From contig CAMTKF010000028.1 in the NCBI GenBank assembly GCA_947072905.1, forward strand, positions 1 through 36,279: a stretch of DNA of 36,279 nt. Direction: 5' to 3'. The notes under the pieces were generated by a model. It saw only the letters and a list, made by a program, of their open reading frames with translations, was not told the origin of the DNA and did no database searches. Numbering within the stretch: position 1 is the first letter of the stretch; every line of letters starts with the position of its first letter. Positions 1-36,279 of this stretch are shown one piece after another. A program made the translations under genes and the position numbers. Source of the DNA: an uncultured Bacteroidales bacterium. GTDB lineage: Bacteria > Bacteroidota > Bacteroidia > Bacteroidales > Muribaculaceae.

Positions 1-115
1 TAATTTACTAATAATCTGCAAATTGTGCAACTTTTTCATTTGTAAATATTTAGAATTTTAATTCAACCAACGGGTATATAAAATGCGATTATGGAGCCTT
101 GTATGGTTGTTGACG

Positions 116-131
116 GGCTTCCTTGGAAGCC
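116..131 (-). terminator. Short hairpin after the M23 peptidase gene, possible terminator
   Basis: Perfect inverted repeat GGCTTC-CTTG-GAAGCC about 20 bases past the stop of the M23 gene. A T-rich tail is missing on both strands, so intrinsic termination is uncertain. The rest of 1-151 is AT-rich and holds no gene I can support. Confidence 0.35.
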
Positions 132-151
132 TGTATCGGTGTGCAGTGTAT

Positions 152-1141
152 TTACCTCACTTTGAGCTTCTGGCCGGGGCGCAGTGTGGCAGATGATTTG
201 ATGCCGTTGAGCTGGCAAATCTTTCTCACTGTGGTGCCGTTGCGCGATGCTATCAGGCTGAGCGAGTCGCCCTTGCGCACTGTGATGCTCTTGGCGCCTT
301 TGCGCGATGCCGATGCTGAAGCCGAAGACTTGCCGCTGCCGTATTCAACCTTGTGGGTTGCGCGATAGGCGTTGGCGTAGGCTGCGTTTGCCTCGGGCGA
401 GAAGTTGCGCGCTTTCTGATAGGTATTTTTGTCGAAAGTGTAGGTGTCGGTATGTGTGGTCTGATTGGCGAAGTCGAAAATAGCCGCGGGGTTGATGGCA
501 TAGCCCATATAGCGGGTTTCGAAGTGGAGGTGAGAGCCTGTTGAGCGTCCGGTGTTACCGGCAAGAGCGATGGGGTCGCCGGCGCGGACGTATGTGTCGG
601 GTTCAACGAGGAACTTTGACAGGTGTCCGTATACGGTCTCGAGGTCGTTGGTATGGCGTATCACTACGTAGTAGCCGTAGCCTTTGCGTTCGTACTTGGT
701 GATGCGGACTTTGCCGTCGAAAGCGGCGCGAACCGTGTCGCCTGTGTTTGCCTTGAGGTCGATACCCTTGTGCATTCGGCGGAAACGGCGACGATAGCCG
801 TAGGGCGAAGTCACGTATCCGGGGTGGGGCATGCAGTACTTGCTTACGTCAATTACGGCGTGCTGGGGTACTACGGCGTTTTTGTAGCAATTGAGGAAGC
901 CGCTGTCCCAACCTTCGGTATAGATGTCGATTTCGGGTTCTTCTTCTTCGGCGAAGAGAGCTTCGAGATACTTCTGTGTATTTTCTACTTCAAGGTTGCC
1001 GTGGCTCTGGCTGGCGATAAGTTCACTGTGCTGCTGGTTGTGCTGGCCCGGAAGACGATAGTTCTGCGCAGAAACAGAGCCTCCGAACAGCAGTGCGAGA
1101 GCGAGAGTGCTTGCGAATGTGATCTTGCGAGAGAGTTTCAT
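152..1141 (-). CDS. Secreted M23 (LytM/lysostaphin-type) peptidase with C-terminal LysM
   Basis: Predicted murein endopeptidase that cuts peptide cross-links of peptidoglycan in the periplasm. A signal peptide (hydrophobic stretch ending SVSAQ) opens the protein. The M23 domain spans about residues 110-225: the zinc ligands fit H124 and D128 in HKGID and H206 in GSHLHFE, and H173 (YGHL) and H204 fit the catalytic histidines, so it looks active. A low-complexity Ser/Ala/Lys linker precedes one LysM domain (about 285-329, VRKGDSLSLIA and LRPGQKLKV) that would bind glycan. I use the ATG giving MKLSRK, which places the signal peptide at the N terminus; an ATG six codons upstream (1159) is also possible. 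It lies 72 bases after ndk on the same strand and may share its transcript. Confidence 0.93.
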   Translation of the reverse strand: MKLSRKITFASTLALALLFGGSVSAQNYRLPGQHNQQHSELIASQSHGNLEVENTQKYLEALFAEEEEPEIDIYTEGWDSGFLNCYKNAVVPQHAVIDVSKYCMPHPGYVTSPYGYRRRFRRMHKGIDLKANTGDTVRAAFDGKVRITKYERKGYGYYVVIRHTNDLETVYGHLSKFLVEPDTYVRAGDPIALAGNTGRSTGSHLHFETRYMGYAINPAAIFDFANQTTHTDTYTFDKNTYQKARNFSPEANAAYANAYRATHKVEYGSGKSSASASASRKGAKSITVRKGDSLSLIASRNGTTVRKICQLNGIKSSATLRPGQKLKVR

Positions 1142-1213
1142 TACTGATTTAAAGTACATTTGGAGAGATCGAGGGGGAATTGTCGAGACCTCGTATGTGT
1201 CTTAAAAAATTAA

Positions 1214-1675
1214 TTATTGTTCGTCGGGTGCGTAAGTCGCATTGAAAGTCGGCATCGTGTAGTCAAAGATTTCTTCGGGCTTGAAGAATCGGTTGATCTC
1301 AATCACGGCATTTTCGGGCGAGTCGGAGGCATGCACTATGTTTTCCTGTCCGCTCATACCGAAGTCGCCACGGATGGTACCGGGAGCGGCTTTGCGGCAA
1401 TTGGTTGCGCCGGTCATGGCTCGTACAACTTCAACAGCATCCTTGCCCTTGAGTACCATCACAATCACAGGTGTGCGGGTCATAGAATCGACCAGCGAAG
1501 GGAAAAATGGACGGTCGACAAGATGAGCGTAGTGCTCGCGAAGAATTTTCTCGTCGAGCTGCATCATCTTTATGCCGGTAACGATAAGCCCTTTGCGCTG
1601 GTAGCGTGTGATAACGTCGCCTATGAGACTGCGCTGGATTGTCGAGGGTTTCAGGATTACAAAAGTCTGCTCCAT
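1214..1675 (-). CDS. ndk: Nucleoside diphosphate kinase
   Basis: Transfers the gamma-phosphate of ATP to other (d)NDPs through a phosphohistidine, balancing nucleotide pools in the cytosol. The 153-residue protein has the family's usual size plus a short C-terminal tail. Visible landmarks are K9 near the N terminus (VILKP), the Thr-Asn and GTIRGDF region (residues 91-105) and the active-site stretch ENIVHASDS, with H115 as the phosphorylated histidine. The family norm here is NxxHGSDS, so Ala replaces Gly after His, a conservative change. The ATG at 1675 is preceded by a good -7 box about 50 bases upstream, so this gene probably heads its own transcript, which may run into the M23 gene. Confidence 0.97.
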   Translation of the reverse strand: MEQTFVILKPSTIQRSLIGDVITRYQRKGLIVTGIKMMQLDEKILREHYAHLVDRPFFPSLVDSMTRTPVIVMVLKGKDAVEVVRAMTGATNCRKAAPGTIRGDFGMSGQENIVHASDSPENAVIEINRFFKPEEIFDYTMPTFNATYAPDEQ

Positions 1676-1726
1676 GACTTGGATGTCAACGTGTTAATTA
1701 TTGTAAATGCGATTTCTTGCACTCTT

Positions 1727-1758
1727 CAAAGTTACAAAAAATCATCCTATTGTGGAAA
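1727..1758 (-). promoter_or_regulatory. Bacteroidetes-type promoter of ndk
   Basis: The minus strand reads TAACTTTG (1734 to 1727), a match to the -7 consensus TAnnTTTG. A weak TTTC lies 20 bases upstream in place of TTTG. The ndk start codon is about 50 bases downstream. Confidence 0.55.
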
Positions 1759-1940
1759 TTTTTCTTGATTAAAAAATGCTAACGCAATGCGCATGTGTTA
1801 AATATACCCCTCTAAAAAACCTCATAATAGAAAGTTGCGTAAAAATATGTTTTACAACATAAAATCAACATTTGCTTGTGTTTTGGTGTTATCATGTTAA
1901 AAATGTAGTTAAACAAATGTTAAAGCTCTGTGCTTGAAAA

Positions 1941-1986
1941 GAAAATCCGGAGGCAGTTCATTTTTCAGAACCGCCTCCGGATTTTC
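1941..1986 (-). terminator. Intrinsic terminator of fabG
   Basis: A perfect 14-base stem (GAAAATCCGGAGGC and its complement) encloses an 18-base loop, 23 bases after the fabG stop. On the minus strand the stem runs into TTTTCTTTTC. The remaining intergenic space (about 1760-1940) is AT-rich, with a small hairpin (TATGTT-TTAC-AACATA) and no gene. Confidence 0.85.
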
Positions 1987-2009
1987 TATGTATCAGTCAG
2001 GGGATGAAA

Positions 2010-2756
2010 TTACATGTTCATACCGCCGTCAACCTGGATAACCTGGCCCGAAACATAGCTCGAGAGGTCAGACGCGAGGAAGAGGGCAACAGAAGCGATG
2101 TCTTCAACCTTACCGCCGCGGCGCAGGGGAATCTTCTTGATCCATTCGGCGCGGATGTCGTCGGGCAGGGCAGCAGTCATGGCTGTTTCGATAAAGCCGG
2201 GAGCGATGGCGTTGGCGCGGATGCCGCGTGAGCCTACTTCCTGAGCGATACTCTTGGCAAGAGCGATAAGACCGGCCTTTGATGCAGCGTAGTTTGACTG
2301 ACCGGCATTGCCGTGTACGCCTACTACAGAAGCCATGTTGATGATAGAGCCTGAACGCTGGCGCAGCATGATGGGCAGCACGGCGTTGATGAAGTTGAAG
2401 GCCGATTTGAGGTTAACGGCGATAACGGCATCCCACTGCTGTTCGGTCATGCGCATCATAAGGCCGTCCTTTGTGATACCGGCGTTGTTTACAAGGATAT
2501 CAATGCGACCGAAGTCGTTCTTGACCTGTTCAACAACCTCTTTGGTCTGGTTGAAATCGGCAGCGTTTGAAGCGTAGCCCTTGCATTTCACACCGAGAGC
2601 TTCGATTTCGGCTTCGGTCTGTTTGCCGTTTTCATCAATTACGAGGTCGGTGAAGGCGATGTTGGCGCCTTCCTGAGCGAAACGGATAGCGAGAGCTTTT
2701 CCGATACCGCGGGCCGCACCTGTGATGAGAGCGGTCTTTCCTTCAAGAAGTTTCAT
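2010..2756 (-). CDS. fabG: 3-oxoacyl-[acyl-carrier-protein] reductase FabG
   Basis: NADPH-dependent reduction of 3-oxoacyl-ACP, the first reductive step of the type II fatty-acid elongation cycle. It is a 248-residue classical short-chain dehydrogenase: the cofactor motif TGAARGIG is at residues 12-19, NNAG at 90-93, and the catalytic tetrad is N115, S143, Y156 and K160 (YAASK). The C terminus (SSYVSGQVIQVDGGMNM) is typical of bacterial FabG. It is monocistronic, with its own -7 box upstream and a strong terminator downstream. Other SDR reductases share this fold, but the length, the C-terminal signature and the lack of insertions all favour FabG. Confidence 0.95.
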   Translation of the reverse strand: MKLLEGKTALITGAARGIGKALAIRFAQEGANIAFTDLVIDENGKQTEAEIEALGVKCKGYASNAADFNQTKEVVEQVKNDFGRIDILVNNAGITKDGLMMRMTEQQWDAVIAVNLKSAFNFINAVLPIMLRQRSGSIINMASVVGVHGNAGQSNYAASKAGLIALAKSIAQEVGSRGIRANAIAPGFIETAMTAALPDDIRAEWIKKIPLRRGGKVEDIASVALFLASDLSSYVSGQVIQVDGGMNM

Positions 2757-2797
2757 GTTTTTATCAGTTTTTTGACAGTTTATTCGGTTTTAGGCTG

Positions 2798-2805
2798 CAA
2801 AGTTA
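2798..2805 (-). promoter_or_regulatory. -7 promoter box of fabG
   Basis: TAACTTTG on the minus strand, 42 bases upstream of the fabG start, fits the TAnnTTTG consensus. I see no good TTTG at the correct distance upstream, so this is a partial match. Confidence 0.45.
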
Positions 2806-2847
2806 ATGAAAAATTCGCAAATTTGGATTAGGTGCTTTGAACAACTT

Positions 2848-3327
2848 CTAATTTATGGCCGTTTCAAAGGCTGTTTCCAAGGCCGAGAGAGCCTGCGGGT
2901 CAATGGCATCGGCAGGAAAAATCACTATGTCGCTCACCGCCGGTCCGGTCTTGAAAATGATACGTGAGCCGCTGTGCTCCAAGCCCGATACCTCGAATGT
3001 GCCAAGCTGTTGCGAAGTGGTTTGTCCGGTTTCGTCGTCGGTTGTCTCCCGTATCAGGCTCAGCGACTTGCCTTCGAGTGAGCAGGCATTGGCAAGGGTA
3101 CGCCGAGCCAGTTCGGGCAGCGCCGCATATCTGATTATTACAAACGACATTACCATGGGGTAGATAATCAACAGCAGCATCAGCCCTATTATGGCCATGC
3201 GGATGTCGAGCATCAGCCCCGCGGCAATCACCGCGAGTGCCAAGGCCGGAAACCACCACGCGCGCCATAAGATACGGCGCGCTATGGCGGCAAGGTATGC
3301 CGAGGATGTCACCCGGTTTGAATCCAT
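2848..3327 (-). CDS. Small two-helix membrane protein, function unknown
   Basis: A 159-residue protein that I cannot place in a named family. Two adjacent hydrophobic segments (about residues 25-45 and 47-70) form a membrane hairpin after a short basic N terminus. The remaining 85 residues are soluble and carry Glu/Thr-rich sequence (ETTDDETGQTTSQQ) followed by an alternating beta-like pattern. The start lies 2 bases after the stop of the M3 peptidase, so it is the last gene of the five-gene operon that begins with the rhomboid proteins. Position suggests an envelope role, but nothing in the sequence proves one. Confidence 0.75.
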   Translation of the reverse strand: MDSNRVTSSAYLAAIARRILWRAWWFPALALAVIAAGLMLDIRMAIIGLMLLLIIYPMVMSFVIIRYAALPELARRTLANACSLEGKSLSLIRETTDDETGQTTSQQLGTFEVSGLEHSGSRIIFKTGPAVSDIVIFPADAIDPQALSALETAFETAIN

Positions 3328-3329
3328 AA

Positions 3330-5414
3330 TTATTTCAGGATGCCGTCGCGGCGCATAAGAGCATCAACCGAGGGATCCTGGCCGCGGAAACGGCGATAGA
3401 GTTCAGCAGGGTCTTCAGATCCGCCCTTTTCGAGAACGTTGGTGCGGAATGCGTCGGCTGTCTTTTTGTCGAAAATACCGTTCTGTTTGAAAAAGTCGAA
3501 GGCATCGGCATCGAGTACTTCGGCCCATTTGTAGCTGTAGTAGCCGGCTGCATATCCGCCCGAGAAGATGTGTGAGAACTGGGGCGATGTGAGTGAACCT
3601 TCTACGGGGGCGAAAATCTCAACAGGCTTCACGGCGGCGATTTCAAAGGCCACGGCATCGTCAACGGGAGCGGTGGTGGTGTGCCATGCCATATCGAGGA
3701 ATCCGAACATGAGCTGGCGCATGCAGGCGTAGGCCGCGCCATACTGCTGTGAAGCCACCAGGCGGTCTATCTGTTCCTGCGGTATTGAGTCGCCGTTGAT
3801 GTAGTGGCGTGCAAAACCGTCGAGGAATTCTTTTTCGTTGAGATAATTTTCGTTGAACTGCGAGGGTAATTCAACGAAATCGCGATAAACGTTTGTACCC
3901 GAGAGCGATGCGTATTTACCCTTGGCAAGCAGGCCGTGCAGCGAGTGTCCGAACTCGTGCAGGAATGTCTCCACTTCGTATGGAGTGAGAAGCGAGGGTT
4001 TGTCGGCGGTGGGCTTTGTGAAGTTCATCACTATAGAGATGTGCGGACGGTGGTCAACACCTGTGCTGTCTACATACTGCTCGAAGAGGTTGGTCATCCA
4101 TGCACCCTGACGCTTTGAGGCGCGGGGGAAGAAGTCGGTGTAGAGCACGCCTATGAAGTTGCCGTCGGCATCGTTCACATCAAATGCCTTTACATCGGGG
4201 TGATACACCTCTATCGAGGGATTCTGTGTGAATTGCAGGCCGTAGAGCTTGGTGGCAAGGCCAAATACGCCCTTGATTGTATTGTCGAGCTCGAAGTAGG
4301 GGCGCAGAGCTTCCTCGTCAAACGAGTACTTGGCAGTCTTGAGTTTATTGGCATAGAAACTGTAGTCCCAAGGCATCATGGTGAATGGGCGGCCTTCGGT
4401 TTCAGAAGCGAAAGCGTTGAGTTCGGCTATTTCAGCCTTCATGGGAGCGGTATATGCTTCGCGCAGCTGATTGAGCAGCTTGTACACACCTTCGGGGTTC
4501 TTGGCCATGGTGCGTTTGAGCGAGTGGGTGGCATAGTTGGGCGAACCCAGCAGATTGGCAATCTTTCGGCGAACATCGGCTATGTTTTTCATAACCTCGA
4601 TGTTTGAGTATTCGCCTGAGGTATTGCGGCCGGTATAAAGACGCCACATGCGTTCGCGCAGGTCGCGGCGGGTTGAGTTCTTCATGAACGACATGTACAC
4701 CGGAGCATCGAGAGTAAAGAGGTATTCACCTTCGCGGCCTTTTTCCTTTGCAGCTTCGGCCGCGGGAGCGGTGGAGCTTTCGGGCAGTCCGTCGAGGTCG
4801 GCCGCGGTAAGCCACATTTCGTATGTAGGCATCTCTTTGAGCACATTCTGGCCGAAGAGAGTGGTGAGTTGTGTCAGTTCGGCCGAGAGCTTGCGGTAAG
4901 TCTCGCGGTCTTCACCCTGCAGGTTTGCGCCGTTCTGGGCAAACATATCGTATGTATTCTGCAACAGGGTAGTCTGCTCGGGATCGAGTTTATATGAGGC
5001 CCGGTTTTCGTAAACGGCCTTCACTCTGTTCCACAGCCCCTCGTTGAGGATTATAGAAGTGGAATAGTCGCTGAGCTTGGGCGATACTTTCATAGCAATC
5101 TCGAGCATTTCATCGTCGGCATTAGCCGAGAGCATGGGGTAAAATACTCCAAGCACGCGGTTGAGGTCGTTGCCCACGCGTTCGAGAGCGACTATGGTGT
5201 TTTCAAAATCGGGAGCCGATTGGTTGTCCACTATCTGTTTGATCTCGGCATTGGCTTTTTCTATGCCGCGGTCGATAGCCTCCTCATAATGCGAGTTTTT
5301 AATCTGCGAGAAGGGCGCTGTGTTGTGCGTAGTGTTAAATTCTTGAAAGAACGGATTTTCTGCGTTTGCCATAATAGCGAGGAAAATGAATATGGGAACA
5401 AGAATATTTCTCAT
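3330..5414 (-). CDS. Secreted M3-family zinc metallopeptidase (Dcp-like peptidyl-dipeptidase)
   Basis: Thimet-oligopeptidase-family enzyme, 694 residues, the usual size for bacterial Dcp/oligopeptidase A. It degrades short peptides, in Dcp by removing C-terminal dipeptides. A hydrophobic N terminus (MRNILVPIFIFLAIMANAE) is a signal peptide, which points to the periplasm. The zinc motif HEFGH has ligands H486 and H490 with catalytic E487; E515 (FVELPSQ) fits as the third ligand. The conserved YAAGYYSYKWAEV block near the C terminus contributes to substrate binding in this family. It lies 17 bases after the EEP-family gene in a compact operon with rhomboid proteases, suggesting joint work in envelope peptide turnover (inference). 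No missing key residues are seen. Confidence 0.93.
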   Translation of the reverse strand: MRNILVPIFIFLAIMANAENPFFQEFNTTHNTAPFSQIKNSHYEEAIDRGIEKANAEIKQIVDNQSAPDFENTIVALERVGNDLNRVLGVFYPMLSANADDEMLEIAMKVSPKLSDYSTSIILNEGLWNRVKAVYENRASYKLDPEQTTLLQNTYDMFAQNGANLQGEDRETYRKLSAELTQLTTLFGQNVLKEMPTYEMWLTAADLDGLPESSTAPAAEAAKEKGREGEYLFTLDAPVYMSFMKNSTRRDLRERMWRLYTGRNTSGEYSNIEVMKNIADVRRKIANLLGSPNYATHSLKRTMAKNPEGVYKLLNQLREAYTAPMKAEIAELNAFASETEGRPFTMMPWDYSFYANKLKTAKYSFDEEALRPYFELDNTIKGVFGLATKLYGLQFTQNPSIEVYHPDVKAFDVNDADGNFIGVLYTDFFPRASKRQGAWMTNLFEQYVDSTGVDHRPHISIVMNFTKPTADKPSLLTPYEVETFLHEFGHSLHGLLAKGKYASLSGTNVYRDFVELPSQFNENYLNEKEFLDGFARHYINGDSIPQEQIDRLVASQQYGAAYACMRQLMFGFLDMAWHTTTAPVDDAVAFEIAAVKPVEIFAPVEGSLTSPQFSHIFSGGYAAGYYSYKWAEVLDADAFDFFKQNGIFDKKTADAFRTNVLEKGGSEDPAELYRRFRGQDPSVDALMRRDGILK

Positions 5415-5431
5415 ATATATGAAATTAAAGG

Positions 5432-6583
5432 TTAGTTGTCAGATTGGTTTATAGCGAAAGTCACCAGCAGGGGGTAATGGTCGCTCAGGCGGCTGTTACC
5501 CCGGCGCATGCGCAGCGGAGTGAGGTTGCCGCGGTACAGTACATGGTCTATTCTGAAATAGAAACGGTCGGCGTTAAATGTGACCATGGGGCCGAAGCCG
5601 AGTTGCGGATATACCTCGCGCATCTTGAAATCGGCAAGCCTGCGCAGGGCGTAGCATCCGGGCACATCATTGAAGTCACCGGCCACAATTACATTAGGGC
5701 CACCGAAATGCTCTATATAGTCGCATACGCGTTCGGTGTCGAGTTTTCGCTGCACGGCGGCATGCTGAACTTTCGACAGCAGGGTGTGGCGCACGTCCTT
5801 CAGCGTATTCTTGAGTCCGCCATCGCTCTCATCGAGCTTGGTGATATCTTTATACAGTTCCTTGTCAGACGGAGTAAGGCCATAAGACTGCAGATGTACA
5901 TTTATAAGTGTGACGGGTGTACCCTCGATGTTTAGCCTGAATAAGGCAATCTCGTTGCCCGGTTTATTATTAGCCCCGGTGTGTATACACTCGGCCGTAT
6001 ATTTTGAAAGCAAAGCTTGCGATTCGCCGTAATGAAGCACGTATGGATAAGCCTGATGCAGCGAATCAATCTGCCTTGACGATATTCTCAGATTACGGTC
6101 GGGCGACAATACCCTCACCTCCTGAAGGTTCACCACATCGGCATTGAACTTGAGGATGTAGCTTAATGTGGGGTTGTAGTCCTCGGGCATAGAACCCTCC
6201 ATATCGTTCAGATTGGCCGTATTATAGGTGAGGAATGAGAAATGCGGGCAATCAGCATATTTCTTCATTGAAGGACCGGTGATGTTGAGAGGCGAAAACT
6301 CCCATATTGCCGATGCGCAGGCTATGTATGTGAACAAGCACAGAACCAAGGCTTTGCGACACCAAAAGGCATCGAGTACAGTTACAAATATCATCAATAA
6401 CAGCCATGCCGGAAATGTAAGCACCATAAGGCATATACCCTTGATGGAGTCGGGAGCTATGTTGCCGCCATAAGAAGCCGCTGCCAGCCCCAGGGCTGCT
6501 GTCACGGTCAACAGCCACAGAATAGTCCGGGCAAAATTTCGCCAGAAAGAATTACGTTTTGTTTCAGCAATGGAATTCTTCAT
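5432..6583 (-). CDS. Membrane-anchored endonuclease/exonuclease/phosphatase (EEP) family protein
   Basis: A 383-residue protein with three hydrophobic helices in the first 110 residues, then an EEP (DNase I-like) fold domain. Metal-binding and catalytic signatures are visible: TYNTANLND near the domain start, NLQEVR with the metal-ligand Glu, VAGDFNDVPGC with the Asp/Asn pair, and the terminal LSDHYPL with catalytic His. This family includes nucleases, sphingomyelinases and inositol phosphatases, and substrate cannot be read from these motifs. A membrane anchor and a likely periplasmic catalytic domain argue against a housekeeping DNA-repair enzyme. The start is 1 base after the upstream rhomboid stop, so the genes are translationally close. 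Confidence 0.88.
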   Translation of the reverse strand: MKNSIAETKRNSFWRNFARTILWLLTVTAALGLAAASYGGNIAPDSIKGICLMVLTFPAWLLLMIFVTVLDAFWCRKALVLCLFTYIACASAIWEFSPLNITGPSMKKYADCPHFSFLTYNTANLNDMEGSMPEDYNPTLSYILKFNADVVNLQEVRVLSPDRNLRISSRQIDSLHQAYPYVLHYGESQALLSKYTAECIHTGANNKPGNEIALFRLNIEGTPVTLINVHLQSYGLTPSDKELYKDITKLDESDGGLKNTLKDVRHTLLSKVQHAAVQRKLDTERVCDYIEHFGGPNVIVAGDFNDVPGCYALRRLADFKMREVYPQLGFGPMVTFNADRFYFRIDHVLYRGNLTPLRMRRGNSRLSDHYPLLVTFAINQSDN

Positions 6584-6584
6584 A

Positions 6585-7244
6585 TTACCGTCGGTTATTC
6601 ATGAATAAGTCGGCCCGTTCAGATGCGCTGAGCGAGGAGAAGCCCGATTGCTCTATCTTGTTGAGCAGGGTGGGGTTGATGGATGAATCAGCCGCAGGCA
6701 GAGGCTTGTGCAGCCGTCCGGCCAGCGCACCGGCTATAATACCCGCTACGTGGGCCAGGCTGCCGGCAGGATTGGGGCCTGCCACACCTGTGGCCGCAAT
6801 GGCAAGCGCTGCAAGGAGTATGAAGCGCCAATGGCTCATGGGTCGACGCCGGTTGCACAGCACACAGGCGCCTATGCCCAATATCGAAGCCGAGCAACCG
6901 GAAAGGCGGATGTCGCCTTGGGCTACACTCCCGGTTGCAATGAATGCCATACCGCCGATTATGCCCGATAATAGATAAACAGCTGTCATTGACAAGCCCG
7001 ATAGCCGGCTCTCATACCAGGCACCTATGAATAACAGTGCCACAATGTTGCAGATCAGATGCACCGGATATGTATGCAGAAACATATAGCTGACGATGCG
7101 CCACGGCTCTGCGATGTCCACCGCCGGCGAACCCGACAGGGCAAGCATATCGGCCGCTCCGCCTATATTGGCTGCCATGAACACCAATAGATTGAGCAGT
7201 ATGAGAATCCAGGTGGCGTATGCCGACAGCAGCTTCAGATTCAT
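6585..7244 (-). CDS. Second rhomboid-family intramembrane serine protease
   Basis: A 219-residue polytopic membrane protein of the rhomboid family, which cuts substrates within or next to the lipid bilayer. Signatures are FLHTYPVHLICNI (the HxxxxHxxxN motif of TM2), GCSAS as the likely GxSx nucleophile loop of TM4, and AHVAG with the TM6 histidine. The canonical loop is GASG, so this copy has Cys and Ala in place of the flanking residues, and activity is likely but not certain. Its ATG shares a single base with the stop of the preceding rhomboid gene (TGATG), implying coupled translation. A short soluble tail at the C terminus ends in Arg residues. It is clearly diverged from its neighbour, not a recent duplicate. 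Confidence 0.88.
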   Translation of the reverse strand: MNLKLLSAYATWILILLNLLVFMAANIGGAADMLALSGSPAVDIAEPWRIVSYMFLHTYPVHLICNIVALLFIGAWYESRLSGLSMTAVYLLSGIIGGMAFIATGSVAQGDIRLSGCSASILGIGACVLCNRRRPMSHWRFILLAALAIAATGVAGPNPAGSLAHVAGIIAGALAGRLHKPLPAADSSINPTLLNKIEQSGFSSLSASERADLFMNNRR

Positions 7245-7993
7245 CAGAAGAACCAGTGATTGTTAAACACTCCTTTCTTTTTCCAGTACAATATGAGCAA
7301 TACACCGGCTATCATACCTCCGAGGTGGGCGAAGTGTGCCACGTTGTCGGCGGTGTTGTTGCTGATTCCAAGCAGCAATTCCATAGCGCCCGAGCCTATT
7401 ACGACCCACTTGGCCTTGACCGGTACAGGAATGAACATGAGATAAACCTGCTGGTTGGGATACAGCATGCCGAACGCGAGCAGTACGCCGTAAATGGCAC
7501 CCGAAGCTCCTACCATCGAACCGTTGACAAGCATGTTGATGCGAGCCATCGTGGGGTCGGCAAAGTTATAGCCATCCTTAAGGTAGTTCCAGCCCATGTT
7601 GATTATCTGTTGATAGTCTTCAGGTGAATACATGCCTGTGTACTTGCTGAGTAGAGCGGCATATATGCCCATCTGCAACAAGGCGGCGAAAAGTCCGCAC
7701 GATATGTAGTAGAAGAGAAACCTCGACGAGCCCATGGAACGTTCGATAATTCCGCCAAACATCACGAGCATGAACATGTTGAAGAACAGATGCACAAATC
7801 CGGCATGGATAAACATGTATGTGAATAACTGAGCCACGTTAAATCCCGGCGACGAGAAATAATGCAAAGCAAACAATTGCGACAGTTTGGCATCGAGCGA
7901 TGGAACGAGAGCCATCACGCCCCAGAACAATACGTTGAGAATCACCAGATTCTTGGTTACGGGGGGCATATTTTGGAAAAGTCTCTGTATCAT
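7244..7993 (-). CDS. Rhomboid-family intramembrane serine protease
   Basis: First gene of the five-gene operon. The 249-residue protein shows all rhomboid landmarks: FIHAGFVHLFFNM in TM2, the nucleophile motif GASGAIYG in TM4 and AHLGG in TM6, which together give a Ser-His dyad. Six or more membrane segments are evident. An extra loop of about 40 residues (near TGMYSPEDYQQ) separates TM3 from TM4. Known bacterial rhomboids process membrane proteins such as TatA in Providencia; the substrate here is unknown. Its position just before another rhomboid suggests a tandem pair with split substrates or a heteromeric partner (inference). Confidence 0.93.
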   Translation of the reverse strand: MIQRLFQNMPPVTKNLVILNVLFWGVMALVPSLDAKLSQLFALHYFSSPGFNVAQLFTYMFIHAGFVHLFFNMFMLVMFGGIIERSMGSSRFLFYYISCGLFAALLQMGIYAALLSKYTGMYSPEDYQQIINMGWNYLKDGYNFADPTMARINMLVNGSMVGASGAIYGVLLAFGMLYPNQQVYLMFIPVPVKAKWVVIGSGAMELLLGISNNTADNVAHFAHLGGMIAGVLLILYWKKKGVFNNHWFF

Positions 7994-8025
7994 TGTCTTC
8001 TTTTTGTTCTTTTATATATAATCTG

Positions 8026-8033
8026 CAAAATTA
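8026..8033 (-). promoter_or_regulatory. -7 box upstream of the rhomboid operon
   Basis: TAATTTTG on the minus strand, 32 bases before the first rhomboid start, matches TAnnTTTG. The -33 region is only AT-rich (CTTTA), so this is a moderate match. Confidence 0.45.
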
Positions 8034-8068
8034 CAAAAAATCATATAATTAAAGAGTTAATAAAACTC

Positions 8069-8101
8069 AAATCCCCGCCATCGGATTAATGACGGGGATT
8101 T
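8069..8101 (-). terminator. Intrinsic terminator after RNase G
   Basis: On the minus strand AAATCCCCGTCAT pairs with ATGGCGGGGATTT around a 7-base loop, 8 bases after the rng stop. The stem holds one G-U pair. The following AT-rich sequence leads into the rhomboid promoter. Confidence 0.75.
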
Positions 8102-8108
8102 GCTGATG

Positions 8109-10202
8109 CTATTCCTCTATGGTTGATCTTGTGTTTGAGAGCGGTATGGCCGGGAGGAGTTTTTCGGTTTTATCGGTCTTATCCTCGGTGGTTTGAGCTT
8201 CTGTGTCAGAAGCTGTGGCCTGTGTCTCTGATGAATCTTTTGATTCATCGGCCTTGGACTTTGGCTTAGGCTTGCGACGGGTTTTCTTTGGTTTAGGAGT
8301 CTGTTCGGCGGCGGGGTTGTCGGCCGATGCGGCTTCGTTGTCTGCACTGTCGGTTTCGACTACGGCGGTGGCTTCGGTTGCTTCAGTACTTGCTGAGCTT
8401 TGGGCTGTTTCGCCGGTTTTGGTTTCGGCAGAGTCAACAGCTGCATCGTCGGCAGTCTTTTTCTTGCGACGACGCTTTGGCTTGGCTTTGGCCTCTGTTT
8501 CGGCAGCGGGTTTTTCGTCGTGTGCAGGAGCTGCGTCTTCAGCAAACTCAATGGCCGAAAGGTGTTCGGCAGCAGCTTCAGCGCCGCGTTTCTTGGCTTT
8601 GTTAGTTACCTTTTCGGCAGACGATGCGTTCATGTCTTTTTCTTCCTTGACGTCTATCTCGTTGCGGTTTGAGTCAAGCACCTTGTATTCAAGGAAAGCA
8701 AGCGATTCGTCGGGAAGGACTTTAAACGAGCGGCCCAGTTTGTAGCGCCAGCGCCTGTACATTGAAGTGAAGAACCCACGTTTGATGTATGCGTCAACAA
8801 AAGGATGGATATACATTATGAAATCCGTAACCTTTAGCGTGTTGACTATGTAGTCGAGTTTCTCAAAGAGCGTGTCGGTGAAAAGCAACGAGGGCTGCAC
8901 TTCGCCTTTGCCGAAGCACGAGGGGCAGCGCTCCACGGTGTTGATTGTAAGAGCCGGACGCACTCGCTGGCGAGTTATCTGCATCAATCCGAACTTGCTG
9001 AGCGGCAGTATGTTGTGCCGTGCGCGGTCGTTGGCCATAATCTCGCGCATGTGCTCGTAGAGCTGCTGGCGGTGCTCGCCTTTGGCCATATCAATGAAGT
9101 CAACGACAATAATGCCGCCCATATCTCGCAGGCGCAGCTGACGTGCGATTTCGTCGGCAGCTCTGAGGTTCACCTCAAGCGCGTTGGTTTCCTGGTCGTT
9201 TGCGGCTTTGGTTCTGTTGCCGGAGTTTACGTCTACTACGTGCAGAGCTTCTGTGCTTTCGATAATTATGTAGGCACCTGAACGGAACGATACAGTTTTG
9301 CCGAACGATGATTTGATCTGCCTTGTTATACCGAAGTGGTCAAAAATAGGCGCATCTTTATCGTAAAGTTTTACGATATCCTTGCTTTCGGGCGCAATCA
9401 GGCTTACGTATTTGTCGATTTGCTGATATGTGTCGGCGTCGTTTACATAAATTGCCTCAAACGACGGGCTGAACACATCGCGCAGCATGCCTACTATGCG
9501 ACTTTCTTCCTGATATATCAGTTCAGGTGCAGTGGCTTTTTGTGCTTTGGCTACTGTTGAGTTCCAGCAGTTTACCAAAGTCTTGAGTTCGTGGATAAGC
9601 TCTGCTACACGTTTGCCTTCAGCGGAAGTGCGTATTATAACGCCGAAATTTTTGGGTTTTATGCTCTCGATAAGTTGCTTGAGGCGCATTCTCTCCTCGG
9701 CAGACTTGATTTTTTGCGAGATTGAGATTTTTTCGCTGAAGGGTATGAGCACCATAAACCTACCGGTAAAAGTGATTTCGGTGGTAAGTCGCGGGCCTTT
9801 GCTCGATATGGGTTCTTTTACAATCTGTACAAGCAGCTCCTGCCCCTGCTTCAGGGTTTCGGTTACAGAGCCGTCTTTGTTGATGTCGGGTAGGGGAGTC
9901 AGCTTCTCGATAGAAGGAACTGTGCGTCGGTCGTCACCGAGCAGCTGTTTAAGATAAGCCTCATACGAGGCATAATGGGGACCAAGATCAAGATAGTGGA
10001 GGAATGCATCCTTTTCATAACCTACATTTACGAAGGCGGCGTTGAGTCCGGGCATAAGTTTCTTGACCTTAGCCAGGTAAATGTCGCCAACAGCGTAGGA
10101 AATGTCGCGCGCCTCTTTCTGGAGCGACACCAGACGGGAGTCTTCCAGCAATGCGATTGACACTTCTGACGATTGAACGTCGACGATTAGTTCGCTTTTC
10201 AT
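8109..10202 (-). CDS. rng: Ribonuclease G/E family endoribonuclease with a long charged tail
   Basis: Endoribonuclease for rRNA maturation and mRNA decay. Residues 1-130 form the N-terminal beta and S1-like RNA-binding part (GDIYLAKVKKLMPGLNAAFVN). The DNase I-like catalytic core has VVDVNSGN and GGIIVVDFIDM, which carry the magnesium-binding Asp residues. CPSCFGKG near residue 425 is the zinc-link region. The core ends near residue 525; about 170 further residues are low-complexity Ala/Glu/Thr/Lys with basic patches (KPKRRRKKK, KTRRKPKPKSK). E. coli RNase G lacks such a tail, while RNase E uses one as a scaffold. A strong hairpin lies immediately upstream, so the gene may be expressed by read-through from the HU and bS22 genes. 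Confidence 0.94.
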   Translation of the reverse strand: MKSELIVDVQSSEVSIALLEDSRLVSLQKEARDISYAVGDIYLAKVKKLMPGLNAAFVNVGYEKDAFLHYLDLGPHYASYEAYLKQLLGDDRRTVPSIEKLTPLPDINKDGSVTETLKQGQELLVQIVKEPISSKGPRLTTEITFTGRFMVLIPFSEKISISQKIKSAEERMRLKQLIESIKPKNFGVIIRTSAEGKRVAELIHELKTLVNCWNSTVAKAQKATAPELIYQEESRIVGMLRDVFSPSFEAIYVNDADTYQQIDKYVSLIAPESKDIVKLYDKDAPIFDHFGITRQIKSSFGKTVSFRSGAYIIIESTEALHVVDVNSGNRTKAANDQETNALEVNLRAADEIARQLRLRDMGGIIVVDFIDMAKGEHRQQLYEHMREIMANDRARHNILPLSKFGLMQITRQRVRPALTINTVERCPSCFGKGEVQPSLLFTDTLFEKLDYIVNTLKVTDFIMYIHPFVDAYIKRGFFTSMYRRWRYKLGRSFKVLPDESLAFLEYKVLDSNRNEIDVKEEKDMNASSAEKVTNKAKKRGAEAAAEHLSAIEFAEDAAPAHDEKPAAETEAKAKPKRRRKKKTADDAAVDSAETKTGETAQSSASTEATEATAVVETDSADNEAASADNPAAEQTPKPKKTRRKPKPKSKADESKDSSETQATASDTEAQTTEDKTDKTEKLLPAIPLSNTRSTIEE

Positions 10203-10234
10203 GTTTTGGTTGTTAGTAATATGGATGCTGATTC

Positions 10235-10305
10235 AAAAAACACAAAGGACAATAGATGAATATCAAGTTTTGACTGTTATCATTTATGTCCTTTGAATGT
10301 TTTTT
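10235..10305 (-). terminator. Long hairpin between the bS22-like gene and rng
   Basis: CAAAGGAC pairs with GTCCTTTG, extended by AAAAAACA/TGTTTTTT with a 2-base bulge, around a 37-base loop. It begins 40 bases after the bS22 stop and ends 33 bases before the rng start. I see no convincing promoter between it and rng, so it may be a leaky terminator or a leader structure acting on rng. Confidence 0.6.
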
Positions 10306-10344
10306 AGTCTTAGTTATAGAACCTGAGGGAAGCAGGGGTAAGCC

Positions 10345-10434
10345 TTACTTCTTCTTGTGACGATTCTTGCGAAGACGTTTTTTACGCTTGTGAGTAGCCA
10401 TCTTGTGGCCTTTACGTTTTTTTCCGCTGGGCAT
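10345..10434 (-). CDS. bS22-like small ribosomal protein (AURKAIP1/COX24 domain)
   Basis: A 29-codon gene, too short for most gene finders. The peptide begins MPSGKKRKGHKMATHKRKKR and ends in a run of Lys; nearly half its residues are Lys or Arg. It matches the COX24/AURKAIP1 C-terminal motif of the mitochondrial mS38 and actinobacterial bS22 proteins, a small-subunit peptide that sits near the decoding centre. Annotated counterparts of this size are common in Bacteroidetes. It lies 75 bases after HU on the same strand, with a hairpin 40 bases downstream, so HU and this gene probably share a transcript. The very regular basic composition and good codon pattern support a real gene. Confidence 0.85.
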   Translation of the reverse strand: MPSGKKRKGHKMATHKRKKRLRKNRHKKK

Positions 10435-10509
10435 TTTAGCGATATTTAAAAGTTAATAATGAGAGTTATATTCTATTGCCGGAGAGAAACAGATTCTAAT
10501 TGCAAATAA

Positions 10510-10782
10510 TTACTTCACGTCTTCCATGAAAACCTTGGCAGGCTTGAATGCGGGAATGCGATGCTCGGGAATAACGATAGTGGTATTCTTCGAGATATTG
10601 CGGGCAGTCTTTTCAGAGCGAACTTTGATAATAAAGCTGCCGAAACCACGGAGGTAGACATTCTCACCTTCTGCAAGGGATTCTTTTACGACCTGCATGA
10701 ACTTTTCAATAGTTTCGAGAACGGCGGGCTTGTCGATTCCGGTCGACTTGGCAATTTCGTTTACGATTTCTGCTTTTGTCAT
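10510..10782 (-). CDS. HU-family nucleoid DNA-binding protein
   Basis: A 90-residue histone-like protein that bends and compacts DNA. The order of elements is typical: an N-terminal helical dimerisation part (MTKAEIVNEIAKSTGI), the conserved LRGFGSF turn, a beta arm with basic residues, and the C-terminal helix ending VFMEDVK. The arm tip reads IVIPEHRIPAFKP, where IP-x-F-KP corresponds to the family arm (usually NPxTGE, then P-x-FKPG). That makes it one of the several HU paralogs common in Bacteroidetes rather than a strict HU-beta match. A promoter-like site lies about 100 bases upstream. Confidence 0.94.
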   Translation of the reverse strand: MTKAEIVNEIAKSTGIDKPAVLETIEKFMQVVKESLAEGENVYLRGFGSFIIKVRSEKTARNISKNTTIVIPEHRIPAFKPAKVFMEDVK

Positions 10783-10880
10783 TGTTTTATATTTATCGAA
10801 TTATATTTTTTTGGATAGAAAAGTCTTATTTTCTCTCATAAAAAACAGTCGGGCATTTCTGCTTGACCGTTTTGCAGGTG

Positions 10881-10911
10881 CAAATATCGTGATTTTTTTT
10901 CAAATAGCAAT
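10881..10911 (-). promoter_or_regulatory. Promoter of the HU gene
   Basis: On the minus strand an ATTG box, 19 bases, then GATATTTG, one mismatch from TAnnTTTG. It lies about 100 bases upstream of the HU start and leaves an AT-rich leader. Confidence 0.5.
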
Positions 10912-10970
10912 AATAATAGCCTGAAATAATGCGATTTTTATATAAAAACAGACAAAATCGCCAAAAAAAT

Positions 10971-10992
10971 GGACGCCCCGGGCAGGGCGTCC
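10971..10992 (-). terminator. Intrinsic terminator of the DUF308 gene
   Basis: GGACGCCC and GGGCGTCC form an 8-base stem with a 6-base loop, followed on the minus strand by ATTTTTTT. It lies 15 bases after the DUF308 stop. Confidence 0.88.
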
Positions 10993-11007
10993 GTCATATA
11001 CGCACTC

Positions 11008-11643
11008 TTATTTTGAAGTTTCTTCTTTGGCAGGCTCCTCGCCGACGCTCTCATCAAGCGGTGCGACGGGCTTTTTGCTCTCTACTATGCGTTTGTGATT
11101 GGCATTGCCGAGTATCGAGCCTTCAACTATGCCCATGGCTCCGAAAAGTATCAGTGCTATGGCTGTCACCAGCGTGGTGCGGGTGTCGGTATCAACGGGT
11201 TTCTGCATAAACAGAAATATCGCCAGCCCGGCCAGAAGCACCGGGGTGATATAGAGCCATGACGGCAGTATGACAGGGCGTGTGCCTATGGCCAGAATGT
11301 AGACCTGATAAAATGCCATGAATGCTATAAGCACCCCGAACATCACGCCTACCAGTCCGATGAATGTGTTCTGAAATATGAGCATGCACAGACCCAGTAT
11401 TACGGCTCCGGCGCTTGTGAACCAATTGAAGGCCGTGGCTACCGAGCCATGATCGGATGAGGATGAGTCGGCCTTGCGCCTGGCTCCGTCGTATGATATT
11501 ACATTAAATATACCCGCGAGGATAAAGAGGATTCCACCTACAATCACTATCCCGAGCGGACTTATGGCCTGATTGGCCAACAGTAGTACAATACCTATGG
11601 CGAGCACAAGTGCCGATACCAATATTAGATTTCTGCCTTTCAT
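11008..11643 (-). CDS. DUF308 (HdeD-like) multi-pass membrane protein
   Basis: About 211 residues with six hydrophobic helices arranged as three hairpins, matching the short internal repeats of DUF308/HdeD proteins (for example GIVLLLANQAISPLGIVIVG). HdeD was named for acid resistance in E. coli, but its biochemical role is not settled, so I give no function. The last 40 residues are soluble and charged (ESKKPVAPLDESVGEEPAKE). I start at the ATG giving MKGRNLILV because the open frame upstream begins only with TTG and lacks a hydrophobic or conserved look. It is divergent from rho across a 434-base gap and ends in a strong terminator. Confidence 0.8.
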   Translation of the reverse strand: MKGRNLILVSALVLAIGIVLLLANQAISPLGIVIVGGILFILAGIFNVISYDGARRKADSSSSDHGSVATAFNWFTSAGAVILGLCMLIFQNTFIGLVGVMFGVLIAFMAFYQVYILAIGTRPVILPSWLYITPVLLAGLAIFLFMQKPVDTDTRTTLVTAIALILFGAMGIVEGSILGNANHKRIVESKKPVAPLDESVGEEPAKEETSK

Positions 11644-11791
11644 AAATAAATCAAGTTTTAGATATTTAACGTCTTTAATTGTCAGCGAATGACTATTTTG
11701 CAATGCTGTCTTATTTTATAACGTTTGAAAATTGTTTTTTATTGCAGAAATATGGTGTTGGATAAATTTTATTAAAATTCAACGAATGCAA

Positions 11792-11821
11792 TTGGAAATA
11801 TTAAAAATTGTTGTACCTTTG
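11792..11821 (+). promoter_or_regulatory. Promoter of rho
   Basis: TTG, 19 bases, then TACCTTTG, a full match to the Bacteroidetes consensus and spacing. It sets a transcript leader of about 250 bases before the rho start codon. Confidence 0.75.
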
Positions 11822-11936
11822 CAGTGCAAAAGTAAGGAAAACACATGGACGCATTGTGGACGTCTTTTGAATTTTAGAACAATTCAGACTGTCCGGCTGT
11901 TATTTAAGAGGTTTTTGATTACATTTTCCGGCGTTC

Positions 11937-12014
11937 AACTTTTACTTTGTATCTCTTCTCCCACCCCCCATTTCATTCTACATTATAAACTACCTGCCCC
12001 CACTTAATTCAAAC
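11937..12014 (+). promoter_or_regulatory. C-rich, G-poor stretch in the rho leader, possible rut site
   Basis: By hand count these 78 bases hold about 28 C and only 2 G, including CCACCCCCCA and CCTGCCCCCA. Such unstructured C-rich RNA is what Rho binds. It lies inside the leader of rho itself, which suggests autogenous Rho-dependent attenuation as known for E. coli rho. The remaining leader (11,828-11,936 and 12,015-12,077) holds no ORF I can support. Confidence 0.45.
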
Positions 12015-12077
12015 GTGATTTCGGAGTATGAAACCTCAATCCGGATTTACGTATATGATAAGAATAATTAAAATCCT

Positions 12078-14036
12078 ATGCATAATATTTCTGATTTGCA
12101 CCAAATGAATGATGAAGGCCTTCGCAAGGTGGCCGAAGAATTAGGATTAAAAAAGATAGATCTCTCTGATCGCACCGGCTTGATTTACGAAATACTCGAT
12201 GAACAAGCCGTAGTACGAGCAGCAACCACCGCGGCTAAACGTCGTTCAACCGATGATGGCGATGACGGCAAAAAGCGCACCCGTAAGAAGAAAGCGGCCG
12301 CACCGGCTCCCGCTCCTGAAGCAAATGCAGAACAGGCTCCCGCAGATGGAGAACAGCCTGCCGAAACCGCTGCCGCTGCCGAAGCTCCCAAACGACGCAG
12401 AGGTCGTCCATCCAAAAAAGAAATAGCCGAGCGCGAGGCGCAGGCTGAAATAAATAATACCGAAAATATTTCTGAAAATAATACGGCTGACGTGCCGACT
12501 GAATCGGCTGAGGACAATGCTCCGGCAGCAGAGCCACAGGCCGACGCAGCACAGCCCCATAATGCTGAAGAAGCTCGGCAGCAAGCTGATGCGCAGGCGG
12601 ATCACACTGACGAGCAGCAACAGCCTGAGCCGCGTAAGAGAGACTTCCGCCCGCAGGGCGACTTCAGTCTGTTCTTCCCCACAAGAGGCGAGGGACGCAA
12701 GTTTGTTCCGCGCTCGCAGCAAGAGAAGGAACAGGTGCGCGACAACAATCGCACGAGAACTGAACAGGCAGCTCCCGCGCCCATCACACTTGTAGAGCCG
12801 GGTCAGCCCATGCCTCAGCAGCAGAATAATGGTAAAAAGAAAAAGAATAAATTCAACAACGGCAACCAGAACATAACGGCTGACCAGCGTCTGCAACCCC
12901 AGCAGCGTTATGATTTTGAGGATTTTCTGCAGATGCAGGGTGTGCTCGAAATCGAACCTCAGGGCCACGGCTATCTGCGTTCGAGCGACTACAATTATCT
13001 TCCCTCGCCCGACGATGTACTGGTGACCCAGCAGCAGATTAAAGCCAATTCGCTCAAGGCCGGTGATGTGGTTGAATGTACCATACGTCCTCCCCACGAG
13101 GGCGAGAAATACTTCCCGCTGTCGCGAGTGCTGAAAGTAAATGGCCGCTCGCTCGAATTTATACGCGACCGCAAGGCCTTCGAACATCTCACTCCGCTTT
13201 TCCCGGATGAGAAATTCAATCTTACAGGCGGTGCCACAACATGCAATATCTCTACCCGAGTGGTTGATATGTTCGCTCCGATAGGCAAGGGCCAGCGTGC
13301 GCTGATAGTTGCGCCGCCCAAAACCGGTAAGACATTGTTGCTTAAAGATATAGCCAACGCTATTGCCGAGAATCACCCCGAAACATATATCATGATACTT
13401 CTTATTGACGAACGTCCCGAAGAAGTTACCGACATGATGCGCAGCGTAAATGCCGAGGTGATTGCATCTACATTTGATGAACCTGCTGACCGACATGTGA
13501 AGATCGCCGGCATCGTGCTCGAAAAAGCCAAGCGTATGGTTGAATGCGGTCATGATGTAGTGGTGCTTCTTGATTCAATCACACGTCTGGCACGTGCATA
13601 CAACACTGTGGCACCCGCTTCGGGTAAAATCCTTTCAGGTGGTGTGGATGCCAACGCTCTGCAGAAACCCAAGCGATTCTTCGGTGCAGCCCGTAACATC
13701 GAGGGTGGCGGTTCGCTCACTATAATCGCTACCGCTCTTACCGAGACTTCATCTAAGATGGACGAAGTAATCTTCGAGGAATTCAAGGGTACCGGTAATA
13801 TGGAGCTGCAGCTTGACCGCCGCTTGTCGAACAAGCGTATTTTCCCGGCAGTCGACATCATATCTTCGAGCACACGTCGCGACGACTTGTTGCTGCGTCC
13901 CGAAACCCTCAACCGTATGTGGATTCTGCGCCGTTTCCTCGGCGACCGTACCCCCATCGAGGCAATGGAATTTATCAAAGATCGCATGGAGCGTACTGTA
14001 GACAATGATGAATTGCTGCGCACAATGAACGATTGA
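12078..14036 (+). CDS. rho: Transcription termination factor Rho with a large disordered insertion
   Basis: Hexameric RNA-dependent ATPase that ends transcription and releases RNA polymerase. Residues 1-48 are the Rho N-terminal helical domain. Residues about 50-275 are a disordered insertion rich in Ala, Glu, Gln, Asn and basic clusters; it includes [11 protein letters not shown] (105-115), an AT-hook-like core. The RNA-binding cold-shock-like domain (about 280-365) includes [18 protein letters not shown]. The ATPase has P-loop APPKTGKT (412-419) and Walker B VVVLLDS with D499, and the Q/R-loop sequence continues intact to the end. At 652 residues it is much longer than E. coli Rho (419). 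The Rho insertion of Bacteroides thetaiotaomicron is reported to drive phase separation, so this one may act similarly (inference). Confidence 0.97.
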
Positions 14037-14074
14037 TACATTGGCGGTTGCTGAAAAGCAATCTTGATCGTAAT

Positions 14075-14123
14075 CACAAAGCCCTGTCATTTCCGGTTTT
14101 TCTCCGGTTGGCGGGGCTTTGTG
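14075..14123 (+). terminator. Hairpin after rho, probable terminator
   Basis: CACAAAGCCC pairs with GGGCTTTGTG around a long loop that itself contains CCGG repeats, 39 bases after the rho stop. There is no T tract, so it could be an RNA 3'-end stabiliser rather than a classical terminator. Confidence 0.5.
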
Positions 14124-14135
14124 GTATGATAAGGT

Positions 14136-14166
14136 TTTGTCAACTTGTATAAAGTCACTATCTTTG
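14136..14166 (+). promoter_or_regulatory. Promoter of the S9 peptidase gene
   Basis: TTTG, 19 bases, then TATCTTTG, a perfect match to the consensus. The -7 box ends only 9 bases before the first ATG, so the leader is extremely short, or translation starts at the next in-frame ATG (14,194). Confidence 0.8.
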
Positions 14167-14175
14167 TAGAAAATT

Positions 14176-16455
14176 ATGAAAAATTATTCTAAAATGGGTA
14201 TTTTTGGTTCTTTTAAGACATATATAATCGTCCTTGCAGCATCGGCGCAGGCACTGTCGGCGGGCGCACAGGGCACACTCGAAGATTATAACCGTGCTTA
14301 CCAATCAAGGCGCGATTTCTCGCCATCCAATGTATATTACAGCGATGTAAACGCTGTGTGGCTCAGTGGAAAACCGGAATTCTGGTATGAGCGCAACACC
14401 CCCGATGGCCGTGAATATGTACTTGTCAACGCAGCTACACGCAAGACCCGTGAGCTGTTTGACAAACAGAAGCTTGTGGCAGAACTCGTTAAAGCTTCTG
14501 GCAAGGAGTGTGATGTTGAGAAGCCCGACCTCAGAGGGATGAAAGTATCGGCTATGGGCGATACCGTTTATTTTTCATTTGGCGGACACAACTGGAATTA
14601 TATGCCTGCAAAGAATACGCTTGTAGACCTCGGAGAGCCGGAAAAACGGCATCATGATGCTCCACACTGGATGGTGGTGAATGAAGAGAAAGACGCTCCG
14701 CCAATGGTTTCGCCCGACGGACGTTTTGAAGCATACATCAAGAATTCCAATGTGTATGTGAAGAATCTGGAAACCGGTCGCGAACAACAGCTGAGCAACG
14801 ACGGTACGGATGGCAATTATTATTCTTCGTGGATATATTGGAGCCCCGACAGCAAGAAGGTAGCGAGTTGCAAGATTCGTCCGGCCCAGAAGCGATATGT
14901 ATATTATGTGGAGTCGTCGCCGGCCGACATGCTACAGCCCAAGCTGCATAAGCAGGAATACGCAAAGCCCGGAGATGAATTGCGCTTCAAGGTGCCTTGT
15001 GTTTTTGATGTTGAAACCGGTCATGCGTCCATCCCGGCGACCGATCTGTTTGCCAATCAATATGATATCACCAACATGAGGTGGAAAGATGACAGCAGCG
15101 GCTTCATATTTGATTATAATCAAAGAGGACACAAAGTATACCGTGTGCTTGAGCTTGATGCGGCCACCGACAGTGTGAAGGTGTTGGTTGAAGAAACGTC
15201 AGACAAATATGTGAACTATCCCCGATATTTCCGTCATATACTCAACGATGGCAAACGTATGATATGGATGAGCGAGCGCGACAACTGGAATCATCTGTAT
15301 ATGTATGATATGGCAACCGGTACCCCCGTGGCACAGATTACCAAAGGACAGTGGTACGTGCGCGATATTCAAAAGGTAGATGAGGGAAACGGTAAGATTT
15401 ACTTCTCTGCCAATGGTGTTAATACGGATGAAGACCCATATAACATAAGGTATTACAGTATTAATTTCGACGGCACAGGAATGGTGGATCTAACTCCCTC
15501 TGCCGGCAACCACAAGGCACGCTTTTCGCCCGATATGAAGTATCTGGTAGATGTGGTTTCTACTCCTGAGGAAGCTCCGGTAGCCGTACTTCGCAGCGGT
15601 GTTGACGGCAGCCTGATAAGCGAGTTGGAACGCGCTGATATTTCCAAGCTCCTTGCCGGCGGTTGGCGCGCTCCAGAGGTGTTTGCAGCCCCCGGGCGCG
15701 ACGGTAAAACCCTGATGTGGGGCGTGATACAGCGTCCGTCTAATTTTGACCCTTCAAAGAAATATCCTGTGATAGAATACATCTATCAAGGCCCCGGCAA
15801 TCAATATGTACCTAAATCATTCTTGCCCTATAATCACTGGCTCACTCCTATGGCCGAACTCGGGTTTATCGTGGTGATGGTAGATGGCATGTCTACATCA
15901 TTCAGAAGCCGTGAATTTGAAAACGTATGCTATAAGAATCTCAAGGATGCCGGTCTGCCCGACCATATTGAGTGGATAAAGGCAGCGGCTGCCAAGTACC
16001 CCGAGATGGATATTGAAAACCTGGGTATCTACGGCAGTTCGGCCGGAGGGCAGGAGTCGACAAACGCTCTGTTGCTTTATCCTGATTTTTACAAAGCCGC
16101 ATATTCGGCCTGCGGATGTCATGACAACCGCATGGACAAGATATGGTGGAATGAATTGTGGATGGGCTACCCTGTGGATAAAAGTTATGAGGAATGTTCA
16201 AACGTAGCCAACGCACATCTGCTGAAGCGTCCGCTGATGCTCGTTGTAGGTGAGTTGGACGATAACGTAGACCCCGCCTCAACCATGCAGGTGGCCAACG
16301 CTCTTATCAAGGCCAACAAACCCTTTGAGCTGGTAGTGATTCCCGGTGCCCGCCACACCATGGGCGAGGCATACGGCGATCACAAACGATTTGACTTTTT
16401 TGTGAAACACCTCATGGGCACCGAGCCCCCTGCGTGGGATGAAATAAAATATTAA
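14176..16455 (+). CDS. Secreted S9-family dipeptidyl-peptidase (DPP IV-like)
   Basis: Serine peptidase that removes N-terminal dipeptides, usually after Pro or Ala, from oligopeptides in the periplasm. A signal peptide (hydrophobic core YIIVLAASAQALSAGAQ) opens the 759-residue protein. Residues about 60-500 form the DPP IV N-terminal beta-propeller with repeated SPD motifs (WSPDSKK, FSPDMKY). The C-terminal alpha/beta hydrolase holds the triad: S622 in GSSAG, D695 in GELDDNVD and H727 in GARHTMG. The usual nucleophile motif in this family is GWSYGG, so the residues flanking Ser differ. Two starts are plausible: ATG 14,176 or ATG 14,194. Peptidases like this let gut Bacteroidales use peptides as nutrients (family knowledge). 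Confidence 0.94.
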   Translation: MKNYSKMGIFGSFKTYIIVLAASAQALSAGAQGTLEDYNRAYQSRRDFSPSNVYYSDVNAVWLSGKPEFWYERNTPDGREYVLVNAATRKTRELFDKQKLVAELVKASGKECDVEKPDLRGMKVSAMGDTVYFSFGGHNWNYMPAKNTLVDLGEPEKRHHDAPHWMVVNEEKDAPPMVSPDGRFEAYIKNSNVYVKNLETGREQQLSNDGTDGNYYSSWIYWSPDSKKVASCKIRPAQKRYVYYVESSPADMLQPKLHKQEYAKPGDELRFKVPCVFDVETGHASIPATDLFANQYDITNMRWKDDSSGFIFDYNQRGHKVYRVLELDAATDSVKVLVEETSDKYVNYPRYFRHILNDGKRMIWMSERDNWNHLYMYDMATGTPVAQITKGQWYVRDIQKVDEGNGKIYFSANGVNTDEDPYNIRYYSINFDGTGMVDLTPSAGNHKARFSPDMKYLVDVVSTPEEAPVAVLRSGVDGSLISELERADISKLLAGGWRAPEVFAAPGRDGKTLMWGVIQRPSNFDPSKKYPVIEYIYQGPGNQYVPKSFLPYNHWLTPMAELGFIVVMVDGMSTSFRSREFENVCYKNLKDAGLPDHIEWIKAAAAKYPEMDIENLGIYGSSAGGQESTNALLLYPDFYKAAYSACGCHDNRMDKIWWNELWMGYPVDKSYEECSNVANAHLLKRPLMLVVGELDDNVDPASTMQVANALIKANKPFELVVIPGARHTMGEAYGDHKRFDFFVKHLMGTEPPAWDEIKY

Positions 16456-16460
16456 CTTTT

Positions 16461-16496
16461 AATATTTTGACTTTTGCAAAATATTTGATAAATTTG
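16461..16496 (+). promoter_or_regulatory. Promoter and overlapping palindrome of the Panacea toxin-antitoxin pair
   Basis: TTTG (16,466-16,469), 19 bases, then TAAATTTG (16,489-16,496): a full consensus match. A perfect inverted repeat AATATTTTG-N7-CAAAATATT (16,461-16,485) covers the -33 box and the spacer. Such placement is typical of a repressor operator, so self-repression is plausible. It could instead be a weak terminator of the upstream gene, but it has no T tract after it. Confidence 0.6.
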
Positions 16497-16549
16497 TTGA
16501 CTGATTAAACCCTATTGGAAATTAATACGTTAGTTTGAAAAAAGGACAA

Positions 16550-17107
16550 ATGCCGATGACTGATTATGACAGCAAAAAACTCACTGAGTTAGTTCTGTAT
16601 ATTCTTTGTAAAACAGGGGGAATTGACTTTTACCATGTTTTCAAGATTCTCTATTTTGCAGAGATGAGCCATCTCGCAAAATGGGGCAGTTGCATTGTGC
16701 CTGATGAGTTCCGTGCACTGAAATATGGTCCCGTTCCCTCACACCTATACGACGCGTTAAAAGAACTTGGACACTCGCGTATGAAGCTTTCCGAGGAATT
16801 GTCAGAGGTTGTTCAGGTAGCAGGAGAAGATGCGCCAAATGTTCTGCTTCCCCGTAGAGAAGCTAATGTGAATTTTCTTTCAAAGTCAGAAATTGATGCA
16901 TTGGATCAGTCCATATCAGAACATGACTCCATGACTTTTGGACAGCTTATGAGAAAATCGCATGATGCGGCATGGGATGAGGCGAACAGACGTGTAAACG
17001 GCACCAATGTCATTTCTCCAATCTCAATGGCGAAAGTAATGAATGCCGATGAGTCTATGTTGGAGTATATAGAAGAGCAATTGCAAATTGAAGCGTCGCT
17101 AAGATGA
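16550..17107 (+). CDS. Panacea (DUF4065)-domain antitoxin
   Basis: A protein of about 185 residues whose first 120 residues match the Panacea/SocA-like domain: KKLTELVLYILCKTGG, FHVFKILYFAEM-type sequence and the hallmark FRALKYGPVPSHLYDAL. This domain is a promiscuous antitoxin module paired with many unrelated toxins (PanAT systems). The last 60 residues are a helical variable part that would carry toxin specificity or DNA binding. Its stop overlaps the next gene start by 4 bases (ATGA), the usual antitoxin-toxin coupling. Starts at 16,550 and 16,556 are both possible; a TTG upstream is less likely. Lower GC than its neighbours suggests acquisition. Function is by family; no activity is shown here. 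Confidence 0.85.
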   Translation: MPMTDYDSKKLTELVLYILCKTGGIDFYHVFKILYFAEMSHLAKWGSCIVPDEFRALKYGPVPSHLYDALKELGHSRMKLSEELSEVVQVAGEDAPNVLLPRREANVNFLSKSEIDALDQSISEHDSMTFGQLMRKSHDAAWDEANRRVNGTNVISPISMAKVMNADESMLEYIEEQLQIEASLR

Positions 17108-17556
17108 TAAAAATTTCAGATGTTCTCAATGGTGATGAGCTTTCGCGTTTAGCTGCCCGAACGGTTAAAGTAGGCGATGTTTACAAAATGACTATGACTG
17201 AGGTTAACGGAATCAAGCCAAAAGCGTGTGACTTATCGAGAGATAAGTATTTCGTTGTTCTTGGTTTTGATGCTGAAGGCGTTGCGTATGGTGGAGTTAT
17301 TATCAATTCGCAAATCAACAAAAATCTCCCCGGTCATATCAAGATGTACCACATGCCTGTAAAGCAGTCAAAATATCCGTTTTTACGGTATGATTCTTTT
17401 GTAGATTGTATTCAGCTCAAAAGAGCGTATCCACATAAATTCAATGAATGGAGCTACTTGGGCGAGATGGATGCGTATGATGTGGAATTGATAATAGGTA
17501 CAATCAAGGAAAGCCCGAGGGAAAGCGCTGAGCACTTGGCTCAATACGGGCTATAA
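17104..17556 (+). CDS. Putative toxin partner of the Panacea antitoxin
   Basis: A 150-residue protein directly coupled to the Panacea gene by a 4-base overlap, which makes it the likely toxin. I cannot assign its family with certainty. It has a run of short beta strands (DKYFVVLGFDAEGVAYGGVIIN), then KYPFLRYDSFVDCIQL, resembling the SH3-like PemK/MazF barrel pattern in which a strand ending in Asn-Ser is followed by PFL and DSF-x-D blocks. The C terminus is helical. If the resemblance holds, it would act on RNA; that remains inference. The absence of membrane segments or a signal peptide fits a cytosolic toxin. Confidence 0.72.
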   Translation: MIKISDVLNGDELSRLAARTVKVGDVYKMTMTEVNGIKPKACDLSRDKYFVVLGFDAEGVAYGGVIINSQINKNLPGHIKMYHMPVKQSKYPFLRYDSFVDCIQLKRAYPHKFNEWSYLGEMDAYDVELIIGTIKESPRESAEHLAQYGL

Positions 17557-17591
17557 TGTTAAATAAGGTCTAAGTAGTAGTCTTTCATTAA

Positions 17592-17616
17592 TAAGCGGCA
17601 ATGCCGCAGCTTTTAG
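17592..17616 (+). terminator. Terminator after the Panacea pair
   Basis: AAGCGGCAATGCCGC forms a compact hairpin followed by AGCTTTT, 36 bases after the putative toxin stop. It separates the pair from the next operon, whose promoter starts 2 bases later. Confidence 0.55.
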
Positions 17617-17617
17617 A

Positions 17618-17649
17618 TTTGGAAATTTACCGGAATTTTCGTAATTTTG
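17618..17649 (+). promoter_or_regulatory. Promoter of the TPR-floA-galE operon
   Basis: TTTG, 20 bases, TAATTTTG: full consensus and good spacing, 30 bases before the chosen ATG of the TPR gene. Confidence 0.75.
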
Positions 17650-17679
17650 GGGGCTGATGTTTTGTCAGCTGATAATTAT

Positions 17680-19080
17680 ATGAAAAAAATCTTCTTATAC
17701 ATATTATTGGCAATCGCACTGCCTGTGATGGGCGCACCCATTGATGAAGCAAAAGCGCTGTATAACAAAGGCGAATATGCCGCTGCGCTCCAACGCCTGC
17801 AGCAGTTGGTGAAAAAGTCGCCGCGCGATGGCAGCTCCAACTATTGGCTCGGTGCCACACTCGTGGCCATGGGTCGTAATGCCGAGGCTATAGCTCCGCT
17901 TGAAAAAGCCGACGACAGGGGTGTGGCCGAGGCCGCTTTGCTCCTTGCTCGCATAGCACGCGATGAATATCGCCCTGATGAAGCGCGCGATTATTACGAC
18001 AGCTATGAGGAACGCCTTGCCAAAAAGAAAAAATCTGTTCCTGCCGACATAGAGGAAGAACGTCGCCGCACAGTTCTCATGGAAAACATGATGAGCCGCG
18101 TGGAGAAGATTGCCGTGATTGATTCAATCGTTGTGGATGCCGAGGATTTTTTCAAGGCATACCGTATTGCACCCGGAGCCGGCCGCCTTGTCTCGGGAGC
18201 CATGATCGATTTACCTGATGCCGAGGTGGCTTTCATACCTCAGAACGAAACAAGAATACTGTACTCAGAGCCCGATTCGCTTGGCAATTTTGTGTTGATG
18301 GGGGCAGATATCCTTGATGACGGTTCTATTGACCATCCTGCACCGCTGCCGGGCGACAATCTTGCCGGCGGTGGTAATGCCGAGTACCCCTTCATGCTGT
18401 CAGACGGCATGACTCTGTATTTTGCCAACGACGGCGATGAGTCATTGGGCGGATATGACATTTTTCTTACCCGTCCTGATGATGAAGGCAACTTCCTGCA
18501 GCCCCAGAATATAGGTATGCCGTATAATTCGCCCTACGATGATTATCTGCTCGCTATCGACGAATTGACCGGCCTTGGCTGGTGGGCAACCGACCGCAAC
18601 CGTATTCCCGGCAAGCTCACTATATATGTGTTTGTGCCGTCGGAAACCCGTGTGAATGTTGCCGACGATGACGAGAATCTCATAGCATTGGCAACACTGA
18701 GCGACATCTCGCTTACACGCGAGCAGGGCGCAACATATCCTGAAATACCTGAGGCGGTTGATTATTCAAAAATGGAAAATAATCTTGCATCCAAAGGAAA
18801 AGCTGAATTCGCGTTGCCCGTAGGGTCAGCCAAACGGATATATACCTCCATCTCTGATTTCCGCTCGCAAGATGCCCGCCGTGCTATGGCCGAGGCTCTT
18901 AATGCACGCGCCGAAATCAATACCATCAATGCCGAATTGAGCAAGCTGCGCCGGGCATACGCCAATGGCGACAGAGCGCAAGCCGATCATATACTCGACC
19001 TTGAACGGAATCTTAAAAATGCCCGTCAGCGCGAACAAAACCTTAAAAATAAAGCCATAAAAATAGAATTATCACGTTAA
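17680..19080 (+). CDS. Exported TPR and PD40-repeat protein, function unknown
   Basis: About 466 residues. A signal peptide (MKKIFLYILLAIALPVMGAP) is followed by TPR-like helices (about 20-130: LYNKGEYAAALQRLQQLVKK) and then by WD40-like beta-propeller strands (PD40), seen in GGYDIFLTRPDDEGNF and LGWWATDRNRIPGK. The last 100 residues are a helical coiled-coil-like tail rich in Arg, Ala and Glu. This architecture recalls the TPR plus PD40 part of Bacteroidetes OmpA-type proteins, but no OmpA domain is present, so I give no function. I chose the ATG at the signal peptide; an upstream TTG frame overlaps the promoter. It heads a five-gene operon, with floA starting 12 bases after its stop. Confidence 0.82.
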   Translation: MKKIFLYILLAIALPVMGAPIDEAKALYNKGEYAAALQRLQQLVKKSPRDGSSNYWLGATLVAMGRNAEAIAPLEKADDRGVAEAALLLARIARDEYRPDEARDYYDSYEERLAKKKKSVPADIEEERRRTVLMENMMSRVEKIAVIDSIVVDAEDFFKAYRIAPGAGRLVSGAMIDLPDAEVAFIPQNETRILYSEPDSLGNFVLMGADILDDGSIDHPAPLPGDNLAGGGNAEYPFMLSDGMTLYFANDGDESLGGYDIFLTRPDDEGNFLQPQNIGMPYNSPYDDYLLAIDELTGLGWWATDRNRIPGKLTIYVFVPSETRVNVADDDENLIALATLSDISLTREQGATYPEIPEAVDYSKMENNLASKGKAEFALPVGSAKRIYTSISDFRSQDARRAMAEALNARAEINTINAELSKLRRAYANGDRAQADHILDLERNLKNARQREQNLKNKAIKIELSR

Positions 19081-19092
19081 AAAATCTTGCGT

Positions 19093-20073
19093 ATGGAACT
19101 AACAATAATATTATTGGCAGTCGCATTAGTAGTTCTGCTGTGCGTGTTCTTTTACTACTGCCCATTCTTCCTGTGGATCTCGGCACGGGTGAGCGGTGTG
19201 CGTATATCGCTGCTTCAGCTTGTGTTGATGCGAATCCGTCAGGTGCCGGCTTCGCTCATCGTAAGAGCTTTGATTGAAGCTCACAAGGCCGGTCTGTCAG
19301 ACGTGACCCGCGATGACCTCGAAGCCCACTACCTCGCCGGCGGTAATCCCGAGCGAGTGGTGCATGCGTTGGTTTCTGCATCTAAAGCAAATATCCCCCT
19401 TGGATTCAAGATGGCAACAGCCATCGACCTCGCCGGACGCGATGTATTTCAGGCCGTGCAGATGAGTGTTAACCCCAAGGTAATTGACACCCCGCCGGTA
19501 ACAGCCGTTGCCAAGGATGGCATTCAGCTTATAGCCAAGGCCCGTGTTACCGTACGCGCCAATATACGTCAGCTCGTGGGCGGTGCCGGAGAAGATACAG
19601 TGCTTGCCCGTGTAGGCGAAGGTATAGTATCGTCTATCGGCTCGTCAGAGTCGCACAAGCAGGTGCTTGAAAACCCCGATTCAATCTCAAAACTTGTGTT
19701 GAGCAAAGGTCTTGACTCAGGTACTGCATTTGAGATTCTCTCGATTGACATAGCCGATATTGATATAGGTAAGAACATCGGCGCCGTGCTTCAGATAGAC
19801 CAGGCTCAGGCCGACAAGAACATTGCTCAGGCCAAGGCCGAGGAACGCCGTGCCATGGCTATAGCTCTCGAACAGGAAATGAAGGCCAAGGCTCAGGAAG
19901 CACGTGCAAAAGTGATTGAAGCCGAGTCGGAACTGCCGCGAGCCATGGCCCGTGCATTCACCGAAGGCAATCTGGGTATCATGGATTATTATCGTCTTAA
20001 AAATGTTGAGGCCGACACCAAGATGCGCGATTCAATAGCTGAAGACAATCCGCTTGGTTCGCCCGCTAAATAA
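19093..20073 (+). CDS. floA: Flotillin-like protein FloA
   Basis: Membrane scaffold of lipid microdomains, about 326 residues. One hydrophobic hairpin at the N terminus ([27 protein letters not shown]) inserts into the membrane. It is followed by the SPFH-like UPF0365 domain with [19 protein letters not shown] and [16 protein letters not shown], then a coiled-coil with repeated AKAEERR and AKAQEAR blocks and the terminal [17 protein letters not shown] signature of FloA. In Bacillus, FloA organises signalling and wall-related complexes; a similar role here is inferred. The ATG (19,093) is preferred over a TTG two codons earlier. It is followed 2 bases later by the PHP phosphatase gene. Confidence 0.95.
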
Positions 20074-20075
20074 TC

Positions 20076-20885
20076 ATGAATTTCAGAGAGATAATCGAAT
20101 TCACCGACAGGTATAATTTCCATACTCACACACAGTTCTGCGATGGCCGTGCCTCTATTGAAGAAATGGCACAGGCCGCCGCAGACGCGGGTTTTGTGCA
20201 TATTGGTTTTTCGCCGCACTCGCCTATCAATATCCCTTCGCCATGCAATATGAGCTTGGAATCGGTTTCTCAGTATTCTACCGAGATAGAGCGGGTGAGA
20301 AAGCTGCACGAAGGTAAATGCCTTTTTTATAAAGGAATGGAGATTGATTACCTCTCACCCGAATACGGACCTTCATCGCAGATTTTCAGCGATTTCAATC
20401 TGGACTATTCCATAGGGTCGGTTCATTTCATCGGCGACATAAAAGGCGAATTTGTCGATGTTGACGGGCATTTTGATTCGTTCCGTAAGAAAATGGAAGA
20501 ATACTTCCACAACGATATCCGTTATGTGGTCTCGCAATTTTATGAAGCGTCAAACGAAATGCTCAACCGCGGATGTTTCGACATTTTGGGCCACTTCGAC
20601 AAGATAGCCCAGAACGCATCATATTATTCACCCGGAATAGAAGACGAAGGCTGGTATCAGGACATAGTGGACGACTATATCACCCACATCATTGAAAGCG
20701 GTGTGATAGTGGAGATAAACACAAAGGCATACGTGGAGCATGGACGTTTCTTCCCAAATCCACGATACTGGAAACGGCTTGCCGATGCCGGTGTAACACT
20801 TATCGTGAACAGCGACGCCCACTATCCCGATCGTATAGATGCCTCGCGTGCCGAAGCATTCGCAATTTTAAAAACTGAGATTTGA
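20076..20885 (+). CDS. PHP-domain phosphoesterase, histidinol-phosphatase family
   Basis: A 269-residue member of the PHP metal-dependent phosphatases, closest in motif order to HisJ/HisK histidinol-phosphatase, which makes histidinol in histidine biosynthesis. Metal ligands are visible: HTH at 16-18, D23, H48 in SPHSP, a Glu in MEIDYLSPE, a His in GSVHFIGD, GHFDKIA, and the closing SDAHYPDRI. No other histidine gene lies nearby, so the exact substrate is not certain. It sits between floA and the U32 gene with gaps of 2 and 1 bases, which makes co-translation likely. Confidence 0.85.
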   Translation: MNFREIIEFTDRYNFHTHTQFCDGRASIEEMAQAAADAGFVHIGFSPHSPINIPSPCNMSLESVSQYSTEIERVRKLHEGKCLFYKGMEIDYLSPEYGPSSQIFSDFNLDYSIGSVHFIGDIKGEFVDVDGHFDSFRKKMEEYFHNDIRYVVSQFYEASNEMLNRGCFDILGHFDKIAQNASYYSPGIEDEGWYQDIVDDYITHIIESGVIVEINTKAYVEHGRFFPNPRYWKRLADAGVTLIVNSDAHYPDRIDASRAEAFAILKTEI

Positions 20886-20886
20886 A

Positions 20887-22767
20887 ATGAACGTAAAGGT
20901 CAGGAAACTTGAATTGCTCGCACCGGCGCGAGATATGGCCACAGCCATAGCGGCTATAGACCATGGAGCCGATGCTGTATACATAGGTGCTCCGGCCTTT
21001 GGTGCCAGAGCCGCTGCCGGCAATTCTATCGACGATCTGACCCAAGTGGTTGATTACGCACACAAGTTCGGAGCGAGGGTATACGTAACCCTCAATACAA
21101 TAATATATGATAATGAGCTTGAGCAAGTCTCGGCGCTTATCAGGCAGCTATATGATATAGGAGTAGATGCGCTCATTGTGCAGGACCTGGGCATACTCAA
21201 TATGGATATTCCGCCCATCGAATTGCATGCTTCGACTCAGACTGACGCCCGTACGGACGATAAGATAGCTCTGCTGGCCAAGGCCGGATTCTCGCAGATA
21301 GTGGTACCACGCGAGTTTTCGCTTGAGCAGATTAAAGAAGCCGTGCATACGGCTGAGAAATATCAGGCATCGATCGAGGTGTTTGTACACGGGGCATTAT
21401 GTGTAAGTTATAGTGGCGATTGTCATGCGGGGGCTGTGCTTACCGGCCGTTCGGCCAATCGTGGCGAGTGTCCGCAAATCTGTCGTTTGCAGTACAAACT
21501 TACCGATAGTGTCGGCCGCAGGGTGAAACTTCCCGATAATGGCTCGGATACGCGATATTGGCTGTCGTTGGCCGATATGAACAGACTTGGCCGACTGGCA
21601 GAGCTTGTCGATGCCGGAGCCACATCGTTCAAGATAGAAGGCCGTCTTAAATCAGTGAGCTACGTTAAAAACGTAACGGCGGCATATTCACGTGCTCTCG
21701 ACGAGATTGTGGCAAACAGCGGCGGACAACTGATGCGTGCTTCTTATGGGCGTACCACACTGAACTTCAAGCCCGATGCAAGCAGAAGCTTCAACAGAGG
21801 ATTCACCGATTATTTCCTGAATTCTCAGGTAAAAGATTATACGAACATCAGTTCGTGGAAAACACCCAAATGGATAGGACGCCCCATTGCAAAGACAGTT
21901 CAAGTAAAAGGTAAGGCATTGATAGTCAAAGCTACAGAGCCTATAAATAACGGCGATGGAATAGGCTATTTCGATGAAGGCGGCAGTTATATAGGTTTCA
22001 GAGTCAACAGGGTTGAAGGTAGTGCAGTGTATCCTGCACCGGGTTCAAAGGTTCCCGCAAGAGCCGGTGTCACCCTGTATCGTAATGCCGATGTTGAGCA
22101 TGAAGTCCGTATGGAGCGCAAAGACAGTTCAATCCGTAGCATAGCTCTGACTATGACACTGCGCCGCTCGGCAGACCACCGCATAGTGCTCGATGTAGCG
22201 GATGAACGCGGCAACAGCATAAGTGTTGCTACCGAAAATACTTATACAGATACAGCCCGTACGCCGCAAGAAGGTCAACGCCATTCGATACTCGAACGTC
22301 TCGGCGATACTATATATTCACTTGAAAATCTTGACGATAGACTTGGAGATGTGTTTGTTCCGTCAAAGGATCTCACAGCTCTGCGCCGCAGTGCAGTAAG
22401 CTTGCTTGACGATGCCTGGCATATACGCTACGACCGTCATTACAGAAAAAAAACGCAGCTCGAAGCCGATGCGTTGAGCTGCGTGGCTACATCCTACCAT
22501 GATAATGTCGCCAATCATCTATCAGAGGGATTCTATTGCGGCCATGGTGCTGAAATTAATGAAAAAGCTATAGAGGTATGTCCTGCAAAAGGGAGCGTAA
22601 GGGTGATGACCACGCGCTACTGCCTGCGCCGGTCGCTCGGGGCATGTCTCAAAACCCTCGACCGCGACAAATTACCGCAGGATTTATACCTCGAAGCGCC
22701 GATTGGTCGCCTGAGACTTGAATTTGATTGCAAAAATTGCAATATGCAAGTATATTATGATAACTAA
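20887..22767 (+). CDS. U32-family (collagenase-like) protein, possible RNA hydroxylation enzyme
   Basis: A 626-residue U32 peptidase-family protein. The N-terminal half is a TIM-barrel (LLAPARDMATAIAAIDHGAD, YIGAPAFGAR), and the family signature is seen in EVFVHGALCVSYSGDC followed by GRSANRGECPQICRL with its Cys residues. FKIEGRLKSVSYV is the usual late barrel block. The C terminus ends with FDCKNC, giving further paired cysteines. Members of this family once called peptidases include E. coli RlhA and TrhP, which hydroxylate 23S rRNA or tRNA; length suits RlhA (about 650 residues), but assignment is inference. It is the fourth gene of the operon. Confidence 0.9.
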   Translation: MNVKVRKLELLAPARDMATAIAAIDHGADAVYIGAPAFGARAAAGNSIDDLTQVVDYAHKFGARVYVTLNTIIYDNELEQVSALIRQLYDIGVDALIVQDLGILNMDIPPIELHASTQTDARTDDKIALLAKAGFSQIVVPREFSLEQIKEAVHTAEKYQASIEVFVHGALCVSYSGDCHAGAVLTGRSANRGECPQICRLQYKLTDSVGRRVKLPDNGSDTRYWLSLADMNRLGRLAELVDAGATSFKIEGRLKSVSYVKNVTAAYSRALDEIVANSGGQLMRASYGRTTLNFKPDASRSFNRGFTDYFLNSQVKDYTNISSWKTPKWIGRPIAKTVQVKGKALIVKATEPINNGDGIGYFDEGGSYIGFRVNRVEGSAVYPAPGSKVPARAGVTLYRNADVEHEVRMERKDSSIRSIALTMTLRRSADHRIVLDVADERGNSISVATENTYTDTARTPQEGQRHSILERLGDTIYSLENLDDRLGDVFVPSKDLTALRRSAVSLLDDAWHIRYDRHYRKKTQLEADALSCVATSYHDNVANHLSEGFYCGHGAEINEKAIEVCPAKGSVRVMTTRYCLRRSLGACLKTLDRDKLPQDLYLEAPIGRLRLEFDCKNCNMQVYYDN

Positions 22768-22792
22768 ACTTTAAAAATTTATATAAACAGAC

Positions 22793-23830
22793 ATGGAAAA
22801 GACAAGAATTTTGGTAACCGGCGGAACCGGATATATCGGTTCTCACACCACCGTTGAACTCATCAACGCAGGTTACGACGTTGTAATCATCGACAATCTT
22901 TCAAATTCAAACGCTGATGTTATCGACGGTATCGAAGCTATCACCGGCGTACGTCCCGCTTTTGTAAAGGGCGATTGCACCGACGTGGCAACCCTGAGAA
23001 AGCTCTTCACCGATTATCCCGGTATCAAGGGTATCATCAACTTCGCAGCCAGCAAGGCTGTAGGCGAATCTGTACAGAAGCCCCTTCTCTACTATCGCAA
23101 CAACCTCGACACCTTGATCAATCTGCTCGAACTCATGCCCGAATTCGGAGTTAAGGGATTTGTATTCTCTTCTTCATGCACCGTTTATGGCGAGCCCGAT
23201 GTAAACCCCGTGACCGAACAGTCGCCCATCAAGGCCGCTACATCACCATACGGAAACACCAAGCAGATTTCAGAAGAAATCATCACCGATGCCATCCATG
23301 CCGGCGCTCCCTGGAATGCAATCATCCTGCGCTACTTCAACCCCGTAGGCGCACATCCCACAGCACTCATCGGCGAGCTGCCCAACGGTGTTCCTCAAAA
23401 TCTGCTCCCTTACCTCACCCAGACCGCTATGGGCATCCGCAAGGAACTCAGCGTATTTGGCGATGATTATCCCACACGCGACGGTTCTTGCATCCGCGAC
23501 TATATCAACGTGGTAGACCTTGCCAAAGCTCACGTAATCGCAGTTAAGCGTCTTGTTGAAGAAAAGACCCTCGAACCCGTTGAAATCTTCAACCTCGGTA
23601 CCGGCGACGGCGTTTCTGTTCTCGAACTTATCAACACCTTCGAACAGGCCACCGGCGTAAAGGTTCCACATAAGATCGTAGGCCGTCGTGCCGGCGACAT
23701 TACCCAGGTATGGGCTGATCCCTCGCGTGCAAACAACGTACTCGGCTGGACCGCCAAGGAAACACTTGCCGATACCATGATCTCGGCATGGAAATGGCAG
23801 GAACACCTCCGCGAAAAAGGAATCATGTAA
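22793..23830 (+). CDS. galE: UDP-glucose 4-epimerase
   Basis: Interconverts UDP-glucose and UDP-galactose for galactose use and for envelope polysaccharides. It is a 345-residue extended short-chain dehydrogenase. The NAD-binding motif GGTGYIGS (10-17) opens the protein, the active-site stretch SSSCTVYG (126-133) carries the Ser/Thr, and Y153-x3-K157 (YGNTK) is the catalytic pair. RYFNPVGAHP is the family substrate-site block. It begins 25 bases after the U32 stop, the last gene of the operon, though an independent promoter in the short gap is not excluded. Codon choice is more C-ending than in its neighbours, which fits high expression. Confidence 0.95.
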   Translation: MEKTRILVTGGTGYIGSHTTVELINAGYDVVIIDNLSNSNADVIDGIEAITGVRPAFVKGDCTDVATLRKLFTDYPGIKGIINFAASKAVGESVQKPLLYYRNNLDTLINLLELMPEFGVKGFVFSSSCTVYGEPDVNPVTEQSPIKAATSPYGNTKQISEEIITDAIHAGAPWNAIILRYFNPVGAHPTALIGELPNGVPQNLLPYLTQTAMGIRKELSVFGDDYPTRDGSCIRDYINVVDLAKAHVIAVKRLVEEKTLEPVEIFNLGTGDGVSVLELINTFEQATGVKVPHKIVGRRAGDITQVWADPSRANNVLGWTAKETLADTMISAWKWQEHLREKGIM

Positions 23831-23848
23831 TCTTTGATATTAACAAAA

Positions 23849-23892
23849 AAGTGCAGCGTCGGTCGAATCTTACTTCGGCAGACGCTGCACTT
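23849..23892 (-). terminator. Convergent terminator between galE and the VKOR-peptide operon
   Basis: AAGTGCAGCGTC pairs perfectly with GACGCTGCACTT around a 20-base loop. On the minus strand the stem runs straight into TTTTTTG, a strong tail. On the plus strand the tail is only TTCTGTTATTTC, so it probably serves both genes but works best leftward. The 44-codon peptide ends 3 bases before it. Confidence 0.88.
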
Positions 23893-23895
23893 CTG

Positions 23896-24030
23896 TTATT
23901 TCTTATCAGCTATGGACTTCATTTTATCGGGAGTCAGCGGTGAATGGATTCCGCCGAAGTGTATGGCATTCATCTCCAGTGGTTTCAAAGGAACTGCACT
24001 ATCGAGTTCAGGCTTGATTATTTTCTTCAT
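23896..24030 (-). CDS. 44-residue peptide with double-glycine-like leader (candidate RiPP or signal peptide)
   Basis: A short open frame on the minus strand that gene finders usually miss. The 44 residues start MKKIIKPELDSAVPLKPLEM and continue with NAIHFGG, then a 17-residue end beginning IHSPLTPDKM. LEMNAIHFGG resembles the leader consensus L-x3-E-[LM]-x2-I-x-GG of peptides handled by C39 peptidases, with one extra residue between Ile and GG. Its start lies inside the last 23 bases of the C39-like/VKOR gene in a different frame, and its stop falls 3 bases before the terminator, so it is the final gene of that operon. No cysteine is present. The function is unknown; the frame could be chance, but leader, position and terminator agree. 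Confidence 0.6.
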   Translation of the reverse strand: MKKIIKPELDSAVPLKPLEMNAIHFGGIHSPLTPDKMKSIADKK

Positions 24031-25048
24031 TTTGAGGTAAATTTTTGAAAATTCTGAGAATTAGGTTGATAAACAATACCGCTGATACATATACGGCTAT
24101 CAGCACAAAGAAGTCAAGCCTGAGGGGTAATGCACCCTTGAACCAGCCACCGCCCAGATAGCAGAAAAACAGCAGCCACAGGGTGCTCTGAACACCCACG
24201 CACAAGGTACACCACCGGTGGGCGCGGAATCGCTGATACCATATACTCCACACTGTATAGGGCAGACAGCAAACATTGCATACGGCAAGATAAGGCCATA
24301 AATGGGGAAATACCAAAAGGCATATCAATGAAATGCCAAAATAGCCGAACCCGACCTCACTCCAGCTGAATACCCCAAACAGTTTGGATACTTTCATCGA
24401 CATTATTGAGTCGCAGCCGCCTTTCTCAAGAACCCCGCATACCTTGTCGCCGGTGGCGGTGTGGATGCCCAGTGATTTCTGTACCAGCAGGTATGAGAAA
24501 TATAATCCCGCCATGTCGAATACAGAAAGCAGGATGGTGGAAATGTTGGAATAGATATGCCTGGTTATGAAGAAGTATGCGAATACGCACACACAGCCAA
24601 TGGCGAGAATCCACTTGGATAAAGCCATCATGATCACCTGAAGATGATGCTGCGGATAGTCAGGCTCACGCGAGCCCGAGTCGGGGTAGGCGAGAAGTAC
24701 TATTCCGTTCCATGCCTGCTCAAATTCCGACACAGGCACCGTATTGTTCACGCCTAAAGAGTCGTAAGTGACAGTTTGTGCATGCCCGTCCATATCCTTT
24801 ACAATCACAAAGACCCCGTTGCCGGTCTGAGCCAAAAACGGGGTGGGAATCTTTGTCAATTCGGTTTTGTCGGATATTCTCAGAGCCTCGTTCGCAACCC
24901 CATAATCCTTAAGAAGATGCGACAATCCGAACAGCGATTGGAAAGTCATGCCTTTGAACCGCTGATCGGAATAAGCCTCGGTATATGGCACACCTAACGC
25001 TGCCAGAAATCGTGTGAATAAAGAAGGTGTGGCCATAGTAGTGTTCAT
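24008..25048 (-). CDS. Membrane protein: C39-like (inactive) domain fused to a VKOR domain
   Basis: About 346 residues. The first 125 resemble a C39 peptidase-like domain (FQSLFGLSHLLKDYGV, IPTPFLAQTGNGVFVIVKD, the NGIVLLAYPD end). The catalytic Cys is absent and the His of GHF is replaced (GVF), so it should bind but not cut. Six hydrophobic segments follow and contain a VKOR domain: a loop cysteine pair spaced eight apart (C204 and C212, in VCGVLEKGGC) and the CxxC active site WCTLC (C280, C283). VKOR proteins reoxidise DsbA-like partners using quinone. The start follows the thioredoxin stop by 2 bases. A TTG start 2 codons earlier is possible. C39-like domains in peptide ABC exporters bind double-glycine leaders, and one such leader is encoded just downstream. 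Confidence 0.85.
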   Translation of the reverse strand: MNTTMATPSLFTRFLAALGVPYTEAYSDQRFKGMTFQSLFGLSHLLKDYGVANEALRISDKTELTKIPTPFLAQTGNGVFVIVKDMDGHAQTVTYDSLGVNNTVPVSEFEQAWNGIVLLAYPDSGSREPDYPQHHLQVIMMALSKWILAIGCVCVFAYFFITRHIYSNISTILLSVFDMAGLYFSYLLVQKSLGIHTATGDKVCGVLEKGGCDSIMSMKVSKLFGVFSWSEVGFGYFGISLICLLVFPHLWPYLAVCNVCCLPYTVWSIWYQRFRAHRWCTLCVGVQSTLWLLFFCYLGGGWFKGALPLRLDFFVLIAVYVSAVLFINLILRIFKNLPQNEENNQA

Positions 25049-25050
25049 AT

Positions 25051-25347
25051 TCAATTGGAATAGCTTTGAATCTTGTTCAACAGATCGTTGCCTTCAATTT
25101 CGCCACTGTGACGCCACTGTTCATCGCCGTTTTTGTAGATGATGAAAGTGGGAACTGAATCGACCTTGTTGGCATTGGCGGCCTCCTGATTATTGTCTAT
25201 GTCGAGCTGGATTATGTCAACGCTGTCGGCGAGCAATTCCTTAATCTGCTCGACAACAGGCATCATTTTATGGCAATGAGGGCACCATGATGCGTAAAAT
25301 TCAACCAGGGTAACAGGGGTGTTTCTTATAGCTTGATCGTAAGTCAT
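25051..25347 (-). CDS. Thioredoxin-fold protein with DsbA-type CPHC active site
   Basis: A 98-residue thioredoxin-fold protein: FYASWCPHC at the active site, cis-Pro region VDSVPTFIIYKNG, and a C-terminal helix. Thioredoxin normally has WCGPC; CPHC is the motif of the oxidant DsbA, which makes this protein likely more oxidising. It has no signal peptide, so it is either cytosolic or exported by another route. It begins the operon and is followed after 2 bases by the C39-like/VKOR gene, whose VKOR domain is the functional analogue of DsbB. The pair therefore looks like a redox relay (inference). The promoter is not clear. Confidence 0.88.
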   Translation of the reverse strand: MTYDQAIRNTPVTLVEFYASWCPHCHKMMPVVEQIKELLADSVDIIQLDIDNNQEAANANKVDSVPTFIIYKNGDEQWRHSGEIEGNDLLNKIQSYSN

Positions 25348-25443
25348 AATTATAAATGTTTTTAAAATATCAGTTTTTGAAACTTCGTTATTCTATAAAC
25401 AAAAATGGGATATTAATGTTTTAATATCGTTTGATGCTTGAAA

Positions 25444-25479
25444 GAATGCTTAAAAGATAAAGAATGCATAAAAGATAAG
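25444..25479. repeat. Two imperfect 18-base tandem repeats upstream of the thioredoxin gene
   Basis: GAATGCTTAAAAGATAAA is followed directly by GAATGCATAAAAGATAAG (2 mismatches), and a partial GATGCTTGAAA precedes them. They lie about 100-130 bases upstream of the thioredoxin start and in the region between two divergent operons, a place for regulator binding. Confidence 0.55.
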
Positions 25480-25519
25480 GTATGGATATGTTAAAATATT
25501 ATGATTTAGTTAAATTAAG

Positions 25520-25550
25520 TTGTATTGCCCGAAATTTATTCCTAAATTTG
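25520..25550 (+). promoter_or_regulatory. Promoter of the polysaccharide export operon
   Basis: TTG, 20 bases, then TAAATTTG: a good Bacteroidetes match. It gives a leader of about 220 bases before the Wza-like start codon. Confidence 0.65.
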
Positions 25551-25670
25551 CAAGATAAATAATTCATTTACGGTATCTTTAGTACCCTCGTGAAGCCGGA
25601 GTATAAGATATGCTGATTTTGTGGTTGCGGCTACAGGCGTTTCTGTCAGTTGCAACACTTGGTATGTTGA

Positions 25671-25692
25671 TTAAGATTGGCTGAAATCTTAA
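25671..25692 (+). other. Hairpin in the leader of the polysaccharide export operon
   Basis: TTAAGATT and AATCTTAA pair perfectly around GGCTGA. It lies 87 bases upstream of the Wza-like start. No UpxY-type antiterminator gene is nearby. The rest of the leader shows nothing recognisable. Confidence 0.45.
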
Positions 25693-25778
25693 ATTGACGG
25701 TGGCTGTGAAATGCAGAATGAATTAAAGAAATATTGAAAAAACTAAAAGTACACTTTATAGAAATAACTATTTAAAAC

Positions 25779-26615
25779 ATGAGATCTGTTTTTAAGATTG
25801 TTTTCCTCGCTTTGCTTGTTTCCTTGGCCGGATGCAAAGCCGCTAAGAAAGTCCCTTATGTAGAGACCGCCGAAGTCATCCCCACTGAGGTACTTGCACA
25901 GTTATCTACTGTAAACGACCCGATTCTCGCCCCCGGCGATCTGCTGAATATAGATGTTTCTGCTTCTGATATGATGGCTGTGGCTCCGTTCAACCGTGGC
26001 ATGTATGTGGACGACAATGGTAAATTAAACAAAATAAGCAGCACTACCTCTACCCAAGGATCAATGGAATCGTCGACTCAATACTACCTCATCAATCAGG
26101 ACGGTTCAATCGTATTCCCCGGACTTGGAAGTGTGCATGCCGCCGGCCTCACCAAGCAGCAGCTTGCAGATAAGATTGCCGATGAGATTTATCCCAAATA
26201 CATCAAGGAACGTCCTAATGTGGATGTGCGTCTGATGAACTTCCGCGTCGTGGTTACAGGAGCTGTCAACAGCCCCGGCATATACAAGACAAGCACCGAG
26301 CGCATGAACTTCTTTGAGGCAATTGCTCTTGCCGGTGACCTCAATATCAAAGGTGATCGCGAGAATATCCTGCTATTCCGCACCAACGCCGACGGTTCGC
26401 GCGAAGTGCATAAGCTCAATATCCACGATCGCGACTTCCTTCTCTCACCCTACTTCAATCTGCAGCAGAACGATATCATATATGTGACACCCAACTCGTC
26501 GATGGCATCAACCGCATGGGCCATGAATCCCGGTGTGTCGGCCACACTCACATATATCGGTGGTATTTCGTCGCTGGCATCTCTCGTAATCGGTATTGTA
26601 AATCTTACTAAATAA
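25779..26615 (+). CDS. Wza-like outer-membrane polysaccharide export lipoprotein
   Basis: A 278-residue lipoprotein with lipobox LAGC (Cys19) after a hydrophobic signal. Residues about 50-130 match the Poly_export domain (LAPGDLLNIDVSASD, GSIVFPGLGSVHAAGLT), followed by a SLBB-like part (NFRVVVTGAVNSPGIYKT). The C terminus ends with a hydrophobic helix (TLTYIGGISSLASLVIGIVNL) typical of Bacteroidetes members, where it contributes the outer-membrane channel for capsule or exopolysaccharide export. The Wzc-like kinase gene follows after 6 bases. No glycosyltransferase or flippase gene lies in the window. Confidence 0.93.
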   Translation: MRSVFKIVFLALLVSLAGCKAAKKVPYVETAEVIPTEVLAQLSTVNDPILAPGDLLNIDVSASDMMAVAPFNRGMYVDDNGKLNKISSTTSTQGSMESSTQYYLINQDGSIVFPGLGSVHAAGLTKQQLADKIADEIYPKYIKERPNVDVRLMNFRVVVTGAVNSPGIYKTSTERMNFFEAIALAGDLNIKGDRENILLFRTNADGSREVHKLNIHDRDFLLSPYFNLQQNDIIYVTPNSSMASTAWAMNPGVSATLTYIGGISSLASLVIGIVNLTK

Positions 26616-26621
26616 TAAACA

Positions 26622-29027
26622 ATGTCCAACGACTCAACAGACAGAAAGGACGAAGCCATAACCAACGGCAGTGAAGAAGCATTTGACCTCACCGGTCTTC
26701 TGCTCGACTATCTAAGCAAGTGGAAATGGTTCTTGCTAAGTGTTGTGGTATTCATAATAGGTGCATATTTTTATATAGCCACCATCGTACCCACTTACAA
26801 AGTCAACGCTTCGATCTATCTCAACAAGGCTGATGCCCAGTCGGGCGCCGCCACCCTTGATCCCAACAGTCCCCTCGTGTCTATGAAAACATACATAGAC
26901 GAGACCGAGCTTGAGATTCTGAAATCGCGCAATAACGTTATCGACATCGTAGATTCGCTCAATATGTCCTACTCATATTGGCGCAAGGGCAATTTCCGCG
27001 ACATTCCAATCTACGAGAACAATGCCGTGGAGGTAAAACTTGACTCCGTTTCGTTGCGCAACCTCACATCTCCCATTGAACTGACTGTCTCAAACGGCAC
27101 ATCAGAAAATAAATTTGATATCGTAGCTAAAACTAACTTCAACGATGCCAAAGAAGAGAAGAAACTCGAGAACGTAACTCTTCCGTGCGAAATAGACCTC
27201 TCGCAGGGCACTGTTACCGTATCGCGAGTATCGCACGTACCGGCTCTTGAAGGAACTGAGAAAGTCTATATCCGCAATCCACGCACTGTCGCAGCCCAGC
27301 TGGCGTCTGCTCTCAACATCAGTTTTGCTGATAAATCTTCTACCATCGTACGTATCAGTCTTCTGACAAATCTTCAGCGCGAGGGCGTTGACGTTATCAA
27401 TACACTCGTTTATCTTTACAACCGTCAGATTATCGAAGACAAGAACCGCTCGGCCATCCAGACCGAAGCCTTCATCCTTGAGCGTCTTGTGATGATCAAC
27501 GATGAACTGCGCGATGTGGAACAGCGTCTGCAAGACTACCGTCAGGCTCATAATATCGCCGACCTCGGTGCCCAGCTCAATACCTCGCTGGCTACCAAGA
27601 CTAATTCAGAAAGCCAGCTTGCCGAAGTTGAGGCACAAAGCCAGATTATTTCGTCAATCGAAAATGCTGTGGCCAAGGCTGACGAATATTCCACACTGCC
27701 CTCGGCAACTTCAGACCAGGGACTTAACACTGTCATCGAGTCGTACAACCGCAAGGTAAGCCAGCTCAACCGCATGATGGAAACTCAGACATCCGATAAT
27801 CCTGTGGTGAAGAGCGTTCAGGAAGAACTTACACGCGAAAAGAGCCGTATTCTTCAGAATATATCGTCGGTAAAAGGCGGTCTTAATGCCCGTAAGAAGA
27901 ACATTGTGGCTATAGAAGGCCGAAGCGCGGGAACGCTTTCATCCGTGCCGACCATAGACAAGGGTCTTCAGGAAATTTTCCGCGAACAGCAGGTTAAGGT
28001 AAACATCTACACCTTCCTCCTGCAGAAGCGCGAGGAAATAGCTTTGCAGAAAACCCTTGCCACACCTACCGCACGCTTGATCGACAATCCTGTGGGTGAA
28101 GGTCCCGTGAGTCCCAAGGTCAGCACCATCTATATGATAGCATTCCTGCTGGGTCTTGCACTTCCCGCGGCCATCATCTTCATTCACCGCTTCTTCTTCC
28201 CCGTATTCAAAGACCAGGAAGAGCTGCAACGCCTTACCAAGCTGCCTATCATCGGTGAAATTTCAAATGACTACGATACCGAAGACCCCATAGTTGTAGG
28301 TGAAAATGTGTCTACTGCCATTGCCGAGCTGTTCAGACTGCTGCGCAATAACATAGGATTCACCAAAAATGGAGCTGACAAGAAGGTTATACTCGTCACT
28401 TCATCAATCTCGGGTGAAGGTAAGACATTCATAGCCACCAACCTGGCAATGACATACGCACTTACCGGCAAGAAAACAATCGTAGTAGGTATGGATATAC
28501 GCCGACCCGTGCTGGCTCACAAGTTCGGTCTTACCAACCAGCAGGGTGTCACAACATTCCTCTCGGGACAGTGCAACGACATATCAAATCTCATTTTCCA
28601 GAGCAAAGAAAATGAAAATCTGTTTGTGATGCCTGCCGGTCCGGTACCGCCCAATCCCAACGAATTGCTGCTGAGCAACAACATGACACGTCTTGTAGAG
28701 CAGCTGCGACACGATTTCGATTATGTTGTGATTGACTCAGCTCCTATAGGTCTGATATCAGACTCGTTCCTGATTGTTCCGCATGCCGACATCGAGCTGT
28801 ACGTCACCCGCGCATCGTATTCTACCAAGACATGCCTCAAGGTGCTCCATCAGGCTCACGCCGCCGGAAAGCTCAAGGATGCTTACATCGTGCTCAACGG
28901 CGTTGATATGAAGTCGGGCTCATATACCTACCGTAAGTATGGCCATTATTACCATTCCAACAACACCTATGGCTATGCGTATGGCTATGGTTATTCCAAC
29001 GACAAGGATAAGAAATCCAAGAAATAA
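26622..29027 (+). CDS. Wzc-like polysaccharide copolymerase with BY-kinase domain
   Basis: An 801-residue inner-membrane protein that controls chain length and export of capsule polymer with the Wza-like partner. Order: Wzz chain-length domain with TM1 (about 38-58, WFLLSVVVFIIGAYFYI), long periplasmic coiled-coil region, TM2 (about 505-530), then cytoplasmic bacterial tyrosine kinase. Kinase signatures are Walker A SSISGEGKT (about 592-600), Walker A' VVGMDIRRP and Walker B YVVIDSAP. The tail is a tyrosine cluster (YRKYGHYYHSNNTYGYAYGY), the usual autophosphorylation site. Fusion of Wzz and kinase in one chain is the Gram-negative form. No gap or frameshift is seen. Confidence 0.95.
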   Translation: MSNDSTDRKDEAITNGSEEAFDLTGLLLDYLSKWKWFLLSVVVFIIGAYFYIATIVPTYKVNASIYLNKADAQSGAATLDPNSPLVSMKTYIDETELEILKSRNNVIDIVDSLNMSYSYWRKGNFRDIPIYENNAVEVKLDSVSLRNLTSPIELTVSNGTSENKFDIVAKTNFNDAKEEKKLENVTLPCEIDLSQGTVTVSRVSHVPALEGTEKVYIRNPRTVAAQLASALNISFADKSSTIVRISLLTNLQREGVDVINTLVYLYNRQIIEDKNRSAIQTEAFILERLVMINDELRDVEQRLQDYRQAHNIADLGAQLNTSLATKTNSESQLAEVEAQSQIISSIENAVAKADEYSTLPSATSDQGLNTVIESYNRKVSQLNRMMETQTSDNPVVKSVQEELTREKSRILQNISSVKGGLNARKKNIVAIEGRSAGTLSSVPTIDKGLQEIFREQQVKVNIYTFLLQKREEIALQKTLATPTARLIDNPVGEGPVSPKVSTIYMIAFLLGLALPAAIIFIHRFFFPVFKDQEELQRLTKLPIIGEISNDYDTEDPIVVGENVSTAIAELFRLLRNNIGFTKNGADKKVILVTSSISGEGKTFIATNLAMTYALTGKKTIVVGMDIRRPVLAHKFGLTNQQGVTTFLSGQCNDISNLIFQSKENENLFVMPAGPVPPNPNELLLSNNMTRLVEQLRHDFDYVVIDSAPIGLISDSFLIVPHADIELYVTRASYSTKTCLKVLHQAHAAGKLKDAYIVLNGVDMKSGSYTYRKYGHYYHSNNTYGYAYGYGYSNDKDKKSKK

Positions 29028-29048
29028 CATATAGTATAACTACGGAAC

Positions 29049-29086
29049 AAAACGGGGTTGGTGCCTGTGGGCATCAGCTCCGTTTT
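29049..29086 (+). terminator. Terminator of the polysaccharide export operon
   Basis: AAAACGGGGTTGGTGCC pairs along 17 bases, with three G-U pairs, to GGCATCAGCTCCGTTTT around the loop TGTG, 21 bases after the kinase stop. A further 100 bases to the aquaporin gene contain no gene. Confidence 0.8.
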
Positions 29087-29195
29087 ATTGATTCAAACAA
29101 ACTATCGCAACTTTCATTTGTTTATAGTACATAGCTAGACATTCAGGTGCCTGCGCAGTATTAATTATTTAAATAACTTAATAACGTTTTTATTT

Positions 29196-29888
29196 ATGAG
29201 AAAGTATCTTGCAGAAGCTCTGGGAACTATGTTTCTGGTGATTCTTGCCTGTGGTAGCGCAGTGCTTGCCGGACCGCATATCGGCGTTCTTGGCATCGGT
29301 CTCTGTTTTGGCCTGGTTTTGCTTTGCCTGTGCTATTGCATAGGCAATATTTCGGGTTGCCACGTCAATCCGGCGGTTTCGTTTGCCATGCTGCTTGCAG
29401 GGCGTATGAAGGCCGGCGAATGTGTAGGCTACATAGTATCGCAGCTTATCGGTGCTACAATCGGAGCAGGCTTCCTTTACTGCCTTACCGAGATGGGGCT
29501 TGACTTCAATTACGGAGGCACAACGCCCGAATCAAACAGTTTTCTCGCCACTAACGTGCTTCAGGCCGGCGCAACGCCTATGATGGCACTTCTCACCGAG
29601 GGACTTCTCACATTCTTCTTTGTGCTTATCATCCTCGGTGCAACCGCCGATGGAGCCTTCAAGAAGTTTGGCGGTCTTGCAATCGGTCTTGCGCTTGGAC
29701 TGGTGAATATAGTAGGTATCCCCGTGGATAACTGCTCAGTAAATCCGGCACGCTCTTTTGGTCCCGCAGTGTTTGATCCTACCGCATGGGGCGACTTCTG
29801 GATTATGCTCGTTGGTCCTGCTATCGGAGCTGTTCTCGCCGTATTGGCATGGAATGCTCTTGCCGCCAAAAAAAGCGGTGTTGAGTAA
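29196..29888 (+). CDS. aqpZ: Aquaporin (AqpZ-like) with altered selectivity filter
   Basis: A 230-residue major intrinsic protein with six membrane helices and both NPA boxes (residues 58-60 in HVNPAVSF and 183-185 in SVNPARSFGP). Aligned by eye to E. coli AqpZ, the ar/R filter residues F43, H174, T183 and R189 correspond here to F38, N171, C180 and R186. Two of four differ, so transport selectivity may not be that of a pure water channel. The gene has its own 5' gap (168 bases) and a strong terminator. It is the last clear host gene before the mobile element. Confidence 0.9.
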   Translation: MRKYLAEALGTMFLVILACGSAVLAGPHIGVLGIGLCFGLVLLCLCYCIGNISGCHVNPAVSFAMLLAGRMKAGECVGYIVSQLIGATIGAGFLYCLTEMGLDFNYGGTTPESNSFLATNVLQAGATPMMALLTEGLLTFFFVLIILGATADGAFKKFGGLAIGLALGLVNIVGIPVDNCSVNPARSFGPAVFDPTAWGDFWIMLVGPAIGAVLAVLAWNALAAKKSGVE

Positions 29889-29903
29889 TCTTTGAAAGCT
29901 AAA

Positions 29904-29947
29904 CATAACTGCCCGTCGTTTATTTCGGCGGGCAGTTATGTTTTTTT
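29904..29947 (+). terminator. Intrinsic terminator of the aquaporin gene
   Basis: CATAACTGCCCGTCG pairs with CGGCGGGCAGTTATG (one G-U-type position), followed by TTTTTTT, 16 bases after the stop. A textbook structure. Confidence 0.93.
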
Positions 29948-30082
29948 AGATAAAATACAGCTATAAGATAGGAATAATTTAGGAATAAGCAACTTGCGCA
30001 CTTTTTGCCACAAGTGAGGTAATGACTTGGCAACGGTCATAAATTCTGCGATGTGCAGTACATTGCTGTCAAACAACTCTAT

Positions 30083-30092
30083 GCAAAGGTAA
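30083..30092 (-). other. Possible attachment-site core
   Basis: The minus strand reads TTACCTTTGC, 9 of 10 with GTANNTTTGC, the core described for CTnDOT-type integration. It lies at the border between host and mobile-element composition. Because the same consensus overlaps the Bacteroidetes -7 box, it could equally be a promoter remnant. Confidence 0.4.
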
Positions 30093-30127
30093 CATATATT
30101 TTCGACAAACGAAATGCAATCAGTATT

Positions 30128-32752
30128 TTATTGCCGTTTCCCTTCCAATTTTCCTAATCGCATTACTATCGAGGTTTGACTTCTGCCCATTTTCTCGGCT
30201 ATGTATTTTATACTTTTCCCTTCATGATAAAGGGTAAGCAGAAAATTATCCGCACTGCGTGTCCACTTTTTGTTGGCGTTTGGATGCTTGGCATAACTTT
30301 CTTCCGTGACTTTTTCCGGATGCAAGAATTCGTCCACGAAAACGGAAGGAAAGCGTCTGTCATACAGTATATAGGTCTTTACTTTAGCTCTGGTAATGGC
30401 TACATAAAACAGCCTGCGTTCTTCTCCGTATGGATATTGGTCGCTTTTTGTCAAGACATAATTAAGCACAGGGTCATCGCTTACAAGTGAGGGAAACCCG
30501 TATGTGTCCTTGTTGCATTGAAGAATTATCACATAGTCTGCTTCAAGTCCTTTGGATTTATGAACGGTCAGAAACTCTATTTTCCTGTCTCCGATGATAT
30601 AGAAAAAGCGATTACCCTCTTTCACGAATTTATACATGAACGACAGGTAATAATCGTCAAAGGAATATCTCCCTAACAAAAAGACTGATTTGTCTAATGG
30701 AATTGACGCGACCAATTGTCCGATAACATTGCAATAATCTCGTCTTTCATAATCGCAAAACTGTAATTCTGTTTTAACTTGTGGGTTAAAAGGATGGATG
30801 TTCTTTTTAATTTGGGCTTCGTTGCGTTGGATAAATTGCGAGGACAGGCTGACTAAAGGCTCTCCAAACCGATATGTTGTTTCAATCTTATTGATTTCTG
30901 TCTGGCCGAAGTAATCTGAAAACTGATTGAAAAGTGCCATGTCGCTCCCCGAAAAACGATAGATGGACTGCCAGTCATCGCCCACACAATACAACTTGGC
31001 GGGTGGATTTCCCTCTCGCAATACTTTTAAGAAGTTGTAACGGTCAACTGATATGTCTTGAAACTCATCCACAATGATATAATCATACTTCACAGGATGG
31101 GAGGAACGACAAATGTCGGTAGCTTGCAGAATTGCATCCGTAAAATCTATTTGGTTGATGTTCGCCAATTCTTCAATATACCGTTTATAAACGGGCTGAA
31201 AGATGTTTTTGATAATGAACGTACTGCGTTCGTCCCCTGCGTTTTTAGTTTGCCTTAATACTTCATCTACAGATTTGCAACTTGACTTTATCAATGTCAC
31301 GAAAGTCACGACAAGGCGGATAAAAGCCTTCTCATGCTTGCTGTTCGGGGGAAGAACCATATCGTATAATTCTGCATCTGTTTTCTCTTGGATGGAAACA
31401 TCAGCCTTTTCCAATAAGGTTTTCAACTTCTCCCGAATATCGGAATAATGAAAGTCTGCACTTGAAGTTGTCAACAGCTTAGTGCCGAATTTCTCATGTG
31501 CCGCTTTTTTCCATGTTATGCCATCGTTGTACTTTTGGTTTGCTTCTTCATAGGTAATGCCTCTGTCTTTGGCAAACCATATAGGAACAAGCCCATGCTC
31601 GTCCACTCCAAAATGCTCTAAATATATTCGCTTTGTTTCTCTACCTTGTTCAAAATAAATGGAAAAATCCGGTTTGTATTGAGAGTGCATCTCGTCTACC
31701 AATGGATGCTCGTATGGCTCTTCATATCTGAATTTTACGCTAAGGGAAGATAGCGCAAAGCATATTTTCTGCTCTTGTTCACTCCGTACATAAACAGTTT
31801 TTCCGTCCATATCGGGAAACGTTGCTTTCAAACGCACCTCTTTTTGCTCTGAAAGTTGTTGCCTACGCTCATTCTTCCGCTTTTCCCACTCCTTTTCGGG
31901 CGTTTGATAATCAATGAAGTATTCTATTACGCTTTTCTTGAATTTCTTGTCGTTCAATAATTCATGGTAGATTTTCACGAAGAGCGCGTCCGTATTTTCA
32001 TATATTGATGGCTTTTGTCCTGTTGTCTGTCCGATAATGTCAAGGGCAAGTTTGTGAAAAGTGTACCCTCGCAAACCAGCAATACCCATTCTTTCTGTTA
32101 ATTCAGCGGCAGCCTTGTTTGTGTAGCTGATAAGGAGAATATTTTGAGGGTTGATTTTCTTTATTTCAGTCAAATACTTTACTTTCCCTACGATGGATGA
32201 AGTCTTTCCACTCCCTGCACTACTGACTACTAAACAATTTTCTTCTTCTGAAACGATTGAGCGTCTTTGTTGCTTGTCTAACGGATATTTTAGGCAATGG
32301 TCGAAAAACTCTTTATGCGTGTCAAGTAGAAATGTAATGATTCCCTCATTATGTTGTTTTACAAGTCTATTGATAGCCCCAAAGTCACTGATAAATTTGG
32401 ATATGGTTTCAGATGGAGTGATATTAAAGGCTTCAAGTTTCTTAACAAGTGAATATGCTTCTTGAAAATGCGGCTTATAATGATTGACAAAATCTTTTTC
32501 TTGCGTTGCAGATATTATCTTCCCTGAAAAAGTGCTATTAAGGTCGGACGGAATATCAATAAATGCTCCGTTGTTTAATGCCGACAATCTTTCTCTTGCT
32601 TGCTCATAATTGGATTTATTGCTATAAGAAGATATGTGGTTTAACTTTTCAGAAAGTTCCTTGGACTTATTTTTTAGGCATGTTCTTGTTATAGCTATAT
32701 AACAAATTGAAATAGTTATAATACAAATTACCCCAATAAACAATGCCTGCAT
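30128..32752 (-). CDS. Membrane-anchored UvrD/HelD-like SF1 helicase with nuclease-like insertion and C-terminal HTH
   Basis: An 874-residue superfamily 1 ATPase. A hydrophobic helix opens the protein (about residues 3-22), so it should be membrane-attached. Helicase motifs are complete: Walker A SSAGSGKT (177-184), SYTNKAA (Ia), VDEFQD (561-566), GDDWQSIYRFSGSD (591-604), VHKSKGLEADYV and RRLFYVAITRAK. Between motifs Ia and II, residues about 285-450 carry YKPDF (D362) and YLEHFG (E379, H380), resembling the PD-(D/E)xK-like insertion of helicase IV relatives. The end (about 825-870) looks like a helix-turn-helix (KWTRSADNFLLTLY, IAEKMGRSQTSIVMRL). AT-rich base use and a mobile-element location suggest cargo, possibly anti-phage (inference). 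Confidence 0.88.
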   Translation of the reverse strand: MQALFIGVICIITISICYIAITRTCLKNKSKELSEKLNHISSYSNKSNYEQARERLSALNNGAFIDIPSDLNSTFSGKIISATQEKDFVNHYKPHFQEAYSLVKKLEAFNITPSETISKFISDFGAINRLVKQHNEGIITFLLDTHKEFFDHCLKYPLDKQQRRSIVSEEENCLVVSSAGSGKTSSIVGKVKYLTEIKKINPQNILLISYTNKAAAELTERMGIAGLRGYTFHKLALDIIGQTTGQKPSIYENTDALFVKIYHELLNDKKFKKSVIEYFIDYQTPEKEWEKRKNERRQQLSEQKEVRLKATFPDMDGKTVYVRSEQEQKICFALSSLSVKFRYEEPYEHPLVDEMHSQYKPDFSIYFEQGRETKRIYLEHFGVDEHGLVPIWFAKDRGITYEEANQKYNDGITWKKAAHEKFGTKLLTTSSADFHYSDIREKLKTLLEKADVSIQEKTDAELYDMVLPPNSKHEKAFIRLVVTFVTLIKSSCKSVDEVLRQTKNAGDERSTFIIKNIFQPVYKRYIEELANINQIDFTDAILQATDICRSSHPVKYDYIIVDEFQDISVDRYNFLKVLREGNPPAKLYCVGDDWQSIYRFSGSDMALFNQFSDYFGQTEINKIETTYRFGEPLVSLSSQFIQRNEAQIKKNIHPFNPQVKTELQFCDYERRDYCNVIGQLVASIPLDKSVFLLGRYSFDDYYLSFMYKFVKEGNRFFYIIGDRKIEFLTVHKSKGLEADYVIILQCNKDTYGFPSLVSDDPVLNYVLTKSDQYPYGEERRLFYVAITRAKVKTYILYDRRFPSVFVDEFLHPEKVTEESYAKHPNANKKWTRSADNFLLTLYHEGKSIKYIAEKMGRSQTSIVMRLGKLEGKRQ

Positions 32753-32850
32753 ACTAAAAGAAAGATTTGCCGTTGATAAAGTTTACATTGTATAAAAGGT
32801 TAACGTGCCATGAAGGCACGCTAACTTTCTATTCTATTAAAAGACGGGAG

Positions 32851-33522
32851 TTACAGTAAAAAGCTATCCTCCCTAAAATAATCTATTATATCTTCATCAG
32901 AAGTTGCTTCATCTACAGCTTTCAAGATTTTTGCAAAGTTCTCAAACTTATCAACTTCATAACCGCCACAAGTTGTAAACTCTTTATCGCAAAAGAAAAT
33001 CATTTCTCCCGGAATGGTCATTGAGCCTGCGCCATTAAGACTCCTAAATCTATGACTTACCGCCCAACCTGTAAATTCACCTTTGTGATATTTTGCAACA
33101 TTTTCTTTTAGAGAAACAAGTTGTTCTGAAAGTTTCTTGGTATATTTATCCAAATCAGATTTGGCTTCTTCTTTCTCTTTTTTTGCCCGCGCATATTCTC
33201 CACGAGAGTATTGAGAAGAATATCCATTAGGAGCAAAAATATCCATAGAAGATTCTGCGGATTCGACTTTCATTTTACATCTGTTTATTTTAGACATCAA
33301 ATCTTTGATGTCCTCACTAATTTTCATAATAGGTTCAATAGTAGTTACATCAATGAACATACTATCAACTTTTGTTGATATTGGTTCATAAGAATCTGGG
33401 TGATAGAGATAGTCTTTAAGCGTCTCTTTAACCAACTTCTCAGCTTTTTCCTCGTTAGAGAGTGTGCAAGAAGTCATAACTAATGCAACTGCACAGGATA
33501 GTAAGGTAATAACATTCTTCAT
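32851..33522 (-). CDS. Small lipoprotein of the mobile element, function unknown
   Basis: About 223 residues. A signal with lipobox MTSC (MKNVITLLSCAVALVMTSC) predicts an outer- or inner-membrane lipoprotein. The middle (about 75-150) is helical and highly charged (ARAKKEKEEAKSDLDKY), a likely coiled coil. A beta-rich C-terminal block follows (SHRFRSLNGAGSMTIPGEMIFFC). I do not recognise a family. The ATG at 33,522 is chosen because it places the signal at the N terminus; an upstream in-frame start would add 11 Ile-rich residues. It is AT-rich like the helicase, which starts about 100 bases downstream. Confidence 0.8.
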   Translation of the reverse strand: MKNVITLLSCAVALVMTSCTLSNEEKAEKLVKETLKDYLYHPDSYEPISTKVDSMFIDVTTIEPIMKISEDIKDLMSKINRCKMKVESAESSMDIFAPNGYSSQYSRGEYARAKKEKEEAKSDLDKYTKKLSEQLVSLKENVAKYHKGEFTGWAVSHRFRSLNGAGSMTIPGEMIFFCDKEFTTCGGYEVDKFENFAKILKAVDEATSDEDIIDYFREDSFLL

Positions 33523-33607
33523 AATGTTCACTATTTTAATGATAATTATTGACACTTATCCAAAACACGAAGCGTGGCACTGCGATGCTACGTCTTAGTT
33601 CGGAGGT

Positions 33608-33705
33608 CCTGAGAAAACCCTGTGTACAGATGTAGTAATAGCAGCCCACGCTATAGCGTGAGAACCACTATGCTACCCTTGTACACAATTCAGAAATTTC
33701 TCAGG
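33608..33705 (-). ncRNA. 98-base nested palindrome, candidate structured RNA
   Basis: Four paired levels are visible: CCTGAGAAA (33,608-33,616) with TTTCTCAGG (33,697-33,705); TGTGTACA with TGTACACA (33,621-33,628 and 33,680-33,687); GTAG with CTAC; and the perfect 14-base palindrome CACGCTATAGCGTG (33,647-33,660) at the tip. A separate small hairpin CACG-AAG-CGTG lies at 33,566-33,576. It sits between the relaxase and lipoprotein genes, in a 346-base gap with no ORF. On the minus strand it would be in the lipoprotein leader. DNA-level roles (recombination site, replication origin) remain possible. Confidence 0.5.
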
Positions 33706-33778
33706 TTTCCGTTCTACAAGATAAGCATAACGCTTCTTCTTTTTCTATGTCTCGGAAAGGGCTTCCCCAATCCAATTG

Positions 33779-33786
33779 CAAAAGTA
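33779..33786 (-). promoter_or_regulatory. -7 box upstream of the structured element and lipoprotein gene
   Basis: TACTTTTG on the minus strand fits TAnnTTTG. No good -33 box is seen. Transcription from here would run through the 98-base palindrome and then the lipoprotein gene. Confidence 0.35.
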
Positions 33787-33868
33787 GCTAAAATCCTTGA
33801 TAAATTCCTTTCATTGAATGATTTTCTTTACTTTTTGAGACTGTTTGAACGGGATTTATGCGCGTGCA

Positions 33869-35164
33869 TTAAATTTTCATCCCATTACTTTGCTTTTGGG
33901 TAGTAATCCCCAAACCGTTTCTCCATTCATGCGCCTTCTGCCGGAACCATTGCACAAGCGGAATATCATTCACGCATATTCGGAAATGTCCAGTTCTGCT
34001 TTTATCTTCTTCAAACGAGAAAGCCGCACCTTCTGCATGGAATTTACGGTTAAATTCGGGTGAATAAAAATCACCCTTTAACTTCACCTTCTTCAACTTG
34101 CACAATTCTTGGATTATCTGTTCGGAGAAGTGCAACGTATTACGACAGAAGTCTATCAGGGGCAACAATTTATCCACATGAGGAAAGTATCGTTTTACCT
34201 TGTCTATATACTCACCGAACTTGCTGCATTGGGTTTGGTGTTCACATTCCATCTGCTTGATATATTGCTCTAATCTTGCATTTTGATTTTCAAGTTCTGC
34301 TATGCGCTGCTGAAACCCTTCCCTTTCCGCTTTCAACTTTCCACCACCCAAAAGAGAACCGACCTTTGCCACGAGTGCGGCTTTCGCCTCGGTCTTAGCG
34401 GCTTCCAGTTTTTCCGACTTGATTCCTTGCTTCACCTCGTCAAGTTTCTGTTCCGCCTGTTGTCTTTCCGTTTGCAACTGCTGCACATTGGCTTCAAGTT
34501 CTCCCGTCTGCCGCTTCAAATCACGGTAGTATTGGGCGGTGGTGGTATGCCGTGCCTCCGAGCCACGGATACCACGCTGCAAGCCGTATTTCGCCATTGC
34601 TTCGGCGTAGTTGTCGTGATAGGCTGACAGCTTTTCACGTGTCAGCACGTCATCGGCGCACAGGCGAATGGCATCCGTTTTCTTGCGGTAGGTGCGCTTG
34701 CCCTCTGCCTGTTGCTTCTTTTTCGCTTTCCTGCGCTCGCCCGTTACAATCGGTACAACCGTTGCGTGGATGTGCGGCGTATGCTCGTCCATGTGCAGGA
34801 CTGCCGAAACGGTGTTCTCCCGTCCGAAAGTGCGGTGCAGCCATTGCAGGTTGTCGGCACACCATTCGTTCAGTCTGCCCTCGTCCTGCACTTTCATCAT
34901 GTCCTCATGCGTGCCTGAAAGCACGATGCGGATTGCCCTCACTTGGTCGGGCGTTATCTTCCTCTTGATGCCTGCCGTGCGGATGCGGTGATTGATTGCT
35001 CCGGTGCGGTCTGTCACGCCATCGGGGAAGTCCACCAGCTCACGGTTGAGGCAGGTGCGTGTAGAGTCGGCGTTCTTGGGGACGGTCTTGCGTTCGATGT
35101 GGTCGGACGCGCCCGTGTCCGCCGAGCCTTTCGCCTTGTTGAATTGGATGCTTATGTATCCCAT
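33869..35164 (-). CDS. MobV-family (Pre/Mob) relaxase
   Basis: A 431-residue relaxase that nicks oriT to start mobilization of the element. Motif 1 is HIERKTVPKNADSTRTCLN (22-40) and the metal-binding motif is HMDEHTPHIH (124-133), with H124, D126, H131 and H133; this HxDExxPHxH pattern is the MobV hallmark. A long coiled coil covers about 210-320 (LEANVQQLQTERQQAEQKL). The C terminus is a variable domain. The gene needs a helper conjugation system, since no type IV secretion gene is nearby. It lies just downstream of an oriT-like repeat on the same strand. Confidence 0.93.
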   Translation of the reverse strand: MGYISIQFNKAKGSADTGASDHIERKTVPKNADSTRTCLNRELVDFPDGVTDRTGAINHRIRTAGIKRKITPDQVRAIRIVLSGTHEDMMKVQDEGRLNEWCADNLQWLHRTFGRENTVSAVLHMDEHTPHIHATVVPIVTGERRKAKKKQQAEGKRTYRKKTDAIRLCADDVLTREKLSAYHDNYAEAMAKYGLQRGIRGSEARHTTTAQYYRDLKRQTGELEANVQQLQTERQQAEQKLDEVKQGIKSEKLEAAKTEAKAALVAKVGSLLGGGKLKAEREGFQQRIAELENQNARLEQYIKQMECEHQTQCSKFGEYIDKVKRYFPHVDKLLPLIDFCRNTLHFSEQIIQELCKLKKVKLKGDFYSPEFNRKFHAEGAAFSFEEDKSRTGHFRICVNDIPLVQWFRQKAHEWRNGLGITTQKQSNGMKI

Positions 35165-35190
35165 TTTTGTCTTTTGTTTTTATAGGTTCT

Positions 35191-35204
35191 ACAAACTTGT
35201 TTGT
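35191..35204 (-). promoter_or_regulatory. Palindrome before the relaxase gene
   Basis: ACAAAC-TT-GTTTGT, a perfect 14-base palindrome starting 26 bases upstream of the relaxase start. Its placement suggests an operator for relaxase self-control. Confidence 0.4.
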
Positions 35205-35257
35205 TCATGCCCGTCCGTTGCGGTCGTGCCGCATGAAAACGGGGGTGTCCAGAGGGG

Positions 35258-35329
35258 GTAACCCCGTTGGCTCATTGGGGCGTTTTTAGCATTAGCGCAG
35301 CGGTGCGTGAAGAAAACGCCCTAATGAGC
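35258..35329. other. Candidate oriT
   Basis: GCTCATTGGGGCGTTTTT (35,270-35,287) and GAAAACGCCCTAATGAGC (35,312-35,329) form an inverted repeat with 16 of 18 bases matching and a 24-base spacer. GGGGTAACCCC, itself palindromic, lies just outside at about 35,256-35,266. Such repeats near MobV genes are typical nicking regions, and the location upstream of the relaxase fits. The remaining gap (35,330-35,725) holds only a doubtful ORF. Confidence 0.6.
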
Positions 35330-35725
35330 TATGGCTTTTCCGTTCTTAAAATCCGCTGCGCAATCAGTGGTCGCCGGATGCTTTTTCTTCTTTCGCCAGC
35401 TTGGGTGGTACGTCATGCCGCCCTGTCGGTTTGTCGTCATGGTTTCGTGCCGTCACGTTGACATGCCTGCTTGTTGACATGATGGCATATCGGTATACGT
35501 AATACCCACTTGGAATGCCCTGCCGTTTCCCCACAGACTTGTTGACGGGTGTAAAAGCGTTGAAGTGTTGAATATGGCACATAACATATTGATATATTGT
35601 TTTATATGCACTCAACTTAGTTTCAACAAACGCATAATGCCCAACAAACGGCAACGAAAAGAAGGAGTGAGGACAGAATTGGATGCTGCCGCGCTCCCTC
35701 TTCATCGTCCGTTGGGCGTTGTTGG

Positions 35726-35795
35726 TATTCTGTTGAGTCTGTATATTACTATATATCAACATTCTATTATATCTATTCAACAATTCAACAGAATA
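35726..35795 (-). repeat. 11-base inverted repeat after the small unknown gene
   Basis: TATTCTGTTGA (35,726-35,736) and TCAACAGAATA (35,785-35,795) are exact complements, with 48 bases between, some TTCAACA repeats inside. It touches the stop of the small unknown gene. It could be a terminator-like stem, a protein-binding site or iteron-like DNA. Confidence 0.4.
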
Positions 35796-36206
35796 TCACA
35801 GGCTTTCCAGCAGTTCCTTGGTCACGGTGTAATATCTGCCCACTCCCTTGCGTGGTTGGTAGCGTCCCTCGCCGCCATACATGTAGGTGGTATAGGTAAG
35901 CCCGTTGGGTGCAGGGGACAGTTTCCAGCACTCCTGCACCACTTTACGCACCTGCGGCTTCTCTGCCTTGACCTGCGAACACAGCAGCAGGGGGATAATG
36001 TCATGCAGGCAGAATGACACCGTTTCCACTTCCATCTTCGCCATGATGTCAAGCAGCAAGTCCGCCATTTCTATTTCGAGGCGGTTGCGGTTGCTGCGGA
36101 TTATCTTCCGCAAGGCTTCCGTATCAATCAGCTTCGGGGCAAACGTACAACCATCCGCGATAGCGTATTGACGAACTCCGAAAGAGAGTTGTATCTTTGT
36201 CGACAA
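35796..36206 (-). CDS. Small protein of the mobile element, function unknown
   Basis: Up to 136 residues. I do not recognise a family. It contains a predicted helical part (ALRKIIRSNRNRLEIEMADLLLDIMAKME), a short Cys-containing region (FCLHDIIPLLLC), and a C-terminal beta-like block (LTYTTYMYGGEGRYQPRKG) ending YYTVTKELLESL. It may start at TTG (36,206), which overlaps a divergent promoter, or at ATG 36,068 (90 residues). Its place upstream of oriT and the relaxase suggests a mobilization or maintenance role only by location. Confidence 0.6.
   Translation of the reverse strand: MSTKIQLSFGVRQYAIADGCTFAPKLIDTEALRKIIRSNRNRLEIEMADLLLDIMAKMEVETVSFCLHDIIPLLLCSQVKAEKPQVRKVVQECWKLSPAPNGLTYTTYMYGGEGRYQPRKGVGRYYTVTKELLESL
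36168..36199 (+). promoter_or_regulatory. Promoter of the gene at the right edge
   Basis: TTG, 21 bases, then TATCTTTG: a good consensus match pointing right, with ATG 15 bases after it. Confidence 0.5.
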
Positions 36207-36214
36207 AAAGAATC

Positions 36215-36279
36215 ATGGGTTATAACAAGTCTTTGTCCGATGTCTATTCAGAGACATGGACGCGTTACAAGAATCAATG
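36215..36279 (+). CDS. Start of an unknown gene, cut by the window edge
   Basis: Twenty-one codons are visible from ATG 36,215 (MGYNKSLSDVYSETWTRYKN) with no stop. A promoter lies directly upstream. I do not recognise the product. It diverges from the small unknown gene, a layout often used by regulator or recombinase genes of such elements, but the product cannot be named from this. Confidence 0.4.
   Translation, partial: MGYNKSLSDVYSETWTRYKNQ

Follow-up and report, generated by a model that had tools for sequence, protein, structure and literature searches.

The stretch of DNA analyzed here (the window, 36,279 nucleotides in full) carries a cassette of three genes that would encode a cytoplasm-facing disulfide oxidase holding a leader-like peptide as a captive subunit, a reading to which we assign a probability of roughly 0.5. 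That the three-gene cassette itself is real we regard as practically certain, and its peptide is a conserved gene under purifying selection. The first-pass annotation had placed a CPHC thioredoxin, a C39-VKOR fusion and a 44-codon frame on the minus strand, and both the genes and their coordinates are correct. The features of the locus are as follows:

25051..25347, minus strand: thioredoxin-fold protein, 98 aa, ASWCPHC (Pfam Thioredoxin, E 2.6e-24)
24008..25054, minus strand: C39-VKOR fusion, 348 aa (Pfam VKOR and Peptidase_C39, both above cut-off)
24665..25024, minus strand: C39-like domain, catalytically dead by its sequence, about aa 11-130
24536..24607, minus strand: TM0, an additional transmembrane helix lying between C39-like domain and VKOR core, about aa 150-173, placed by hand
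24161..24529, minus strand: VKOR domain, aa 176-298, with C206, C214, C282 and C285
23896..24030, minus strand: leader-like peptide gene, 44 aa (conserved across named loci; pN/pS)
23953..23988, minus strand: putative leader-like docking motif LKPLEMNAIHFG, positions -12 to -1 (register in 79 aligned peptides)
23899..23946, minus strand: C-terminal half of the peptide, with the second conserved element HSPLTPDKM (C-terminal pattern in 58/79)
23841..23898, minus strand: intrinsic terminator, at and past the peptide stop (-30.1 kcal/mol, z -7.79)

The match of the upstream protein to the Pfam Thioredoxin model leaves its identification as a thioredoxin-fold protein with CPHC in place. In the fusion, Pfam recognizes VKOR at aa 176-298 (E 1.7e-10) and Peptidase_C39 at aa 40-125 (E 7.7e-7); its start is read as TTG, and ATG codons downstream leave the precise start ambiguous. 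The peptide gene shares 23 bases with the 3' end of the C39-VKOR gene, which bears out the overlap first described, and the strong terminator proposed to follow it was recovered by folding as the hairpin listed above. The window peptide matches no Pfam or NCBIfam family up to E 1.

Relatives of the C39-VKOR protein in a public genome collection were found in 254 stretches, of which the best 80 were kept; their labels are mainly Muribaculaceae and other Bacteroidales, some of the genus labels being evidently wrong. Among these best 80 of 254, the peptide adjoins the C39-VKOR gene in every locus, downstream in 79 and, in the 80th (L143), as an intact copy on the opposite strand, tail to tail. 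A strict motif recovered it in 64/80 loci and inspection by eye in 15 more, while a relaxed pattern returned a downstream peptide frame in 79/80 loci against 0.24 expected from Markov shuffles, the pattern having been shaped on these same loci and the shuffles scored with the identical pattern. One frame (L140) enters unread bases. A related small frame also lies at the end of all 20 near full-length cassette-type C39-VKOR loci whose sequence continues past the gene in a first sample of 61 genomes, in which L021 (genome G014) stops at a contig end and L022 is a fragment; several of the 80 loci are contigs from these 61 genomes, and the two sets are therefore not additive. Relative to the C39-VKOR stop, the peptide start overlaps in 45 of 70 loci, follows within 50 bases in 20 and lies further away in 5, a count without the 10 loci in which stops interrupt the match or from which no frame was extracted.

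Purifying selection on the peptide is evident from 27 disjoint pairs, which when pooled give pS 0.743 and pN 0.281 (0.75 and 0.25 for the window against L065), and their ratio of 0.379 is a raw one, being formed from raw proportions with pS near saturation and from a set in which the L077 and L078 pairs, 98% identical, are not truly independent. Full-length C39-VKOR occurs in 28 of 49 same-genus genomes and has the peptide directly beside it in 27, the exception being G014, where the contig ends; away from the cassette or a remnant of it, no peptide match better than E 0.02 was detected in the 49 genomes. Two more genomes, G457 and G021, give a strong peptide match and keep both thioredoxin and peptide frame, although their C39-VKOR gene is broken or nearly all of it is gone; every remaining match has E 0.029 or worse. 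A CxHC thioredoxin lies directly upstream of C39-VKOR in 76 of the best 80 loci, its motif being CPHC in 62, CGHC in 9, CSHC in 4 and CQHC in 1; that of L069 is about 5 kb away, and none was found in the examined stretches of L065, L070 and L139. A further locus, L018, has none in its flank. With the peptide in 80/80 loci and the thioredoxin in 76/80, the three genes are conserved together, as had been supposed, and relatives keep the frame, its downstream position (79/80) and its coding constraint (pN/pS 0.38).

The relatives do not, by contrast, keep the double-glycine motif for which the peptide had been singled out. In LahT, leader positions -12, -7 and -4 bind the groove of the C39 domain and changes of Glu-8 are tolerated (PMC6363468). 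When the peptides of the window and of 78 loci, 79 in all (L140 and L143 omitted), are aligned on the motif, -12 is Leu in 77/79, -7 is Leu or Met in 77/79 and -4 is Ile, Leu, Met, Phe or Val in 78/79; the pattern itself requires hydrophobic residues at these three positions, yet every locus gave a match. Asn at -6 (73/79) is conserved like the groove positions, and to our knowledge has no such role. GG occupies -2/-1 in 0/79 peptides, the residue at -2 being Phe in 48, Cys in 16 and Ile in 7 (Phe, Cys, Ile, Leu and Tyr together account for 77/79). A GG adjacent to this site is found in 7/79 peptides (the window, L064-L068 and L128), and that of the window, where L15 corresponds to -12, M20 to -7, I23 to -4 and F25-G26 to -2/-1, sits one residue out of the canonical leader register. 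Because the GG is unconserved and out of register, no C39-type cleavage site remains. Of the description as a leader-like double-glycine peptide, the leader-like part thus stands and the double-glycine part falls, so that the peptide appears to retain what C39 binding needs and to have lost what cleavage needs. A single Cys is present in 20/79 peptides and two or more in 0/79, in agreement with the earlier suggestion that the peptide is not a disulfide-rich product; given those 20, it may still have some direct redox role. C-terminal to the leader motif, 58/79 peptides carry a second element resembling HTVLTPEQL, which reads HSPLTPDKM in the window.

The candidate partner of this motif has a C39 peptidase fold (Pfam Peptidase_C39) fused to VKOR, and is not the N-terminal part of an ABC transporter. 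The aligned catalytic Cys, His and Asp are kept in 0, 0 and 0 of 69 cassette proteins, in an alignment that is gappy at the His (55/69 gaps), whereas C39 exporters of related clusters keep all three in 15/15; within six columns of the catalytic sites, Cys occurs in 6/69 and His in 3/69. The N-terminal domain was therefore rightly described as C39-like without its Cys and His, and by sequence it is dead. TM0 was considered as a counterpart of the first PCAT helix, an idea that was rejected when hhalign against the related-cluster exporters went no further than the C39 domain; the alignment of C39 plus first helix to PCAT1 that a profile search gave had weak posteriors, and we keep it as a hint only.

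We consider it probable that the peptide docks in the leader groove of this domain, on the strength of its register and of structural modeling. In the AlphaFold model of a read-through protein from L104, pLDDT rises from 40-44 in the linker to 84-95 in the leader half of the peptide, and strand or bridge residues appear in the peptide that are not seen when it is folded alone. The peptide alone already reaches pLDDT 81.6 (pTM 0.36) in the AlphaFold control, so the fused model adds little to the case for docking. An alignment mixing peptides and fused rows was dropped, as it placed peptides wrongly on the C39 domain, and its place was taken by alignment A4, in which 6 of 65 rows include the peptide. 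No excess of covariation between peptide and C39 domain was found, with 9 of the top 20 pairs falling in C39 against 6.9 expected, 13/40 against 13.8 and 25/80 against 27.6. This absence of signal would suit a different arrangement, in which the same cytoplasmic oxidase is accompanied by a peptide that acts as an inhibitor or a thioredoxin-binding adaptor outside the C39 groove, as would the retention of the C-terminal LTPEQL element in 58/79 peptides and the persistence of peptide and thioredoxin in the two genomes with a broken C39-VKOR. We nevertheless judge such an arrangement unlikely: the most conserved positions of the peptide, -12, -7 and -4, are those that bind the groove in LahT, they stand in the correct register, and only Asn -6 is equally conserved.

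The VKOR part contains the four-helix core with two cysteine pairs, and the four cysteines recognized at the outset (C206, C214, C282 and C285) show no variation across 21 aligned proteins; there is no second VKOR match in the window's genome. Its Cys-bearing loops are the K/R-rich side of the membrane in 81/81 cassette proteins (80 loci and the window), and the same holds for 24/24 of the long fusions described below. In the initial count, all 69 cassette proteins were reversed, with mean K+R of 4.78 and 2.84 in the Cys loops against 0.10 in loop 2-3, and VKORs without C39 were opposite in 21/25, the same in 3 and tied in 1; that count omitted 12/80 loci (stops or unread bases) and 5/30 comparison loci. 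When the comparison loci were added back (L163 ordinary, L170 and L177 reversed, L160 an already-counted C39 fusion and L156 not divisible into loops), same-phylum VKORs without C39 came to 22/28 ordinary and 5/28 reversed, with one tie. Summed over whole proteins in 65 rows, K+R is about 13.1 on the C39 side and about 1.8 on the other. The stretch preceding TM0 is also acid-rich. The reversed charge bias does not figure in the first-pass annotation.

Bacterial VKOR has five helices; the AlphaFold model of the L104 homologue has six long helices in its membrane part. The thioredoxin has the fold and the CPHC motif of DsbA-type proteins and no export signal on inspection; judged from sequence alone, the window protein has no hydrophobic N-terminus of the signal-peptide kind, and should therefore be on the same side as the Cys-bearing loops. 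C39-type domains are cytosolic in exporters. Since the C39-like domain and a thioredoxin without an export signal would share one side of the membrane, the active site is expected to point into the cytoplasm, and we hold a cytoplasmic orientation of the VKOR cysteines, as predicted from the charge bias, to be very likely; alternatively, the basic character of the Cys loops might serve redox partners. Characterized bacterial VKORs face outward as a rule, and the outward charge pattern of 22/28 C39-less VKORs fits that rule, so one might suppose that here too the cysteines are periplasmic, that a periplasmic partner is oxidized and that the peptide regulates this. Such an orientation would require the C39-like domain to be periplasmic or TM0 to be re-entrant, and we think it quite improbable in view of the charge bias, reversed in every cassette protein and every long fusion, of TM0, which brings the helices to six, of a thioredoxin on which no signal peptide is seen, and of the cytosolic location of C39-type domains in exporters. 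A C39-less VKOR in G456 retains the extra helix with a basic N-terminus; a joint loss of C39 and peptide in that genome was entertained and withdrawn, as the contig ends 82 bases past the gene.

In the cytoplasm-facing oxidase that we favor, a cytoplasmic CxHC thioredoxin would be kept oxidized by a VKOR with its active-site cysteines turned toward the same compartment, and electrons would pass from thioredoxin to VKOR to menaquinone; MenA is present in the window's genome. The captive leader would insert its LTPxEMNxI half into the dead C39-like domain, filling the hydrophobic leader groove; there it would be neither cut nor exported, and it might switch the oxidase on or tether the thioredoxin or a substrate via the second LTPEQL element. 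For such an activating or tethering role we see about even odds, and the whole cytoplasmic oxidative pathway, combining an inverted VKOR, a cytosolic CxHC thioredoxin and a RiPP leader turned, after the loss of its RiPP, into a fixed subunit of its former maturation enzyme, is put forward tentatively, at somewhat less than an even chance. The profile of the peptide, run against the window's genome for substrates in trans, gave no match up to E 10 other than the peptide's own.

The genomic company of the cassette bears on whether the peptide could instead be a secreted double-glycine product, a bacteriocin or a signal, which a C39 exporter would cut and export while the VKOR module played an accessory part. 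Across 22 stretches (the window and 21 others), no neighbor family recurs in more than five, setting aside the cassette itself and an antisense frame over the thioredoxin gene, and the cassette therefore stands alone. Of the neighbors, which were annotated in part, the recurring families looked up are an aminotransferase, an EPSP-synthase-like enzyme and a metal-type ABC permease (ABC-3; two loci). Long-frame, full-model C39 matches, which we take as exporters, occur in 7/28 cassette genomes, which together with the leader-like -12, -7 and -4 positions and a weak match of one peptide out of 20 to TIGR04149, a model of Bacteroidales RiPP precursors (E 0.13), would be in keeping with secretion. 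No such exporter was found in the other 21/28, the window's genome included (a hand count, some of these genomes being 71-90% complete), and in the window's genome, which is 99.92% complete, there is no second C39 match, the single match being the cassette's own. The peptide also has no Cys pair to oxidize. Because GG is absent from -2/-1 in 79/79 peptides and no C39 exporter was seen in most carriers, we reject the secreted product as the best reading and regard it as very unlikely. There is next to no chance that the peptide frame is fortuitous or an artefact of the 3' end, since, short and overlapping as it is, its overlap is limited to 23 bases in the window and it is kept in every locus, once in inverted position, with the coding constraint given above.

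The first-pass annotation knew of no role for a leader dock fused to a disulfide oxidase. Such a fusion is not confined to this locus, as long relatives of the C39-VKOR protein are found in GG-peptide export clusters of other Bacteroidota. VKOR is present in 93/395 sampled genomes of the phylum, and many same-class VKOR frames are 500-580 aa; the two that were scanned with Pfam (L187 and L146) are fusions of C39, VKOR and a C-terminal Thioredoxin_4. The cassette and long forms align by hhalign with probability 100 over 327 columns, the whole C39-VKOR length, and the long fusions keep the aligned catalytic Cys in 1/24, His in 0/24 and Asp in 3/24. In a sample of 22 long-form loci (20 chosen from the list, plus two in genome G019), a C39 exporter lies within the stretch in 15 and a HlyD-like protein in 14, and a regular-expression search found precursors with a GG leader and at least two Cys in up to 10. 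One of these precursor matches, in L192, looks like chance. Some leaders of the long-form clusters, LSRAEMKNVLGG, share their register with LTPLEMNAIRFS.

As the long relatives adjoin C39 exporters and Cys-rich GG precursors, the cassette looks like a stripped-down descendant. The simplest path, its direction being inferred, is that it descends from an oxidase which, guided by leaders, formed disulfides within a peptide export cluster. The ancestral C39-VKOR-thioredoxin oxidase would have made disulfides in leader-bearing, Cys-rich peptides before their export, and the lineage leading to the cassette would then have lost the exporter, the cleavage site, the Cys-rich core and the fused thioredoxin and gained a separate thioredoxin.

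Taken together, the cassette points to what may be an undescribed intracellular disulfide pathway. If this is correct, anaerobic gut Bacteroidales possess, on the cytoplasmic face of the membrane, a pathway dedicated to disulfides, and a RiPP leader can outlast its product by serving as a separate, stand-alone subunit of an enzyme. If C39-VKOR is inverted, Cys-rich GG peptides of Bacteroidota could also gain their disulfides while still on the leader, before export. Apparently cultured carriers include Paramuribaculum intestinale DSM 100749 (L112) and Muribaculaceae Isolate-110 (L107). All parts of the cassette are known families, and the long-form fusions lie in a recognizable kind of cluster. 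What appears to be new is a leader-only gene fixed to a reversed VKOR, for which nothing in print was found within the open-licence PMC literature; that literature likewise yielded no paper on the arrangement of the cassette, and none describing the C39-VKOR-Trx4 long fusions. The literature consulted includes work on Bacteroidales RiPP mining (PMC10352776) and on clostridial Dsb proteins (PMC12453122).

Several known systems resemble parts of the cassette. The C39-like domain of HlyB-type transporters in type I secretion sits on an ABC transporter, whereas here the domain sits on VKOR and its partner resembles a GG-type leader. The C39 peptidases LahT and PCAT1 are known with leader or substrate bound; here no protease activity is expected, the partner has no GG and there is no exporter. 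From the Synechococcus VKOR (4nv5) the cassette protein differs in its reversed charge bias, its extra N-terminal helix and its C39-like domain. The VKOR of Aeropyrum pernix, which in work by Hibender from 2017 is said to act in two compartments, is alike in that disulfide formation by a VKOR is proposed for the cytoplasmic face; it is archaeal and is not known to have a C39 domain or a peptide. Bacteroidetocin clusters of Bacteroidales encode Cys-bearing peptides with a GG leader, a thiol oxidoreductase dedicated to them and an ABC exporter with a double-glycine peptidase; according to the same paper, general disulfide machinery is missing from Bacteroides (PMC6671954). The bacteroidetocin product is a secreted toxin, and the terms 'VKOR' and 'C39' are absent from the text of that paper. 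The C39-VKOR-Trx4 fusions in GG-peptide export clusters of other Bacteroidota are homologous and share the reversed charge bias (24/24); they differ from the cassette in carrying a fused C-terminal DsbA-like thioredoxin and in having C39 exporters (15/22 loci) and GG-Cys precursors (up to 10/22) nearby.

When the cassette is followed across its relatives, its layout is found to be rearranged or broken in a small number of loci. Among the 80 loci compared (the best 80 of 254 C39-VKOR relatives), L143 is the sole case of an inverted peptide gene; this gene is intact and lies on the minus strand near 7050, convergent with the gene for C39-VKOR. In two broken cassettes, L207 and L209 (in genomes G021 and G457), a thioredoxin and a peptide frame survive alongside a C39-VKOR gene that is disrupted or largely lost. 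At a further locus it is the C39-like domain that has been lost:

L210:1450-2088, C39-less VKOR of 212 aa, with TM0 (the extra transmembrane helix before the VKOR core) and all four cysteines retained

This VKOR is positioned after the end of a thioredoxin frame, and the contig stops 82 bases beyond it. The VKORs of L170 and L177 are likewise without a C39 domain, and they share the reversed charge pattern of the cassette proteins, that is, K/R-rich Cys-bearing loops; in L177 a hydrophobic, TM0-like helix also precedes the core.

Two other features lie elsewhere in the window:

12078-14036, plus strand, Rho factor of 652 aa

25779-29027, plus strand, divergent polysaccharide export pair (a Poly_export/SLBB protein and a Wzc-like kinase), upstream of the cassette

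The Rho factor covers a 413-position model from end to end and so contains a long insertion, and no relatives of the export pair were detected in the 21 other stretches compared.

Cysteine is present in some of the peptides themselves. A single Cys replaces Phe at position -2 of the leader-like motif in 16 of the 79 aligned peptides (e.g., L087, L099 and L119); this residue might pair with the oxidase in a mixed disulfide. Genome G019 carries one cassette-type C39-VKOR gene, two long ones and another truncated by a contig end, together with a Cys-rich frame:

L147:7149-7619, frame for a Cys-rich peptide containing a long stretch of Gly and Ser, directly upstream of a C39-VKOR-thioredoxin gene

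In other Bacteroidota, Cys-rich precursor peptides with a GG (or GS) leader were found near C39-VKOR-thioredoxin fusions at L180, L182, L183, L187, L188, L190, L194, L197 and L198, with a C39 exporter listed close by in six of the nine. No description of a disulfide-peptide cluster of this type was found in the searches of open-licence PMC papers, and such a cluster type is what these nine loci look like.
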